Shown here one piece after another: positions 1 through 64,000 of a DNA stretch of 64,000 nucleotides. Numbering within the stretch: position 1 is the stretch's first letter; the number at the start of each line of letters is the position of its first letter. The notes under the pieces were generated by a model, which worked only from the letters and a program-made list of their open reading frames with translations, was not told the DNA's origin and searched no databases. This DNA comes from Cavenderia fasciculata (lineage: Eukaryota; Evosea; Eumycetozoa; Acytosteliales; Cavenderiaceae), in contig NW_004457639.1 of the NCBI RefSeq assembly GCF_000203815.1, positions 496,001 to 560,000 of the forward strand, in the 5' to 3' direction. The position numbers were made by a program, and so were the translations under genes.

Positions 1-312
1 GTAGAATTAGTAGTTAGTTGGTTGGTTTCTCAAATATATGATACTACACACAACAATGCCAACTTTTGTGTTTTTTTATTTTTAAATTTACCTTTTTTGG
101 AGTTAACTCCCTTTTAGGTTTACAAAAAAAACAACAACCTTTGGACTCAAGGCAAAAAAAAAAAAAAAAGCAACAAAAAAAAAAAGAAAAAAGGGGATTG
201 TTGGTTAATCACATTTTTTTAATACCCAATTGTTGGTGCATTCATACATACATACCCTTTCCAATAGTATTTCATATTTTTGTCTTTTTATAATAAAGTA
301 AAGTAAAGAAAA

Positions 313-350
<38 letters not shown>

Positions 351-1042
351 AGTTAATTTTGATGTTACATAGACAGAATAATAATTAGAATTGAATTTAA
401 AAAGAACAACAACAACAACAACTCGAAACTACATTACAGGTATAGCAACAACATATAGACGACGACGACGATCATGATGATGTCGTTGGTCATCAAATCC
501 CAATCTCATCTCGTTCATTCAATCAATCAATCAATCAAATCAATCTATCTATTTTTTCTTTTTAAACTTCATCTTTTATCGTTTCAAAAACCATTCATTC
601 ATCAACCAACAAACCAATCAGTAATCAGGCTAGGTTAGGATTGAAGCTTCAATTGAATCACCACCTACTATCACACTACTCACTACCCACTAATTATACC
701 AACAACCACATTCTTTCACCACCCACCCACCTTTTTCCAAATGACTTGATGAAAAAAAGGAAAAAGATTAGTGTTTGTGTCAAAACCTTTTTTTTGATAT
801 ATAAATATATGATATCATTTGTTTGTAACTCATTCATTCATTCATTCTTTCATTTAATCATTATCTCAACAACAACAACAAAAAAAAAGTTTGTTTCATT
901 CATCATCATTATCATCATTTGTTTTTCACGTTTTATATATATATATATATATAATTAGTTAACTAATAATTAAATTATTTCTTTATAGTTATACAATAAC
1001 GATAGTAGTATATTTGAATCAAAAAGACAACAACTACGACAA
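1..1042. other. Non-coding upstream region of the BABAM1-like gene
   Basis: About 1 kb without a convincing gene. It holds poly-A tracts near 157-195, a GA dinucleotide run at about 315-345, CAATC/CATT microsatellite-like stretches, and an AT dinucleotide run near 930-952 that ends shortly before the start codon at 1043. Short open frames here are low-complexity and lack family features. A TTTATAG sequence near 983-989 could be a 5'-UTR intron acceptor, but no donor can be fixed. It probably contains the promoter and 5' UTR of the downstream gene. Confidence 0.6.
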
Positions 1043-2587
1043 ATGGAAGACGACGATTTTTCCCCAAGTGGATCACCAATTAATAGTACAATCGATCAAA
1101 TGGGTGATTCACTGATGGATATTGATCCTTCAACCGAGCAAGAGCATATTGTATTCTGTATTGATCTAGATGAAGAGATTAATTCAATATTCAAAGCTTC
1201 TGGTCCTCGACTCGATCATATAAAAAAGGCATTGTCATTGTTTGTCAGAAGTAAACTCATCACAGATCCAACCACAAAGTTTGCCATCTGTACTCTTCGT
1301 GTGTCGGCAATCTCTGTTTTGGACTTTACAAGTGACTTTAATGAAATTAAATCAAAAATAGATTCTTTAAAACCTGGTGGTAGATTTAATGCTTTTGATA
1401 TGACTACTTTATTTGATAAAATGTAAATTTACAAAGCAAAAATTATAATCAAGATGATTGATTGATAGTTTTACTTATACTTCTTCTTTTTTTTTTCAAT
1501 TAGGGAAACTAAATTTAAAATATTATCAGAGACTAAAGGATTAAAGAATGTTGTTGTTACACCTGGTAGCTTAAGCGATAGTTCCAATTCATCGATTACT
1601 CAACACCATCAACACAACAACAATAATAGACACTGGAGTTTAAGAACTATATTTATATATTCTCGATCAAGTATTGTTCCAATGTATTTGGGTGGATCAA
1701 AGAGTCTCGATTTTTTAAAATCATTTAATAATTTTCATTTTGAATCTGTTTATATGTATCATAGTTATCATACTGATCATTCAAAGGTAAAAAAAAAGAA
1801 AAGAAAAAAAAAAAGAAAAGATAATATATATTAATTTTAATTTTAATTATTTAGATTGTAGAATCAATTAATCAAGCAACAAAAGGTGGATCAAGTTTAG
1901 CAAAGATATCAGATCAATCATCGATTAGAAAGTTTTATTATTGTTTTTTGGGAATCTTGTACGTTCCACCACAACTGAGACCTACAACACCAAAGTATCA
2001 AAGATTCCCAGTCGGCCTCATCAACGAGAATCTGTATCGTCTAGGACCGTGGGCAAAGAATGCAAACACTGGCACAATGCCCAAGCCAGCTGGTAACATT
2101 AATATTTTACAGGCACCATTTGTTCCCATCCAAGGTTTGCAGCCACACCAACAGCCACAGATTCACAATCCACAACAAATCATACTCCAAATCCAGGCAC
2201 AACAACAAAACCTCCAACTCATTTTACAACAACAACAACAGCTTTTGCAAAATCAGCAACAAGTTGCCCAACAACAACAACAAGTCGTACAAGCTCAACA
2301 GGCTCAACAAGCTCAACAACAACAACAAAATCAACAAGCACAACCTGTACCTCAACCAAATGTACAACCTGCAGTCGCAGCAAATGCAGCAGCAGTTCAA
2401 CCAGTAGTAGTAGCAGCACAACCAGCTCCAGTAGCAGCACAACAACAAAATCAACAAGCAGCGGCCGCTCCAGTTCAACAACCTGCAGCCCAACAACAAC
2501 AACCACAAGCTCCAGCTCAAGTTAGTGTACAACCTGTAGCTATTGTAGCTCAAAATAATAATAATGTAAATCAAAATGTAGATAACC

Positions 2588-2673
<86 letters not shown>

Positions 2674-3981
2674 GATGAACCAATGATTGAAGATATACCC
2701 GAAAATACTAATAATAATAATAACCAACAACAACAACCAATACCTGTAACTAATCAACCAGCTCCTCCTCCACAACCAGTAGTAGCAGTTCAACCAGTCC
2801 AACCAGCTCAACCAGCTCAACCAGCTCAACCAATACAACCAATTCATCAAGCAGCAATTCATTTCCAACAACATCCAGGAACCATTACAGTACCTGTTGT
2901 ATATTATCCAATGGTTCATTTTATTCAAAATCCAGCAGCAGCTGCAGCTGTTGGACAACAAAACGTTTTCTTTAATGCTGCTGCCGGAGGAGGTGAAGGT
3001 GGTATATTATTCGAATACCCAATGAACAATAACAACAACAATAGCTACCACTCAAATAACCAATCACCAATCAAATCATCGAAGGATGACGAATCATCGT
3101 CTTGTTCTTCGGGCTCGATCATACCCAGCCTCGGCAGCATGATGAAGCAATACATCAATAATGAGCAATTCAGCGATGTTGCATTCCTTTTAAAGAACAA
3201 TGACGATGTTTCCTATGAACGTATCTATGGACACAAAGTCATTCTATGTGCTCGATCCAAGTATTTCAAAACACTTTTCACAAATGGGATGAGAGAGAGT
3301 GAAGCAGAAGGTGCTATCAGACTATCCAATGTCACCAAGGATGTATTTTTGGCACTACTCTGTTACCTCTACACAGATGATCTCGTTGCCTCTGACTATT
3401 ATAATATCATTGGTACAAATATTCAACCTCCTTCTCCATTGGTCAGCAGTAGCAGTAGCAGCAGTACAACCACTACAACTTCAACCACCACCACAACCAC
3501 AACCACAACAACTACCACTACTAACAACAACAACAACAACAACAGCAATGGTAGTCAATCACCACCACCACCAACACAAAGATTTTCATCTTCACTTCTT
3601 ACGGAATTACTCATATTGGCAAATCAATACATGCTCGATGGTCTAAAGATAAAGTGTTGCAATTTGATTGGCGAGACATTGTGCGAAAACAATCTCGTCT
3701 CTCTTATGGCTCTTGCCAGTCTCCACGAAGCCGTTGAGCTCAAGAACGCTTGCATCTACTACTTTTACACCAATTTGCCAGTTTTGTTGCGTGGTTGCTT
3801 CGACTCTGATACCAACTCTCCCAATAAATCGTGTGAGAGTCTTGGATATCTTATAGTAGACTACTTTAGCAAGGTTTCAAAATTGAGTTCCTCCGACGGA
3901 AAATCAGATGACAATGCTAGTAATTCAAATCCAGAAATTAGTCAAAGAAATTTTGAAGAATTGGTATCATTATTTAATTAA
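1043..3981 (+). CDS. BABAM1/MERIT40-like VWA domain fused to a BTB domain, polyQ linker
   Basis: Three exons by my reading: 1043-1422, 1504-1786 and 1855-3981, giving 929 residues. Residues about 33-330 resemble MERIT40 (BABAM1), the VWA-like scaffold of the BRISC and BRCA1-A deubiquitinase complexes. IVFCIDLDEEI matches the first strand, followed by an LFVRSK helix, FAICTLR, TIFIYSRSS and a YMYHSY segment. The middle, about residues 260-620, is Q/P/A-rich and includes 29 consecutive CAA codons. From about residue 642 a BTB/POZ domain follows (FSDVAFLL, HKVILCARSKYFKTLF, ALLCYLYTDD), interrupted by a Ser/Thr/Asn-rich insert and resuming at LLILANQYMLDGLKIKC with a BACK-like tail. Exon 3 is one uninterrupted frame spanning the end of the VWA domain and the whole BTB domain, so the two are joined in the genome. 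BTB domains often recruit Cullin-3. A role linking BRISC-like scaffolding to ubiquitin ligation is inference. Confidence 0.75.
2587..2673 (+). repeat. CAA trinucleotide repeat, 29 units (polyGln)
   Basis: A perfect run of CAA codons in frame with the surrounding gene encodes 29 glutamines. It lies inside a longer CAA-rich linker (about 2160-2760). Such tracts are typical of dictyostelid proteins and probably vary in length between isolates. Confidence 0.97.
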
Positions 3982-4343
3982 ATAAATAAATTAAAATTAA
4001 AATAAATAATTATATTTAAATCTTCAATTAAGTAGTAAAGTAAATTAAAGTAATTTATCTATTATATAGTATAATGCTTTAAATATCTTTTGATAGATCA
4101 AAGATTTATTGTAGGCCACTTTCCCAACAACTTTTCGAAAGTTTAAAAAAAATCAGACCCTGATATTTTTAGTCATCATCATCGATCATTGCTTCGAAGC
4201 TTTGTAATAGGAGAGATAAAAGAGAGAAAAGAGAGGAGAGAGATAAGAAAGAAAGAACGAACCATCATTATCATCATATTCTATATATCTATCTATCTAT
4301 CTATCTATCTATTTGTATTTCATCTTCATTTGTTCTCTTCAAG
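3982..4343. other. Intergenic spacer and promoter region upstream of the myotubularin gene
   Basis: AT-rich spacer between two genes in the same direction. It contains a purine-rich GAGA/AAGAGA stretch near 4209-4255 and a CTAT tetranucleotide repeat at about 4286-4312, just upstream of the ATG at 4344. No RNA gene or extra ORF is evident. Confidence 0.6.
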
Positions 4344-7300
4344 ATGGTATTAATTAATCCTTATACAAACAAGGAGAGAGTTAATATACATTTATCAATA
4401 TCACCATGGTTGAATGATAAACCACAGGTATTGGTATTACTACCTCTTACTCTTGTAGGTGATATAGTAATCTATTATAAACAAACAGGAAAGAATGTTA
4501 GAATTCGTGATCTACCAAACTATGCTCTATTTAAAACATTGGAAACCTATCAAAAACAACGTAGTAACAATAATAATAATAATACAACATCATCTATTCC
4601 TATAGTCAATAATAATAGTAGTAATAATAATAATGAAACACATTATAAGAAAAAGAGATTCATGTTATCAAATGATCAATTATTGGCAACATATAATATT
4701 GAAAATGATTGTTATTTAGAGTTACTTCAGATCAATAGTGATTTGGCATCATATCCAAGATGGTATTATAAATCAATTGTACCATCTAATCAATTAGAAC
4801 CTTTATTACAAGAAAAATTATCTTTTTCTGGAACACAAAAGACAAACAACAAAAGAAGTAGTATGACTACTAGTCCATTATTGGTTCAATTGGAACAACA
4901 ACCACAACAACCATTACTACCACAACAACAATCGCAACAACAACAACAACAAACAACAACAAGTAGAAGAAAACTATCTCAACCATGGCAATTTGCATCA
5001 CCAGTGAATGGATCAGCATTTGGAAGAAGAGTATATGAAGCTGTACAAAAGATTGAATATCAAATACCATCGATTCATTCACGTCTAGAGAGTTTTGTAC
5101 CAGAGGACAAGTGGAATGTTCACATTACATCATCTGATGATCTATTCCTCAAACGATTGCAAATGGAGGATAGTATTGGATCAGAGTTGACCAAACAAGA
5201 GTATATAGAGTTTTCATTACGTTTTGAGAATCGAACATCGTTGGTACTAGGTGCTGAACACTCGATTCTCATTTGGATCGATCCCATCCAATCATTTTTT
5301 ACATTGTCATTCTCTAGTAATACAACTGTACACGATGCCATCTTTTTCATTGTCCAATACATCTATCCAACCACTAAAAGGGTGATCCACACATCAACCT
5401 ATTCTCCCAAATCTGCCACTTCCTCACCCTCTTCCTTTCCACTTTCTTTATCACCACAATTGTCTCCTGTTGGTAGTACAACTAGTAGTAGTGGTGGTGA
5501 TGGTAGTGTGGGTAGTACATCACCAGCATGGGGTAGTCCACCAGTACTATCTCAAATACCATCACCAACAGACTCTGTTGTAGAGTTTGAAACCTTTGTA
5601 AATATGGTAGGTTGCTATGGCCTCTATCTGCAGTCTAAAAACCAAAATGCTTCCAATCCTCTTCTTCCACTTCAACACAAGCAATTGTTGCTCTCTTGCA
5701 AGTTGAATAATAACAAGTTGCAAGACTCAATCTTTATATTCAAGGCAAAACCAAGCAAGAGTAGAAACCTAGACAATTCAATTTCTCGTGAACATTTATT
5801 TAAACAACACAAGAATAACAAGAATAATAATAATAATAATAATAATAATACAACATCTCAAATGCCTCTACTTCCTTCTTCTTCTTTGGCACCAACCATT
5901 TCAGTTTCAAATGATGGTGAATTTGAATCAAATGGTCCATTTGTAGATGATGATGAAGGATATAATTTAACTGTACTCTTTCCAACTCATCAGACTTATA
6001 GACAATTCCATTTTAATCCCTATCAAACGGTAAATGAAACTATCCAATCAATTATCATGGCAACAACAGCCAACATTACTTCTCCGATTACACCAGCACC
6101 CAATTCCATAGCCATTTTACCAACTTCTGCTAGCAGTGAATCTATTAGTACATTGTCACCACCCATCTCTCCATCATTACAACAACCAAATCGATCACCA
6201 ATTGGTTCAAGAAATAATAGTCATCAACAATTACTACAAATACAACAACAACAACAACAACAACCAACACCACCAACATTGAATGGTTCAAATAATAGTG
6301 TAAATGGATCTTTGGGTCAGAGTTCAAATGATATAGTATTTGATAAATATCATACAATATTTAATTCATCAGATGAAACGTTGGGATATTGTTTATTCTT
6401 TCAAAAGAATGGATCGGGAGTTTGGATGGAAGGTTCTAGAAACCTCATATCTTACAATTTGCCAAACGAGGCAGTTGTAGAGTTTAAGCCACCACCATCC
6501 ATTTGCAAAATGGCACTTGTAGAGGGTATCCAAAATACCATAAAGCTATCTTGTAATCTACAAACATATCAAATCATCTATGGTCGATACACTGCAATCT
6601 CGGATCTACGTGAAATCATCATTAGAAATTGTTCAACCACCTCTTCTTCTGAAAAGGAATTGGAACATTTTGATTTATTTTTAGTTAAAGAAACTGGTTC
6701 TCAATGTTTAAATGATATTGATAGTTTTGATCAATTAGATATTAATCCAATTTCTGTAAGAAAAGAAAAAAAAAAAAAAAGAAAAAAGAAATTCTTGTAC
6801 TTATTTATTTTTATATATTTTATTTTTAAGGATTTTATTGAATTTAAAGCATCATCAACAATATTATCAAGCGCATATAGTAATGCAATGATGCAATTAG
6901 CATTTATTGCAATTAAAGATCCAACTTTGGTTCCAGGTGAAACTATTATTCATAAAAGAGATGGTGAAAGAATTTCAACTGTTGCAAATCAATCTAAAAA
7001 GGGCAGCCTATTTTTAACAAACTTTAGATTAATTTTTATTGGTACAAATAGATCTTCTTATGTATGAAATGTTTCAAACAAAAAAAATAGTGCTTCTAGA
7101 CTGAATATTAATTTTTTTTTCTTTTTATATATAGGATGATTTTGGTACAAAAGATGATTGTGATATACCAATTACAACTATATCAAAACTTAAAGTATCA
7201 AATAATCAAACAGAAGTATTTTGTAAAGACTTTAGATTTGTTAGTTTCCAAACTGGTGATTTATATATTTGGGAACAATTGAAAAGTTTTATGGAGATTT

Positions 7301-8730
7301 CAGATATTACCAAAACTTTTGCTTTTACCAATGCTCAAACATTTGATTCTTCTTTGTAAGAAAAAATAATAATATTTTAAATACCTTCTTTTTCTAATTT
7401 TTAATTTTTTAGGGATACAATTTATAATTTAGAAGATGAATTTATTAGATTACAATTCCCATTGGATAAATGGAGAATTACATATATTAATCAAGATTAT
7501 TCATTATGTCCAACCTATCCATCATTGTTTATCGTTCCATCGACAGTGAGCGAAGAGGATTTGAAAAAGATTGCAACTTTTAGAGAAAAGGGACGTGTTC
7601 CAGCCATCTGTTGGATCCATGGTAATCACAATAGCACCATTACAAGATGTAGTCAGCCACGTGTCGGTATATTCAAGAGTAAATGCAATGAGGATGAAGA
7701 GTATCTCAGTTTTATTACGCAAGCCAATTCAAACAGTTCGATTCTCTATGTCATGGATTCGCGTCCCATGGCAAACGCAAAGGCAAACACATTGATGGGC
7801 AAGGGTCACGAAGACACTAGTCTCTATCAAAATGTAGAACTTCAGTTCCTTGGTATTGGCAACATTCACGTTATGAGAGATGCCTATAAAAAGCTGACCA
7901 ATATAGTCCTAAACAATATGGATTCAGCCAACTGGCTCTCTATGATTGACAATACACAATGGCTAGAGCATATCTTCCAGTTGATAAACTCTGCCAACAT
8001 GGTGGTCGAGTTGGTCGACAAAAAGGGTTCGTCTGTCCTAACCCATTGCTCTGACGGTTGGGATCGTACCAGTCAACTCGTCGCACTCTCTCAACTACTG
8101 CTCGACCCCTACTATAGAACCTATCGTGGATTCCAAATCCTCATTGAAAAGGAATGGCTCAGCTTTGGACATCAATTTACCCATCGTTGTGGTCACGTCT
8201 CTCATGCTGGTGGTGATGAAGAAACATCTCCCATCTTTTTAATGTTTATAGATTCAGTATGGCAATTAATTAATTTATTCCCTACTACCTTTCAAGTAAG
8301 AAACAAATCAAAGGAGAAAAAGAATAAGAATAGTTTAATATTAATTGTTTTTTTTTTATCTAAATAGTTTAATGAAAGATTTTTAATTGAAGTATTAGAA
8401 AATGTTTATAATTGTAAATATGGTACGTTTTTATTTAATAATCAAAGAGAAAAGTTGGCTTATACCAAAAAGAATGGAGGTATGGTTTCACTTTGGTCGG
8501 CACTCAATTCTCAATCAGAGCTTTACATCAACTATTTTTATATTATGAATCCCAAGCCAATCTACCACAACTTCCTCATATCAGACATACAATTTTGGAG
8601 TAACTACTATCTCAGATGGCGCGAGAATTATAAACCCAAACTAGTCATTGATTCGGCCACCGTCAAGGAAGTAGAAAATAATCATTTCAAAGATTTATCA
8701 GTAGTTGATAAATCAAAAAAAATTAGATAA
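4344..8730 (+). CDS. GRAM-myotubularin phosphoinositide 3-phosphatase with long N-terminal ubiquitin-like/talin-F0-like region
   Basis: Five exons: 4344-6755, 6831-7061, 7135-7355, 7413-8295, 8368-8730; about 1369 residues. The C-terminal half is a classic active myotubularin. A PH-GRAM segment begins near residue 820 (GETIIHKRDGERI, GSLFLTNFRLIFIG), and the phosphatase domain carries the Cys-X5-Arg signature in HCSDGWDRTSQ, with the catalytic Cys codon at 8047-8049. Such enzymes remove the 3-phosphate of PI3P and PI(3,5)P2 on endosomes. The 800-residue N-terminus is unusual. Around residues 539-780, YNLTVLFPTHQTYRQFHF, LGYCLFFQKNGSGVWMEG, VVEFKPPP and FDLFLVKE follow the order of talin F0/F1 motifs (GLFLSDDDPKKGIWLEAGK, DTMEYRKK, DEYSLVRE). 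A weaker similar unit lies at about 305-480. The rest is N/Q-rich linker. The first intron is 75 bp, in frame and stop-free, so the gene also reads through it. The phosphatase call is firm; the talin-like reading is inference. Confidence 0.93.
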
Positions 8731-8931
8731 CTTTAAAAGGTATAAAAATAAATTAGTCTCTCTGTCCCTTTTAAAAAAAAAAAAAAAAAAAAAAAGAAAT
8801 TAAAAAAAAAAAAAAAACGACACACTCCATGATCAGAGACGAATGTTGCTTTGAGATTGATTCGTTATTTAAGTTGTAGGACTAGTCACTTTGTGCAATA
8901 CCTTCTTGTATATAGATATAACCACAAAGAA

Positions 8932-10331
8932 ATGTCAAAGAATACTAAAAAGTCATCATCATCAAAGAAAGCAGCCGACAATGAAAAAGTACCAAATGAA
9001 ATATTAGAGAATCAAAGAACTAGAGTTAGTGTAGGAAATGCTGGTGTTGAAAATGTAATGTATAATATATAATAATATATAGATAGATATAATAGAGAGA
9101 GAGATAGAAAACTACACTATACTATATCATTCCATAGATAGTTTTTGTTTGTTTGTAAAAGAAGAGTCGTCTCTTTACTTTACTTTACTCTTTACTCTTT
9201 ACTTACTTTTACTTTATTTTTTTTTAGACAAGAGGAGTTTATTATAGTGGAGCATATACATCACTTGGATATGATAATAGTTTTAGTTTAGAGAGATTTA
9301 AAAAGAACTTTCAGATCAAGGTGTTGCAAGACAAACCAGATCATCTAGTCTTTGAAATGATTGGTGTCGATGCACCCATTGCCAACGCACTTCGTAGAAT
9401 ATTGATTGCAGAGATTCCAACCATGGCCATTGAAAAGGTTTTCATCATTAACAATACCTCTATACTTCAAGATGAAGTATTGGCTCATCGTTTGGGTTTA
9501 ATTCCAATTAAAGTTGATCCAAGAAAATTTAATTTTAAACAAGGTAAAATTTAAATAGAAATAGAAATAGATATGATAGAGATAGATCTAACTTTGTTTC
9601 TATTTATTTTTCTAGCAAGTAAAGAATATACAGCAGAAGATACATTAATATTTAAATTAAATGTTAGATGTTATAAAGATGAAAATGGAGAGACTGTAAA
9701 TGGAACAGTTACATCTGGACAATTGAAATGGGAACCAACAGAAGACCAAGAATCAATGTTTGGTGAAAACCCAGAAGATTTCCCACGTCCAGTACACGAC
9801 GATATTCCCATTGTCAAGCTTCGTCCAGGTCAAACTGTCGACATTCAATTATATTGCGAAAAGAATATTGGTAGAGAACATATTAAATGGTCACCTGTAG
9901 GTACTGCATCCTATCGTTTGATGCCAGATATTACTGTCGATTCATCGAAATTTGACAAGAAACAAGCCGAAAAATTAAAGGCTACCTGTCCAAAGAATGT
10001 TTTCGACATTGAAGACTCTTATCAAGTTATTGCTGCTCGTCCACTCGATTGTACGATGTGTAGAGAATGTATTAGAGATCCAGAATTTGAAAATGTTGTT
10101 AAATTGGAAAGAATTAGAGATCATTTTATTTGTAAGAGAAATAGAAAAAAAAAACAAAAAAAAAGAAAAGAAACAATCCTAATTAATAATTATTATTTCT
10201 TTCTTTTATTTATTTTAGATTCAATTGAATCACTTGGAGCATTACCACCAAAAGTTTTATTCCAAGAAGCAATCAAGATTTTAATTGAGAAATGTGATGA
10301 TATTGAAAACTCTTTAAAGGAAATGATGTAA
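8932..10331 (+). CDS. polr1c: RNA polymerase I and III subunit RPAC1 (AC40/POLR1C)
   Basis: Four exons: 8932-9054, 9228-9543, 9616-10131, 10219-10331; 355 residues, close to human POLR1C. The protein is the alpha-like subunit that pairs with RPAC2 to nucleate assembly of Pol I and Pol III in the nucleus. The alpha-subunit dimerisation motif is clear (VDAPIANALRRILIAEIPTM, then DEVLAHRLGLIPI). A cysteine-bearing insert (CTMCRECIRDPEF) and the C-terminal helix SIESLGALPPKVLFQEAI also match the family. The ATG at 8932 was chosen over an upstream in-frame start because the preceding residues are unlike the family and look like 5' UTR. The N-terminal 20 residues are a Lys/Ser-rich tail. The 3' end faces the isomerase gene, with about 130 bp between the stop codons. 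Confidence 0.95.
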
Positions 10332-10460
10332 AGAGATAAAAGGATAGAAAAGAAAAAGGAATAAATAATAAATAAATAATTTAAATAAAAAAAAATACAC
10401 AAAACAAAATCATTTTTTAAAATATTAATATTATTAAATTTTGATTTACTTTATTTGTTA

Positions 10461-11315
10461 TTACAATTTAGAAAACATTTTAACACCAGCGGCATGCCCA
10501 AAATCACCAGATAATAATTCTTTGGTAGCATTTTTATATAATTCCTTTTTCAAAGATCCAAATGTAAATCTATCCTTTCCTTTTGAAGAGATTGAAGTGG
10601 CAAGTGCGATGGCATCGGATAATAATTTATCTTCTGATGCAAGAGCATCTACAATCTTTCCTTGAAGTGATTCCTTTCCATTGAATCGTTTACCTAGTAA
10701 TGCTGCATCTCTGTAGACGGTGCCATCGGTCATCTTTGATTGTAGGATGGCATTCATACCAGGTGTAAGTGGGATATGAATATCAACCTCTGGAAGACAA
10801 AAGAAACCTCTGTCTTGACGCATGATACGGTAATCATGTGCACATGCCAACATGGCACCACCAGCAAATGCATGACCATTGATAACACATATGGTTGGAA
10901 TGGGCAATGTCAACATTCTGGCCAACATCTTTTGAAAGTTGGTAATAAATTTTCTAAAGTCTTTACATTGTCCAGATGTAATCCAATCTAAATCTAATCC
11001 TGTTGAATAGAATTTTGAACTTGTCCCAATTGTTATTAAACATGATGCTTCTTCACATCTAAAAGGATGAAAAAGTAAAAAGAGTTTAAGTAAAGAATTA
11101 TAATAATAATAATAATATAGTTTGATATGTGATTGTTTCATCTTTCTTTCTTTCTTTCTTACTTACGATTCTATATAATCAAGAGCATCATTAATATTCT
11201 TTAAATTATCATCATTGAATTTATTTTCCTCTTCTGTAAATTTAATGATATAAACATCATCAGTACCTTCAGCAACTGATACTGATGCATGACCAAATTT
11301 CTTTTCTGTTGTCAT
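10461..11315 (-). CDS. Peroxisomal delta(3),delta(2)-enoyl-CoA isomerase, crotonase family
   Basis: Two exons on the minus strand: 11315-11167 and 11058-10461; 248 residues. The protein is a short crotonase-fold enzyme resembling plant peroxisomal enoyl-CoA isomerases. It has the ASCLITIGTSSKFYSTGLDL loop (CoA and oxyanion-hole region), GHAFAGGAMLACAHDYRIM, and DRGFFCLPEVDIHIPL, which carries the PE motif with the likely catalytic glutamate. The last residues are FSKL, ending in the peroxisomal targeting signal SKL. This enzyme shifts double bonds so that unsaturated fatty acids can enter beta-oxidation. The ATG at 11315 is preferred over an upstream in-frame one because the residues before it are hydrophobic UTR-like translation. 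The promoter is shared, divergently, with the channel gene. Confidence 0.9.
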
Positions 11316-12184
11316 TTCTTTTATGTATATATATATAATAGTATATATTATTGAATTGAATGAATGAAAAAGTATTAACAAACTTTAGTAGTACTAACTG
11401 TATTCCTTTGATGATTCAATTTCGACAATTTTAAATTTTAATTTAATATCCAAATTTGGATAGATATGTCGACAAAGTTGTTTATACTACTACTATCCAA
11501 CAACACAAATTTATTCTAATCAATTAATACTAATTATTAATGTTGCTCGTTGTTGACAATGAAGTGTGAATTATAAAAAAAAAACAAATAATTATATGTT
11601 TTGAAGAGAGTGTGTGTTGTTTGAAGTGATGAAACCAACCATATGATATTCTCGATAGATAGATAGATAGGTAGAGATATAAATATCATCTTTTAAGATT
11701 TGGAAAGGGCAGGTCACAAAGTAGACTATTGCGGATCACCAGCTGACATAATCCCTTTTTTTCGCCCCCCTTTTGTCACCAGGAGAGTGAGTGCGAACAC
11801 CCATGTACACACCGAACGATCGTTCTTTTTTTATCCCCATAGTTGGTGTTTTATACATATATATATATTTATACAGAGAAAAGAGAGAGATAGATAACAA
11901 TCAATCAATCAATCAGAAAGAAATACAGACTCTTGTTTACATACATTTATCTATTTATTTATAGTTATACAATGAATATATAGTATTAGCTTACCTCTTT
12001 CTTTACTCTTATTACTTTTGTGTGTTTTGACTACTATACTACTACAACTACAACTAATCTATACAAACAAAAAAAGTACTGTAATATTACAACTTTTTAA
12101 ATCACTACTATTATCAACAAGACAAGACAAAACAACAATCTCTCTCTATCTATCTATCTATATATATATATATTATATAAAAAA
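11316..12184. promoter_or_regulatory. Divergent intergenic region between isomerase and potassium channel genes
   Basis: About 870 bp between two divergent starts. It holds GATA repeats near 11655-11672, a comparatively G/C-rich stretch at about 11701-11830 (including a C-run near 11765-11772), CAAT repeats near 11899-11913, and CTAT and AT runs directly before the channel ATG at 12185. A short open frame across the G/C-rich part has no recognisable features. I see no RNA gene. Confidence 0.6.
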
Positions 12185-15100
12185 ATGAATTCAACAGAAT
12201 CAATTTCATCAATATCATCATCACAAGATGAAACAAATCCACTTGAAACAGGACCTATTGGTGGTCTTGGAATATGGAATAATATGTTAAAACTTGGATT
12301 GGCAATCGTGGTGGTGATGACATTGTTGATCGTTTCCATTGTTCTTGTTCGTATATTCAAACGAAGAGATAAACGTGGATCTCTAAAGGTATCATTCCGT
12401 TCAAAGGCTGAAATCTATTTGGCATATACTCATGTTGGAGAGATTATCGAATTTGCTCAGGTCATGTTTAGCATTGTTTCCGTCTGTCTCTTTATCTATG
12501 GAAATTATTTAGATGATCCTCCCTATTGGTATTTAGGTTTGGAAATTGCTCTCATGTTTTTCTTTATATCTCATTGGTCTTTGGATTTCTTTATTACAAA
12601 AGACAAGTAAAGAAAGAAAGAAAGAAATATTAATTGATCCAGTTTATATTAATTTATATTTTTTTTTTTTTTTTTTAGTAATGAGATATGTATTTTCATT
12701 TTTCTCTTTGGTTGATCTTATTACTATATTACCAATTTTAATTGATATATTAACTGGAAACTTTAAAAATATATTAAAAACTTTTCAATTTCTTCGTGTA
12801 TTACGTGTACTTCGAGTATTAAGATTATCAAGAATTCTTCATATTTTTAAAAATGGTAAATCAAAAAAGAAAACAAAAAAAAAAAAAAGGAAATCATATG
12901 ATATTTAAATTTATTTTATTATTTTATTTTTTTTAGAGGTAACAAAATATACATTTAAAGCTTTTATTGTAGTATTTACATTTATTATGGTATTGGCAGG
13001 ATTTTATATGAATATTGAAAGTAATTATCTCAAAAAAAATATTAAACAATTATTATATTTATATTAATAATTTTTATTTTTTAGAAAAACCTGGAGATGG
13101 ATCATCATTAAAATTTCATGAGACTGTTTATTTTTTGGTGGTAACATTGGCAACTGTTGGTTATGGTGATATTTATCCAACAACTGCACTTGGTCAAGTT
13201 ACTATTACAGTTGCACTCAGTGTTGGTGCAGGTGTATTAATTCCCTATCATGTATCAAAATTAATGGAAAAATTACAACAAGATTCTCGTAAGAAACTAA
13301 AAATATTTACCACAATTATAATTATTTTTTTTTTACTTATACCTTTTTTTATTTTTTTTTATTTTTTAGCATTTTTAAGAAATTTATCATCAACAAGTGT
13401 AACAGGACATGTATTTCTTTGTGGAGAATTTTCAATTACACATTTGATGGATTTCCTAAGTGAATTTTATCATCAAAGAAATGGGAAGCTGAAAAAAGAA
13501 GTAGTATTACTATGTCCAAAAGCACCAGATGATCAATTAAAGGCATTGTTATTACATCCATTCTACAAGAATAGACTAATCTATCTTCAAGGAAGTCCAC
13601 TCTTTGAACAAGATTTAGAACGTACCAAATTATCAAAGGCAGATGCTTGTTTTATCTCACTTCCACCTTCATGGGAGTCGGGAGATACTGACAATATTCT
13701 TTGTTCCTATGCTGTCAAGAGTATGAACAAGAATATCAAGATTTTCTCTCACCTAGTCACATCGAAAAACAAAAACAAAGCTCCTTTTTTAAAAGGTACC
13801 ATTTGTATGGAAGAGTTTAGAAGTGCTCTTTTGGCTCAATCAATTATTTGTCCTGGCTACAATGTTTTATTTTCAAATCTTTTCACTTCAAGAAATATTC
13901 CAAATATTGTTTCAGAAAAATGGTTAACTGAATATTGTAAGAAAGAAAGAAATTAAAATATAATAACTAAATAATATACTTACTTTTTTCTATTTAGATT
14001 ACGGATGTAATAATTCAGTTTATATATTAAAAGTACCAGAATTTTTAGTAGGAGAAACATTGACAGATGTTACATTGTCAATGTATTTTGGAAATGGTAG
14101 TTTATTGATTGGATTGTTTGTACCCGATTGTACTACACCTCCAGGATGCAGAGGTAAATTTTATCTTTATCCAAACAATTCAACAGTGATCCGAAAGGAA
14201 ATGAGTATGGTGGTGATTTCACATACCATTGTACAATCAAGAGACTTGCAATCCACCAACGAACAAAACCAACCATACGACTATACTTTGGGAATGTTTG
14301 GTTTGGGTAAAAAGGTGACTAGTTTTATTAGTCGTTTGGCAGTACCAGATATCGAACTATTGATCAATGAAGCAGAGGCACCTCAAGAATCACAAGATCA
14401 AATTATGAATGAAACATTGAAAACTTTTATTGGTGCCACCTCTAAACCACTTGCATTCCTTCCACGTCAAAATAGTATGATTCGTATGGATACCTCCGAT
14501 CACATCTCTGAAGAATTGGATAATGAAGGTATCTTTGAATATAAAGATGATACAGATGAAGAATTATCTCCAAAAGATTTGGTTAAAAATCTTTGTCTTG
14601 CTGAATATGAAGGTGATTGGATTGCACTACTAAGTGATATTTCCAATCAAAAAACTGGTAATCCAAATATTGTAAGATAAAATGGAACACAAAAAAAAAA
14701 AAGGGAAAAAAAAAAAGAAACAACTTATTAATTTTCTCTCTGTCATTTAGGAAAAAATACAAGAAAGAATTAAATTTATAATTGATAAACATTCATTGTT
14801 GACATTTACATTGCATGGTAAATTTGATAAAAACAAAGATGGATCACAAAAAATGAAAGGACATATGTTGATTGTATGTCAAACTCTTAAAGGTTTGGAT
14901 CTTTTATTGCATCATCTACGTTTACCCTATGTAACATCGATCAAGACCAACAAATTGGCAAGAACTGGTTTACAACCAATTGTTGTTTTGTATCGTGATG
15001 AACCAGAAGATGGATGGTTTGAATCAGTGACATCGCTGCCATTGATTGCTTTTATCAAAGGTTCTTCAGCCAACCATTCGGATCTAGAAAAATGTGGTAC

Positions 15101-15770
15101 CAAACACGCAGAAACCATCATTATCGCCTCGAATCCATACCAAGACGTAGATAGTGACCAAGTTGACTCTTTTACACTCATGTCCTACGTAGATATTATG
15201 AGATGTAATCACAAGGCTACCATTATCACCGAATTACTTCACGAACCAAACATTCGTTTCCTCGAAGACCGATCCATCAAATGTGCAGGTAGCAACAAAA
15301 AGTTCCAATCCTATCTACAAGCCAATCGTGAAAACACATTCCTCAAACCAGACTTTTTCTCCACCTCTCATTATTCATGTGGTCGTGTAGCCACCTATGC
15401 CGTATTAAATAGTCTGGTTGTCCAATCGCACTTTAACGAAGCCATTGCCGATGTGGCCAATGAACTTGCCTTTGGAGTCAACAATCTTGCCCAAAATCAT
15501 CAAGTCCTCGGACTCAACCCAAACCTCACCAATCCCGATTCCAAATCATTCTCAAAGCTCGTCAAACTACCACCCATCTATCACGGACGTACCTATGGAG
15601 AATTACTCAAAGTATTTTTGCAACAGAAAAACATCCTCATTCTCGGTCTCTACCGATCTTCAAAACCAATGAACTCCCCAGCTCCCTATGTCTTTACTTG
15701 TCCTCATCCAACTACTGTATTACATGAAGATGATCAAATTTTTACTATCTCTTCTTTACCCATTAATTAA
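12185..15770 (+). CDS. BK (Slo)-type potassium channel alpha subunit
   Basis: Seven exons: 12185-12606, 12686-12855, 12937-13020, 13085-13288, 13370-13936, 13998-14671, 14751-15770; 1046 residues, close to animal Slo channels. A hydrophobic helix at residues about 36-60 could be the extra S0 segment. S1-S3 follow, then a voltage-sensor S4 with arginines every third position (FLRVLRVLRVLRLSRI). The selectivity filter is TLATVGYGDIYPTT. The cytoplasmic tail has an RCK-type domain beginning TGHVFLCGEFSITHLMDFL and a second RCK-like half later (GHMLIVCQTLKGLDLLLHHL), which form the gating ring. Exon 2 must use the second AG of a TAGTAATGAG acceptor to stay in frame; this gives the family-like TKDKYVFSFFSLVDLITILP. 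The channel should pass K+ across plasma or vacuolar membrane. Calcium sensing is plausible, but I did not identify a calcium bowl. Confidence 0.9.
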
Positions 15771-15852
15771 CAAAAAAAAAAAATTAAAAAATATATATAA
15801 AACGCACAAATAAAATTTAAATAAATCATTTAAGTTTTTTAAATTTAATTAT

Positions 15853-17601
15853 TTATAACTTTTGTTCTTTGATTATTTCATCTTGATCACCAATTGGAGT
15901 ATTACTATGAGCTCTTTTGTTTTTACTCTTTAAAGATTCATCAACAAGAAGAGGATCTTCTTTTGGTGTTGGTATTAAAACTTGTGGTACCAAATTTTTT
16001 GGTATTTCAAAAATTTGAAGTCTTGGATCGATTGAAGAAGAGTCTTCTTTCTTTTCTTCTTCTTGCTTTTTCTCTTCTTCTACTACTTTCTTTTCTTCTT
16101 CTTGCTTTGTTTCTTCTACTTTTTCATCATCTTTGATATTATTAATTTTTTTAATATCATCAACATGATTGGTAAACCAAGGATGAGATAGAGTTTGATC
16201 AATGGTTAATCTCTTTTCAACATCGACAATAATCAATTTCTTGATCAAATCCTTTGCATCTTCTGAAATTTCATCCCAATATGGTGATGGGAATGAAAAT
16301 CCACCTCTTTTAACTCTATCAAAAAAGTTTACATCACTTGGATCTCCAAATGGTGGAAATCCACATAATCTAAAAAAAAAATAAAAAATAAAAAAAATTA
16401 ATAAAAAAGATTGATACTTTTTTTTCTTTGTTTTTTTTGTTTCTTACAAAATATAAAGGATAACACCAATACTCCATAAATCAACAGATTTACCATATCC
16501 TTCTCTTTCACCTTTGGTTAAAATTTCGGGAGCAACATATTGAGGAGTACCACACATTGTTTTCATAAAACTACCTTCATCAAGAGCACGAGATAGACCA
16601 AAATCACTAATCTTGATGACATAGGTCTCTGGTGAATGACAAAGAATATTTTCTGGTTTTAAATCTCTATGAGCAATACCTCTTGAATGAAGATATTGAA
16701 CGGCCAAACATATTTGTCTCATAATATATCTACCAACATCTTCTGTAAATTTCTTTTCTGTTATAATTCTATCAAATAATTCTCCTCCAGTTACTCTAAA
16801 AACAAAAAAGGAAAATATTAATACTCTTCTTTTTTCTTTTTCTTTTTTTCTTTTTCTATTTACAATTCTAAAACTAAATATAAATTCTTATTAGTTTCAA
16901 AGACCTCATTAATTGAAATGATATTTTCATGAGAAACTTTGGTAAGAACATTGACTTCATCCATTAGAGCTTCCTTTCTTTTACTAGTCATTGACATTTT
17001 CTTTTTATCAATAACTTTTAATGCATATTTGTTTCCAGTTTCTTTATGAACTGCTAATCTTACAGTTGCAAAGTTTCCTCTAGAAACAAAATTAAAAAAT
17101 AAAAAGAATAAATATTTCTCTATTTCTTTTTCTATTTCTTTTTCTATTTCTTTTCTATTTTACATACGATCCAAGTACTTCTTTCATATGATAATTTAAT
17201 TGAGGACCACCTTGTTCAATTTCTTTTTGTTCTTCATTACAATCATTGTAAATGTAAGAGATTCTTTCAGGACCACGTTTTGGAATGATAGCAATTTCGC
17301 AACCATTGTTGATGAGAATCTTGCTACCTTTGCCAATCAATTCATTGTTGACATAGGTACCATTGGTTGATGTGTCTTCGAGAAAGACAATGTTTTGCTT
17401 GGCCACTGAAGCATCACGATAGATCTTGCAATGTCTACCACTGATGGTTTGTGATTGATAGACTACTTGACAAGCCGATGCAGTTCTACCAAATACAACC
17501 GTATTTTGTTTTAATTCGATCGATGGGTATGCAGGATTCAATGATACCAATCTTCCCCATGTTGTATCATCTCCAATTGATAATGAATCTGTTTCTTCCA
17601 T
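15853..17601 (-). CDS. FHA-domain Ser/Thr kinase, Chk2/Rad53-like (Dictyostelium fhk family)
   Basis: Four exons on the minus strand: 17601-17168, 17079-16864, 16795-16448, 16369-15853; 504 residues. An FHA phosphothreonine-binding domain comes first (VVFGRTASACQVV, ISGRHCKIY, EDTSTNGTYVNNELIG; residues about 15-110). A CAMK-type kinase domain follows: LGSGNFATVRLA P-loop, YALKVIDKKKM lysine, HRDLKPENIL catalytic loop, DFGLSRAL and CGTPQYVAPEIL. All catalytic residues are present. The tail is an E/K-rich coiled-coil-like stretch ending near PLLVDESLKSKNKRAHS. FHA plus CAMK kinase is the Chk2/Rad53 checkpoint layout, and dictyostelids carry several such genes (fhkA-fhkE). Which one this is cannot be decided here. 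It converges on the channel gene with 82 bp between stop codons. Confidence 0.93.
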
Positions 17602-17761
17602 AAGTAAAGTAAAGAGTTCTCTCTCCTATTTATCTAAATGGTTGCTGTACAAATATATATAAAAGAGAATAATAGAAATAAAAAAGAGGTGAGCGTTGAT
17701 CATCAAAGGTCATCTTAAAAATCCTTTTTCTAAAAAAAAAAAAATCTTTTTACTTTTTTGT

Positions 17762-18390
17762 TTATTCTTTTTTATAAAGTGGAGAAGAATCAAAATAGAT
17801 AAGCATAAACCAAGATAATTCAAATACTTGATATTCAACAGGTTGACCAATAGCCAAACAATTAAAAGTATCATCATAGTGACAATTGATTGGTATCATA
17901 CCAGCATATTCTACTTGTCTTAATCTTTCAATAATCGAATGAATCTGTTTATCTTTTCTATAAACCATTGATGATACATTTGATGTTTCTATTATATCAT
18001 TTTTTGTATTAATTAATTGAATCTATAAAGTACAAAGAAAAGAAAAACTGTATTAATATCTAATCTCTATTAATCTTTTTTTCTTTTTCTACTTACATAA
18101 ACAAATCTACCTTTAAAAAAAGTATTAAAATGACCACTTATAATCTTGTTTAATTCTATAAACATTTTATCTTTGTTAAAGGTAGCAACTTGAAGAAAAG
18201 GTTCACATAATGATCGTAATAGATTAGATATTTCAATTGGTATCTCATACATTACATCTTCTGCTTGTTCTTTTGTAATTGCTTCTGATACTATTATATC
18301 TTCGACTGCGCAGACTAATAAAGTGGTAGTTGAAATTGATAACAACAATAATAATAATATAAAAATGATTACATTATTATTATTATTCAT
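17762..18390 (-). CDS. Small secreted or ER-lumenal protein of unknown function
   Basis: Two exons on the minus strand: 18390-18097 and 18022-17762; 184 residues. The N-terminus is a textbook signal peptide: five asparagines, then IIFILLLLLLSIS, and a likely cleavage near VCAVE. No further strong transmembrane helix is evident. The mature part has two to three cysteines (SLCEPF, PINCHYDD, TFNCLA) and an amphipathic helix (IHSIIERLRQVEYAG). I do not recognise the family. Its start is only 38 bp downstream of the ataxin-10 stop codon on the same strand, so its promoter must be tiny, lie inside the ataxin-10 gene, or be shared. Intron phase 0 with good GTAAGT and ATAG signals supports it as real. 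Confidence 0.7.
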
Positions 18391-18428
18391 TGTTTCAAAA
18401 AGAAAAAGAATGAATGAATTTGTCGTTT

Positions 18429-20338
18429 TTATTGTTTTTGTTCATCGTTGTAATCTTTTTTAGTTTTTAATCTTTCTTTTAGTTCAGGAGTAGTATCAAA
18501 TTTAATTGCACCACTTTCGCTAACATCCATTTTTATACCCATTGATTCCAATTCATTTTGATTTGCAACACCTTGCATCTTTAAATCTTGTACCAATTGT
18601 TGATTCTTTTCATTATTTTCCATTATATTTCTAATTGCAAATACTCCCCATTCTTTTATATCTACAAAAGAAACAAAAAAACAAATATATTAATATACAA
18701 TATATATAATATAATATATTTTTTTTACTTACAAGGATTATTTGGATCAATTCTACAATTATTTAAGATTAATTGAATGCCACCCAATTCTCTAATTTCA
18801 TGTTGATTTGGTTCATTTAGATAGGCAACATTACCAAGGATACGAATGATTTCCTTTTTAAATCCCATTTCATGTTTTTTGTCTTGGTCTACTGGTTTAC
18901 GAGGATCGTGTGGTACAGTGTCTGCTGTTGTATGAAGTGTACCAACACACAGAGCAATCAATCCATTCTTTGCCAACGCAGTATTTAAATCATCTCCAAC
19001 ACCTGGTACTGTTGTTTTACCATCTACCAGAGCCAACATTTCATCTGTATAACAAGTGATATTGGCAAGAATCTTTATAATGAAATAGATTGAATCAAAA
19101 TCATTTTCATTGAGTACTGTAGATTGATTATTGAATTTTGGTAATGCCTTTTTCTTAAAATCCATATTATACAATACAATCAATTCCTTAAGTAGGAATA
19201 GACAACATTCTAAATCCATAATTGAATCTTTTTGAATATAATTGTAAATATTTCTTTCTTTTACCAATAGTGAATCCAATAGATTTAATAATCTAACTTG
19301 ATCTTGATTTGTACGTCCACTACCATCTCCTAATGATTTTTCTAACAATCCATCATCCTCTTCATCATCATCCATTTCTTGAATTGAAGGAGAGTTATAA
19401 TTATCATTTAGGACACCTTTAAATATTGGATGTTGAGTAATATCTTTTAAAGGGATTGTAGTATTTTTATAATTTTCAGAACCAAATGATTTGAATATAG
19501 TAGGTAGAGTATTTTCACGTATCAATAATCTAATCAATAAATAAATCCAATGAAATATTTGATTATGACTATCTGATACATCATCATTGTATTGATCTGC
19601 CAATAGAATTATTTTCTTTATCAATTCAATTCCAACTTGATTATCTACCAATTCAACTATTCTACTCTTATTATTTAATAAACAATTATATATTAACATT
19701 AATATTCCTCCAATTGTTGATTCTTTAGAAATTGTTATAATCTCTCTTTAAAAAATTAAAAAAAAAAAGTAAGTATAATATATTATATCAAATTATCTAT
19801 TCTTTTATAGTTACAATAATTGATTTGATTTAAACCAATGATTCCAAATTAAAGATTGAGTTGATTGATTTGAAACGATTGAATTGACAAGTAATTGAGA
19901 GATTGCAATAGCAATGGATTGTATGGGTGATGTTTTTAAATGTAAATATAACCAATTTAATAGATCGGGTTGACTAGTCAATACAAGATATTGATTATCA
20001 GGTGAGAATGCACATAGATTACGTAATAATCTAACTGTGAGTAAACATATCTTTTGTTGTTTTTCATCCTTTGTATATTCATCATCATTGATTAATCTAT
20101 CATTTAATATAGGTATTATTATTTTACCAATTTCATTTCGATTACTAAAATAATAATAGATTAAAAAGTTAGAAAGAGAGAGAGAAAAGAAAGTATACTA
20201 TTGTACATAATTATTTATACTTTACTCGGTTGAATAATCTTTTGAATCAGTTAATGATTTTGTTAATTCTTGAATGATTAAATCCTTATCATCATTCTTT
20301 TTTAAACTATTTAATAATCCTTTTATCTTTTCACTCAT
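18429..20338 (-). CDS. atxn10: Ataxin-10 homolog
   Basis: Four exons on the minus strand: 20338-20226, 20144-19815, 19745-18733, 18661-18429; 562 residues. The C-terminus matches the ataxin-10 domain closely: FKKEIIRILGNVAYLNEPNQ, IQLILNNCRIDPNNP, YIKEWGVFAIRNIMENNEKN and MQGVANQNELESMGIK correspond to the conserved 'IRLIGNLCY...NP...EWAIYAIRN' block of human ATXN10. The rest reads as armadillo-like helical repeats (VRLLRNLCAFSPDNQ). Known members are cytosolic scaffolds; the yeast relative is Ctr86. One short acidic insert (QEMDDDEEDDG) breaks the repeats. The start is divergent from the phosducin-like gene with a 167-bp gap. Confidence 0.92.
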
Positions 20339-20505
20339 TCTCTATCTCTATACATATGAATGAATCGACCGAATCGATTATTCAACCTTTTTAACATTAA
20401 TTTGTTTTTTTTTTTTTTTTTCCAAACAAGAACAAAAGATCCTTCCTTTCTCCTTCTTTTTCATTCCCTATAGTATTTTTTATATACGTATATATTTAAA
20501 GAATT

Positions 20506-21593
20506 ATGTCATCAGATGATATAAATACAGATAATGCAATTCAAAATGAATTGGCAATGTTATTAGACAAGGTTGGAGATAATGATGATAAGAGATATCA
20601 AGATAGTGGAGATGAAAAGGACAATGACAACAATGACAATGAAGAAAAGAGTGATAATGGTAGTGATTATGACCCAGCAGATTTTGTAATTCCAGATGAA
20701 TTGGATACAGCCAAACCACAAGCATATAGAACAAGAGGAGGTAATACTGGTATCAAGGGTGTATTGGGAGACTATGCAGAACATCAAAACCAAAAACGAC
20801 AAGACTATCTCTCTAAACAACAACTCAACAAAGCAATGCTAGAAAAGATGTGTGTCACTGTAAAAGATGATAAGAATCAAAAACCAACAGACAAGGATGA
20901 CGATAAACAAGATAGTGATGATGAAGACCTACAACGTATTCGTCAACAACGTTTAAATGAATTAAAAAATAAGCAACAAAAACAAAAGAATAATAATAAT
21001 AGTAATAATAATAGTTGTTGTGATTCATTACCATCATATTTACGTCCACAAGTTTATGGATTCTTGAAACAAATTTCAAAATCTGAATATATTGATGAAG
21101 TTGATAATGTACCACCAAATGTTTTTGTTATAATTCATTTATTTCAAAATGTAAAGAAAGAAAAAAAAATAGAAATAGAAATAGAAATAGAAATATATTA
21201 ATTAATTTACTTTTTCTTTTTTTACTATTTTAGTATATACCAGAATGCGTTAAATTAAATCAATTATTATCACAATTGGCTGTTAAATATTCACATATTA
21301 AATTTTTAAAGATTTTATCTACGGAAGCCAAAGTTGGATATCATGATGAAGCATTACCAACACTTCTTGTATATATCGGTGGCCAATTGTTGGTATCTTT
21401 TATTCCAGTCACTGAGGAATTGGAAGGAAAATATGTAAAAGAAGATTTGGAATTATTATTGGCAAGTTACGATATCATTCCAAATCCAGATGTCATTCAA
21501 AATCAAAATTGGGAAAAATCATTATCACTCAACAAACAATCAAGACATGATGATAATGATTATTCTGATGAAAGTGATAATAGTCGTGATTAA
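20506..21593 (+). CDS. phlp1: Phosducin-like protein 1 (PhLP1)
   Basis: Two exons: 20506-21150 and 21234-21593; 334 residues. The N-terminal half is acidic and disordered but contains the phosducin helix-1 signature TGIKGVLGDYAEHQ (animal family: GPKGVINDW). The C-terminal half is the thioredoxin-like phosducin fold: VFVIIHLFQN, LLSQLAVKYSHIKFLKILST, LPTLLVYIGGQLLVSFIPV. The acidic C-terminal tail (DDNDYSDESD) is also a family trait. PhLP1 binds G-beta-gamma and the CCT chaperonin and is needed to assemble G-beta-gamma dimers, which in dictyostelids is essential for chemotaxis. It converges on the RPA32-like gene with only 33 bp between the stop codons. Confidence 0.9.
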
Positions 21594-21626
21594 ATAAAAA
21601 TATAAAGATTCTATTTTATTTTTTTA

Positions 21627-22529
21627 TTAATTTTGATCTTGAGGTTTTAAAGAAAGAATAGATTGACCATTAGACATTGATTGAATGACAATATTTCTTT
21701 CAAGCAAAACTTGTAAAGCTTTTTCAATATCTGATTGTTGGTATGTTTTTGGTAACATGTTGTAGGTCAATTGTTGGACTGATGGATCGACAATCTTGGC
21801 AATGGTGACGATGGCAAGTTGACAAGCTCTAATAGTATCTGGATCATAGGCCCAAGCTGATTTCATGGCCAATAGATTGTGATGGGTAATTTCATTAAAA
21901 TCTTCAATTGGTCTAAACGATGTAACAAAATATCTCTTTGGTTCTAATGCGTCAAATGATTGACTACTTGGTACAATCAAAAAATTATAATATTTCTCAA
22001 TTTCACTAAAATAAAGAGAGAAAATTAATAAATATTATAAATATTTATATTTTGATTTGAATACCTACAAAATTGGTGGTTCACCTCCTTCAAATGTATA
22101 GGTAAGATTACAATAACCAGTAGCATCACGTAAAACTATATTGATTTTTTGTTTGTCTGATGGTACCTGATTGCCACTGGCGTCTTGTGTAATTACTTGT
22201 TGAGTTTTACTAACATGAGATGGGAATCCAACAATAATTGCCTAAAGAAAGAAAAAGAAAGAAAGAAAAAAAAGTTTAGAGAAACTTTTAATGTTTAAAT
22301 ATTTGTAACTTACATTTGAAGCAAGTTTTTTAGTTTGACTATGTGGATTAAGTACAAATCCTGGTTTGTTTGAAGTTCCAAGTGTATAAAATTCAACTGG
22401 TGTATTGTGAAGTTGACATATAGTGGCGTGAATATGAGCTAGTTGGTTTGCAGGTATTGTATGTACAGCTGCATTGTTTGATTGGTCTGACATGTCACCG
22501 TTATTATTATTGTTTTGAAGTACAGACAT
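21627..22529 (-). CDS. RPA32 (RPA2)-like single-stranded DNA-binding subunit
   Basis: Three exons on the minus strand: 22529-22314, 22241-22069, 22005-21627; 255 residues, about the size of RPA2. The order of elements fits RPA32: HTIPANQLAHI near the N-terminus (human HIVPCTISQLL), an OB-fold core (AIIVGFPSHVS, INIVLRDATGYCNLTY), then RYFVTSFRPIEDFNEITHHNLLAM matching human [23 protein letters not shown], and a C-terminal winged-helix-like segment (DIEKALQVLLERNIVIQS). RPA coats ssDNA in replication and repair. The N-terminus lacks a long Ser-rich phosphorylation tail. Identity is modest, so a diverged RPA2 paralog is possible. It is divergent from the ankyrin gene across 212 bp. Confidence 0.7.
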
Positions 22530-22560
<31 letters not shown>

Positions 22561-22741
22561 TAAATGATATAAATATATAACAAGTTATTAAAAATGATAA
22601 TGAAATGTCTTGAACAAGAACATGTTTTAAAAAATATTAAGTTAACTTTTTTCCCTCCAAAATATAGAATTTCGAGGAACTCTATGATCGACAGAGAGAT
22701 AAAATCTTTTTTTTTTTTTCATTATATTTTTAAAAGAAAAA

Positions 22742-25588
22742 ATGAATAATAATACTTCGATTATACAAATATTTAGAATATTGACAATAAGAGAAAAGAT
22801 ATTAAAATGTATAAAAGAATTGGGAGTGAATGATTTGCGTTTTATAAACAACTTGACATTATCGTCATCAATTGAACGCTCAGCAAGACTAGTAAAGACA
22901 AAAGTTTATATCAAAGGATCAGATTTGATTAGATTAACTCGATCTCTTTGTTTGAATGTATTTAACGATTTACATCCATCAATTGATGGTTGGTCTGCTT
23001 GGTCGTATCATTACCCTTTTTATAAAGAAGAAGTCTCTAGTAGAGGTATTCCAAATTGTACGCTTGGTTCAATTGGTTCATTTGCATTGCCTTGGGATTT
23101 CATCAAACATTATCTACCTAGTCAATGTCAATTGATTGACTCGACTAAACGATCCACTGCAATTGGTCGGTATTGCTCTCATCCAAATGCAACTCTTGCA
23201 ACGTTGGAGCATTTGATTGCATGGTCACCAGACTTTTGTCCAGGTCCAAACGTATTGGACAATGTAGCAGCGTCGGGTCGTCTAGATATATTTAAATATC
23301 TAGAACATCGGTACAAAGATACAATAGTCTGTTCAACACAGGCAATCGATGGTGCGGCTCTCAATGGTCATGTCGAAATGATTGACTATCTATACAAGAA
23401 TCGTCAAGAACAATGTACTGTTGCGGCAATTGAAAATGCTTGTCGAAATGGTCATTTAAAAGTTTTAGAGTACCTACGAAACCACCATCCTATTTGGCAA
23501 TTTTGTAGTTTTAATAGTTGGTTATTGGCTGCTGGTGGTGGGCATACTAACGTATTAGAGTTTCACAAACTTTACACTAACAACAACAACAACAACTATG
23601 ATATCAATACTGGTATCCTTTCTGCTTGTGCAGGTGGTCATTTGGATACTGTAGTTTATTTATGTGGTCAAGGAAATCATCATGATCAGAGAGTTGGTGA
23701 TCAAATCAATTTGGTTGCACAAGTTGGCAATTTGGAATTGTTTAAATATATCGTAGAGACATATCAAACAGTTCCAACGGCTCGTGCTATTGAATTTGCA
23801 GCTCAATTTGGTCATCTCGATATTATATCATACATTGCTAAAGAACCAAATCACTTGTTGTTTACAAGCAAAACATTTGAATTGGCAGCACAATCTGGAA
23901 ATTTAGAGCTTGTAAAGTTTATTCATCAACAATGTGCTCCCTACTCGGAACTGGTAATGAACAAGGCAGCTACCTATGGTCATTTAAATGTTTGCAAATG
24001 GATTCATGAAAATGTAAATGGTATAACATTTTCCGCCGAAATCTTTGATGGTGCAGCAATCAATGGTCATATACATGTGGTAGAGTGGCTAATCAATCGT
24101 GGTTGTCCTATAACAAACAAATCACTCCCACTATTAATTAAAAAGGGTCTTTTTAACATTGTCAAGATCATTCTCGATCAACCAAATGTTCACCCACCAC
24201 CAAACCAAGTATTGACCATTGTTGCACAATCAGGCAACCTAGATATGTTTTTATATTTTATCGACCTAGTTGGATGTGGTCAATTAACATCGTCTGCTCT
24301 TGAATTGGCAGTTGAAAGGTGTCATACACCCATTATCACCTATATTGTAGATCGATTTGGTACATCACTCATTACACGCAAAGTGATGAGTGCTGCCATA
24401 GTTTGTGGTAATTTGGGTATATTTAATTATCTTGTACAAATCTTTCAATCAAACCCGTCATTACCAAAGATCTCTACTCTATTTGATAGTACTGAAATAT
24501 TGTCTGCCATTCAAAATGGTCATGTCTCTATTTATCAACGTCTCTATCAAATAGTACCAGAATTGTGCAATTCTCTACATGATCAATGTTTAAGAGTTGC
24601 CGCTGGAAATGGTCATCATTCAATGGTCATACTATTCAAACCAAAAAATTTGATTCAAAAACAAAACTATACTAATCAGATGACAAACTATATCTTGTCG
24701 GTCGATCAATTACAAAAAACAAAGATCATGGAAAAGGAAATATTGGATAAACAAACAATAATGTGGAAACAATTAAAACAACTTGAAAGTTTACAACAAC
24801 AACAACAACAGCAAAGTTATCAATTTCAACCATTTAATTATTTACAACAACAATCATTACAACAACATCAAATTCTTCAGTTACAACAACAATTACAACA
24901 ACAACAACAACAACAAACTCTTCAATTACAACCACTACAATTACAACCACTACAATTACAACCACTACAATTACAACCATTACAACAACAACAAACTCTT
25001 CAAGAAAACGTTCAATCTCCTTTATCTACTACTACTAATAATAATCAATTATTAAAACTTAGAAATGAATATACAGAAATTGTACGTAAACGTAATTCAA
25101 TAGCTTATACAATCAAAAAACATTATCAATGGACGGCATTGGGTATACAAAGTAATGAGGATGTATTGGTTGCCATACAACTAAACAAATGCAATGCATT
25201 TGCTTTGGCACTCGCTGGTGGTCACTTGGCAATTGCAAAATATCTCTATCATTCTTATTGCCAACAAGAGGGTGTTGCACCACGATTATTGTTTTGTGGT
25301 GTGCCTCCTCCAGACCAAATCGAGCAACTCCCTGTTGAATATATGCAGCCACCGAGAATTTATCAGATCGAGCAACGATATGTCAATGGATTGCCATCAA
25401 ACCATTGTTTGTATTACCCCATCAAAAATGGTTGGGTCGCGATTCTAGAGTTTGTCTATGAAAACTATCCCGTCGTATTTGATGATCCTTTTGTCAAGAA
25501 TCACATTCAACATTGCCATCAGACTGGATATTCTGCTGCTCATTCTTTTTTAACAAGTAAAAAAGCTCATCTACTTGTTGATATTTAA
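22742..25588 (+). CDS. Large ankyrin-repeat protein with polyQ segment
   Basis: A single uninterrupted ORF of 948 residues. From about residue 200 to 640 it is a chain of degenerate ankyrin-type repeats, recognisable by recurrent G-H/N-L/V units such as AALNGHVEMIDYLYKN, ACRNGHLKVLEYLRNH, AAQFGHLDIISYIAKE, AAQSGNLELVKFIHQ and AAINGHIHVVEWLINRG. An N-terminal 150-residue region precedes them and has no recognised domain. A Q/L-rich stretch at about 680-760 contains tandem QLQPL units. One more repeat-like piece (ALAGGHLAIAKYLYH) lies near the end. Dictyostelids encode many such intronless ankyrin proteins of unknown role. It borders the repeat island, which starts immediately after its stop codon. 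Confidence 0.88.
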   Translation: MNNNTSIIQIFRILTIREKILKCIKELGVNDLRFINNLTLSSSIERSARLVKTKVYIKGSDLIRLTRSLCLNVFNDLHPSIDGWSAWSYHYPFYKEEVSSRGIPNCTLGSIGSFALPWDFIKHYLPSQCQLIDSTKRSTAIGRYCSHPNATLATLEHLIAWSPDFCPGPNVLDNVAASGRLDIFKYLEHRYKDTIVCSTQAIDGAALNGHVEMIDYLYKNRQEQCTVAAIENACRNGHLKVLEYLRNHHPIWQFCSFNSWLLAAGGGHTNVLEFHKLYTNNNNNNYDINTGILSACAGGHLDTVVYLCGQGNHHDQRVGDQINLVAQVGNLELFKYIVETYQTVPTARAIEFAAQFGHLDIISYIAKEPNHLLFTSKTFELAAQSGNLELVKFIHQQCAPYSELVMNKAATYGHLNVCKWIHENVNGITFSAEIFDGAAINGHIHVVEWLINRGCPITNKSLPLLIKKGLFNIVKIILDQPNVHPPPNQVLTIVAQSGNLDMFLYFIDLVGCGQLTSSALELAVERCHTPIITYIVDRFGTSLITRKVMSAAIVCGNLGIFNYLVQIFQSNPSLPKISTLFDSTEILSAIQNGHVSIYQRLYQIVPELCNSLHDQCLRVAAGNGHHSMVILFKPKNLIQKQNYTNQMTNYILSVDQLQKTKIMEKEILDKQTIMWKQLKQLESLQQQQQQQSYQFQPFNYLQQQSLQQHQILQLQQQLQQQQQQQTLQLQPLQLQPLQLQPLQLQPLQQQQTLQENVQSPLSTTTNNNQLLKLRNEYTEIVRKRNSIAYTIKKHYQWTALGIQSNEDVLVAIQLNKCNAFALALAGGHLAIAKYLYHSYCQQEGVAPRLLFCGVPPPDQIEQLPVEYMQPPRIYQIEQRYVNGLPSNHCLYYPIKNGWVAILEFVYENYPVVFDDPFVKNHIQHCHQTGYSAAHSFLTSKKAHLLVDI
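24940..24984 (+). repeat. Tandem coding repeat (QLQPL units)
   Basis: A roughly 15-bp unit reading CAACCACTACAATTA is repeated about three to four times inside the ankyrin gene, encoding Leu-Gln-Pro-Leu-Gln. It sits between CAA runs and is likely a slippage product. Confidence 0.75.
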
Positions 25589-25597
25589 TAAATTATG

Positions 25598-25760
25598 AAT
25601 AAATTGAACACTATTTTAAATGTTTTTGGGAATTGGCTTCGCTCCACTAGTATAAAAGGGACCAAAAACTTCAAAACTGCATATAACGTAATAAATTGAA
25701 CACTATCTTAAATGTTTTTGGGAATTGGCTTCGCTCCACTAGTATAAAAGGGCCATAAAA
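25598..25760 (+). repeat. Tandem repeat, about 92-bp period, near two copies
   Basis: Two near-identical units start at about 25598 and 25690 (AATAAATTGAACACTAT...). Each contains the motif AATTGGCTTCGCTCCACTAG followed by TATAAAAGGG. The second unit is cut short and passes into a third copy of the motif at 25774. It lies directly after the ankyrin gene and marks the start of the repeat island. Confidence 0.9.
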
Positions 25761-25773
25761 CAGCATATAACGT

Positions 25774-26317
25774 AATTGGCTTCGCGTGACTAGTATAAAG
25801 TATGGGGGAAACTCGCCACGCCACACCCCTCCCTCTCCCAAATATCACCACCAACAATTAGCCATAACTGCGAACCTGGCGAAGGAATGTCTGGCATGTG
25901 TTTGGGTCTTGATTATTTCGTCAGGAGGCTGTTGGCGATGGCTGTTGTGGTTTGGTTAACCAGTTTGGCGTGTTCGACTTAGATTGTACCTTTGAATCTT
26001 GCAATGACCATCTTATCTTCGTTTTCATCAGGTGATATTGTTGAGTGATAGATGGTGTTGAGGTGGTGGTGCCATGCTTTTATTTTTTTTTTTTTTTTTA
26101 ATAAAATCTTTGACCTCTTCATCACCTCTGAAGTCATATAGTTTATTTTTAAATTAATGATTTAATTATTATTGTTGTTTAATTCGGAGTAATTGTTAGA
26201 TAGTGGTATCCCCATCGAATACAGTGTGGCATGCGTAGCATATTGTATTGGTGTCAGCTGGGGTACGTTTCATTATTCTGGCAAAGAAACGAAAGAGGGT
26301 GTCTCTTGATGTCGTGC
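25774..26317. other. Degenerate repeat-island sequence, mixed composition
   Basis: After a motif copy at 25774-25800 comes a stretch with higher G/C content than nearby spacers (about 25800-26075). On the minus strand part of it still reads like diverged coding sequence with at least two breaks, but I could not assign a family. A T-run lies near 26080-26099. This resembles the remnant of a mobile element. No intact gene is present. Confidence 0.45.
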
Positions 26318-26390
26318 ATTTGACGCTTGCTTTTAGAAGCATGATCGCTACTACGAATTGGCTTCACATAATCGAATTGGCTTCGCGAGA
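26318..26390 (+). repeat. Outer inverted-repeat segment, left copy
   Basis: This segment (beginning CATTTGACGCTTGC, including AGCATGATCGCTACTACG and two AATTGGCTTC motifs at 26356 and 26375) recurs almost exactly in reverse complement at about 30788-30872. On the right it runs straight into the tRNA-bearing arm. On the left it is separated from the matching arm by about 680 bp of other sequence, which points to a later insertion. Confidence 0.85.
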
Positions 26391-26396
26391 CTTTTT

Positions 26397-27066
26397 TTTT
26401 TTTAAAGTAATTCTTTTCCTGTTCTCTCCTATCGGGAAGAGTAGTACTCAGAAGTTACAAAGTTTTATTAATTATACATTTTAATTGACCAAGCAAGAAA
26501 TAAAGATTATCTCGAGAAGAATTAAAGTTAATTTGTTCTGGGGGTTGTCCATGTCTATGATACATGTTATATGGACGTTGATCATGTATCTTATTGTATA
26601 GTGTCAAGCATGTTGGATTGTTTTGGGTTGTTACTTGTTCTAAAGATAAATTGGTTAAAGATATCGCTTTTTTTTTTTTTTTTTTTTTTTTTCTCAGCAC
26701 TATAGGCTGTAATATTGTGTTATATAATTATTCTATGTTATTATTATTTAGTAAATTATTATATTATTAATATTATTATTGATAGATGAAGAGAGAATAG
26801 AAGAAGATGAAGGTGTTGACGCAAATATGGCACCCATCTTCTTCTAATTTTAGTACCATACTTGCGGTGAAACCTTAAGCCTTGGGTGCGTCCAAGACCG
26901 ACTGCCGCTCTCAACTCTCGCGCCGATTTACTCCCCATTGTGGACACTCGTCTTTACGTGTTGCATATTGTATTTGAGATGTCAGATGGCTTTCTATCGC
27001 GACGGCCCAGTAGGTCCTCCACTACCTTCCCGTTACTTGTTGCAGTCTGGCTACCCAATCTCCTAC
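26397..27066 (-). mobile_element. Inserted LINE 3' fragment (minus orientation) splitting the left arm
   Basis: The 26600-26815 part matches 32215-32480 in reverse complement: the CATGTTGGATTGTTTTGG stretch, the T-run, TAATATTGTGTT, a TTATTATTATTTAGT segment, and GATGAAGAGAGAATAGAAG. In the other copy these lie just downstream of LINE coding sequence, so this is a 3' tail in minus orientation. Upstream of it on the minus strand (about 26947-26815) is a short open stretch reading SARELRAAVGLGRTQGLRF, which does not resemble the coding end of the other copy. The motif TTGGCTTCGCG occurs on both sides of the insert (26377 and 27071), consistent with a target duplication or with insertion between pre-existing motif copies. 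Confidence 0.65.
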
Positions 27067-27067
27067 T

Positions 27068-27365
27068 GAGTTGGCTTCGCGCGACGAGTATAAAAGGGAC
27101 AATGATCAAAAAAATAGTATCAAATATAATGCAAGGTTATGTAAGTGGTCAAAGCAGTGTGACTCAAGTTCTCATCCTCCGGGTTCGTGGGTTCGACTCC
27201 CACATCTTGCATACTTTTTTGCAGGAGGTGGCGGGAGCAAAAAAATCCTTTTTTCCTGTTATCCTGCCCGTTCCTACTCTATTTTGCAGAGTCCTGCTGT
27301 TTCTTGCTCTATTTTGATGTGTCCTGCTGATTTTTGCTTCTCCTGTCACCCCCTGCGTTTTTTAT
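27068..27365 (+). repeat. Inverted arm carrying tRNA-Leu, left copy
   Basis: The arm starts with the motif GTTGGCTTCGCGCGACGAG and TATAAAAGGG, then a 30-bp spacer, the tRNA-Leu gene, a T-run, GCAGGAGGTGGCGGGAG, and a long stretch of degenerate TCCTGC units. The same order recurs in reverse complement at about 30378-30803. Identity is near-perfect through the tRNA and weaker with indels outside it. Confidence 0.9.
27131..27211 (+). tRNA. tRNA-Leu (CAA), left copy
   Basis: The acceptor stem GCAAGGT pairs with ATCTTGC (one G-T wobble), followed by discriminator A. The T arm GTGGG-TTCGACT-CCCAC is perfect, giving a strong B box (GGTTCGACTCC). The anticodon loop is CTCAAGT, anticodon CAA, and a 12-nt variable region fits the class II (Leu/Ser) layout. 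The D arm and A box are recognisable but weaker (TATGTAAGTGG). The anticodon stem has one T-T mismatch. No intron is needed. A T6 run at about 27215 would end Pol III transcription. The identical second copy is at 30662-30742. Confidence 0.82.
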
Positions 27366-29298
27366 GACTCTACCTTTCTATCCTTAAAATGACCTCTATT
27401 TTACTTTACCTTAATCATTATTATTTTACACTTTGCCACTATCACTCATCGATGAGATCTTTTTGTTTGAGCAACACGATGCTACAACAAGTATTGATCT
27501 TTTAAAATCGTTCAGTCATGATACCCTCATAATAAAGTACTCTAGCTACAATAGAATCGGTCAGTCACCTAGCAATGTAGGCTCTAGAAATCATTCTTCT
27601 CTAGCAGCAACCAACAACATTTGGGCAGTTAGTAGAATTTATCATTCAAGAAATTGAAAAGGAAACTAGATCTATTCAAGAATCAGATAAAAAAACCAAT
27701 TATTTTAAAACTCGTAAGTCATTATCTTTTTGAATATATATATATATAAAATCTTTAAATTAATCCCTAACCTTTTATTTTATTAGTTTCAATTATATTA
27801 TCAATACCACAATTATCAACCAGAACAAAATATATTGAATATGCTGATAATCAATATGGATTGTTTTTATTTTATAATGAAATCAAAGTTTTAATTGTTA
27901 AAGATGATATCCAACAACAAGAAAATTCATTACTTGGGGTTCTAATTAAACAAATACAAGAATTATCAACAAAGAGTGGCATGGGTAAACAATTCAATTA
28001 TCACTGTGAAAAAGTTTACTCTTTTCTTGGTTATCATCCATTTTTAAAGAATGACAAAACTTCACACCAAGTGGATATTCAAATTCTAATGTATTGGTTT
28101 TATTTGTATACTTTCAAGACTCTCAAGCTATTCACAAGCAAGTCAAAGAATTTCTCAACCACAACAATACATTATTACAATTTGAACAAGAATCTGTTGT
28201 GGTATGGTTCTACTCAATATTGGAAATGGTAATCAAAAGATTAAATGGTGAAACACAAGCAACAAAAGTTTTATATATCACATACGATGGCCAGAGACAA
28301 GTAGATGGCTCAGAATCTATAATGACGATATTAATATACTGAAAAAACATTTGGAGAAAAATGATGCTCAATTCAAATGGATGCAAGATTGTTCAGATGT
28401 CTCTGTTTTAAATAAGCGTGGTATTTTGAATAAGGTTTTTGAAGAAAACCAGATTCGATTGATTGTAGAAAATCCACAATTGGAACGATTACAGATATCG
28501 TCCCCGATCATTATGGATTATGCAACCAAAAAGTTTTCTACTATTGGAAAAACCAAATCAACTGCAACATGGAATCAAGTTTTGGACGAATTTTTAAATA
28601 GTTTTGATCGTCTTATTCACATTCATATGAAACTGGTGTATATAAATGCTCATGCCAAACCACCCGGTGATGACAAAAACTATAAAAGACTTTTGGTTGA
28701 AGATATGGCACATTTGATTCAACAAGGTTGTGGAATTGTGGTAAAAAAAAAAAAAGAAAGAAAAATATTTATATTTATTAATTTTTATTTTTATTTTTTA
28801 AATAGAGAATTTATATTTAATGAATCAATTTGGTCGAAATGAAATGATTTCAAAAAAAGAATTTGAAGAATCTTTCCTGCAACTATACCTCATTATTCAA
28901 AAATGGTCTCTTGTCTGTTGGAGGATTTTGATGTGGAAAAAACCAAATCAACTCCTTTATTGTTTCCTACCATGGTTACGGATCAAAACCTTTCAACCAT
29001 TCTTGGGGGTTGTTTAAAAAGTCAACAATTTCGTTCCAATATGGCATTCAAGAAATCCTATCTTTTGAATTACCAATCTCTCAAACATTCTCTAGGTGGC
29101 AATTCAAAATCACTCAGAGCACTTGCTCAAGTTGGTTATCAAAACTCCCATTTTCAAAGTGACCAAGTATATGAAAAAATCTTGGTTGCTATTGATCAAT
29201 CAATCGCTAATCATGGTGAGACTATCAACGGTAATAATAATTCAATGGTTTTTGAAAAAGTTAAATCATCATATCGCAAGTATGTAAAAAACAAACAT

Positions 29299-29304
29299 TT
29301 ATTT

Positions 29305-29343
<39 letters not shown>
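29299..29343 (+). repeat. ATTT tetranucleotide repeat
   Basis: About eleven units of TTTA/ATTT in a row within the degraded gene region, probably in an intron. A similar run occurs near 41774-41803. Confidence 0.85.
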
Positions 29344-29344
<1 letters not shown>

Positions 29345-29710
29345 CCTTTTTTAATTATTAGTAATTATAGTATATATTGTACAAATGGCTGTGGATCAAG
29401 AAAATGTCAATATGGCAATTATTCCAATTCAAGCCACATTGCCTTTTGTAAAGACAATTGAAACGGGACTCACATGCAATAGAATCACTTGAATTAAATT
29501 GTGTGATCAAATGATCCAAGACTGATGGTGGTTATATACCAACAAAAAATGTAGATGAAACGCTTACGGCAAATCTCCAACACAAATCGGAAATATATCA
29601 AAATGAATTGCAACAACTCTTGACAGTCATCAATCCTTCTTCCAACAATACAGACTTTGTTCAAGTTTTTGGTTCTGATGCTCCTTTGAATCAACAAATG
29701 ATCTCTTTCA

Positions 29711-29748
<38 letters not shown>
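29711..29748 (+). repeat. AAT trinucleotide repeat
   Basis: About twelve AAT units inside the degraded gene; in a live gene they would encode Asn or Ile runs. Confidence 0.85.
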
Positions 29749-30613
29749 GCATCTCATCCTTTGAAGTCATTGAAACTTTTCCAACAACCAATGGTAATAC
29801 AGATACAACCCATTCAACCACTCCTCATCCTCATCCTCATCCTCATCCTCATCCTCCTCCTCTTCATCCTCATCCTCCTCCCCATCCTCTTCCTCTTCCT
29901 CTTTTAATTGAATCAACTCTTTTACCAATTCAAGATAATACTTATTATCAAATCATTCAAGTTCACCAATTTCAAGATAGAAAACAGGCTTAGGGATTTT
30001 AAAGGATTATTTGACCCTCTTTCTATTCCATTTGAAATACTGCTAGTATATGAACCACACGATAATACATTCACAAAGACCAACTTGCTTTTGCGATTCA
30101 ACAGCGATCTTGATCGAACCAACTTTGTGAAAAAGTGCTCAAACCCATTTGTATACCCAGGAGAAGGGAACAAACGATATGGCTTGATGTGTTTGGATCC
30201 CAAACAATCAATTTACTTTATCACAAAACCATCTATTCTTTTTCAAATAATATTATTCATCAAATTCTTAAAAGATAAAAAATAAATAAATAAATAAATA
30301 AATAATTGTAAAAAGCCAAAAAAATTAAAAGAATGTCACAATAGCAGTGTAAAATAATAGTGGCAAGTAAAATAGAGGACATGAGAGGGCAGGAGACATA
30401 TAAAAAACAGCAGGAGACGCCAGGAGAAGCAAAAATCAGCAGGACACAACAAAATAGAGCAAGAAACAGCAGGACTCTGCAAAATACAGCAGGATACGTT
30501 TTATTTTGTGGATGAGGACTAGGGCTTGGAGAGGAAAATAGAGTAGGAACGGATAGGAACGGGCAGGATAACAGGAAAAAAAGGTTTTTTTGCTCCTCCC
30601 GCCACCTCCTGCA

Positions 30614-30662
30614 AAAAAAGTATGCAAAAAAAGTATGCAAAAAAAGTATGCAAAAAAAGTAT
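30614..30662 (+). repeat. Tandem 13-bp repeat (TATGCAAAAAAAG), four units
   Basis: Four units of TATGCAAAAAAAG lie immediately 3' of the right tRNA-Leu (which is on the minus strand). Each unit supplies a T7 run on the tRNA's coding strand. The left arm has only one such unit, so this is a recent local expansion. Confidence 0.9.
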
Positions 30663-30742
30663 GCAAGATGTGGGAGTCGAACCCACGAACCCGGAGGATG
30701 AGAACTTGAGTCACACTGCTTTGACCACTTACATAACCTTGC
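30662..30742 (-). tRNA. tRNA-Leu (CAA), right copy
   Basis: The 81-nt sequence is identical in reverse complement to the copy at 27131-27211, including the T-T mismatch in the anticodon stem. Discriminator A is at 30662 and the 5' end at 30742. T-runs downstream (30614-30660 read on the minus strand) give several possible Pol III terminators. Confidence 0.82.
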
Positions 30743-30787
30743 ATTATGTTTGATACTATTTTTATGATCATTGTCCCTTTTATACTC

Positions 30788-30940
30788 GTCGCGCGAAGCC
30801 AATTAGATTATGTGAAGCCAATTCGTAGTAGCGATCATGCTTCTAAAAGCAAGCGTCAAATGATTACATGCTGTTTTTCGGTTCTTTGGCCCATTTTTAC
30901 TCGTTGCGCGAAGCCAATTCGATTATGTGAAGCCAATTCG
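30788..30940 (-). repeat. Outer inverted-repeat segment, right copy, with four motif copies
   Basis: GAAGCCAATT (reverse complement of AATTGGCTTC) occurs at 30795, 30814, 30910 and 30929. The first pair with the following sequence to about 30872 mirrors 26318-26390. The second pair repeats the same arrangement and then abuts the LINE fragment. Confidence 0.88.
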
Positions 30941-30943
30941 TCC

Positions 30944-32500
30944 CAGCTGTCTATGTCTGCCAAAAACATCCAAGAATTTAAACTAATGGACGAATGGATT
31001 CAGCTATTCTGTAAAGCTACATCATCCAAAGTCAACACTGACAAATGTGTGATCATGTCACCTGGCAGTCCAACCAATTTACCGTACCCACTGATGGACA
31101 AGGAAAGCAAAGAACGATACCCGGCTATTACTTTAACCAGTTTGGTTTGGTACCACACCTTCCAGAGCGTATTGACAAGAACGATTTGATTAGATGGAAA
31201 CCTAAACACAACAATAACTATAGAGGTAAATTATCTTTGCTCAAAACATATGGTTTGTCACAATTAAATTATTTTATGTACCTTGAATCACTTAGTCACG
31301 AGGTAATCACCACGAGGTAAAGAACAATCGAGTTGCAAAGGTTTCATTTGCCCAATCATGGATGGACCAACTCATCCAAGACAAACCAAACGACTTTGTC
31401 CGTCTCTGCCGCAGCCAGTGGGAGAAGCTCACCCAACCCTACGACGTCAGCAGAGAGGCTGTTCCCAAGCCAGCAATGGAACCAGACAAAAGAGGAAGAG
31501 TACCTCTCAAGCAAGTGTACCTCCAAAGGCTGACCATAGCCAACGAAAAGTGGAATGTGTACGACCCGACCCCAGGCCAAAAGATCTTAGCAACCGATGA
31601 CAGAGTGTATCTAATGAACGCACTAGCTGCTCTATCTACCATCGTGTTACCAAAGGGTCGAGATCTGGTTTGGAAATACGTAACCAAATGTCTCCATCTG
31701 TGTGTCGTGTGGTAAAGATGAATCCTCCAAGCACTTGTTCTTCCAATGCAAGGAGACCACGCTGCCAGTGAAGATACTGAAAGAGGTTACTGCTGCCAAC
31801 AACATTACACCACCAGTTTGGGACATCACCCTCCTCAACCTCAACAAACTCCAATGACTACAAACATGGTCGCTTCAATATTCGAACGAATATGGTTCCG
31901 ACGTAATGATCTACGTCACCAAAGAGATGAACCATTCACTGAACAATACCTGCGAGCTAGACTGCTAAATGATATGCGACATATTATCAAAGTAAACTGG
32001 GACAAGACGTTTGAATTATGTAATCGATGGCACTTGGCTCTAATGAACCAAACCGACGAGTCAGCAATACATACGATTACAGAACGAATTCAAACTATCA
32101 TCCTTCGATTCTCCTCCGACTACAACCATCCTACTGTCTACAAGATCGCACTACCTAGTCATTTGGAGAGGTACATGACTCTGCGTACACTACATCTATA
32201 ATCGATCACCTCAACCTCTTTCTTCTCATCCTCCTCAACACCTTCATCTTCTTCTATTCTCTCTTCATCTATCAATAATAATATTAATAATATAATAATC
32301 AACTAAATAATAATAACAAAATTGAATAATCAACACAATATTACTGCCTTTGGCAAAGAGAAAAAAAAAAAAAAAATAGCAATATCATTTAATTTACTTT
32401 TAGAACAAGCAACAATCCAAAACAATCCAACATGCTTGATCACAAACAAAAAAGATACATGATCAAAAATAAAAATATCAAATCTTACTCCAGAACAAAA
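30944..32500 (+). mobile_element. 5'-truncated LINE (TRE/L1-like non-LTR retrotransposon), broken ORF2 3' part and tail
   Basis: The plus strand encodes pieces of the C-terminal half of a non-LTR reverse transcriptase: WIQLFCKATSSKVNTDKC (end of the RT domain), GYYFNQFGLVPHL, then a zinc-finger-like CGKDESSKHLFFQC region and a C-terminal region (FERIWFRRNDLRHQRDEP) that stays open to the stop codon near 32201. The frame is broken about three times. After the ORF come pyrimidine-rich sequence, TAATAATA units and an A-run (about 32360-32376) that also appear in the minus-oriented copy at 26600-26815. Dictyostelid TRE elements insert next to tRNA genes; here a tRNA-Gly lies about 400 bp downstream. 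No 5' end, ORF1 or endonuclease is present. Confidence 0.8.
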
Positions 32501-32894
32501 CCACTTTTGCATTTTTTAATTGTTATTATAAGTACGACTGCGGCTTCAGTTTTTATATGACAGAATTTAAAAAGAAATCCCACACAACCTCTCCTCTCTC
32601 ATTGTAGTCAAAATTGATTGGTTGGTTGATTGATTGATCGATTGATTGGGGAATTGATTAATTGATTGGTTGATCTGTTGTGTAACGGATCGCTGGTTGG
32701 TTGGGCCCGTACTCGCGTGGTGCTAATCTCACGGGTGCCTCTCGAGCAGTCAACAAGGAGATTACTTAGTTCGGTGCATGTGGTGTGGTGTAATTGCTCG
32801 TTTCTATTGCGGTTGGTCGCCATCAGGTGGTTGATAAAAACGAGGCCAAAATTTTTGAGGTCAAAAAACAAAGACACCAAAAATCCTTCAATAA
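32501..32894. other. Spacer between LINE tail and tRNA-Gly
   Basis: TTGATTGG-type repeats lie at about 32611-32677. Next is a comparatively G/C-rich stretch (about 32685-32830) with short open frames but no recognisable protein or RNA. It may be older repeat debris. Confidence 0.4.
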
Positions 32895-32965
32895 GCACCA
32901 ATGGTTCAATGGTAGAATGGATCCCTGCCACGGATTCGATCCGAGTTCGATTCTCGGTTGGTGCA
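32895..32965 (+). tRNA. tRNA-Gly (GCC)
   Basis: The acceptor stem GCACCAA pairs perfectly with TTGGTGC, with discriminator A at 32965. The D arm carries GGTTCAATGGTAGAA (A box). The anticodon loop in CCCTGCCACGG reads GCC. The T arm is CCGAG-TTCGATT-CTCGG (B box GTTCGATTC). Length and sequence match eukaryotic tRNA-Gly(GCC) very closely. A T5 terminator follows at about 32969-32973. Confidence 0.96.
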
Positions 32966-33223
32966 CTCTTTTTGCCCTATTTAACTTTTTTTTTTTGCGG
33001 CAGGGCTCAAATCACGTTCTCCTCTTCATTCCCTATCGATTGAGCTAGGTTTCATTCATTTCCATCAAATCCTCATACAAGAAAACAACCAATCAAGTAA
33101 AATGGATAGCAAAATAACATTAAAAAAAAGTAGAAAAACTTTGTTAGTCGATCATCGTTTTTCAACAATTAATCTTAAAGATTTAAACTTTTTCTTATTT
33201 GTAATACAAATATTTCTATAGCA

Positions 33224-36200
33224 ATGTTATCTGCAGCAGTAGGTAGATCTGTTTTAAATCGTGTTGCAAATGTCAACCGATTGAGATCAACCTCTTCAAA
33301 TTTGGTTTCAGGTTGTTTAACCTCTTACAACAACAACAACAACAATGATAGTAGTAGTAACAAGTGCTATTATAATGTACCAAAGAATAATAATAGTAAT
33401 AATCAGTATTGTCGTCAATTTAGTAATACATCAATCACTAGATCATCTGAACCAATAACAAAACCATCATCAACAACAAGATCAAGAGGAAAAGGTACCT
33501 TGAAATTATAATGTATACATATCATCCATTCATTCTAATCAAATTTAACCTCTATATATTTGTTTTTATGTAGAAAGAGAAAGAAATGAATTAAAAAAAG
33601 GTGATAGATTACATGGATATGTTGTTTTAGAGGTTAGAGATGTACCAGAGCGACAATTTAGAACCTATACATTGGAACATGAAAAGACAGGAGCCAAACA
33701 CTTGCACATTGATTGTGAAGACAAGAATAATATCTTTTCAGTGACTTTTAGAACGACACCGATGGATTCGACTGGTGTCGCTCACATTCTCGAGCACACT
33801 ACACTGTGTGGATCTAAAAAGTATCCAGTTCGTGACCCATTCTTTAACATGCTCAAACGTTCACTCAACACTTATATGAATGCATGGACTGCACCAGACC
33901 ACACATCCTACCCATTTGGTACACAAGACGAGACAGACTATTACAACTTGCTCGGAGTCTATCTCGATGCAACCTTTTTCCCCAATCTTGCCGAACACGA
34001 TTTCCGCCAAGAAGGACATCGTCTAGAGTTTGAAAAAAACGACGATCCATCAACACCACTACAATACAAGGGAATTGTATTCAACGAAATGAAGGGAGCA
34101 CTCTCTGACCCATCATCCTACTTTGCCGAAATTCAACAACAACTCTTGTACCCCGGTACCACCTATTCTCACAATTCAGGTGGTGAACCAAAGGATATCC
34201 CAACACTCTCCTACGAGCAATTAAAAGATTTCCATCAAAAACATTATCATCCTTCCAATTCTCATTTCTTTACCTATGGTGATTTACCTCTTGAAAATCA
34301 TCTAAAATATATTCAAGAAAATGTTCTCTATCAATTCGATCGTACTGATGTTAGTAGTACTGCTATTACAAATGTTAAACGTTGGTCTGAACCAAAATCA
34401 ATTAAAACTACTTGTCCTCCTTCAACTAGTAAGAAAAAAAAGAAAAAAAACAAAAAGAAAAGATTAATATTAATTTTCTTTTATTTTCTCTTTAGTGGAA
34501 ACTGATAGAAAATATAAATTTAGTTTATCAGTATTACATAATAATAATTCAGATATTTATGAATCATTGGTATTAAATATCCTTAGTACATTATTACTTA
34601 GAGGTACAAGTACACCAATGTATCAATCATTATTACAATCTGGATTGGCATTGGATTATACACCAGGAACAGGATTTGAAGAAGGTTTATTTGAAAGTGC
34701 ATTTTCAGTTGGTGGTGTTGGTATTCGTGAACAAGATGTTGCAAAAGTTCAAGAAACCATACTAGAGACAATGGCCAAAGTTGAAAAAGAAGGATTTGAT
34801 GAAAAGAATATTGAATCTGTACTTCATCAATATGAATACTCTCAAAAGGATGTTAGCGCTTCATTTGGTATAAAGTTGGCTGGTGTCGTTCATTCCCTAC
34901 TCGTTCACAATTTAGATCCTGTTGAACGTCTTCATCTTAATCAATACGTTGAACGTTTCCGTCAACAAGTATTGATTGAAAAGAAACCAATTCTTCAACA
35001 AAAGATTCGTGAAATTTTAGATAATCCCCATCGTCTAAATTTAACAATGGTCTCTGATGATTCTCTACAACAAAAAGAAAAACAAGATGAAATTGAAAAA
35101 TTAGCCAAAATCAATTCAAAATTATCGATCGAGGAAAAGAAAAAGATTGTAGAACAAGCTTTAGATTTACAATCACGTCAAAATCTTGCTCAAGATGTTT
35201 CATGTCTACCTAGAATCTTAATTTCAGATATTGAAAAAAAACAAGAAAAGATTCCATTTATTGATCAATTTGTTAGAGATACACCATTACGTCTATTGGA
35301 TCTTCCAACAAATGGTATCACATATTTTAGATCAATCATTGATATTTCAACAATGCCTGATAATCTTAAAATTTATTTACCATTCTACTCTAATGTAAGC
35401 TAAAATAGAACAAATAACATAAAATAATAATTATTAATTTTCTTTTTTTTTTTTAATTTTAGTTAATGACATCAATGGGAGCAGGAAAATTTGATGATAA
35501 GCAATTAGATACAGAGATGAATTTATATACAGGTAGATTTGGATCATCACCAATGATATCAACTAGTCCATTTGATTTAAATGTGGTTGGAGAAAGTTTA
35601 TATATTCGTAGTGCATGTTTAAACAAAAATATTGAAAAAATGTTTGACTTGTGGAATATGATTCTATTGGATAATCATTGGGAGAATCCAGATCTAATCA
35701 AGATTTTAATGGGTCAAATTCAATCTTCAATTGTTGAAAATATTCCATCATCTGGTTTATCTTATGCTAGTCTGACTAGTGCTTCCAATTTTACACGTGC
35801 AACTCATCTTTCTGAACAATGGAGTGGTTTATCTCATGTTGCATTGGTTAATCAATTGGTCTCTTCCCATGACTATCAAGGATTAATCGAAAAACTTTTA
35901 GCAATTAACCAGTTTATTACCGATCGTTCATTAATGCGTAGTTGTATTACAACTGAAAAGGATACTATACCATTGGCAACTGAAAAATTATCTCATTTCC
36001 TCGGTCATTTCCAATCGCGTAATACAATGAAAACAAATACCAATCAATTTGATAGTATTGTTGCTCAAAATGCCATACCAAAATATTTTGGTATACCAAG
36101 TGCAGTCAATTATATTTCAAAGGCATATCAAGGTGTTGCTTATACTCATCAAGATTCTGCAAGATTACAAGTACTAAGCAAGGTACTTGGTGAATACCTT

Positions 36201-36626
36201 CACAAGGAAATTAGAGAAAAAGGAGGTGCCTATGGTGGAGGTGTATCCTATGACAGCGGTGTCATTGGTTTTTACTCTTATCGTGATCCAAACCTTCAAC
36301 GTACCATCGACGCTTTTGGACAATCCATTCAATGGTCAGTCTCTGACAAGATCACCACTGAAAATATCGAAAACGCCCAACTATCAATCTTTTCCGCTTT
36401 CGATGCTCCAGAATCACCCTCTTCCAAGGGTCTAGGTGAATGGAGTAGAGGTATCACTCACGAAATGAAACAACAACGTCGTGATCGTCTATTCAACATT
36501 GATAAACAACAATTGGAACAAGTTGCTGAAAAATATCTTATCAATCAAACAAATTATACAACTATTCTGGGTAAACAAGATCAAGAAATTAAAAATGAAA
36601 AAAATTTTAATTATAAAGATATTTAA
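33224..36626 (+). CDS. pitrm1: Mitochondrial presequence protease (PreP/PITRM1), M16C zinc metallopeptidase
   Basis: Four exons: 33224-33494, 33574-34428, 34496-35394, 35463-36626; 1062 residues, as in human PITRM1. The N-terminal 90 residues are Arg/Ser/Asn-rich and free of acidic residues early on (MLSAAVGRSVLNRVANVNRL), fitting a mitochondrial import signal. The inverted zinc motif HXXEH is present as AHILEHTTLCGSKKYPVRDPF, and the downstream metal-ligand Glu region reads GIVFNEMKGALSDP. C-terminal M16C features are also clear (REKGGAYGGGVSYDSG, FYSYRDPNL). The enzyme degrades cleaved presequences and other unstructured peptides in the matrix. The region after the repeat island is intact, so the island ends cleanly before it. 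It converges on TRIP13 with 48 bp between stop codons. Confidence 0.95.
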
Positions 36627-36674
36627 AATCTAAAAAATAAATCAAAGAAGATTTGATTAATTCATTTCAATTGA

Positions 36675-38086
36675 TTAATTCATTTCAATTGATTTATTCA
36701 TTTCAATTTCTTCTAAAATTACATTTTCATAGGAATTGAGAAAGGGATCTAAATGACAAATTGATTGATCCTGTATAGTTTTTGAAAAAGCAAGAAAAGC
36801 AAGTTTTCTAAGTGAACGTCCACTTGTACCTTGAGATAAATTTGATAATTTAATCATCATCTTTGATTGATCTACATTGTTTGAATCTTGTTTGATTAAA
36901 TTCTTTTTAATTAATTCATCAATACAAGATTTGATGATAATAAATCTAGCAAATTCTTTAGGTGGTCCAATAAATTGTTTAATATCAACTCTGTCTATAA
37001 ATGCAACATCAACAGCACCCATTAAATTTGAAGTTGTTAGGATTAAAATATTTGGAAATGATTTTAATCGATCCAATTGTGTCAAAAATGCATTGACCAC
37101 TCTAATAGAATCTGATGGTTCAGATCCTGATAAAGCAGACTTTCTAGCTGCAGTTAAACTCTCCACTTCATCAATCAATACAACAACCAATGTATCTTTA
37201 TCCTCTGCTTGTTCTCTAATCTTTTCAAATACTTTCATTACTAATTTTCCACTTTCTGAAAACCACTTTGAAAAATATAAAAAAAAAAAGGTTTAATATA
37301 TATATATATATATTTATATTTTTTGTTTTTTTTACTTACTTTACTAAATAAACTATGAGAATTAATTTCAAAAAGTATTGATTGTTGAAAAAGATGATTA
37401 TATTGAATTGATAATTTTTGAGCCAAAGCTTTACATAGACTTGTCTTTCCAGTTCCAGGTGGACCATTTAATAAAATGATTCGATTATGTGATATAATAT
37501 TATCATCAATATTTGATTTTGAAAATAATACCAATGTTGACATATAATTTAATATCTTTTGTTTAATTCCATCATCATAAATTAAACTACAAAAAGAAAG
37601 AGAAAGAGAGAGAGAGAGAAGAGATTAGAAAATTGATCAATTATATCTATGTCTTACTTACTTTTCCCATAAAGTATTTAATTGAATATTTGGTAGAACT
37701 AATATTTGATAGGGAGATGCTTCTTCTTCAGTATCACCATCTTCTTCAACTGATTCTTCATTTGATAGTTTATAAATATGAACAAGTTTCTTTACCTCTA
37801 TAGTTTCCAATCCACCTTTATAATCAATTAGACTATTACTACTAGAGGTGAATACTTTAATCTCTTTTACATCTTTTGATAATTGATCATTAAATACATT
37901 TGAATCAAGTATCATTTTAAATTCATCATGATGTAATGATTGTTGTTGTTGTTGTTGATCTTGTTGATATTTTAATATTCTTGTAAATAATAGATCTGGT
38001 GCTGATTCAATAATAGACTTTATTCTATTATATTGTATATTTGATTCATCTTTTAATAATACTTCTATATTTAATATTATTTTCAT
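36675..38086 (-). CDS. trip13: TRIP13/Pch2 AAA+ ATPase
   Basis: Three exons on the minus strand: 38086-37662, 37586-37340, 37265-36675; 420 residues. Walker A is LLNGPPGTGKTSLCKALA, Walker B is VVVLIDEVESL, and sensor 1 is ILTTSN, followed by FIDRVDIKQFIGPP. KWFSESGKLVMKVFEKI is diagnostic of TRIP13. The N-terminal substrate-recognition domain carries a short polyQ insert. TRIP13 with p31comet remodels HORMA proteins such as Mad2 and HORMAD, controlling the spindle checkpoint and meiotic recombination. The third exon uses a CAAAG acceptor rather than a T-rich TTTAG one, but the join gives the exact family sequence. Confidence 0.95.
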
Positions 38087-38181
38087 TCTTTTTTTTAAAA
38101 ATGAACTGTGAAAAAGGGTCTATCTCTATGTGATGTTCATGATTCAAAGTTTAATTTAATTTTTAATAAATAATCATAATA

Positions 38182-39228
38182 ATGACAGATACTACTACTA
38201 TTTCTACTTCTACTACCATACAACAACAATATTTATTATCAACAAAACAATTTAAACAATTTAATGAAAATGGTTATTTAATAGTAGATGGATTAATTAG
38301 TTTAGAACAAATAGATAATGTATTTAAAGATATTAAAGTTAAATTAGATCATCTTGAATCAAGTCTTTTCAAACATAATAAAATCAATAGTTGTACAACC
38401 AATACATCTACAACTTTGGATGAAAGAATCATAAATATAGAAAATCAATACAAAGGAGCATCGATAATGTTACATTCAATGTTTGCTGGTAGATTGGTTA
38501 AATCGATTGGTGATATTATGCAGAGTGAAGCAACACTAGATATCATTCAACAATTATTGGCAGATGGTAATATATCTGGACACCCAGAATGGAATGTTAG
38601 AGTAAAGATACCAAATAATAGAAGTTTTGAAGTTCCTTGGCATCAAGATGCTGCCTATCTTGCAGAGGGTGCAGACGCATTTGATCAAATAACAGTTTGG
38701 ATTCCTCTGGTTGATATTAACGATTGTAATGGACCAGTTGAATTAATACCTTGTAAAGATCCTAAATTATTACCTCACAAATTACAAAAAATACATCGCA
38801 GTGGAGATCAACAATTAAATGAATCTTGGTATCTCGAAATACCAGAATCTCATCTAAATGTTGACAATACAACTATAGTTAATGCAAGTGGAATGAAAAG
38901 AGGATCAGCATTATTTTTTAACAACAAAATACCTCATTCTAGTACAACCAATATAAGTAATAGTGTACGTTGGACTATAGATATTAGATATCAAAAGACA
39001 ACTGATCCATCTGGTTTCTATCCAATAGATTCAATTGAATCAAAACAAGAAATTAAAATGAAACTAAGATCTGATCAACAAAGATCTATACCTATAGATT
39101 ATAATCATTGGAGTGGTCATAATGATATTTTAATGACATCTTTAAAAAAAAATGATAAAAAGGATAAAGAAGAAGATATATTTAAATATAGTATTATTGA
39201 AGGTCCTTGGATGGATAGATGGAAATAA
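38182..39228 (+). CDS. Phytanoyl-CoA dioxygenase (PhyH) family Fe(II)/2-oxoglutarate oxygenase
   Basis: A single-exon ORF of 348 residues. The iron facial triad is visible: WHQDAAYL supplies His and Asp, and the distal His is in FFNNKIPHSS, followed by the 2-oxoglutarate-binding Arg in SVRWTIDIRYQ. FNENGYLIVDGLISLEQI near the N-terminus is the usual PhyH opening (F...GY..V...). The substrate cannot be told; family members hydroxylate phytanoyl-CoA or unrelated small molecules. No PTS1 ends the protein (the last residues are WMDRWK), so peroxisomal location is not supported. The short Thr-rich N-terminus is typical low complexity. Confidence 0.85.
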   Translation: MTDTTTISTSTTIQQQYLLSTKQFKQFNENGYLIVDGLISLEQIDNVFKDIKVKLDHLESSLFKHNKINSCTTNTSTTLDERIINIENQYKGASIMLHSMFAGRLVKSIGDIMQSEATLDIIQQLLADGNISGHPEWNVRVKIPNNRSFEVPWHQDAAYLAEGADAFDQITVWIPLVDINDCNGPVELIPCKDPKLLPHKLQKIHRSGDQQLNESWYLEIPESHLNVDNTTIVNASGMKRGSALFFNNKIPHSSTTNISNSVRWTIDIRYQKTTDPSGFYPIDSIESKQEIKMKLRSDQQRSIPIDYNHWSGHNDILMTSLKKNDKKDKEEDIFKYSIIEGPWMDRWK

Positions 39229-39388
39229 TAATAATAATAAAAAATTAAATATTAAATTATATTCTATTTTTCTTTTTTGTTTCTCAACGTTCGCTTGACG
39301 ATGATGTCTTTAAACTTTTGATTTTAAAATGTTATTTGTATTCCCCCTCTTATAAGAGATAAATATAGATTCTTCTTTAGAGTTGATC

Positions 39389-41642
39389 ATGGATCCATTT
39401 GGAGATCATGATGACTTGGGTATTGGAGGAGCAAGTAAGAGTAAATTCACATTTGACTTTGATGATGAAGATATATTAGATGAAAGTCAAACACTGGTCA
39501 ATAATAGATCTATTTCACCGACCGATGATGATGATAACGATAATCATAATGATAATAGAACAATTGAAAGTGTATGTATATTATATCTATCATATTTGTT
39601 ATGTTTATCAAACTCATTCCCTAACTCTATTCTACTTTTTAGCAACTATTTTCAAGTAAATTAGAGAATCATTGTTTACAACAACAATTGGTTGAACTGA
39701 CAAAACTATTGGATCAAGAAAGAAAAAGAACCAATGGATTAAAACAAACCAATCAAGATGATGATGATTCTGATCATTCTTCTTCTACTGATTCTGATGA
39801 TGATGAAAAAGAATTTGAAGAAATCATTGATAGATTAGTAACAAAAAGAGAACAACAACAACAACAAGATCAAGAGTCAATGGTTTTAAAGGAAAAACAA
39901 GAATATAAACCAATGGTTGTTTTAAATGATGATAAAAGAAAAGAGATTGAAGAAGATTTGACAAGAGCAATTGATAGTTTGAAAAAAATTGCAACTTATT
40001 CAAAAGATGCTCTCAAACAAACTAGAAATTATCGTGATTATATATCTGTGGTACGTGGTAATCGTTCAGCATCGATGGAAAAGAAGGAGAAAAATAGACT
40101 TGCTCTTATCAATGAGATTAAAAGTACTGGTATTCGTTCACTCAGAAAATCAAAATCAACATTTGCAAAAGAATATACTAAAAAGGTTGCTTCCTTTTTC
40201 AAATATGATATTCCTTCTATTACTTCTTCATCTCAACTTGATGAAAAAGAAAAGGAAACTATAAATGAAATACAAGAGGAAGAAGAAGAAAAGTTACCAG
40301 AACCATCAATTGAAGAAATAGTTGATGAACCCTCAACCAAGAAAAATGATGGAGAAGGTTCTAGATTTCAATGTCATATGTGTAGAAAAAAATATGGAGA
40401 GATTCATTTCTTTTATGAATTGTTGTGTTGGAAATGTGCCAATTTCAACTATGGTTATAGAATGGTTACGGCCGATATGAAAGATCGTATCATGTTGGTA
40501 ACTGGTGCAAGAGTAAAGATTGGATATATTGCATGTCTTAAATTACTGCGTGCTGGTGCAACTGTTTTGGCAACTAGTAGATTCTCCAAAGACACTGTTA
40601 TTCGTTACTCTATGGAAAAGGATTTCAATGATTGGAAAGATAGACTACATGTATATTCATTGGATTTACGTGACTTACGTGCTACCGAAGCATTTTGTCA
40701 ATTCCTTAAATCAAATTATCCCTATCTATCTGGTATCATTAATAATGCTGCTCAAACCATTTCAAGACCTTCACTATTCTATAAAATTCCAATTGAATTG
40801 GAACTTGAACCAATCAATCATCTACCAAAAGATATTCAATCAATTTTAGATGGAAATGTAAAAAAAGAATTATTATTTAAAAATCAAGGAATTAATACAA
40901 ATTATTATAACCTAAATAATAATAATAATATTGGATTTAGAAATCAATTACAATTAACAAGCGATCAAATTGATAATACAACTATGGTTAATGTGAAAAA
41001 TGATGATTTAATTGTATTTGAAGAAATGGATGGAGATGCACAACCAGAAGATAAAAGATCAGTCAATTCTTGGATACAAAAATTGGATCAAGTACCAACG
41101 ATTGACATGTTGGAAGCACATGCAGTATCTTCATTCTCACCATTTATCCTAAATTCTCTACTTGCACCAATGTTGAAAAAGGGTGTACAGAAATTAAAGT
41201 CGGCCCATATCATCAATGTATCGGCCATGGAGGGCAAATTTACAAGATTCTATAAATCGAGTAATCATCCACATACCAATATGGCAAAGGCATCAATGAA
41301 TATGATGACTCGTACTGCTGCTCTTGGATACGCAAATTCTGGTATCTATTTAAATTCTGTTGATACTGGTTGGATTACAAATGAAAATGTACAAATCAAA
41401 AACAAAAAATAATAATAATAGAAAAAGTAAATATTTATTAATACTCTTTTTTTCTTTTTTAATTTTTTTTTTAGCCATATGATATAAAGATTAAACAATT
41501 TACAAATGGAGTAGAATTCCAACCACCATTGGATGAAATTGATGGAGCTGCTAGAGTTTTGGCTCCAATATTTGATGGTATCAATAATAATAATCATGAA
41601 TTTGGTTTATTCTTTAAGGATTATAAGCCTACTTCATGGTAA
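39389..41642 (+). CDS. SDR-fold protein with N-terminal coiled coil and zinc ribbon
   Basis: Three exons: 39389-39571, 39643-41388, 41475-41642; 698 residues. The first 320 residues are acidic, Q/E/K-rich and probably coiled-coil. A Cys4 ribbon follows (FQCHMCRKKYGEIHFFYELLCWKCANFNY shortened here to CHMC and CWKC). Then comes a Rossmann-type short-chain dehydrogenase domain: MLVTGARVKIGYIACLKL (TGxxxGxG-like), SLDLRDLR, GIINNAAQTISRP (NNAG-like) and IINVSAMEGKF. Where most SDRs have YxxxK, this reads TNMAK, so the catalytic tyrosine is replaced while the lysine stays. A 100-residue Asn-rich insert splits the fold. The role is unknown; it may bind nucleotide without ordinary dehydrogenase activity. 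Confidence 0.8.
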
Positions 41643-41773
41643 CCGATGAAACAAAAAAGAAAAGGAAAGAGTTTGATTCAAATAAAATAAAAAAAAAAAG
41701 ACAAATTTTCTCTCCAAAATATCTTGGACCAAAAATCCCAATAACAATCATTGTTTTAAAAAATTAATCATAT

Positions 41774-41774
41774 T

Positions 41775-41803
<29 letters not shown>
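41774..41803 (+). repeat. ATTT tetranucleotide repeat in convergent spacer
   Basis: About seven units of TTTA between the SDR and WIP stop codons. Confidence 0.85.
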
Positions 41804-41806
<3 letters not shown>

Positions 41807-41840
41807 TTAATTATTATTACTTTTTATTTTAGTATTTAGT

Positions 41841-43041
41841 TTAAGAAAATTGAACAAAAGCAGTTGGGAATGAACCAGTCTTTTCACCAGTACACCAATC
41901 ACCATTTACTTCAGTAACATAAATAGTTTCAGTTGCCTTGAATGTCAAATCACCCAAAACAGCATCAGCTTCATAATCATAAAGTGCAACTGCCTTTCTT
42001 CCTTTAGCTATAGAAAATGGTATGGTTAAAAAAAAAAAAGAAAAAAATCGATTAATATCCAATATTCTAATCTCGATCATCTCATAATCTTATCTCTTTT
42101 CTATTTTCTTTTCTTTTTTTTTTTCTATTTACCAGCAGGAGCATTTTGTTTTTGACTAAGTTCTTGTTCCAATTGTTTAACTCTTTGATTGGCTCTATTT
42201 AGTTGATTTTCCAAATCTTGGATTTGGCTGAGGGCATGTCTCAACTCTTCGTCATTGTTTGGGGTAGATGATTGTCTGGATGGTGGTGGGGGTGGTCTAC
42301 TGGTTGGTGGGGGTGGTTGTGGCTTGCCAAAGGCTGGTGGAGGTGGTTGTGGCTTGGCAGACATTGGTGGTGGAGGTGGTTGGGATGTTGGTGGTTTGAA
42401 TGCTGGTGGAGGTGGTTTGCCAAATGTTGGTGGAGCAGCACCAAGTGGAGCTGGTTTACCAAATGATGGTGGTGGCTTACCAAATGATGGTGGTGGTGGA
42501 GTCGATGAGACTGGGGGCGGTGCTGGTTGGAATGATGGTGATGACATTGGAGGTGGTTTCTTTACTGGGCCACCTGGAGCTGATGGTTTTAATTTTGGCA
42601 TGCCTCCTGCAAACAATCCTCCCAATTGTGGTGTACCTCCTCCTCCGCTACTACCTCCATCGTCATATGATGATGATGGTGCTGGTGCTCTTCCCATTGG
42701 TGGTCCTCCCATTGGTTTAGCACCTCCCATTGGAGGTCTTGGCATACCTCCTCCTGGCATACCCATTGGTCCTCCTCCTCCTCCTGCACCTCCTTTTGGT
42801 GCTAGACAAATGAATGAAATGAAATGTTAGTTTGATTGATTGATTGATTACTTTTATACTAATGATTATGTTTGTTCTACATACCAACAGTGACTGGAGC
42901 AGATCTATCATTGGTTGAAGTCTTTTTCAACTTTGCACCTTTATGAATAGAGTTCAATAATGCATTACGATCAGAACTCTTTGGTGGAGTAGAGACTGGT
43001 GGAGGTGGTGCTTTAGGGGGTGGTGGTGGTGGTGGTGGCAT
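41841..43041 (-). CDS. wipA: WIP/verprolin-like actin regulator with C-terminal SH3 domain
   Basis: Three exons on the minus strand: 43041-42885, 42801-42133, 42007-41841; 330 residues. It begins MPPPPPPPPKAPPPP and continues with a WH2 actin-binding motif, DRNALLNSIHKGAKLKKTS, then NDRSAPV; the same order is the N-terminal signature of human WIP (RNALLSDISKGKKLKK, NDRSAP). A long Pro/Gly-rich region with repeated FGKPPP units follows, then a short coiled coil (LENQLNRANQRVKQLEQEL). The protein ends in a full SH3 domain (AVALYDYEADAVLGDLTF, WCTGEKTGSFPTAFVQF). WIP proteins stabilise WASP and drive Arp2/3 actin assembly. Vertebrate WIP has a WASP-binding tail where this has SH3. The start at 43041 is chosen because upstream in-frame residues are Ser/Thr-rich UTR-like sequence. 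Confidence 0.85.
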
Positions 43042-43501
43042 TGTTGTTGTTGTTGTTGAACTATAAGTGTAGAGAGATGTTGTGGGAAAAGGTGTCTGTT
43101 TGTTTAACAAATTATATTATATTTGTTTTGTTTTGTCTGTCTGTTGGTTTAATTAATATAAATATATATATATATGATACAATGATATTATAAAAGATTG
43201 GTGGACCAAAAGAACTCTTCTTGTAGTTGTAGTTGTTGAAAGGTCTAAAAATATATATTAATATCTTCTTTTTTAAAAATACAAGAGGAATCAGGTGCTG
43301 TTTGTGAGTATCTCTGCTTCGTTTTCTGCTGTCTTGCAGTCTCACTCAGCACGATGATGAAAAAAAAAAATAAACAAAAAAATAAAATAAAAAAAATCGA
43401 TGATGAGCGATCTGAGCAAAAAAGGGGTGATGGTTGAAGATCAAACAAGAGAGTGAGAGAAAAGTCAACCCAACTAAATTAATTCGACCTTTGTAATAAT
43501 A
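43042..43501. promoter_or_regulatory. Divergent promoter region between WIP-like and HIBCH-like genes
   Basis: 460 bp of AT-rich sequence between divergent starts. It contains an AT dinucleotide run near 43161-43175 and A-tracts around 43360-43395. A short minus-strand open frame lacks support. No RNA gene is apparent. Confidence 0.55.
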
Positions 43502-44811
43502 ATGAATAGAATCGATGTATTATCAAATCATTTATGTAGTAGTACAATAACAACAACAACAACAACAACAGTAGTAAAATACAATGATAATAAAGATCCA
43601 TTACTTGTATCTGAATTAGAATCAAATCATATATTATATAGAATCTATGATAATGGTTGTTTAAAGATTATATTAAATCGTGAAAAAGCTTTAAATAGTT
43701 TAACTTTGGGTATGTGAAATATATATACATATATATATATATATTATATAAATAACCTTACACTATTTATCTATTTATTTATCTATTTAATTTAGAGATG
43801 ATAAATCATTTATTAAATTTATTAAAGAAATATGAAAATGATAAGAGGGTAACATTTGTATTGGTAGTGGGAGCAGGAGATAGAGCTTATTGTTCGGGTG
43901 GTGATTTATTGGAATTCTCATCGAGTGTAGAAATGTCACATAGACTGTCAAACACCGAGTACAAGTTGGACTATCTAATACATACCTATTCGAAACCATA
44001 CGTATCGATTGTCAATGGCATTGTGATGGGTGGGGGTGTTGGTATTTCAATACATGGGTCTCATTGTATCGTTACAGAACGTGCATTATGGGCAATGCCA
44101 GAATGTTTTATTGGGTACTTTCCAGATGTTGGTACAAATTATCAAATGTCAAGATTGGGTGCTATTGGTTTGTACTTGGATTTAACAGGTACACGTATAA
44201 AATATCGTGATTTGGTTGGATTGGGAATAGCCTCACATCATGTTCCATCAGACATGTTGGATCGATTGGTTAGAGATCTAACTGAAAACACGGTCGACAC
44301 AACTCGTCAGCTAGACTTTATTATCAATCTCTATCGTAAACAAGTTGGTTATAGATTACATAATATCGAGCCCTCCACAATGGTAGAGTGGCTAGTTCAG
44401 AATCAATGTCTTGAAAGATGTTTTGGTAATCATATCAAATCGGTTCAAGAAGTATTAGACAACTTGGAAAATGAGATCAAAAACAACAACGGCGATGAAA
44501 AAGTTAGAAAATGGGCAGAACAAACATTGACTAAAATAACTGGATCAAGACCTCTAAGTATTTGTGCATGTTTTAAAGCTTTTAGAGATTCATTAAATCT
44601 TTCAATTGATGATGTATTAAAAATGGACAATCGTGTGGGAACTCATCTCACCCAAATTGAAGAGGATGGTAGAGAAGGTATAAAAGCTGCACTCTTTGAC
44701 AAAACATACAAACCTCAATGGATTCCTCCAACCATTCAACAAGTCGATCCAAATATAGTCGATTCATTATTTAAACCTTTACCAAGTCATCAAGAATTGG
44801 ATTTAAATTAA
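43502..44811 (+). CDS. hibch: 3-hydroxyisobutyryl-CoA hydrolase (HIBCH)-like, paralog 1, catalytically intact
   Basis: Two exons: 43502-43709 and 43796-44811; 407 residues. It is a crotonase-fold hydrolase with the full HIBCH pattern: LNREKALNSLTL, AYCSGGDLLEF (oxyanion loop), GIVMGGGVGISIHG, AMPECFIGYFPDVGTNY (catalytic Glu and the FPDVG hallmark), YLDLTG..IKYRD and a C-terminal ALFDKTYKPQWIPP. In valine catabolism the enzyme releases 3-hydroxyisobutyrate from its CoA ester in mitochondria, but the N-terminus here is not a clear presequence. Two further paralogs at 45215 and 51651 share its unusual N-terminal block (NHL...DPLL...ILYRIYDNGCLKIILN), its intron position and its phase, but have lost active-site residues. 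Confidence 0.9.
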
Positions 44812-45214
44812 AACATAAAAAGTCACGTGTATTAATAAAACCAAAATCTAATGTAATTGAGACAATAATAATAACAGTTAACAAATCGGTAAATACCAAA
44901 TAGTAATATTTATTAGTAAGAAGAAGAAGAAAAAAAAAAAAAAAGGGGAAATCTTTTAAAACTTTTAAGATTTCTAGATATTTTTTAGCAAAAGATAATT
45001 AATATCAAATCTTTTATAAAATATATAGATTATATATTACAAAGTAGACATTAAATTTAAGATTTATATAAATTTTAAAAAAAAAATACGGGTACACAGA
45101 TAATTGAATGTCATGGAGAAAAAAACATGGTTGAAAAAATAAGTACTTTATTCATTTTGGGTTTTAAAATTAATTGTATTATTATTATTATTATTAACTT
45201 TTAAAAATTGTCCA
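44812..45214. other. Spacer between tandem HIBCH-like paralogs
   Basis: About 400 bp, very A/T-rich, with an A-tract near 44930-44945 and an ATT repeat near 45180-45196 just before the next start. Nothing else is seen. Confidence 0.6.
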
Positions 45215-46538
45215 ATGGAAACTAACCAATGTGTCTCTAGAATTGGAGTTATAGCCAATCATCTAAAAAGAGAAAAATCAAAATTAGAACCATTTAATTC
45301 TGTAAAAGATCCATTTCTTATCCCTTTATCCGAGAGTAAAACCATACTCTATCGTCTCTATGATAATGGATGTCTAAAAATTATTATTAATAGAACAAGT
45401 TTATTTAATTCAATTTCAGTTGGTTTGTATAAAAAAAAAAAGAAAAAAAAGAAAAAGAAATATTAATTTTCTATTTATTTAATTTTCTAGAGGTAATAAA
45501 TAAATTAATAGATTTATTAAATCATTTTAAAAAAGATGATAAAGTAAAATGTTTATTGTTTGTTGGTATTGGTGATCAAATGTATAGAGGTGAATCAGAT
45601 TTAAAGGAAATAGTGTATGGTAAAAGATCAATTGCTTCGAATCTATTTGATATGTATCTTTTGACATATACAGTGTACGCCTATCCAAAACCTGTGATTA
45701 CTATTTGTAATGGTCCGTGTCGTGGTGGACTTGGAATGCATTTACTTTTTAATTCAAAGTATTCAATCATTACACCAAATGCATCGTTTGAATTAATTCA
45801 TTCTAAATTGGGAATTGCCTGTGACAATGGATCAAACTATTACCTAAGTAGAATGGAAGCTGGAGTAGGTCTTTATCTTGGTCTGACCTCTGAACGGTTT
45901 GAATATCGTGATGCCATGCAATTAGGATTAACAACACATCTAGCTATCATGCCATCATCATTGGATGAGATTGTCGAGAATTTTACAACCAGTTTAAATA
46001 TTGACAATATTGATAGACTCGATCAAATATTAAATGCATATAAATCCAAAGAATATGATTTACCAAAATCTACTTTTCAAATCGGTCCAACAACCGAACT
46101 AGGATTTCTAACACGTACAGGTTGTATAGAGAGATGTTTTGGAAGACATATTCATACGATTAATGAAATTGTAGATTCTCTCAATCGTGAGATCCAGACT
46201 GCTAGAAATCACCGAGTTGTCAAATGGGCCACCAAGATTAAAAATCATCTATTGACACGTGCCAAACCACTTGCCCTAAATGCAACTTACGTGTCATGCG
46301 AGACTCTTTCCACTGCACCATGGAACAAGTATACGAGAATGAGCAAATGTTGGCCACTTACCTCCTCTCTACTGATTTTGATGAAGGCCTTAAATGTGCC
46401 ACCCTTGCCCACCCCAACGATCCTCAATGGACTCACCCAGATGCCAATGACCTAATGGTTGACTCCTTATTCACTCCTTTACCAGATTCCCTTCACCTAA
46501 TTAAATATCTTAATAATAATTCAAATCAACCTTTGTAA
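45215..46538 (+). pseudogene. HIBCH-like paralog 2, active site altered and one frame break
   Basis: Exon 1 is 45215-45422 and exon 2 is 45491-46538, with the same intron position and phase as paralog 1. The crotonase glycine loop is kept (CRGGLGMHLLF), but the active site is not: CSGGD reads MYRGESD, and the catalytic PE...FPDVG region reads LIHSKLGIACDNG. The reading frame shifts once near 46285-46300. Before it the match to paralog 1 ends at TRAKPLALNAT; after it resumes in another frame (MRDSFHCTMEQVYENEQMLA ... PQWTHPDANDLMVDSLFTPLP). No intron explains this. It may be a pseudogene, a sequencing error, or a gene truncated at about 46457 with a novel tail. The long, otherwise clean frame argues for recent loss or an error. 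Confidence 0.7.
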
Positions 46539-46787
46539 AGTAATAGACAATCAAAAAAAATGTAATAAAAGCAATAGAAACTTTATAACAAGAAAAGGAG
46601 AGGTTGAATACTATTATTGGATGGTTCCCAGAGACTTTGAATCCTATACTGATATCAATTTTTAAAAAAGTTTAAATACCAAAAGAAAAAAAAGGAGGGA
46701 AATTCGAATTTTAAACATTATAGTGTTTGAGTTGACTTGCAAAGTTTAATAGATATCATTATTCTTGTAGTATATATATAGTATAGA

Positions 46788-49426
46788 ATGTCAGATAGTG
46801 AATATTCATCAGATGATGATGATGATGAAATCAAGGATAAGGAATTGGCACTTGCAGAAACAAAGTCAAAGTTGAATTCAATATTAGATTTGGTTAACAA
46901 AAGTAGATCTGTATGTTGTTGTTGTTGGTGTCAAAGAGAGAGAGTCAAGAGTATGTGACGTTCTAATACCCTCTCTCTTTCTTTCTTTCTTAGATGAAAT
47001 CAAGTGTTGAAGAAAAGATTGATCATAGTATAACTGGAAAATCATCTGACAACAAGAAGAAGACTATTAAATTAAAGGTTCAGAAACAAGATAGTAGTAG
47101 TAGTGATGATGAAAAGGAGGAGGAACAAGAAGAGGGGGAAGAAAAAGATATAAAAAAGAAGAAGAAGAAGAAGAAATCTAAATCAAAGGTTAAACAAGAT
47201 AGTAGTAGTGATGATGAAGAGGAGGAAAAAGAGATTAAAAAGAAAAAGATAAAGAAATCTAAATCAAAGGACGAAAGAAGATTAAAAAGAAAAGAGGAAA
47301 AGAAGAAACAAAAAAAGCTGGAAAAGAAACAACAGAAAAAGAAACAAAGAGAATTAAAGAAAAAGTTGGTCAAGGAAAAACAAGAACAAGAACAGCAATC
47401 AGACTCTTCTGATGAGGAGAAAACAAAAGTAGAAAAGGAGAAAAAGGAGGAGGAAGAGGAGGAGGAGGAGGTTGTGGTCCACAAACCAAAACTATTATCA
47501 AAACTTCACAAATCACCAGATAAATCATCTACACCAACCAAAAGAACACCAAAGAAATCACAAGTCCAAACTGATTATGAAGCATTACAAAGAGACGTGG
47601 AATATATCTTGGAAAAGGAAAAAAGAGTTTATGTTCCCGAACCTGTTATCAATGATGTTGATACTCAAGATTGTGTTAGAGAAGAAGATTCTTCATCAGA
47701 CAGTGAATCAGAAAAACGAAACAAACGTCAAATAGATAGTAGTAGTAGTAGTGACGACGATCAAGAAGAGGAACAACAACAACAACAAGATAGTGATAGC
47801 GATCCAGATTATGAACCACCATCAAGAAAACAAAAATCCAAACAAAAGAAAAGAGATTCATCACCAATCAAACAAAAGAGAGAATCAAAAAAGGAAAGAG
47901 AACAACCATTAATTTCAAATGTTGATAGTAGTATGTTAATAATTTTCATAATGTCCCAATAATTTAATTCGTAGTATACTTTGGACTGACCCTTTTCTTT
48001 TCTTTTTTTAGAAAATTGTATTATCAAACCATCTGCAATTGTAAAGAAAAGATCAATGTTTGATTTTATTGAAGCTATCAAACCTCCTACTATAGTAGAA
48101 TCCGGATCTGAATCCTCTGAAGATGAAATTGAATATGAAGATGATGATTTAATTATTATTTCAAAATCTAAAAAGAAAGAAGAAAGTGATGAAGAAGAAG
48201 AAATGGAAAATGAATCATCAAGTGAAGAGGAGGAAGAAGAAGAAGAAGAACAAGAACAGGAAGAAGAAAACTCAGAGGAAGAAGAAGAAGAATCTAGTAA
48301 AGAGGAAGAGGAGGAGGAGGAAACTACAAATGTATCAAACAATCCAACTAAAACAACTCCATCTCCACCAAAGAGAAAACCATTGGTTGCACCAGAACCT
48401 ATTCAAACACAGGTAAGATAGAAAAAGAAAAAGAAATATTTTTCCAACAATTTATTCCAGACTTTTTTTAACATTTTATCGATTAAACAGGAAATGGATA
48501 CTGATCCAGATATGGTACCAACAATTGAAGATGAAGAAGATGATGATGATGGTAATGATGTTAAAGATCGTGATACCAAAACAACTGGTGGTAAATTATT
48601 TACACTTGAACTGGACTTTAATGAAGATGATCAAGAAGAACAAGAACAAGTATATAATGGAAAAGTTGATATACAAATGACAGATAAAAATACTAGTGAA
48701 CAAGAAGAAGAAGAAGAAGAAAATGATGAAGAGGAGGAAGAATCAAGTGAAGAAGAATATAATCATAAAACCAAATATGAAAATGATTTAAAAGCACAAG
48801 AAGTCAAATTTTTAAATCAAGGAATGAAATTGATTAGTGGACAAATGAGAAAGAGAAAATCAAATATTGACAATGATGACTCTTTTGACGAGGAAGAAGA
48901 AGAGTTGGAAACTCTTAGATTTTTAAAGAAAAAGAAATCAGCCAAAGAAATCAAGAATAGTGTAACTTCATCCCTTTTTACAATGGACAATCAACAAGAT
49001 GATCTTTCTGAAGAAGAAGATACCAAATCAAAAGTACTCAGACGTTCATCATCGTTACTCAAATCTTCATCCTCTCATTCCAAAAAACTTGGTGGTAGTC
49101 AAGAGGTTGACTTGTCACAATCTTACACTCAAGATGATAAGGAATTACTTGATATGATTCAAAATAATAATAGACGTTCTAAAAGCAATACACAACAAGA
49201 ACAAAAGAAACAACCAACACAACAAAAAGAACAAACACAACCAACTCAACAACAATTTAAATCATCTTTACCAACATCTTTATCATTTGGTTTTGGTAGT
49301 CATCATGCAGGAGGTTCCAGTATGGGTGTTAGTTCCGAAAAATTACAAGCTTTGGCAAAAAAACAAAATCAAAAACAATCCAATCAACCAACTCAAGCAT
49401 TCTTTTTAAAAAAGAATAAAAATTAA
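46788..49426 (+). CDS. Highly charged nuclear-type protein, possible claspin/Mrc1 relative
   Basis: Four exons: 46788-46910, 46994-47930, 48012-48412, 48491-49426; 798 residues, dominated by E/D/K/S runs (blocks of KKKSKSK, SSSDDEEEE, EEEEQEQEEE). Less biased parts are TDYEALQRDVEYILEKEKRVYVPEP, SAIVKKRSMFDFIEAIKPPT, and a C-terminal region with NDLKAQEVKFLNQGMKLISG, ETLRFLKKKKSAKEI and KVLRRSSSLLKSSSS. The last residues NQPTQAFFLKKNKN resemble a weak PCNA-interacting motif with its two aromatic residues and basic tail. This architecture recalls claspin/Mrc1-type replication-checkpoint adaptors, but I see no diagnostic domain, so that is a guess. ATG 46788 and all three introns keep frame cleanly. 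Confidence 0.75.
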
Positions 49427-49524
49427 AAAAGATTACCCTTTAATTAGAGTAATTTAGATATGTATGTTTGTTGTATATTATTATTATTATTATTAATATA
49501 ATTATAAATTATCTTTTCTTTTCT

Positions 49525-51109
49525 TTATTTTTCAAAATGTTTATCCAAATTTGTAAGACACTTGTCAAGGATTTCAAAACCTTGTCTAAGTTCCTTTTCA
49601 TTGATGATCAATGGTGGATTGGTAAAGAAGGAAGAGAAACGAACAAGAGTGTAGAGACCATTTGAAATCATGTCATTCTTGAGTTGAGCCATGGCTGGGT
49701 GAGCTGGGCCGTTGAATTCTACAAATGGCTCACCACGGCTGTTCTTTTGGAGCTCGACCGTGCCAAAGAGACCGAGACTACGGAAGGTCTTGACGGTTGG
49801 ATGACGCTTCTTGAGGTCTTCCATGAGGCTTTGGAGGATTGGTTCCATGCGGTGGACGTTTCCGAGGACATCGGTACGGAGGAAGTATTGGAGAGCGGCA
49901 TAGGCAGAGGCAAGGGTGACGGGGTGAGAGTTGTAGGTCGAGCCAATGCCGATGGGTGACTTTTGAAAGTGAGCAGCAACATGGTCACGACAAGCGACGG
50001 CACCCAATGGGATAAAGGCACCGTTGATGCCCTTGGCCATAGTGACAATGTCTGGAATGACATTGTTGGCTTGCTCGAAACCAAACATGGTGCCGGTACG
50101 ACCAAACCCGTTCATCACTTCATCGCAGACCATGAGGATACCGTGTTGGTCACAAATTTGACGAACACCCTCCAAGTAGCCAGCAGGTGGCTTCAAGATG
50201 CCATTGGTGCCAGTGACCGGCTCCAAAAAGATGGCAGCAATGTTTTTGCCACCCTCGTACGAGATGACCTCGCGCAAGTATTGCAATGATTTTTGGCAGA
50301 TCTCTTCTTCGGTCGAACCCCATGAAAAGGTGTATGGGAATGGGTCCATAAAGTGGACGATGCCAGAGGCACCTGGCTCTGAACCCCAACGTCTTGGGTC
50401 ACCGGTCAAGCCCATAGCACCGAGTGTGGCACCGTGGTAGGAACGATAACGAGCGAGGATTTTATGACGACCAGTCTTGAGACGGGCCATTCTCATGGCA
50501 GTCTCGTTGGCCTCGGCACCACCCGAAACATAGTAAAAGTGGTTGAGGTCGCCTGGCATTAAATCAGCCATCAACAATGACAACTTGGCCTTGACCTCGG
50601 TCACCAAACCACATGGGTAGGCATAGGCAACAGTCTTTAGTTGCTTGTCGACTGCATCAATCACTTCTTGTGGTACAGTATGTCCAAGATTGGAACACAT
50701 TGCCTGTGAATTGAAATCAATGTACTTTTTACCTTGCTTGTCGAAAAAATAAACACCTTCTCCACGTTCCATCACAATTGAACTGGCAGCTGCTGTAGCC
50801 GATGGGTTCCAAGTAAACAAAGTGTTTTCACTAATTGCTTTCATCACTTCCTCTGTCTTCATTGGTACATCTGCAATCTTTTTATGTTTTTCATAAAGTC
50901 CTAAGGAAAAAATAAAAAGTAGAAAGAAAGTATAAGTAAGAGAGAGAGAGAGAGAGAGAGAGAGATATTATATTTATATATTTATAAATTCTTTACATAC
51001 CATCAAAGTTATTCTTTTTTGAAGAAGTAGTAAATAAACATTTTGATTGTTTGAGTAATGATGAAACAACTGTTCTTTGAGTTGTAGTTGTGATTGCTTT
51101 ACTAAACAT
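49525..51109 (-). CDS. Mitochondrial class III (omega-type) PLP aminotransferase
   Basis: Two exons on the minus strand: 51109-51001 and 50900-49525; 494 residues. The first 35 residues are basic, Ser/Thr-rich and non-acidic (MFSKAITTTTQRTVVSSLLK), a likely mitochondrial presequence. The rest is a fold-type I class III aminotransferase: YYVSGGAEANETAMRMAR, YRSYHGATLGAMG, LMVCDEVMNGFGRTG with the PLP-binding Asp, and TMAKGINGAFIPLGA with the Schiff-base Lys. GSTYNSHPVTLASA completes the family pattern. Amine donor and acceptor cannot be fixed; taurine, beta-alanine or GABA-type activity are all possible. The region from about 49680 to 50700 has far more G and C, especially in third codon positions, than neighbouring genes, and so shows spurious antisense frames. 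High expression or bacterial origin could explain this. Confidence 0.9.
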
Positions 51110-51650
51110 TCTTTCGTTTGTCGACGTTCGTATAGTACTACAATGAATGAACCGAAAGAAGTGTGTTTGTTTGATCATCAAAACCCATGCACCCCATTCA
51201 CACCTCTTTTTAAAATCTCTCTCCAATTCAAAATTTTAAAAAGACAAAAAAATCTAAAAAAGGGTTACGTATCAAAACATGTAAAAGTAAAGATATGGGT
51301 GGGATACTATAAAGTAATTGTACGACCACCTTGTTTAAAGATAAGAGTGTGTTTAGAAATGAAAAAAAAGTTAGAATTAATTTAAATCTCCTTGAATCAA
51401 AATATTACGTAATTAAAATTTCTCAATCATTTTCATACACACCCACAAAATTGAAATTAGTCATGTCAAAGGGTGTGACACAAGGAAATTGGTATTGAAA
51501 CAAATCTATAGATTTAAAAAAAAATTAACCATGTTTGTTTGAGTAATATATGTAATTAAATTAATTGCTAGTTGACCTATTTAAATCAAAATTTTTTTGA
51601 TGGTCATCATTTACTCTGTTCTGTTAAAATAAAAAAAAATAGTAACTACA
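51110..51650. promoter_or_regulatory. Divergent region with GT/CA-rich boxes
   Basis: 540 bp between the aminotransferase and HIBCH-like paralog 3. It contains CACACCCACA at 51438-51447 and, in the opposite sense, GGGTGTGACAC at 51471-51481, plus GTGGG/CACCCC-like pieces near 51190 and 51299. Such boxes resemble the G-box recognised by the dictyostelid G-box binding factor GbfA, which drives cAMP-induced post-aggregative genes. The match is by eye only. Confidence 0.45.
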
Positions 51651-52829
51651 ATGGAGAATAGTAAAGTTAAACCCAAAACTTTGAAAAGACTTGGAGTAAC
51701 ATTGGCACATTTAGACAATACTTTATTTCCCTCCTCAACCAATTTAGTTTCTTCCATTTCAAGACCTAATCCAAATCAACTATTGTATAATGATATCAAT
51801 GACCCATTACTTGAATGTGAAAACCAAAATGATTCCATTCTATATAGAGTTTATCAAGGTAGTGGTTGTTTAAAAGTAATCTTAAATTTTAAAGGTAAAA
51901 AAAAAACAAATAAAATATAAATACATACAAAAATAAATAAATAAGATTGATTCTTACTAATATTTTTTTTTTTAGAAAAGAATACAATAATATTGAATGA
52001 AGATATTGGAAATATTTTAAAAAAGTTTAGAAATGATCCAAATGTATCATTTCTATTATTGGTATCAAACTTTTCCAAAGACCATCATCATCGTGATGAC
52101 CAGAGACGTGGTAGATTAAGTGGAATGATTCGATGGACAGGATTTACCAAACCAATTGTAGTAGTTATTAATGATCAAATAACACGTGACAATATCGAAA
52201 TGTTGTTACCTGGCTTTGCACCGGCACTGGTTGTAGTGACTGAAAAGGCAAGTTGTCAAATGCATGTTCCACAATCGATTGTAAATGATTACACTTCTTG
52301 GAAAGTATGCAAAACACTTTGTAAATATGGTAGTATTGGTCTCTATTTGGCAATGACTGGTGTGGATGGATCACCTAGTTTAACGGCCCGAGATATGGTA
52401 GGCATTGGTTTGGCAACACATTTCGTAACATCATCTGCATTGGATCAAATGTATATACATTTGACTCAAACTCTATACTCTACCATTGTCCATGAACCAA
52501 TTGAAGATATCGTCTCTTTTTATCGTAGTAATGATCATACCAAATATTGTATAAAGTCAACAAAGTCGTCATCTTTGTCAGCGTCATTTGAAACACCTAT
52601 AGAATGGTTGATCTCTCAACCTGCACTCTACCAATGTTTTGGTGAACACATTACCAAGATGGAAGATATCATGTCCCATCTGAAACAAGTAGCCACCGCC
52701 ACACCACAACAGACTCTAACAAGTCAATGGGCAATGAAAACCTATCAAAGAATGATTCACATTTGTCCTCTAAACCTACAAAACATATTCCATATGTTTA
52801 AAGAAGAAAGATTAAAAAGTAAAAAGTAA
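51651..52829 (+). CDS. HIBCH-like paralog 3, degenerate crotonase-fold protein
   Basis: Two exons: 51651-51894 and 51976-52829; 365 residues. It shares the N-terminal block of paralogs 1 and 2 (LAHLDN, DPLL, ILYRVYQGSGCLKVILN), the same intron site and phase, and the central segment GLYLAMTGVDGSPSLTARDMVGIGLATHFV that aligns with YLDLTGTRIKYRDLVGLGIASHHV of paralog 1. The catalytic core is gone: no CSGGD, no MGGGVG glycine loop (PGFAPALVVV instead), and no PE...FPDVG. It also lacks the C-terminal DK..PQW segment. The frame is open throughout, so it is probably expressed as a non-catalytic protein instead of decaying as a pseudogene. Confidence 0.75.
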
Positions 52830-52984
52830 AAGTAAATAAATCAATGAAATGAATAAACATGAACAAATTTTTAATATGATGATCATACGAGTTTTTTTAA
52901 AATTAATAATTCATTTTAATTATTTATTATCTCTAAAGATAGATATATACTTATACCTATATATACTTATATTACTATAAATCG

Positions 52985-54551
52985 ATGGAATTATATCAAT
53001 ATTTTAATCAAATCAATGATAGTATATATAAACCAAATGGACAAGCATTGACAGATTTGTTATCATTGAGCGAGTTGATAGCAGTGACGATCAACAATCA
53101 TCCCAACAACCCATTTGTCAAGATATTCAATGCATCACAGACAGCAAAGAACAACACCAAGATACAACAACTCAAAAAGATCGACCAACTCGTACGCAAG
53201 GCACACGACATTGATTCAACCGTACAAAACAAATTACAACAATCATCACTCAACGAATCACAGTATCAAGCCTACTGTGAAATCGTCTCTCATCGTCTTC
53301 GTACCATCACTTTGATCTTTGATCAAAATTATTCTGAAGCATTTAATGAATTTTCAAAATCAGTAGAGTATGTAAAGAGTAAATCTATATTTCTTAATCT
53401 TTCTTTTTATTTATTTATTTCTCTTTTTTTTTTTTTTAGATCATTTATAAGAGTATTTGAATCATGGTCAATACCGGTAATGTATAAATATTGTTATGAT
53501 ATTAGAATGTTGGCAAAATTGGCAACTATCAATGGATCGGCAACAGTTGATGCATCTGGAAAAAAGAATGATTACTATGAAGATGCGAGTAGATTGCTAA
53601 GTAGATGTTTCCAAAGTGCAACAGGTGATAGATCTGCAGTCATGGAACAATCAAAAAAGCGTGCATCACTTGGCATCATCAACCAACTCTTTCAAATCTA
53701 TTTCAAACTCAACAACCTAAAGTTGTGTAAAAATCTGATCAAAGCCATTGAAAGTCCTGGTTTCCCATCACTCGAAACCTATCCTCCTCAACAATTAATC
53801 ACCTATAAATTCTTTGTTGGTAGATTGGCTGCATTTGAAGGAAACTTTAAAAAGGCTCAACAAGATCTTTTATCTGCATTTAACAAATGTCCTCCAAATA
53901 TTCCAAAAAACAAAAAGTCGGTAACTCTCTCTCAGACAACCATCACATGATATAATACAAATAATAATACTAATACTTTTTCCATTTCCTTTTTTTTTTT
54001 TCTTTATAGACTAATATTATTATATTTAATTCCAATGCAATTGGCACAATGTAAATTCCCAAAAAAAGGATTATTACAACAATATAATTTACATCAATTT
54101 ATTGGCATTGTCGATGGAATGAAAAATGGAAACATTAAACAATTCAATCAATGTTTGGCAACCAATCAAAATTATTTTATTTCAAAAGGTCTCTATTTGA
54201 TTTTAGAGAAATTAAAGATTATTGTCTATAGAAATCTTTTCAAGAAAATGTAAGTCAGAAAATATATTACGGATTTTATTTGATCATCATTATTAATTTT
54301 ATTTTTTCTTTTTCTTTAGATATTTAATTACTGTTAGTATGAATGCAAATAGTAATGCAAAATCACGTGTACCAATTCAAAATTTTGTGGCAGCATTAAA
54401 GTGGGCAGAAAATGAAACAGTCGATGTAGACGAGGCAGAATGTATCATATCAAATCTTATCTTTGATGGGTACATTAAAGGTTATATATCACATAAAGTT
54501 GGTCTAATTCTAAGTCCAAATAATCCATTCCCAAAACTTCCATTGGTTTAA
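52985..54551 (+). CDS. pcid2: PCID2/Thp1-like PCI-domain subunit of TREX-2
   Basis: Four exons: 52985-53367, 53440-53916, 54010-54249, 54320-54551; 443 residues, near human PCID2 (399). Helical repeats lead to a C-terminal PCI/winged-helix domain. Diagnostic pieces are ESWSIPVMYKYCYDIRMLAKLA, NNLKLCKNLIKAIE, TYKFFVGRLAAFEGNF, LILLYLIPMQLAQCKFP, LILEKLKIIVYRNLFKKIYLI and AECIISNLIFDGYIKGYISH. PCID2 with GANP/Sac3 and DSS1 forms TREX-2 at nuclear pores for mRNA export. The first intron is 72 bp, in frame and without a stop, so it reads through. The second intron needs an unusual GTCGGT donor to keep the family sequence KKLILLYLIP; the nearby GTAACT would shift frame. Confidence 0.92.
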
Positions 54552-55044
54552 AACAAACTGTTGAACCAATACAAAAAAAACAATCAAAAATAAATTAAAA
54601 CAATTTCCATGGATTATTATTAAATTAATAGAATTATATTAAGTATTTGTCGATTGTTATAAATGTGTGTATTATTGAAACTAACCCCCCTCTATCTATA
54701 AGTGTGATGATATCTATCGATCCGTTGGTTTGTTGTTTGTTATTATTTGTTGTGTTTGGTTTAAAAAGTGTAGCAGAGATACAATACATATGCAAAAAAG
54801 TTAAATTGTTTGTGTGATGATTGGTAGTAATTATTATTATTATATCCTGTGTTGATATTGTTGACTTGTCATTATTAAATTATTATTATTATTATTAGGA
54901 TGTGATTTTGAATGTTAATTTATGTGCATTTCATTTCATTTATTTCTTACAAAATAACAACCTATAATTATTATTTGTTTTGTTTTTTTCAATGTAGAGA
55001 ATATGGAAAAAAAAATAGTATAAAATGTTAATACTAAAAACTCT
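54552..55044. other. Convergent spacer between PCID2 and PP2C genes
   Basis: About 490 bp of AT-rich sequence with TTATTA runs near 54830-54898 and some GTTTGTTGTT-type stretches near 54728-54765. There is no supported ORF or structured RNA. It is long for a convergent spacer in this window, where most are under 130 bp. Confidence 0.55.
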
Positions 55045-56349
55045 TTATATATATCTTCTTTGTTTAAATCTTTTTTGATACATTACCATAATACTAATAT
55101 TATCAGTGCTACCTTTTCTCAAAGCAGTTAACAAAAGTTTTTCACTCATTTGCTTTGCATTTGAACCAGTTTCTTTCAAAATAATATCAATAGCTTCTTG
55201 ATCACCAACAACATCCCAAAGCTAAATAGAAAAAAGAAAAGGATATAAATATTTAATATTCTTTCTCTTTACTATTTGTTTTTTTTTTATACATACACCA
55301 TCACAAGCTAAAATAAGATGAGAATGACCTTCTTCAAGTTTGATTGAACGTTGGTATGGATCACCAATGACATATTCCTTCATTGAATGATCACCGAGTG
55401 AACGTGTTACTGCCAAAATACCATTTACACGATTGTTTACGACAAAACCACCTGCATTTATAATACGTTTGGTCTCTTCCAAATCAGATCCTTTATGATC
55501 ATATGACAATCTTTCAGCAACAGCGTTTTTACTAAAAAAAAAATTATAAACCAATCATATTAATATATATACTACATTATTTATCTTATCTATCTATTCT
55601 ATCTTTCTTTCTTACCAAATTACAGCACGAGCATCACCAGCATTGGCAACATAAAGATGTTTTTCACCATCATTATTTTTTCTAAGGAGTGCGGTAATGG
55701 TGGTAGTTCCAGAGAATTGGATTGGTTCGTTCCCCATTTGTTCGTCTGTATCGAGATAACTCTTCTTTATGTCTTCTTGAATATTTTCTGGATCATTTTC
55801 GATTTCTTTTAATAAGTTCTAAATAGGATTATAGTGTCAATACTAATCTAATCATTGTCTCTATCTATGTGTCTTTTGTAAATGTCATACAAGGTGAAGA
55901 TTCTTGGCAGTATAGTCGACAGCACCTCTGCCACCATGACCATCATAGATGGCAAAATAAGCTTGGTCTGGGACACCACCAAAGCCGTCAAGGGAGACAT
56001 GTTCATCCTCCATTGTACGTCTAAAACGTGGGTTCTTTTCTGTGGAAATGCCAATGTCCTTGACAGAGGTGTATTTGGGTGTTGTTGGTGCTGCTTCGTC
56101 GTGATCGTTGCTGCTAATGTCGCTGCTGTTTGCTGTAGATGGGTTGTGGTGTGGATCTGCGAGTGGGGTGGCTGGATGGTTATTTAATTCCGACGATGAC
56201 GACTCTTCCTTGGTCTCGGTGGTCTCCTTGTCGACCTCTAGAACTGTGTTGTCCTTGTTCTCTGTATTACTGGTGGTTGTCGTGGTTTGTCCCACTGTCT
56301 CATTGTTGTCCACTATATTACTGTCTTCTGAAATATTTGGTTCGCTCAT
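55045..56349 (-). CDS. PP2C-type (PPM) Ser/Thr phosphatase
   Basis: Four exons on the minus strand: 56349-55891, 55818-55616, 55531-55297, 55221-55045; 357 residues. The first 100 residues are acidic, Thr/Asn/Glu-rich and probably disordered. The catalytic domain has all PP2C motifs in order: RFRRTMEDEHV, FAIYDGHGGRGA (metal-binding Asp and Gly), FSGTTTITALL, YVANAGDARAVI, LSYDHKG, ILAVTRSLGDHSMKEYV, LILACDGLWDVVGDQ and GSTDNISIMVMYQ. These are Mg/Mn-dependent phosphatases; members of this size often reverse stress-kinase signalling. All metal ligands appear present, so it should be active. The promoter lies in the 1.9-kb region shared with symplekin. Confidence 0.95.
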
Positions 56350-57201
56350 TTTATAATAATAACTACTACTATATATATTTATATATATTGTTTGAAATGT
56401 AAAAAGTATGATATATGAAAGAAAAGATTAGATTGAATTAATAAAGATGCTATAGATATCTAGTGCGGAGTGGTAAAGATAATTTAGATTGAAGAGAAGA
56501 TAATAAAAAAAAAGAAAAAAAAAGCAACTATAGTATTTGTCGACACAAAAAAAAAAAAAGATAAGATGAAGATGCGTATTATATAAAAAAAAAAAAAAAA
56601 AAAAGAAATAATTACAATAAAACTCACTCAATAGCTATGATGATGATAAAATAAAAATAAAAAATAGGTATTGATTTTTGTTGTTGCTGTTGATGTTTGG
56701 CTTTGCGCAAATTCTCTCGACGCGTGACCACAAGTTGGTGTGAGTGAGATCTCGATTCTTGTTAATTAAAAGTTGTCTCTTATTATAGCAGATACTGCTG
56801 TACTGTATAGACTAACTAAATAATATGACTATGATGATATGCTCTGTCTATTTGTTGTTGTTATTCTGATGATGACGACGATTATAACAAAATAAAGTAA
56901 TTAGAGATATCTCTATCTTTTCTAGTTTCTTTCAGAGAGAGGAGGCGAGATAATAATGTGTATTATGTATTTTAACAATAGACTATTGAAGAAACACTAC
57001 TATCTATCACGATAGATAGTTCACACCACCACCACCACCACCACCCACTCACTACACTCTCTCTCTCTCACACCCAACACCACCCTAACCCTCTACACTA
57101 TTTGAGAGTAAAATTCCTGTTCCTATTCTCCTATTCCTAAATGTAGGTTGGCTGTAGGTAGGTAGGTACGATCCAAACTATTATTATTATTCTTTATCAG
57201 T

Positions 57202-57250
<49 letters not shown>

Positions 57251-58227
57251 CAATATCATTTTTCAAAATCATCGATGAGATCTGCATCTAATCTATCTAA
57301 TCTATCTCTATATCTTTTTTTTTTGTTTCATGTGACATATATATCACATGACAATGATGTTACTATTATTACTATTATTATACTATATATCTATTATTCC
57401 AATTGTCTATCTATAATATGATATAGGTGATGATCATCACAACAAGTAATTCGAATTACAAAACATGTGTAACAGATCTATAGATGATTATCTTCTTTTT
57501 CTTTTGTTTGTGTCTGATCAGCTGCTGATAAAGATGATGGATGTTTTTCTAAATGTGTGTGTGCAGAGATGATTGGTGTTGCTATCGGGTGTGGGTACTA
57601 AGATCTTCTAAATTACCTTTCCTTCCTGTAATATTTAGTAGCAAAGTGTTCAATACTCTCTAAAGTTCGATAAAATTGCCTTACAAACTTTGTTTGAAGA
57701 AAAAAAAAATCAAAAAAAAATTAAAAAAAAAAAAAAAACAAAAAGGGGGTGTTCAAAAAAATCTTGGCGCTCATTTGCTTTTGGTCAACGCCCAAGATCC
57801 AATACCCTATACCAATGGTAAACAATGAATGAACGCAATGCAATAGTTTTGTAGTTCGAAATACCTACAAGACCATATTAATAAACAGATGAGATTAGAT
57901 CGATATGATATATTTAAATAGATATAAGATAAAAATAAATAAACAAAGAAAAATAATACTACTTCTAAAATAATAAAATAATAATATATATATATATATT
58001 ATAATTATTATTGTACTGTTCTGATTTATTTTAGATTATTTGTTAAATATTAATTTTGAAACACATGAAATAAATAATTTGTTTGATCGACTTTTATTAA
58101 AAACTTTGAAGTCATCCCATTCATTAATTCATTCATTCATTCATCAATTTTCGATAGTCATAAAAAAGAGAGAGAGAGTCGAGGAAGAGGTAGTAGTAGA
58201 GTGCAAAGAGATATATAAGATAGATAG
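56350..58227. promoter_or_regulatory. Long divergent intergenic region, PP2C/symplekin
   Basis: At 1.9 kb this is the longest gene-free stretch outside the repeat island. It contains A-runs (56506-56520, 56586-56604, 57704-57740), a CACCAC repeat (about 57024-57045), CT/CA-rich sequence to about 57090, an AT dinucleotide block at about 57204-57246, a perfect 8-bp-arm palindrome at 57328-57351, a GT-rich box GGGTGTGGGT at 57588-57597, and an AT run near 57984-57998. No ORF has protein-like composition. It may hold distal regulatory elements or an unannotated non-coding RNA. Confidence 0.5.
57328..57351. promoter_or_regulatory. Perfect palindrome with two CACATG/CATGTG cores
   Basis: TCATGTGA and its exact reverse complement TCACATGA flank an 8-bp AT centre (CATATATA). 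CATGTG/CACATG are E-box-like cores; a dimeric factor site is possible. It lies in the middle of the long PP2C/symplekin promoter region. Confidence 0.5.
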
Positions 58228-61200
58228 ATGGATGTAGCAGATTTGCTTAATAGTGCATCTATTGCATCAGAGAATGAAAAGGTATCTCTACTATCGAGTG
58301 CCTTTGAACTTTTATTCTTTAAAGAGACACATCTACTTGCCGACTATTATCGCAGTCTTATAGAGTTTGCCTATGACAGATCTACCATTATGATCAAGAA
58401 ACAAATCATTGGCTTTATCGAAACAACCTGTAAAAAGTATCCTCAATGTAATGTATCTCTAATCAACCAACCAACTACTATCATCAAGTCAACATATTGG
58501 CCATTTATGAAACAACGACGACTATTACTGGTTATAAAAGAAGAAGAAGAAGAGAAAGAAGAGATCAATAAAACTAACTTTACTTTATATGACAATACAC
58601 AATCAACTTGATTATCAATGTCCTGTCTTTTTTTTTCTTTCTTTCTTTCGGTTTATTATTATTATTATTATCCATTATATTTTACAATCTACCTTTTATA
58701 TATATATATATATATAGATTTAAATAAAAGTAAAGATGTTATATTGTTTCTATTGAATCAAGAGACACCTTCAGTCATTAAAAGAGTTATACTCTGTTTT
58801 ACAAATATAATTAGATCAACTCTATCATTTATGTAAGTGTTAAACCACGTCCAGTTCGATCAAACCTTTATACTTATTTACTTTTTGTCTATCATTCATT
58901 TAGATTAAATTGTCAACCAATAAATGAAGCAACGGAATTATTCAATTCATTCAATGAAGTTAAAGGAGTGATATTGAAGCCACAAAGTTTGGACAATGAA
59001 GCAACACTTGTAAATACATTAAAGATGATAGAGATTTTAGTTTTATGTTTCTCTTCACCAACTGAGAATGGTGGAAATAATGCTAGTCGAAAGTTACTAA
59101 AATCAGATGAAGAATTCTCTTTGGATCGTATACCAGATCAACACCCTATTCTCAACAAATTGGTATTATCAAAAGAATGTGAATCTTATTACCTTGGTTT
59201 ATTAATTGATCATGTATCTGTATTAAATAACATGTATGTTTGAAATGGAAAACTATAATCTACAATGAATGAATGAATGTGATATTTATTCCGATTCTCT
59301 ATCTATCTATCTATCCATCTATCTATCTATCTATCTATTATTACTATTACAATTTAACGTTAGGACCAGTACCAATATTATGACACTTATGACATCATTG
59401 TCATCTATTGTGAAACAAAGATTGGCATTTGCCAAGATTATTGTACCAATGTTATCTACATTCCCTTCAAATCTACCGAAATTATCAACCGTTCAAAATG
59501 AAAGTGTAAAGCATTCAATCAAAACTTGTCTCCTTTCTATTATAAAGTATGTTATAGATCAAACCAAATAATTTAATGAATATTGACAGATATTAATTAA
59601 TTTGATTGATCGATTTTAAATTAGATTAAAGAATCAAGCAGTTGCACCATATATAAAAGATTTAATTGAGGCTGCTAGTTTGGTTGATGGAAAGGATCAT
59701 GCAGAGGATGCTGCAAGATGGTATAGAGGTGAACCAGAGAAAAAGAAACGTAATTATGAACAACAAAGTAGTTCAAATGATTCAAATGTAAAGAAAGTTA
59801 AAATGGAAGATCAACAACAACAACAACAAAATATACAAAATAATATGATGAATCAACAACAACAACAACAAAATATAGATAGTAATTTTAAACAACAATC
59901 ACCACCTCAACTACAACAACAATCAATATTATTAGACTTAAATTATAGGCAAGGATTACAATTAGATTCAGAATCACAATCTGCGATATTATCAAATATT
60001 GCATCACTCAATCCAGAGTTTGTTGTTGATTTGGTGATTGAAAACATGAAGATATCTCCACTCTTTTATTTATTAAATGGGATCAGACGAAATCCAAATA
60101 CCGAAACACTCTTTCAATTTGTAAATTCTTATCAACAACCATCACCACAACAATTATCAGTTCAACAACAACAACAACAACAACCACCAGGCTTTTCATC
60201 ACCACCCCAACCTCAACAACAACAACAAAATGAATTTATGCAAATACAAATGCAAAAACAACAACAATTATTATACCAACAACAACAACAACAATTACAA
60301 CAACAAATGAGAGATCCAAGAGCCATGTTATCACAACCATCACAACCGTCACAACAACAACCACCAGGCTTTTCATCACCACCTGTTACCTCTGTCAAAG
60401 AAGAATCGGCGTATCAGCCAGATTTAGAGGATTATCCAATCCAAATAGAAGAGGAAAAGAGCAAAGGAGATGGAAATCAACAAGAAAGAACTAGGGTTAA
60501 AAAAGAAAAGGTTGTAGAGATTAGCAACTTTGTACCTAAACCAAACTTTAAAATACCTAAACTTTCCAAAGAACAAGTTCAAAAGATGATGGATAGAGCA
60601 CTGCAAAGAATTAAATCTTCTGAAAAGGGTGCAACTCAAGGCGGAAAGGTTAGTTTATGGTCTGCTTTATTTGCTCGTTTATTATCTCAACGTAATCGTC
60701 AATTGGTTGATCAACAACAAGATGATCAAGTTATGAAAGAGGAGAATGGTGATAGTGGTGATGATGATGAATTAGAGTATAGTAGAGTAATGATTGACTT
60801 TTGTTTGGAAGAATTTGGTACACGTAGAGAATTGGCACTTAGATGGTTACATAGTGAGTTGTTGGCATCGATGGATATTGGTGCTAGTGATGCTGCCAAG
60901 ACAAGATATTCGAATCTATTATTGATGATGGTTGAAAAGGTGCAAGCTAGTCACACTGGAGACGGACAGGAAAAGACTATTACCGATTTCATCTTAGAGG
61001 TGCCATTGGTTACCGACGGTCTACTCCAACTTATTGTAGACTATTGCAAGAATATTCAATTGGTTGGTCTTGGATTAAATTCTTTTTGCGATCTCATCCT
61101 CTGGCGTCCAAATCTTCGTCAACAATGTCTAAACTCGCTATTGGAATTCTCTGTTGATCGTCACCAAGACATTCGTTCAAAAACTATTCGTGTCTTAACC

Positions 61201-62382
61201 AACCAACTATTTTGCAAACCATCTTTAGAACATACAATTCAAAAGTTTGCTATTGATCAATTAATTTCTGTTATTCATATTAAAGAAGAAGAGGAGGAAG
61301 ATGAAGAAGTGAAAGAGGAAGCAGAACAAAAAGAAGAAAAAGAACAAAAGGAAGAAGAAGAAAATGGAAAAGATAAAACAATTGATGTAAAGTTGGAAAA
61401 GTTGGAAAAAAATACATCATCTGATTCTTTGGAAAAAGAAACATCAACCAATTTAATTGAAAGAAAATTATTATTATTCTTTTCATTGTGTGCAAAGAAA
61501 CCATTGATTGCAACCGAGTTGTTACAGGTATACAGTCGGTGTTCGGATACTACCAAGGAAGTGATACATAAACATATAGGCACGGTGATGAAGACGATTG
61601 GACAGGCCAACGAAGACATCTTGCAGGTGTTGACAGTGTGTCCAAAGGGTGCTGAAAACTTAGTGTCAGAGATGCTCGGGTCACTTGTCAATGGTGAGCG
61701 TCCAGTCCCCAAGCTTGTCGACACTGTCAAGAACCTACTCGACATTACTGGCGAGACCAAGTTTTTATTGCCCGTTGTCCACGGACTACCACACGACGAG
61801 GTCATTGCCTCTCTACCCACCTTTTTGTCATTGTCAGAGGCTGATTTACGTAACTTTGTCACAATGCTTGCTATCCCGGGTAGTCCACTCACTCCATCCG
61901 AGTTACTCGTTCAACTCCATCTCATTGCCGACACCAACGTCAACAAACGTCAAATTGTCAATGCTATCGACCAATGTACCGTTCAAATGCAATCTGTATT
62001 CAAACCAGAGACATTGGCCGTTGCCATCCAACAACTGGTCACACAACCCACACTCAGTCCATTCCTCTTACGTACCATGTTGCAGTCACTCAATACCTAC
62101 CCCAATCTACGCAACTTTATCGTTGAAATGATGAGAGAGTTGGTATCTAAACAAGTGTGGAATGACAAGGGTCTCTGGAACGGTTTCATCATTTGTGCAC
62201 TCAAAGCCAAACCAGAGTCGCTGCCAGTCATATTCGATCTACCAAGTTCACAGTTCCAACTAGCCATTGAAAATGATGAACTACGTCGTACACTCCAAGA
62301 ATTCATTCAATCAAAGGATCCACAATCAAGAAATGCATTCTCTAGAAATAATTTAAAATTATTAGATCAATTTAATAAATAA
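58228..62382 (+). CDS. sympk: Symplekin (Pta1-like cleavage/polyadenylation scaffold)
   Basis: Five exons: 58228-58447, 58718-58832, 58904-59233, 59364-59546, 59625-62382; 1201 residues. The N-terminal HEAT region is shown by IIGFIETTCKKYP, VILFLLNQETPSVIKRVIL and LLIDHVSVLNN. A Q/P-rich middle (residues about 320-560) carries PPGFSSPP twice. The C-terminus is the conserved symplekin domain: LALRWLHSELLAS, LFFSLCAKKPLIATELLQVY, VCPKGAENLVSEMLGSLV, TKFLLPVVHGLPHDEVIASLP and PGSPLTPSELLVQLHLI. Symplekin scaffolds CPSF/CstF and the histone mRNA processing complex in the nucleus. Exon 1 uses a GTAATG donor; this join gives the family-like CKKYPQYLNKSKDVILFLLN. A 270-bp first intron is long for this genome. 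Confidence 0.93.
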
Positions 62383-62588
62383 TAAATCGAACAAATATAT
62401 AATAATCAAATGCACATTTTTGAATCTTACTTTTTTCTTCAATGAAATCGAGATATTTCACAACAAATTAAAGGAACTCAAGCAAACTCAAAGGAAGAGG
62501 GTGTTTGTTGTTTTTGTTTTTAATCTATCTATTATCTTTTTTATTTCTATCTATCTATTTATCTGTATATACATCTACTTAAAAACAA
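62383..62588. promoter_or_regulatory. Short spacer upstream of the last gene
   Basis: About 200 bp between genes in the same direction, containing CTAT-type repeats near 62523-62562. Nothing else is visible. Confidence 0.55.
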
Positions 62589-64000
62589 ATGAGTTATAGA
62601 GTTCGAGTAAATAAAAAGGATCTTAGTAGAAGAAAAAAGATTGAATTACCAGTTGATACTCAATTAGAAAAATCAAGTAAATATATCATCATATGACATA
62701 TGAAAGAGAAGGATAGATAGAAAAAGGAGTGATTATAGGTTGTATTTACTTACTTACTTTGTTTGTTTATTTATTTAGAATTTAAAGATTTAAAATATGT
62801 ATTTGTAGTTGATTTATCAAGTTATTCACATAAGAAATGTAATGCATTGTTACATCAATTGTTATATGGTACGGTAAAGGATAGTAGTCAGGTAAAGATT
62901 GTGGTGGTGATGAAAGCAAAGTTTAGTCCTGCATGTGTTTGTGGAGTTGGTGACAAGGATGATACTACTTTTCACAAGAATCGATTCATCACAGAGTCAG
63001 AACATAGAGTGGTGGTGGGACCAGACCAAAAACAAAGCTCAAAGATCTATTGCTCAGAAGTCATTAATTATTTGATTGGTCTATTCCCATTTGGTGAATC
63101 ACATAAACATGTATTTGCACATTCCGAAGATTATATCGATAGTAGTTGTACTCTTCTTTCTCTAATCACCCCAGAAAAGGAGACTCAACATTTCTTTGAT
63201 TATTTTGATGTTGGTATTGTTAGTCATCAAAATGATGATGATGACAATAATAATAATAATAATAACAATAATAATAATAATACAACAACATCACCAACAA
63301 TGACACCAAAGAAATCATCATCTTCTATTCTAGGTAGTAGATCTATTGCAACCAAATCAACAACACCAATCAAGAAGCCATTATCATCTAGAAAACAACA
63401 ACATGGAGATGAATACATTATAAATGAAGATTTGGAAAAAGATGTTGCAGAAAAGACCGAGAAATGGTTATTGACAAGATTGAATAGTCAGTCAGATTCA
63501 ATCAATCTACCAAAATCTCGTGGCAAGTTGGAGAATGCAATTAAAAAGTTTTGTAAAATTAGCCAAAAGGCAAACATTCAACCTGTACTCTTGTTCTTGT
63601 CAGAGTGCGGTGATATTAGTCTGTGCAAGGTGTGTCAGACTTGTAAACCAGTCAATCCAGATAGCACCAGTTACTATTACACTAGAAACAAGGCCGATGC
63701 CAAGATGATGGACCACTGCAAGTCTATGATGGCAATGATCAACACCATCTACAGTACCAACCACCACGGACCCGTTGCTCTCACATCTCTTACCCACTCT
63801 ACATTTGTCGAATCATTCCAATTGAATCCAGCGTCGGTCGTCGATCATTTGGTCAAATCTGATTTTATCAAAGTCGATGATCAAGGTCTGATCGTCGCCT
63901 ACAAAAACCAAAAGATCAAATTAGATAAATTGTCTATCTCTGATGATCCATCTCAAAGCGGTGTATCAAATTCTGACAATCCCGAAATAGAAGATGATCT
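62589..64000 (+). CDS. Unrecognised protein, 5' part only (runs off window end)
   Basis: Exon 1 is 62589-62676 and exon 2 runs from 62779 to the window edge without a stop. The N-terminus is basic (MSYRVRVNKKDLSRRKKIEL). KYVFVVDLSSYSHKKCNALL could be the first strand and helix of an alpha/beta (VWA- or NYN-like) domain, and VKIVVVMKAKFSPACVCGVG a second strand. An Asp/Asn-rich linker follows (63232-63285), then LENAIKKFCKISQKANIQPV, a CKVCQTC cysteine cluster, and a helix-turn-helix-like tail (VVDHLVKSDFIKVDDQGLIV). I do not recognise the family and assign no function. Intron phase and frame are consistent. Confidence 0.75.

What the first reader, a model, noticed from the sequence alone, without database searches (positions are those of the whole stretch)
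26318..30940. Composite inverted-repeat structure with identical tRNA-Leu genes in both arms around a degraded gene
The arms (27068-27365 and 30378-30803) are inverted copies, each with a complete tRNA-Leu(CAA). Outer segments (26318-26390 and 30788-30872) extend the inversion. The interior is 3 kb of broken intron-containing coding sequence. This could be a large DNA transposon whose termini carry a tRNA gene, or a palindromic duplication made at a tRNA locus. The identical tRNAs argue for recent origin or gene conversion.
Basis: partly seen in the sequence, partly recalled or inferred. Interest (0 to 1): 0.8.

Follow-up and report, generated by a model that had tools for sequence, protein, structure and literature searches.

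The report
Inverted tRNA-Leu pair with targeted retroelements
Two identical leucine tRNA genes lie tail to tail around a dead gene, with mobile elements inserted in front of them; the dead gene belongs to an unusual family that resembles bacterial DNA recombinases and that, in this amoeba-like genome, was found beside tRNA genes at several places.

Summary
Two identical tRNA-Leu(CAA) genes (27130-27212 +, 30661-30743 -) lie in inverted arms, 97-99% alike near the tRNAs and less alike inward. The left arm alone carries a 679-bp insertion (26392-27070): a 5'-truncated, poly(A)-tailed SINE-like element with a 15-bp target duplication, 59 bp upstream of the tRNA. Of 7 dispersed copies examined, 5 lie 55-61 bp upstream of other tRNAs with perfect duplications. 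Outside the right arm lies a fragment of a TRE5-like LINE. The arms are not transposon ends: the same tRNA-Leu unit occurs singly at three other places with an identical tRNA, and other inverted tRNA pairs enclose unrelated sequence. The interior is a decayed member of a gene family (7 loci found) whose better copies resemble serine recombinases. Four of the 7 loci lie within 700 bp of a tRNA 3' end, three of them between inverted tRNA pairs. Best reading: an inverted tRNA duplication, loaded by tRNA-targeted retroelements, around a relic of that family. Whether the family is itself mobile is open.

The parts
26083..26330 (-). remnants of another, presumably older repeat (two modules, T-run 26083-26099) upstream of the left tRNA
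   Evidence: blocks matching about 26083-26207 and 26206-26330 recur in tRNA-bearing loci L036 and L056 (both blocks), L037 (first block), 94-98%; in L039 78% and 96%
26317..26391 (.). outer arm segment, left (inverted copy of 30788-30862)
   Evidence: I4, 97%; 73/75
26392..27070 (-). 5'-truncated SINE-like retroelement: LINE-shared tail 26392-26819 ending in poly(A) on the - strand, body 26820-27070
   Evidence: 59 rows for the query 26318-27400, a lower bound; longer copies with A/B-box-like head, TSDs and tRNA neighbours
26377..26391 (.). target-site duplication copy TTGGCTTCGCGAGAC; other copy 27071-27085 TTGGCTTCGCGCGAC
   Evidence: one copy only in the uninterrupted right arm
27071..27129 (+). 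tRNA-Leu 5' flank (TATAAAAGGG), shared in part with dispersed tRNA-Leu units
27130..27212 (+). tRNA-Leu(CAA), left
27213..27436 (+). tRNA 3' flank with CCTGCTG-type repeat, left arm
27634..30309 (+). decayed member of the serine-recombinase-like gene family; regions holding the motifs in C1 are missing
30346..30660 (-). tRNA 3' flank with repeats, right arm
30661..30743 (-). tRNA-Leu(CAA), right
30744..30862 (-). 5' flank of right tRNA, uninterrupted (counterpart of the left insertion site)
30863..30948 (-). second partial copy of the tRNA 5'-flank sequence, no tRNA
   Evidence: D8, 85%
30949..32466 (+). TRE5-like LINE fragment (3' part of ORF2 and part of the 3' UTR), 205 bp upstream of the right tRNA, 5' end facing it
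   Evidence: (66 rows, a lower bound); RT in relative L045, PF00078 E 4.5e-33

Best explanation
This is an inverted (tail-to-tail) duplication of a tRNA-Leu(CAA) unit around a dead gene copy, loaded by retroelements that target positions just upstream of tRNA genes. SHOWN: the arms are two copies of a tRNA-Leu unit that also occurs singly elsewhere; the left arm is interrupted by a SINE-like element 59 bp upstream of the tRNA, flanked by a 15-bp duplication (one mismatch), while the right arm keeps the uninterrupted site; a LINE fragment lies 205 bp upstream of the right tRNA with its 5' end facing it. INFERRED: the SINE-like insertion came after the tRNA duplication; both element types are inserted by the LINE's machinery through target-primed reverse transcription guided by the Pol III complex (described for TRE5-A in passages of PMC5911963). 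The interior is a relic of a gene family with serine-recombinase-like domains; it was brought beside, or caught in, the tRNA duplication by DNA-level copying, since introns seem to be kept. The tRNAs stay identical through selection or genome-wide conversion, not because the palindrome is new.
For: Arms and tRNAs. tRNA-Leu unit at C11, C18:438k, C12:1152k with one tRNA-Leu each in 9.9 kb. SINE-like element: 7 of 7 dispersed copies examined have a tRNA on the head side; 5 of 7 sit 55-61 bp upstream with perfect 12-16 bp TSDs, one 143 bp with one mismatch, one gave no TSD. At C11 a LINE copy begins at the equivalent of window 27074, within 3 bp of the left-arm insertion point. LINE: 7 of 9 copies examined (L041-L049) have a tRNA in the fetched locus, the other two just outside (with ranges); in all 9 the LINE's 5' end faces the tRNA. 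RT PF00078 E 4.5e-33. Inverted pairs without the interior family: L038, L062. Published range for D. fasciculatum TRE5-like elements: 31-98 bp upstream (PMC5006619, table seen in a passage).
Against: The gene family lies near tRNAs more often than expected (4 of 7 loci; P about 2e-6 to 6e-6 for 3 of 6, counting C1 and C12 once, post hoc, assuming 200-300 tRNAs), which a passive bystander does not explain. Single tRNA-Leu units L036 and L037 continue their 3' repeat beyond the point where both window arms stop, as if the interior had been placed there. The window LINE is 205 bp away, outside the usual distance, and its 3' end does not reach the poly(A) end. The history of 30863-30948 is not resolved. 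The 7 SINE-like and 9 LINE copies examined are the best-scoring ones, which leans towards young copies.
Confidence: 0.75

Rival explanations
1. The interior gene family is (or was) a mobile element that settles just downstream of tRNA genes, works through its serine-recombinase-like domains, and promotes or exploits inverted tRNA duplication.
For: 4 of 7 family loci within 700 bp of a tRNA 3' end, at Leu, Trp-like and Arg tRNAs, 3 of them between inverted pairs. Window and C1 copies share both ends although their tRNA neighbours differ. A family profile hits Sin recombinase in PDB, best E 1.7e-5; the 17 top rows of the structural comparison are serine recombinases.
Against: No terminal repeats or target duplications of its own were seen; the most open copies (C3, C4) have no tRNA in the fetched stretch, nor has C20; 5 of 8 candidate convergent tRNA pairs hold no detected family member (two interiors were read only in part and one not at all); C1 and C12 share ancestry (96% over 819 bp), so they are not independent; the window copy has lost its motifs.
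Confidence: 0.18
2. A DNA transposon whose terminal inverted repeats carry the tRNA-Leu gene.
For: Inverted arms flank a coding interior; related interiors recur between inverted tRNA arms.
Against: Arms differ between relatives (Leu, Trp-like, Arg); the arm unit exists alone; other inverted tRNA pairs enclose unrelated sequence (L038, L062).
Confidence: 0.04
3. Assembly artefact: a misjoined or collapsed repeat.
For: The arms are repeated in the genome; no reads are available here.
Against: The arms differ by substitutions and indels, by a retroelement insertion and by different outer flanks.
Confidence: 0.03

Closest known systems
TRE5-type tRNA-gene-targeted non-LTR retrotransposons of dictyostelids (TRE5-A; Df_TRE5-A/B)
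   Same: RT-encoding LINE upstream of tRNA genes of several kinds, 5' end toward the tRNA; the C11 copy lies 56 bp upstream
   Different: Only fragments in the window, 205 bp from the tRNA; not compared by sequence with the published elements, which are not held here
tRNA-derived SINEs with LINE-shared tails
   Same: A/B-box-like head, tail shared with the LINE, poly(A), target duplications
   Different: About 0.9 kb long and itself placed 55-61 bp upstream of tRNA genes in 5 of 7 copies; 'SINE', 'short interspersed' and 'non-autonomous' have no occurrence in the main text of PMC5006619; one further search (listing only, 15 of 59 papers shown) was made, so novelty is not established
Dada DNA transposons (tRNA/snRNA-targeted)
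   Same: DNA element associated with tRNA genes
   Different: Dada inserts inside the RNA gene with 6-7 bp duplications and has a DDE transposase (PMC3706591, passages); here both tRNAs are whole and the interior family resembles serine recombinases
Serine recombinases (Sin, gamma-delta resolvase, IS607 TnpA)
   Same: Catalytic-domain profile match and predicted fold
   Different: In a eukaryote, apparently with introns, a second degenerate domain suggested by eye; no DNA-binding domain was identified. Serine recombinases in eukaryotes are not unheard of: PMC2715888 on genes transferred into yeasts uses the term 14 times (listing only)

Membership tests
TRE5-like LINE | Encodes a reverse transcriptase of non-LTR type | tested here: met
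   Relative L045: PF00078 E 4.5e-33; the window fragment holds only the 3' part of ORF2, without a Pfam match of its own
TRE5-like LINE | Sits upstream of tRNA genes, opposite orientation, about 30-100 bp away when next to the tRNA | tested here: met
   Met at C11 (56 bp); 9 of 9 examined copies face a tRNA with the 5' end, exact distances not measured for the others. The window copy at 205 bp is outside the range
TRE5-like LINE | Sequence relationship to published TRE5 elements | not testable with these tools
   Published element sequences not held
tRNA-derived SINE | Pol III A and B boxes in the head | tested here: met
   GGTTCGAATCC in 6 of 7 dispersed copies (L005 lacks it, being truncated); A box by eye only; transcription not tested; the window copy is truncated and lacks both
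tRNA-derived SINE | Poly(A) tail, tail shared with partner LINE, target duplications | tested here: met
   (TSD found in 6 of 7 dispersed copies, one of the six with a mismatch)
Serine recombinase superfamily | Resolvase catalytic-domain homology | tested here: met
Serine recombinase superfamily | Nucleophilic Ser and catalytic Arg residues | tested here: inconclusive
   R-x-S and RLxR-like motifs by eye in C1, C3 and C20 (ERISRR in C3); N-terminal motif aligned in A3 but outside the profile match
Serine recombinase superfamily | Strand-exchange activity | not testable with these tools
   no biochemistry
DNA transposon with tRNA-bearing terminal repeats | Same arms around the same interior at more than one locus | tested here: not met
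DNA transposon with tRNA-bearing terminal repeats | Target duplication outside the outer arms | tested here: inconclusive
   none noticed on reading; no dedicated test, no empty site known
Dada | Insertion inside the tRNA gene | tested here: not met
   both tRNAs complete

The most novel reading that the evidence does not exclude
A eukaryotic DNA element family encoding a protein with two serine-recombinase domains homes to the 3' side of tRNA genes and leaves relics between inverted tRNA pairs, a eukaryotic counterpart of bacterial islands that use tRNA genes as attachment sites.
Probability: 0.15. Interest if true: 0.85.

Novelty: new variant of a known kind. Interest (0 to 1): 0.48.

Why it matters
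tRNA genes are landing sites of mobile elements in gene-dense amoeba genomes. Here one inverted repeat holds a filled target in one arm and the unfilled counterpart in the other, so insertion point and duplication can be read directly; it points to a SINE-like element that shares the LINE's address; and it exposes a serine-recombinase-like gene family associated with tRNA loci, of which I saw no report in the listings of four searches of the held library (listings of 99 and 109 show 10 of 21 and 8 of 14 papers).

Tried and rejected
DNA transposon with tRNA in its TIRs: rejected (see rivals). Identical tRNAs as sign of recent origin: rejected. Interior as a known domain: Pfam gave nothing convincing on 5 window pieces of it. 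First structure job (C4, 390 aa) too poor to use (pLDDT 47). Foldseek on the second model gave 506 matches at E <= 10 and none at E <= 0.001; the best by E-value is unrelated (TrmBL2, 0.059), resolvases start at rank 3 with probability 0.98 over about 46-53 columns; so the fold claim rests. PHROGs: DNA invertase phrog_125 only at E 0.032 and 0.053, not the best hit for C4. RF00005 survey listed only 63 of 1670 candidates, so a B-box map was used: 165 places, against 29 for the control patterns, a few of them double-listed palindromes; it misses tRNAs with other B boxes. Of the 10 convergent rows I merged two C5:2010019 rows and dropped C5:767188-774094 (both places lie in the heads of SINE-like copies L006 and L007), leaving 8 candidates; C4, C16 and C18:1155980 were not confirmed as tRNAs; the L062 pair is tRNA-like but cut by the locus ends, and neither ARAGORN nor Rfam called it. 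One genome search remained unused.
Full report
Setting. The window is G000:C18:496001-560000 of a 31.0-Mb, 21-contig genome. AT-rich sequence, Q/N tracts and LINEs upstream of tRNA genes suggest a dictyostelid, perhaps Cavenderia (Dictyostelium) fasciculata; this is inference, no tool names the organism.

Observation. The inverted arms and both tRNA-Leu(CAA) genes are as described. The arms match 148 of 150 bases around the tRNAs, 73 of 75 in the outer segment, and decay inward with indels. In the right arm inner and outer segments are continuous; in the left arm 679 bp separate them.

The 679-bp segment. The query 26318-27400 gave 59 rows in the genome, a lower bound. In dispersed copies the same body is preceded by up to about 200 bp with A- and B-box-like sequence (GGTTCGAATCC in 6 of 7; A box by eye), it ends in poly(A), and its last 428 bp are shared with the LINE. 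Of 7 copies examined, the best-scoring ones, 7 have a tRNA (Met, Lys, Asp, Arg, Glu, Glu, Gly) on the head side; measured by target duplication, 5 lie 55-61 bp upstream with perfect 12-16 bp duplications, one 143 bp with one mismatch, and one gave none. The window copy is 59 bp from its tRNA with a 15-bp duplication, one mismatch.

The LINE. 30949-32466 matches the 3' part of a LINE (66 rows, a lower bound) whose relative L045 has an open frame of about 700 aa with RT (PF00078). At C11 a copy begins at the equivalent of window 27074. The review PMC5911963 (passages) and PMC5006619 (passages and section 9) describe TRE5-like elements upstream of tRNA genes, 31-98 bp in D. fasciculatum. This part is a known kind. 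The window LINE itself is 205 bp away and does not reach its poly(A) end; other pieces (26083-26330, 30863-30948) suggest repeated use of the site.

The arms are a dispersed unit. The same tRNA and 5' flank occur at C11, C18:438k and C12:1152k, one tRNA-Leu in each 9.9-kb stretch. All five tRNAs are identical; arm against arm is 98.7%, arms against the single copies 97.3-99.2%. The 3' repeat flank is shared with the C18 and C12 units, which continue it further than either window arm.

The interior. Relatives were found at C1, C12, C20, C4 and C14 and C3: seven loci with the window. C12 lies between inverted Trp-like tRNAs (Trp by eye, Rfam calls tRNA); C14 between inverted tRNA-Arg(TCT); C1 lies 144 bp from one Trp-like tRNA. 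No tRNA was called in the fetched stretches around C20, C4 and C3 (ARAGORN, bacterial code); the nearest seen are about 6 kb away for C20 (tRNA-Met, L058) and about 6 kb for C4 (tRNA-Asn, L060). If 200-300 tRNAs are assumed (one search suggests about 200 with one B-box pattern), 3 of 6 loci within 700 bp of a tRNA 3' end, C1 and C12 counted once, has P about 2e-6 to 6e-6; the test and the 700 bp were chosen after seeing the data.

Inverted tRNA pairs in general. The B-box map gives 8 candidate convergent pairs under 8 kb after the drops told in Tried and rejected; 3 hold a family member. L038 (tRNA-Leu(TAA), 85% arms) encloses a tRNA-Ser and LINE sequence; L062 encloses a gene with a 486-aa frame; 901-bp samples of the C16 and C18:1155980 interiors show no family match; the C4 candidate was not read. 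So inverted tRNA pairs do not need this family, but the family is over-represented at tRNAs among the loci found.

Verdict. Confirmed structure; ordinary in its LINE part; a new variant in the SINE-like element and in the recombinase-like interior family, with the limits of the paper searches stated. The mobile reading of that family stays possible but unproven.

Noticed in passing
L002-L008 (C13, C17, C21, C8, C5, C5, C21): About 0.9-kb SINE-like element with A/B-box-like head and LINE-shared tail, placed 55-61 bp upstream of tRNA genes in 5 of 7 copies.
   Followed up: partly
L033:3460-3773, L056:2919-2983 and 7741-8026, window 27256-27444: The three tRNA kinds looked at each have their own minisatellite in the 3' flank (Trp-like: GTCGTGGTGCCT; Arg: about 102-bp units; Leu: CCTGCTG).
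   Followed up: no
L057:3581-7047 (C4) and L061:703-3210 (C3): Open-frame, serine-recombinase-like genes with no tRNA in the fetched stretch; possible host genes.
   Followed up: partly
L033:3912-5687 (C12): Interior gene copy is itself rearranged: one part on the - strand, a 3' part on the + strand.
   Followed up: partly
L036 (C18:434000-443900) and window 27130-33130: Both hold tRNA-Leu(CAA) and, downstream, tRNA-Gly(GCC) with similar flanks (window 32842-33130 matches L036 8112-8481 in two blocks); perhaps a larger duplicated block, about 85 kb apart.
   Followed up: no
window 25598-25800: Tandem copies (92-bp spacing, 94%) of the GAATTGGCTTCGC...TATAAAAGGG flank sequence without a tRNA.
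   Followed up: no
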